The notes under the pieces are model-generated. The model was not told the DNA's origin. It saw only the letters and a list, made by a program, of their open reading frames with translations, and ran no database searches. Source: Deltaproteobacteria bacterium RBG_13_61_14 (GTDB lineage: Bacteria > RBG-13-61-14). Taken from it: DNA of 7,006 nucleotides. Where the stretch lies: the NCBI GenBank assembly GCA_001797815.1, contig MGQK01000117.1:6271-13276 (forward strand), in the 5' to 3' direction. How positions within the stretch are numbered: the stretch's first letter is position 1; every line of letters begins with the position of its first letter. A program made the position numbers and the translations under genes. Of this stretch, positions 1-7,006 are shown piece by piece.

Positions 1-750
1 AGTGACTCCCGAATCGAGCACCAGCTCCAGGGGTTTGGGCTCGGTCAGGAACACCGGCAGTTTGACCTTGAGCGCCACTTGCTCCCAATGGGCCTGGGGC
101 TGGAACTCGAACTGGGGGACCCCTTTCTTCTCCAGGTAAACATGGGCATGCTCGGTCAGCGAAGGCAGGGAGACCGGCCCGGTCCAATGCAGGACCAGCC
201 AGGCCTCGTTTTGCTTGAAGTCCACTTTTTCCAGGTCCACCCCGGTCAGGCCAAAGCCCGGAGTGGTGAAGGAAATGCGCCAGCTCTCGCCGGCCTCGGG
301 CCGGACCAGGCCGACAGGTGTCATGACCTTTTCGAGCTCGACCTCGTAGTTGGTCTCGAAGGCCAGGGGCGGCTTGGGGGTAAAGACCAAGGAGGACCGG
401 TCGCGCCAGATCACCTGGCCTTCCGCCGCGGGGGTGATCTTGACCACCGCGTCCTTGCCGGCCGGGCCTCCGACCAGGGCCGGATCCGCGGTCTCGCGGG
501 GAAAGCGGAACACGATCTCATCCGGGAGGCGGCGGGGGAGGCCCTGGGCGATAATCGAGGGCCGCCAGGAGACCGGGGCCGGGGCGACCGTGGGCTGGGC
601 TGTTGGCGCTTGGCCGGGAGCCTGGGGCTGGGCCGCGGTAGGGGTTGGAGTTCCGGGCTTTTCTTTTGGCGCCCGCTTGCAGGCCAAGGGGAAGATGGCC
701 AGCAGAGCCGCGAGAAGCCCACAGAGAGTGAAATACCTGATTCGAGACAT
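1..750 (-). CDS. N-terminal part of a bacterial alpha-2-macroglobulin-like exported (lipo)protein, cut by window edge
   Basis: The minus-strand frame is open from the ATG at 750-748 to the window edge (250 codons), so the C-terminal end is missing. It starts with a basic n-region and a hydrophobic stretch (residues 9-23), then Cys24 in PLAC. This is a weak lipobox, because Pro occupies the -3 position. A Pro/Ala/Thr-rich tether follows (about 25-60), typical of lipoproteins reaching from a membrane. Residues about 75-150 match the Ig-like first domain of bacterial alpha-2-macroglobulins, including VIWRDRSSLVFTP, an NYEVEL strand and the closing ISFTTPGF. A second macroglobulin-type beta domain begins near residue 155. 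Family members are usually well over 1,000 residues and act in the periplasm as broad protease traps; the thioester region would lie outside the window. A strong Shine-Dalgarno GGAGGAGG (757-764) sits 6 nt before the ATG and fixes the start. The gene diverges from the M16 protease gene. The family call is good, but lipidation and inhibitor activity are inferred. Confidence 0.8.
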   Translation of the reverse strand, partial: MSRIRYFTLCGLLAALLAIFPLACKRAPKEKPGTPTPTAAQPQAPGQAPTAQPTVAPAPVSWRPSIIAQGLPRRLPDEIVFRFPRETADPALVGGPAGKDAVVKITPAAEGQVIWRDRSSLVFTPKPPLAFETNYEVELEKVMTPVGLVRPEAGESWRISFTTPGFGLTGVDLEKVDFKQNEAWLVLHWTGPVSLPSLTEHAHVYLEKKGVPQFEFQPQAHWEQVALKVKLPVFLTEPKPLELVLDSGVT

Positions 751-775
751 GACACACCTCCTCCGTCGGGAATGG

Positions 776-791
776 GGTTAAGGGTTTAACC
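776..791. repeat. Short perfect inverted repeat upstream of the alpha-2-macroglobulin gene
   Basis: GGTTAA (776-781) and TTAACC (786-791) form a 6-bp dyad with a 4-base spacer, 26 bp upstream of the minus-strand start codon and between its ribosome-binding site and any promoter. It could be an operator half-site pair or a small leader hairpin. It is short enough to be chance, and no known regulator motif is recognised. Confidence 0.3.
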
Positions 792-941
792 GGCACAGAA
801 CCCTGCTCTTTCGAACCTCGGCAATAACAAAAGAACCAGTGCCCAATTTCACGGTAGCTTGGCCGAAATGAATCCTAGCAAACGGGTTAGTGGAAAGCAA
901 CCTCCCTTTGTGTCCGGGTGTCCAACCCCAAAGGGTTTGCG

Positions 942-969
942 TTGACAAGCGGGCCAGCCTGTGTCAAAT
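942..969 (+). promoter_or_regulatory. Candidate sigma70-type promoter for the M16 protease gene
   Basis: A consensus -35 TTGACA lies at 942-947. TCAAAT at 964-969 gives a 4/6 match to the -10 consensus with a 16-bp spacer, or CAAATT at 965-970 gives a 3/6 match with 17 bp. It sits about 25-30 bp before the start codons at 994/1000, which implies a short leader. The rest of the divergent intergenic region (765-941) is less G+C-rich than the genes. I see no convincing promoter in it for the leftward gene, and no RNA gene. Confidence 0.5.
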
Positions 970-993
970 TCAAATCAAATCGGCAAGGAGTAG

Positions 994-3873
994 ATGGAGA
1001 TGACCACAAAGCAGCGGATGGCGGGCGCGATCGTGATCGGGGCCATGCTCTTGGCGATGGCTTCCGGGGCCGGGGCCTGGGGCAAGGGCGGCTGGACCAG
1101 GAAGCTGAAGCCGAAAGCCAAGGCGCTAGCGCCGGCGATTTTCAGCAAGGACAAAGAAGTCAAAAGAGAGGACACGTTGATGCTGGAACTGGACAACGGC
1201 TTGCGGGTGGTGATCCGGGAGAACCACGCGGCGCCGGTGGTGGCGCTCGACGTCTGGGTCAACGTGGGCAGCGGCGATGAGACCGACGGCCAGGCCGGGC
1301 TCGCCCACGTGCACGAGCACATGCTCTTCAAGGGCACCGAGCGGCGGGCGGTGGGGGAGATCGCCCGCGAGGTGGAAGGCGCCGGGGGGGACATCAACGC
1401 TTTCACCAGTAACGACAACACGGTCTATCATATCGTCATCGCCAGCCGGTTTTTCGGGAAGGCGCTGGACATCCTGGCCGATTTCATCCAGCATTCGAGC
1501 TTTGATCCGGTGGAGCTGGCCAAGGAAGAGGAAGTGGTGATGGAGGAGTTGCGGCGGAGGGAGGACAATCCCGGCCAGAAGATTTACCGCCATTTGTTCG
1601 AGACCGCTTATAAGGTTCACCCCTACCGCCGGCCGATCATCGGCTACGAGGAGACGGTCAAGCATTTCACCCGCGACCAGATCGTGGGTTTCTACCGTCA
1701 GTGGTATGTGCCGAAGAACATGATCGTGGTGATCGTGGGCGACCTCAACGCCGAGCAAGCCCTGGCCCTGGTGAAGAAAGAGTTCGGCCCCATGCCCAAG
1801 ACGCCCGATCCGCGCGCGGGCGGGAGCGAGCGGGACGCGAAAGAGCCGCCCCAGCCGGAGTTGCGGGTGTCCATCCATCCCCAGGATATATCCGAGACCT
1901 ACCTTTATCTCGGCTTCCATACCCCGGCCTTTACCGGCCCGGACCTGGCCGAGCTGGACCTGCTCTCGGTCATCCTGGGCATGGGCGAAAGCTCGCGGCT
2001 CGTGCAGCGGGTGCGCTCGGAAAAGCAACTGGTCAACAAGATCTGGGGCTATGCCTACACGCCCCGCGATCCCGGCCTGTTTTTAGTGGGCGCCCAACTG
2101 AATACCGGCAAGGCGCCGGAGGCGCTGACCGAAGTCCTGCGGCAGATGTTCCTGGTCAAGCATCAGCCGGTGGAGTCGTGGGAGCTGGCGAAGGCCAAGT
2201 TGCAGTTGGAGGCCGATTCCGACTACTCGCGGGAGACGGTGCAGGGCCAGGCCCGCAAGCTCGGGTATTTCGCTTCGCTCACCGGCGACCCGCTCTACGA
2301 GGAGAAATACCTGGCGCGGGTGAAAGAGGTGAATTCGGAAGACCTGATGCGGGCGGCGAACAAGTATTTTATGAGCCAGAACCTCTCGGTGGTGGCGCTG
2401 GTGCCGGACAAGGACGCCAGGCTGTTCACCCCGGCCATCGCCGAGGCGGCGGTGCAGCGGGTGGACACCGAGGAGGCCGAGGGCAAGAGCGATTCCTGGG
2501 CGGAAAAAGAAACCGCGCCGCCGCCGCCGCCGGCGCCCGAGTCAATCAGCGCGTCGGCCAAAGCGGTGGAGGTCCGGGAGCCGGTGCGCTTCGAGCTTAA
2601 GAACGGCATCCGCTTGATCGTGAAAGAGCGGCACGACGTGCCCCTGGTCGCGGTGCGGGCCGCTTTTCTGGGCGGGCTCCGCTATGAGACGCCGAAGGAC
2701 AACGGGATCAACAATTTCATCGCTTACGCCATTACCGAGGGCACCTCGACCCGCACGGCCAAGGAGATCCACCAGGCGATCGAGGGCATGGCCGGCTCCA
2801 TCGCCGGCTTTTCCGGCCGCAACAGCCTGGGCGTGACCCTGGAAAGCCTGAGCCGCTACTTCGATCCCTCGCTCGAGATCCTGGCCGACGTGCTCCAGAA
2901 CCCGGCCTTTCCCCGGGACGAGCTGGACAAGGCCCGGCTGATCATCCTCTCCAACATCCGCACCCAGAAGGACCTGCCCAGCCAGGTGGCCATGAACGGC
3001 TTCCGCGCCGCGCTCTATCCGCATCATCCTTACGGCCTGAACGTGCTGGGCAGCGAGCCGGTGGTGCAGAAGCTCAGCCAAGCCGACCTGCAAAACTATT
3101 ACTACCAGCGCCTGGCCCGGCCGGAAAACCTGGTGATCGCGGTGACGGGCGACGTGGACGCCAAGGCGGTGAAGAAGCGGGTGGAAGCGCTGCTCGGCGA
3201 CTGGTTCGGCGAGCCGATGCAGCCGCCGGAGTTAACCGAAGACCCGGCGCCCGAGGAGATCCGCAAGGTGGTCGAGTGCATGGACCGGAACCAATCCAAC
3301 CTGGTGCTCGGCTTCCAGGGCGCTACCCTGCAAAGCCCGGAGCGCTATCCCCTGCTGGTGCTCAACGGCGTGCTCTCCAGCATGGGCGGACGGCTCTTCC
3401 TCGAGCTGCGCGACCAGCAAAGCCTGGCCTACTCCGTCTATGCCGCCAGCGAAGACGGGCTCGAACCCGGCTTCCTCTGGGTCTATATCGGCACCGCCCC
3501 GGACAAGGAAGAGACCGCGCTCGCCGGCATCCTCGCGGAGCTCGATCGCATCCGCACCGAGCCGGTGCCGGCGGATGAGTTGCAGCGGGCCAAAAACTCG
3601 CTGATCGGCGGCTTCGAGATTGATTTGCAGCGCAATGCCTCCCAGGCCTCGCACCTGGCCTTTGACGAGATCTACGGACTCGGCTATCGCGACTCCGAGC
3701 GCTTTGCTGAGCGCGTCCAGGCCGTGACCTCGGAAGAGGCGCTGAAAGCGGCTGAGAAATACTATCCGCTCTCGGCCTACGTGCTCTCCGTGGTCAAGCC
3801 CTGCCCGGAGGAGCAGAAAAAGGCCGCGCCGGTGAAAAAGAAACCCCACAAGAAGCCCCGCCGGAGGAAATAG
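994..3873 (+). CDS. Secreted tandem-domain M16 (pitrilysin-type) zinc metallopeptidase
   Basis: 959 codons. A signal peptide spans residues 1-28 (hydrophobic 10-24, likely cleavage after AGA at 26-28), so the protein is exported, probably to the periplasm. The first M16 half (about 62-400) has the inverted zinc motif HxxEH as HVHEH (H105, E108, H109), followed 76 residues later by E185 in VVMEEL, the expected third zinc ligand. A Pro-rich linker (P509-P513) leads to the second half (about 530-870). That half keeps the fold but has NNFIAY where HxxEH would be, so it is a non-catalytic partner half. The second half also has the RLFLELRDQQSLAYSV stretch carrying the Arg/Tyr pair typical of the family. 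The C-terminus is strongly basic (KKKPHKKPRRRK). The family degrades peptides inside a clamshell chamber; the substrate here is unknown. AAGGAG (985-990) is only 3 nt before the ATG at 994 but 9 nt before the in-frame ATG at 1000, so MTTKQRM may be the true start. The 3' end is duplicated at 6235-6304. Confidence 0.93.
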   Translation: MEMTTKQRMAGAIVIGAMLLAMASGAGAWGKGGWTRKLKPKAKALAPAIFSKDKEVKREDTLMLELDNGLRVVIRENHAAPVVALDVWVNVGSGDETDGQAGLAHVHEHMLFKGTERRAVGEIAREVEGAGGDINAFTSNDNTVYHIVIASRFFGKALDILADFIQHSSFDPVELAKEEEVVMEELRRREDNPGQKIYRHLFETAYKVHPYRRPIIGYEETVKHFTRDQIVGFYRQWYVPKNMIVVIVGDLNAEQALALVKKEFGPMPKTPDPRAGGSERDAKEPPQPELRVSIHPQDISETYLYLGFHTPAFTGPDLAELDLLSVILGMGESSRLVQRVRSEKQLVNKIWGYAYTPRDPGLFLVGAQLNTGKAPEALTEVLRQMFLVKHQPVESWELAKAKLQLEADSDYSRETVQGQARKLGYFASLTGDPLYEEKYLARVKEVNSEDLMRAANKYFMSQNLSVVALVPDKDARLFTPAIAEAAVQRVDTEEAEGKSDSWAEKETAPPPPPAPESISASAKAVEVREPVRFELKNGIRLIVKERHDVPLVAVRAAFLGGLRYETPKDNGINNFIAYAITEGTSTRTAKEIHQAIEGMAGSIAGFSGRNSLGVTLESLSRYFDPSLEILADVLQNPAFPRDELDKARLIILSNIRTQKDLPSQVAMNGFRAALYPHHPYGLNVLGSEPVVQKLSQADLQNYYYQRLARPENLVIAVTGDVDAKAVKKRVEALLGDWFGEPMQPPELTEDPAPEEIRKVVECMDRNQSNLVLGFQGATLQSPERYPLLVLNGVLSSMGGRLFLELRDQQSLAYSVYAASEDGLEPGFLWVYIGTAPDKEETALAGILAELDRIRTEPVPADELQRAKNSLIGGFEIDLQRNASQASHLAFDEIYGLGYRDSERFAERVQAVTSEEALKAAEKYYPLSAYVLSVVKPCPEEQKKAAPVKKKPHKKPRRRK

Positions 3874-3919
3874 GGCGCAAGTCATGGACGGGAAAGAGCG
3901 GGCGCGGCGGGCGATCGAG
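3804..3919. repeat. Left copy of a 116-bp diverged direct repeat flanking the insert
   Basis: This stretch holds the last 22 sense codons and stop of the M16 gene, the 10-bp gap and the first 12 codons of the next gene. It aligns without gaps to 6235-6350 (constant offset 2431) with 11 mismatches by hand count, about 90% identity. Similarity stops at the insert on the right side of this copy and on the left side of the other copy. Confidence 0.9.
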
Positions 3920-3925
3920 CTTTAA
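3884..3925 (+). pseudogene. Truncated 5' stub of the URO-D family gene
   Basis: An ATG 10 bp after the M16 stop opens a frame reading MDGKERARRAIEL and then TAA. The first 12 codons match the start of the intact gene at 6315 (MDGKERAKRAIEF). The match ends at 3919, just before the AATTAGGGACAGTCAC insert end supplies the stop. This stub marks where the downstream gene originally began. At 13 codons it is not expected to be functional, although it may still be translated by coupling to the protease gene. Confidence 0.85.
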
Positions 3926-3939
3926 TTAGGGACAGTCAC
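3924..3939 (+). repeat. Left terminal copy of AATTAGGGACAGTCAC
   Basis: The 16 bases are identical to 6213-6228. The ten-base core GGACAGTCAC also occurs inverted at 6151-6160. The copy abuts the truncated gene stub and is followed by a T-rich run (3941-3948) and a promoter. Confidence 0.85.
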
Positions 3940-3952
3940 CTATTTTTTCGAT

Positions 3953-3982
3953 TTGACATTGTCATTCCTAATGGTCTATGCT
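3953..3982 (+). promoter_or_regulatory. Strong sigma70-like promoter with a leaderless ATG, left over from the transposase
   Basis: A perfect TTGACA (3953-3958) and TATGCT (3977-3982) are separated by 18 bp. The ATG at 3989 begins only 7 nt after the -10 box, so any transcript from it would be essentially leaderless. The frame opens MAR, the usual first residues of Y1/REP-associated transposases, but after a few codons no family similarity remains. The likely reading is a transposase promoter and start codon separated from its gene body by deletion. It points toward the flavoprotein gene and could still contribute transcription to it. Confidence 0.55.
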
Positions 3983-3999
3983 CGGCTCATGGCTAGATC

Positions 4000-4190
4000 C
4001 AGCGCCTCGGCCCATCTCTCCGGCCACGACCCAAGCGGGCTTTTAGACCCCAGGGGTGTGACAGAAATAGTGATGTTCGTGTCCGCCTTTTTGGGCGACG
4101 GTGGGGGCGACCGGCCGGTCGCCCTCGCAAGAGCGCGGCCAATCGCGCTGATACGTCCGTCCCGGGAAGTCCCCATCAGCAATTTTTTCA
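4000..4190. other. Unassigned stretch between the transposase start and C-terminal relics
   Basis: No gene is recognised here on either strand. Frames open through it (for example 3953-4291 plus and 4344-3976 minus) give Arg/Pro/Gly-rich, low-complexity translations with no family resemblance and no ribosome-binding site. It contains a perfect 20-bp palindrome at 4105-4124. It is probably scrambled or replaced sequence from the middle of the old transposase gene, or an unrelated fragment. Confidence 0.4.
4105..4124. repeat. Perfect 20-bp palindrome
   Basis: GGGCGACCGG is followed directly by its reverse complement CCGGTCGCCC. There is no spacer and no T-run on either side, so it does not look like an ordinary intrinsic terminator. 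It could be a structural element of the mobile DNA or a dyad binding site. Confidence 0.6.
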
Positions 4191-4194
4191 CACA

Positions 4195-4417
4195 CCATTG
4201 TGCCCCTGGTCGCTTGACCACCGCCTGCCCGCCGCAGAGTGGACCGGCTTTCTGGAACGATCCGAGGACAAGGAAGACCCGGCCCGGATGACGAGAGAGC
4301 ATCACCCGAGGACATCCTGTGGCCGGCGGCAGCTTTATCAGCAAGCTGGAAGCCTCCTTGGGCTTCCGCCTGCGGCCGCGGCCGGTCGGAAGACCGAAAA
4401 AGGAAAAAAATCGGTGA
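4195..4417 (+). pseudogene. Decayed C-terminal relic of a Y1 (IS200/REP-associated) transposase
   Basis: Two reading frames join into the C-terminal end of a Y1-type transposase. The first has AAEWTGFLERSEDKED (frame ending near 4297), matching the family's 'W..FL' segment. After a frameshift near 4290-4300 the second reads RGHPVAGGSFISKLE, then ASLGFRLRPRPVGRPKKEK, and stops at TGA 4415-4417. This follows the family pattern of GRP-G, a SF..LE stretch, LG..LRP and a terminal GRPKK tail. Further upstream, LVA-stop-PPPA (4203-4230) may continue the relic through a stop and another shift. The catalytic HxH and Tyr regions are absent, so it cannot be active. Its polarity agrees with the promoter at 3953. 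I see the resemblance only from family knowledge, with no alignment run. Confidence 0.6.
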
Positions 4418-4551
4418 CGTTTCCCATATTGTCTATTGGGTGGTGTAAGATGGGAATTGAACTTGGCCTAGGTTATGGTTTGGAAAGAAATGTGGAAACG
4501 GAAAGAAAATTGATAACCGATATGACGCTCGCGTGCGGATGGAGGTGAAAA

Positions 4552-6141
4552 ATGACCGCGGTTGTAAACGATAAGACGCAAGTCTATCTCGTCGGAGGAG
4601 GAATCGCCGGGCTTTCCGCTGCCGTCTTTGCCATCAGGGACGCCCACATTCCAGGAAAGAATATACATATATTTGAAGTACTGGATGTTATGGGCGGAGC
4701 TTTGGATGGTGCCGGTTCGCCTGACAAATATTATGTCACCCGCGGAGACAGGAAATTTAATATCGAGGTCTTCAACTGCACCTGGGATCTTTTTTCAGCC
4801 ATTCCTTCGCTGACTGATCCGAAAAAAACAGTGAAAGATGAATTCTTTGAATATAACAAAATCCATAAGAAAAACGCCAAATCCCGATTGATCGACAAAA
4901 ACCGGAATAAAGATGATGTGTCCACGATGGGCCTTAGTTGGGGAGACAGGAGAAAAATGCTTTCACTCATAGTCATTCCCGAAAGTAGGATCGAAAACCG
5001 CCGGATTGACTCATGGTTTGATCCTTCATTTTTTGAGACCAATTTCTGGAAAGTATTTTCTTCGATGTTTGCGATTGAGTACTGGAATGACCTGGTAGAA
5101 ATGAAGCGATATGTGCGTAGATTTATGCATGATTTTTATAGAATGGTTCAGGGCGGCGGAGAGGTGGTTACACCGTACCATAATTATGATTCCATAATTC
5201 GGCCTATTACAAAATGGCTGGGACAGCAAGGCGTCAACTTTGAAATGGGGTGTAAGGTCACTGACCTGGATTTCAATCCTTCCCAAGATGAATTGACCGT
5301 TGAACGAATTCACTACCTCCGCCATGGAGAAGAGAAAGAAGTAGTCGTGAGCAAGAGCGACTATGTATTCGTTACCAACGGATCAATGACTGCGGATTCC
5401 AGACGCGGGTCCATGACCGACAGCCCCCCCCTTGAAACAAGGAAATTGGACGGCTCTTGGACCCTCTGGGAAAATATTGCGAAAAAGCGGCCGGGTTTGG
5501 GAAACCCATCCGTTTTTAATAGTCATATAGATGAATCAAAATGGATTACGTTTTCTGTTACCGCTAAGGATCCGGCTTTTCTAAAATTGTATGAACAGTT
5601 CACCGGCAATAAACCGGGGCAGGCGGATATGGTTACGTTTAAGGACTCAAACTGGCATATGTCCATACTCGTGCCGCATCAACCGCACTTTCTCAATCAG
5701 CCTAAGGATGTATTTCTGTGGGGGGGATGCGGCTTAGTCCCAGACAAGGAGGGCGACTATGTCAAGATAGAGATGTCCGAATGCAGCGGTAAGGACATAT
5801 TGACCGAAGTGTGCCACCACTTCGGGTTCGTTAAAGAGCTGCCGCACATCCTCGAGACCTCCACCTGTATTCCGAGCATGATGCCATATGAAATGAGCCA
5901 CTTTTTGCCGAGAAAAAAGAGTGACCGGCCTCTGGTGGTGCCGAAAGGATCAACCAATCTGGCGTTTATGGGACAGTTCACTGAGAGCGGCGAGTGCGTT
6001 ATGCTAGTGGAATCCTCGGTCCGATGCGGGAAAATGGCCGTGTATTCGCTTCTCGATTTGGACAAAAAAGTTCCTCCGGTTTACACGGGAGTCTATAATC
6101 CCGCCGTATGGTTAAGGACTATTGTCCAAGTGCTCAAATAG
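4552..6141 (+). CDS. Divergent oleate hydratase (MCRA) family FAD protein
   Basis: 529 codons, preceded by GGAGGTGA (4541-4548) at good spacing. Residues 12-29 carry the Rossmann FAD motif (VYLVGGGIAGLSAAVF), followed by IHIFE and GGALDG. Family blocks continue with NCTWDLFSAIPSL (75-87), MKRY with Tyr187, NYDSIIRPI (211-219), FVTNGS (273-278), GSWTLWENIA (301-310), DSNWHMS (365-371) and PRKKSDRPLVVPKG with NLAFMGQF (453-476). Oleate hydratases add water to the cis-9 double bond of unsaturated fatty acids, using FAD as a structural and activating cofactor. Tyr187 appears to match the usual proton-donor Tyr. However, the family's RGGRE catalytic segment reads RGDRK (64-68), with Lys68 where the catalytic Glu is expected; Glu72 is nearby. 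Double-bond hydration is therefore uncertain. There is no signal peptide. The lower G+C than both flanks suggests transfer. Family membership is very likely; the substrate is unknown. Confidence 0.88.
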   Translation: MTAVVNDKTQVYLVGGGIAGLSAAVFAIRDAHIPGKNIHIFEVLDVMGGALDGAGSPDKYYVTRGDRKFNIEVFNCTWDLFSAIPSLTDPKKTVKDEFFEYNKIHKKNAKSRLIDKNRNKDDVSTMGLSWGDRRKMLSLIVIPESRIENRRIDSWFDPSFFETNFWKVFSSMFAIEYWNDLVEMKRYVRRFMHDFYRMVQGGGEVVTPYHNYDSIIRPITKWLGQQGVNFEMGCKVTDLDFNPSQDELTVERIHYLRHGEEKEVVVSKSDYVFVTNGSMTADSRRGSMTDSPPLETRKLDGSWTLWENIAKKRPGLGNPSVFNSHIDESKWITFSVTAKDPAFLKLYEQFTGNKPGQADMVTFKDSNWHMSILVPHQPHFLNQPKDVFLWGGCGLVPDKEGDYVKIEMSECSGKDILTEVCHHFGFVKELPHILETSTCIPSMMPYEMSHFLPRKKSDRPLVVPKGSTNLAFMGQFTESGECVMLVESSVRCGKMAVYSLLDLDKKVPPVYTGVYNPAVWLRTIVQVLK

Positions 6142-6150
6142 ATTCAGGGC

Positions 6151-6228
6151 GTGACTGTCCATCAAACCCCATTCTTCCGGGGTGCGAGAACCGTCGCATC
6201 CATAGAGATAAAAATTAGGGACAGTCAC
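6151..6228. repeat. REP-like nested palindrome at the right end of the insert, possible terminator
   Basis: GTGACTGTCC (6151-6160) pairs with GGACAGTCAC (6219-6228) to close a 78-nt structure. Inside are two small hairpins: CCCC/GGGG (6167-6170, 6179-6182) and TGCGA/TCGCA (6183-6187, 6194-6198). The arrangement of outer stem plus inner stems resembles REP/BIME-type structures used by Y1 transposases. It begins 9 bp after the oleate-hydratase-family stop and could also end that transcript, though it has no T-run. It includes the right copy of AATTAGGGACAGTCAC (6213-6228). Confidence 0.6.
6213..6228 (+). repeat. Right terminal copy of AATTAGGGACAGTCAC
   Basis: The 16 bases are identical to, and in the same orientation as, 3924-3939. 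Host-derived sequence resumes 6 bp later at 6235 (GAATTT lies between). This copy is also the right arm of the surrounding palindrome. Confidence 0.85.
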
Positions 6229-6234
6229 GAATTT

Positions 6235-6304
6235 CCCGGAGGAGCAGAAAAAGGCCGCGCCGGTGAAAAGGAAACCTCCGAAGAAACCCCGCCGGAGGAA
6301 ATAG
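6235..6304 (+). pseudogene. Orphan copy of the M16 protease 3' end
   Basis: The frame ends PEEQKKAAPVKRKPPKKP plus RRRK and TAG at 6302-6304, matching the C-terminus of the intact protease (which has KKKPHKKP). It has no start of its own. It preserves the sequence just upstream of the URO-D gene, including GGAGG at 6294-6298 and AGGG at 6303-6306, so it may still serve as that gene's translation initiation region. Confidence 0.85.
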
Positions 6305-6350
6305 GGCGCAACTCATGGACGGGAAAGAGCGGGCCAAACGCGCGATCGAG
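6235..6350. repeat. Right copy of the 116-bp diverged direct repeat
   Basis: This is the partner of 3804-3919, gap-free with 11 mismatches. It restores the upstream context and first codons of the URO-D family gene. Most differences conserve the encoded peptides: K/R, H/P and silent changes in the protease tail, and R/K plus a silent change in the next gene. Confidence 0.9.
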
Positions 6351-7006
6351 TTCACCGGACCGGACCAGGTGCCCCAATCCGCCCGCGATTTCTTCCCTCT
6401 CTTCCACCTGCCCCCATCGAGCTGGCAGCCGGCCGAGCCTTATTATCCCTACGTGCATCCGCTCATTATCAAGGCCGGGCTTTGGAAACCCGAGCGAATG
6501 CTCGAGCCGGGCTGGCTGGAGAAAAAGCGCGAGGCCGTGGATGAATGGGGCTGTATCTGGATCACCTCGGGGATATCTTCGCTGGGCGAGATCAAGCACG
6601 GCGCGCTGCAAGACGGCTGGGAGGGTCTGGACGACCTCCGCGTCCCGGACTTTTCAGACTGGGGCCGGTTCCAGCTCTTCGCCCGCCTGGGCTCAACCCT
6701 GGGTCAGGGCCGCTACCAGCTGGGCGTCGCCGATAACTCCCTGTGGGAGCGATACCGCTTCCTGCGCGGCTTTGACAACGCGCTCAGCGACCTGATCCTG
6801 CGCCCGAGGGAAGTGTGCCGCTTGCTCGACCGGCTCACCGAGGCCTTCCTGCTGATCGTGGACCAGTTCCAGAAAGCCGGCGCCGACGGCTTCATGCTGG
6901 TGGACGACTGGGGCACCCAGCAGTCGAGCTTCATCTCGCCCCGCCACTTCGCGGAATTTTTCCAGCCCTGTTACCGGCAAATCGTGGACCGCTGCCACCG
7001 GCTCGG
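6315..7006 (+). CDS. URO-D (uroporphyrinogen decarboxylase/methyltransferase) family protein, N-terminal part, cut by window edge
   Basis: The frame is open from the ATG at 6315 to the window edge (230 complete codons). Family features include the opening DGKERAKRAIEF helix, DEWGCIW (76-82), RFLRGFDN (148-155) and, most telling, DDWGTQ (197-202) followed by FISPRHFAEFFQPCYR, which is the barrel strand and helix seen in URO-D superfamily proteins. The superfamily includes heme-pathway UroD and corrinoid-dependent methyltransferases. This divergent type is usually annotated only as 'URO-D domain', so I assign no reaction; metal-binding residues would lie beyond the window. No corrinoid protein is visible nearby. 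The start matches the stub at 3884. The nearest Shine-Dalgarno-like AGGG is 8 nt upstream, with GGAGG 16 nt upstream, both within the duplicated protease tail. Before the insertion it was presumably coupled to the protease gene; now it lies behind a possible terminator. Confidence 0.82.
   Translation, partial: MDGKERAKRAIEFTGPDQVPQSARDFFPLFHLPPSSWQPAEPYYPYVHPLIIKAGLWKPERMLEPGWLEKKREAVDEWGCIWITSGISSLGEIKHGALQDGWEGLDDLRVPDFSDWGRFQLFARLGSTLGQGRYQLGVADNSLWERYRFLRGFDNALSDLILRPREVCRLLDRLTEAFLLIVDQFQKAGADGFMLVDDWGTQQSSFISPRHFAEFFQPCYRQIVDRCHRL

Follow-up and report, generated by a model that had tools for sequence, protein, structure and literature searches.

We analysed a 7,006-nucleotide stretch of DNA from Deltaproteobacteria bacterium RBG_13_61_14 (hereafter the window), which encodes an M16 peptidase and, downstream, a URO-D-like protein. 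Two copies of a 116-bp direct repeat lie at the junction of the two genes, and the insert between the copies spans 2.3 kb and carries one recognisable gene, an intact oleate hydratase gene. The features, in window coordinates, are as follows.

994–3873, + strand: M16 peptidase gene, 959 aa, complete, its 3′ end inside the left repeat copy (PF00675 and PF05193, each twice; open reading frame list)
3804–3919, + strand: left copy of the 116-bp repeat, comprising the M16 tail, the spacer and the first 12 URO-D codons (11 mismatches to the right copy)
3804–3838 (6235–6269 in the right copy), + strand: 35-bp identical block, the putative crossover site (alignment; chance of a clean 35 bp, 0.016)
3884–3925, + strand: URO-D 5′ remnant, 13 codons (MDGKERARRAIEL) and then a TAA from the insert edge (read directly from the sequence)
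3924–3945, + strand: REP-like motif at the left end of the insert (repeat search; 22–26 bp matches elsewhere in the genome)
3946–4538, no strand assigned: 593-bp insert segment without a recognisable gene (no Pfam match; matches to dispersed motifs only)
4539–6177, + strand: DNA similarity (87%) to contig C302 of genome G001, covering the gene and its immediate edges (DNA comparison)
4552–6141, + strand: predicted oleate hydratase gene, 529 aa, intact (PF06100, E 7e-181; NF010584; PDB 4ia5, E 2e-113; GC3 0.534)
6213–6234, + strand: REP-like motif at the right end of the insert, 91% identical to the left motif and in the same orientation
6235–6350, + strand: right copy of the 116-bp repeat (alignment with the left copy)
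6236–6304, + strand: M16 3′ remnant (last codons and stop) upstream of URO-D (alignment; tblastn-type match to M16 residues 921–959)
6315–7004, + strand: URO-D-like gene, running past the window end (PF01208, E 7e-11; 57% to the orthologues in genomes G001 and G002)

Pairwise alignment of positions 3804–3919 with 6235–6350 gave a gap-free match with 11 mismatches (90.5% identity), confirming the hand count of the initial annotation. Its description of a repeat that runs across the protease C-terminus, the gene junction and the start of the next gene was equally accurate, each copy consisting of the last 23 codons and stop codon of the M16 gene, a 10-base spacer and the first 12 codons of the URO-D gene. 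The pair is the longest direct repeat of the window (listed as 127 nt at 87% by the repeat search). Sequence searches of the whole genome returned both copies (E 1e-39) and no third one, which excludes chance as the source of the repeat. The left copy serves the M16 gene and the right copy the URO-D gene, and by this arrangement both neighbours are, as had been proposed, complete up to the window end.

The differences between the copies are not scattered evenly. Some cause amino-acid replacements (K/R, H/P and R/K), others are silent and one lies in the spacer; by codon position, the ten coding differences comprise six third, three second and one first position. An earlier characterisation of the substitutions as mainly silent or conservative is fair as a description and statistically weak, since the lean towards third positions has a binomial P of about 0.08 by our own calculation and is not significant on its own. 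The differences are clustered, four adjacent pairs being among them (P 0.007), and the first 35 bp of the repeat have none (P 0.016); nowhere else do the copies agree exactly over so long a stretch. Five differences fall inside 7 bp of the URO-D remnant part, among them a whole-codon AAA/CGG change, and the right copy has a lysine that is conserved in URO-D orthologues, whereas the left remnant has another residue there. The further claim that the copies are alleles or paralogues that evolved under selection rests on the ten coding differences and is weakened by the fact that one half of each copy is a remnant, free to drift.

The gene in the insert, which the initial annotation did not identify, belongs by its sequence matches to the oleate hydratase family and is predicted to have hydration activity: it has a full-length match to the profile NF010584 (604.2 bits versus a cut-off of 567) and matches the solved enzymes PDB 4ia5 and 4uir. 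Its GC3 is 0.534 versus 0.871 and 0.843 for the neighbouring genes. Among the relatives found, the closest comes from a lake-sediment MAG, G001, which belongs to the same order but to another family; identity is 88% for the protein and 87% for the DNA. The M16 and URO-D orthologues of G001, by contrast, are only 43–57% identical to those of the window (M16 45%, URO-D 57%). Judged by its composition and by this relative, the gene is foreign to the genome. No relatives of the insert cargo were found among viral contigs. In both same-order genomes, G001 and G002, M16 and URO-D are on different contigs with other neighbours; the M16/URO-D junction that would represent an empty site was absent from the relatives found.

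The 593 bp upstream of the oleate hydratase gene contain a dispersed palindrome, GGGCGACCGGCCGGTCGCCC, near 4105–4124. An Rfam search gave a single sub-threshold match (25 bits versus a cut-off of 81). A decayed RAYT gene in this segment was rejected, as the segment resembles the 19 RAYT loci of the genome at the DNA level only in dispersed motifs. There is no transposase gene in the insert, where oleate hydratase is the sole recognised gene, and there are no terminal inverted repeats at its ends, where the motifs are direct. With neither of these features and with 116-bp flanks at 90.5% identity, we rejected a conventional transposon or insertion sequence, in agreement with the earlier view that the repeat is far too long for a target duplication left by transposition.

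Both ends of the insert carry the REP-like motif AATTAGGGACAGTCAC in direct orientation, adjoining the repeat copies; this, too, is absent from the initial annotation. The motif, which can fold into a short hairpin, has eight sites genome-wide at ≤1 mismatch, two of them in the window (reversed control, 0). The sequence GTGACTGTCC at 6151 was considered as an inverted partner of the motif and is probably a chance resemblance, since the stretch aligns downstream of the G001 gene. The genome has 19 RAYT (Y1_Tnp) transposase genes, some of them flanked by other REP-type motifs. The insert motif was not found within 1.5 kb of any of the 19, and no GTAG-type tetranucleotide precedes the hairpin at the listed motif sites. 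On contig C67, an alpha/beta hydrolase gene lies between two direct copies of the same motif (L052:4368–4388 and 6040–6060). The likeness to the known REP/REPIN and RAYT systems (PMC3116915, PMC8266576) consists in a short hairpin motif at several intergenic places and in the many RAYT genes; here, however, no RAYT gene is near the motif, no GTAG tag precedes the hairpin, and what the motif bounds is a block of 2.3 kb that holds a foreign gene and is flanked by a long duplication.

We surveyed 2.04 of the 4.74 Mb of the genome (43%) for repeats of 50–450 bp whose two copies are separated by 150–6000 bp and do not share a reading frame, and obtained 30 direct and 8 inverted pairs. Dispersed repeats, tRNA genes and tandem duplicates account for some of these. 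Several are fragments of genes that have diverged with codon-respecting differences, also in direct orientation; by codon position the differences are, for example, 4/4/12 at L149, 3/2/7 and 1/3/8 at L173, and 2/1/4 at L143. The tandem duplicates flgM-csrA are 91% identical over 245 bp, with a REP doublet between them. On C75 (L053), two genes are enclosed by a 122-bp repeat, which was rejected as a second case like that of the window because a third copy on C79 marks it as dispersed. Beside the C67 cassette lies a 98-bp piece of a C76 gene for a homocysteine methyltransferase-like protein (97/98 identical), adjoining a REP-like motif, and on C71 a 121-bp permease fragment (99%) lies beside a REP-like motif. 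Gene fragments were found beside REP-like motifs at 8 of 155 sites, compared with 10 of 600 random noncoding sites (Fisher P 0.018), a count that includes the window twice, one reciprocal pair twice and one case found via an added partner. With the non-independent cases dropped, P is 0.06–0.2, and we regard the enrichment as a lead, not a finding. It is conceivable, if very doubtful, that REP-like hairpins in this lineage bound single-gene cassettes that pick up about 100–120 bp of chromosomal coding sequence and that the captured stretch steers the cassette by homology to its source site, with the window, C67 and C71 as three cases. Were this true, REP elements would have a role in gene capture; the evidence for it is thin.

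The account of the locus that we tentatively favour is insertion-duplication, in which DNA imported from a diverged relative would have been added by one crossover within the 35 bp that both copies share unchanged. On the donor molecule, the oleate hydratase gene would have lain between two REP-like motifs, and the molecule would also have included about 116 bp homologous to the M16/URO-D junction. One crossover, most simply with a circular donor and within the 35-bp block at the M16 end, would have joined it to the chromosome; the present identity of the block may differ from that at the time of the event. The left copy would then be resident up to the block and donor-derived after it, and the right copy the reverse; M16 would regain a complete, donor-type tail, and URO-D would retain its own start. 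The copies would differ because the donor and resident alleles had already diverged. Several observations support such an event: a foreign gene is flanked by a direct duplication of its target, the identical block lies at the repeat end, the differences are clustered with 6/10 at third positions, the neighbours are complete, and diverged, codon-respecting direct gene fragments occur elsewhere in the genome. The gene content is also in line with it: ComEC is encoded, which is compatible with DNA uptake although 10 of 14 control genomes have it too, and no Ku gene was found, so that classical end joining is not obviously available. The initial annotation had suggested homologous import of an insert-bearing segment, which comes close to this account and fits the foreign character of the gene. 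The layout of the locus, the foreign nature of its gene, the identical block and the motif at either end are observed directly, and the donor, its circular form, the position of the crossover and the reason why REP-like motifs stand at the ends are what we infer.

Some points weigh against insertion-duplication. The hypothetical donor would need a 116-bp stretch between two REP-like motifs, which a crossover alone does not explain; the loss of the lysine in the left remnant is explained equally by drift; and 116 bp at 90% identity are a poor RecA substrate apart from the identical block.

The short overlap and the completeness of both genes would follow just as naturally if staggered breaks 116 bp apart had been filled in while the REP-bounded block inserted, perhaps with RAYT (Y1) aid. 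The copies would have been identical at first and have come to differ since, through drift of their unused halves or through subsequent recombination of one side with other strains. The direct REP-like motifs at both ends and the 19 RAYT genes fit a long target duplication of this kind, as does the conserved URO-D lysine, kept in the right copy and lost in the left remnant. However, five differences within 7 bp, the AAA/CGG codon change included, are unlike independent drift, the motif is remote (>1.5 kb) from every RAYT gene, and target duplications are not known from Y1/IS200-type enzymes. We consider this course of events unlikely. The codon-respecting differences, on the other hand, would be accounted for by a former tandem, M16a-URODa-M16b-URODb, that diverged while both units worked and then lost URODa and M16b with the REP-bounded block in place, and the flgM-csrA duplicates, with similar divergence and a REP doublet between them, show such a tandem in the same genome. 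Yet the two deletion ends would have to leave about 110 bp of nearly 4 kb, for which we estimate a chance of roughly 0.002 with uniform ends over both lost genes, and no second M16 copy exists in the genome apart from the 3′ remnant. The collapse of a duplicated M16/URO-D locus, which had also been proposed earlier, thus appears less likely than import, and we hold it to be rather improbable.

The arrangement might also exist in no cell, two strains or two unlinked places having been joined in metagenome assembly. In favour of this, the assembly is a draft in 132 contigs, the 2.04 Mb that we sampled contain 323 N runs, and the REP-like 22–26-mers recur elsewhere in the genome. The window, however, is one gap-free piece between the N runs at C117:6239–6270 and 13277–13287, with none inside; similar sequence on both sides, as an unmerged overlap would leave, was present at only 8 of the 294 gaps tested; and the longest exact match between the copies is only 35 bp, shorter than the usual final assembly k-mers. 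Together these observations exclude a scaffolding error inside the window and make a k-mer chimera unlikely, and we give an assembly artefact of any kind very little credence.

Insertion-duplication by a single crossover has experimental parallels. When DNA with homology at one end entered E. coli, single crossovers with duplications of 109–950 bp were the main outcome (PMC3240628), found beside homology-facilitated illegitimate recombination (HFIR). The locus described here resembles those products in that foreign DNA is flanked by a direct duplication of a short homologous target, whose 116 bp fall within that range, and it differs in that the copies are 9.5% apart, the event would be natural and old, and REP-like motifs stand at both ends. 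With HFIR in the strict sense it would share the joining of foreign DNA to a homologous piece of donor DNA. In HFIR, however, the deletion is usually about the size of the insertion (PMC3240628), whereas here the flanks are duplicated and no loss is seen. The cargo is of a well-known family as well, the oleate hydratases (myosin-cross-reactive antigen family), to which it is tied by full-length matches to solved enzymes and, above the equivalog cut-off, to the NCBIfam profile; only its foreign composition and its setting are unusual.

Collectively, the parts of the locus are of known kinds and their combination is uncommon, and the best reading of it is a natural scar of gene import. If insertion-duplication is the correct account, the window would preserve the natural trace of an event known mainly from laboratory work, in which a foreign gene was added between two genes with neither harmed and a donor allele was left beside the resident one; it would also caution against taking long diverged repeats that flank an insert for target duplications.

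In the source genome of the window (G000) there are 19 Y1/RAYT transposase genes. Its REP-type motifs are of several distinct kinds, namely GGGGACACCATACTTAATTC, GGGGTCAGAGCTTCAC and TAGGGACAGGCCCCGGTATT in addition to the window's own. Elsewhere in this genome, direct copies of the window's REP-like motif lie on both sides of an alpha/beta-hydrolase gene on contig C67 (stretch L052, G000:C67:31000-43000, 4368-6173). The second motif copy at this locus is adjoined by a 98-bp gene fragment, which agrees at 97 of 98 bases with the interior of a homocysteine methyltransferase-like gene located on contig C76.

Gene fragments were also observed at other loci of G000. On contig C71, an internal 121-bp fragment of an ABC permease gene (L122, G000:C71:55001-66928, 4158-4278) is 99% identical to that gene, which is 0.9 kb distant; the fragment is not within any intact gene, and a GGGGTCAG motif is located 10 bp from it. 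Contig C54 carries a complete ABC-F ATPase gene and, at a distance of 1.9 kb, a diverged fragment of its 3′ part (L173, G000:C54, 2125-4334), the two being separated by an opposite-strand ABC-F gene.

Two further loci carry repeated sequence. A flgM-csrA-like gene pair on contig C4 is completely duplicated in tandem (L131, G000:C4:1-20000, 12728-14039), with the copies 91% identical over 245 bp and a REP doublet in between. On contig C75, a 122-bp dispersed repeat occurs on either side of two small putative minus-strand genes (L053, G000:C75:1-8000, 2265-3093) that appear toxin-antitoxin-like by eye only; C79 has a third copy of this repeat.

On contig C16, a 753-aa gene has a complete URO-D-like gene on one side and, on the other, an in-frame, diverged 5′ fragment of a URO-D-like gene (92 bp at 92%; L143, G000:C16:30001-50000, 15098-17530). 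This arrangement is similar to that of the window, although the REP-like motif is absent from it.

In the lake-sediment MAG G001, the relative of the window's oleate hydratase gene has an adjacent opposite-strand 294-aa gene (L079, G001:C302, 4832-5716), whose product, judged by eye, looks like an acetoacetate decarboxylase-type protein.
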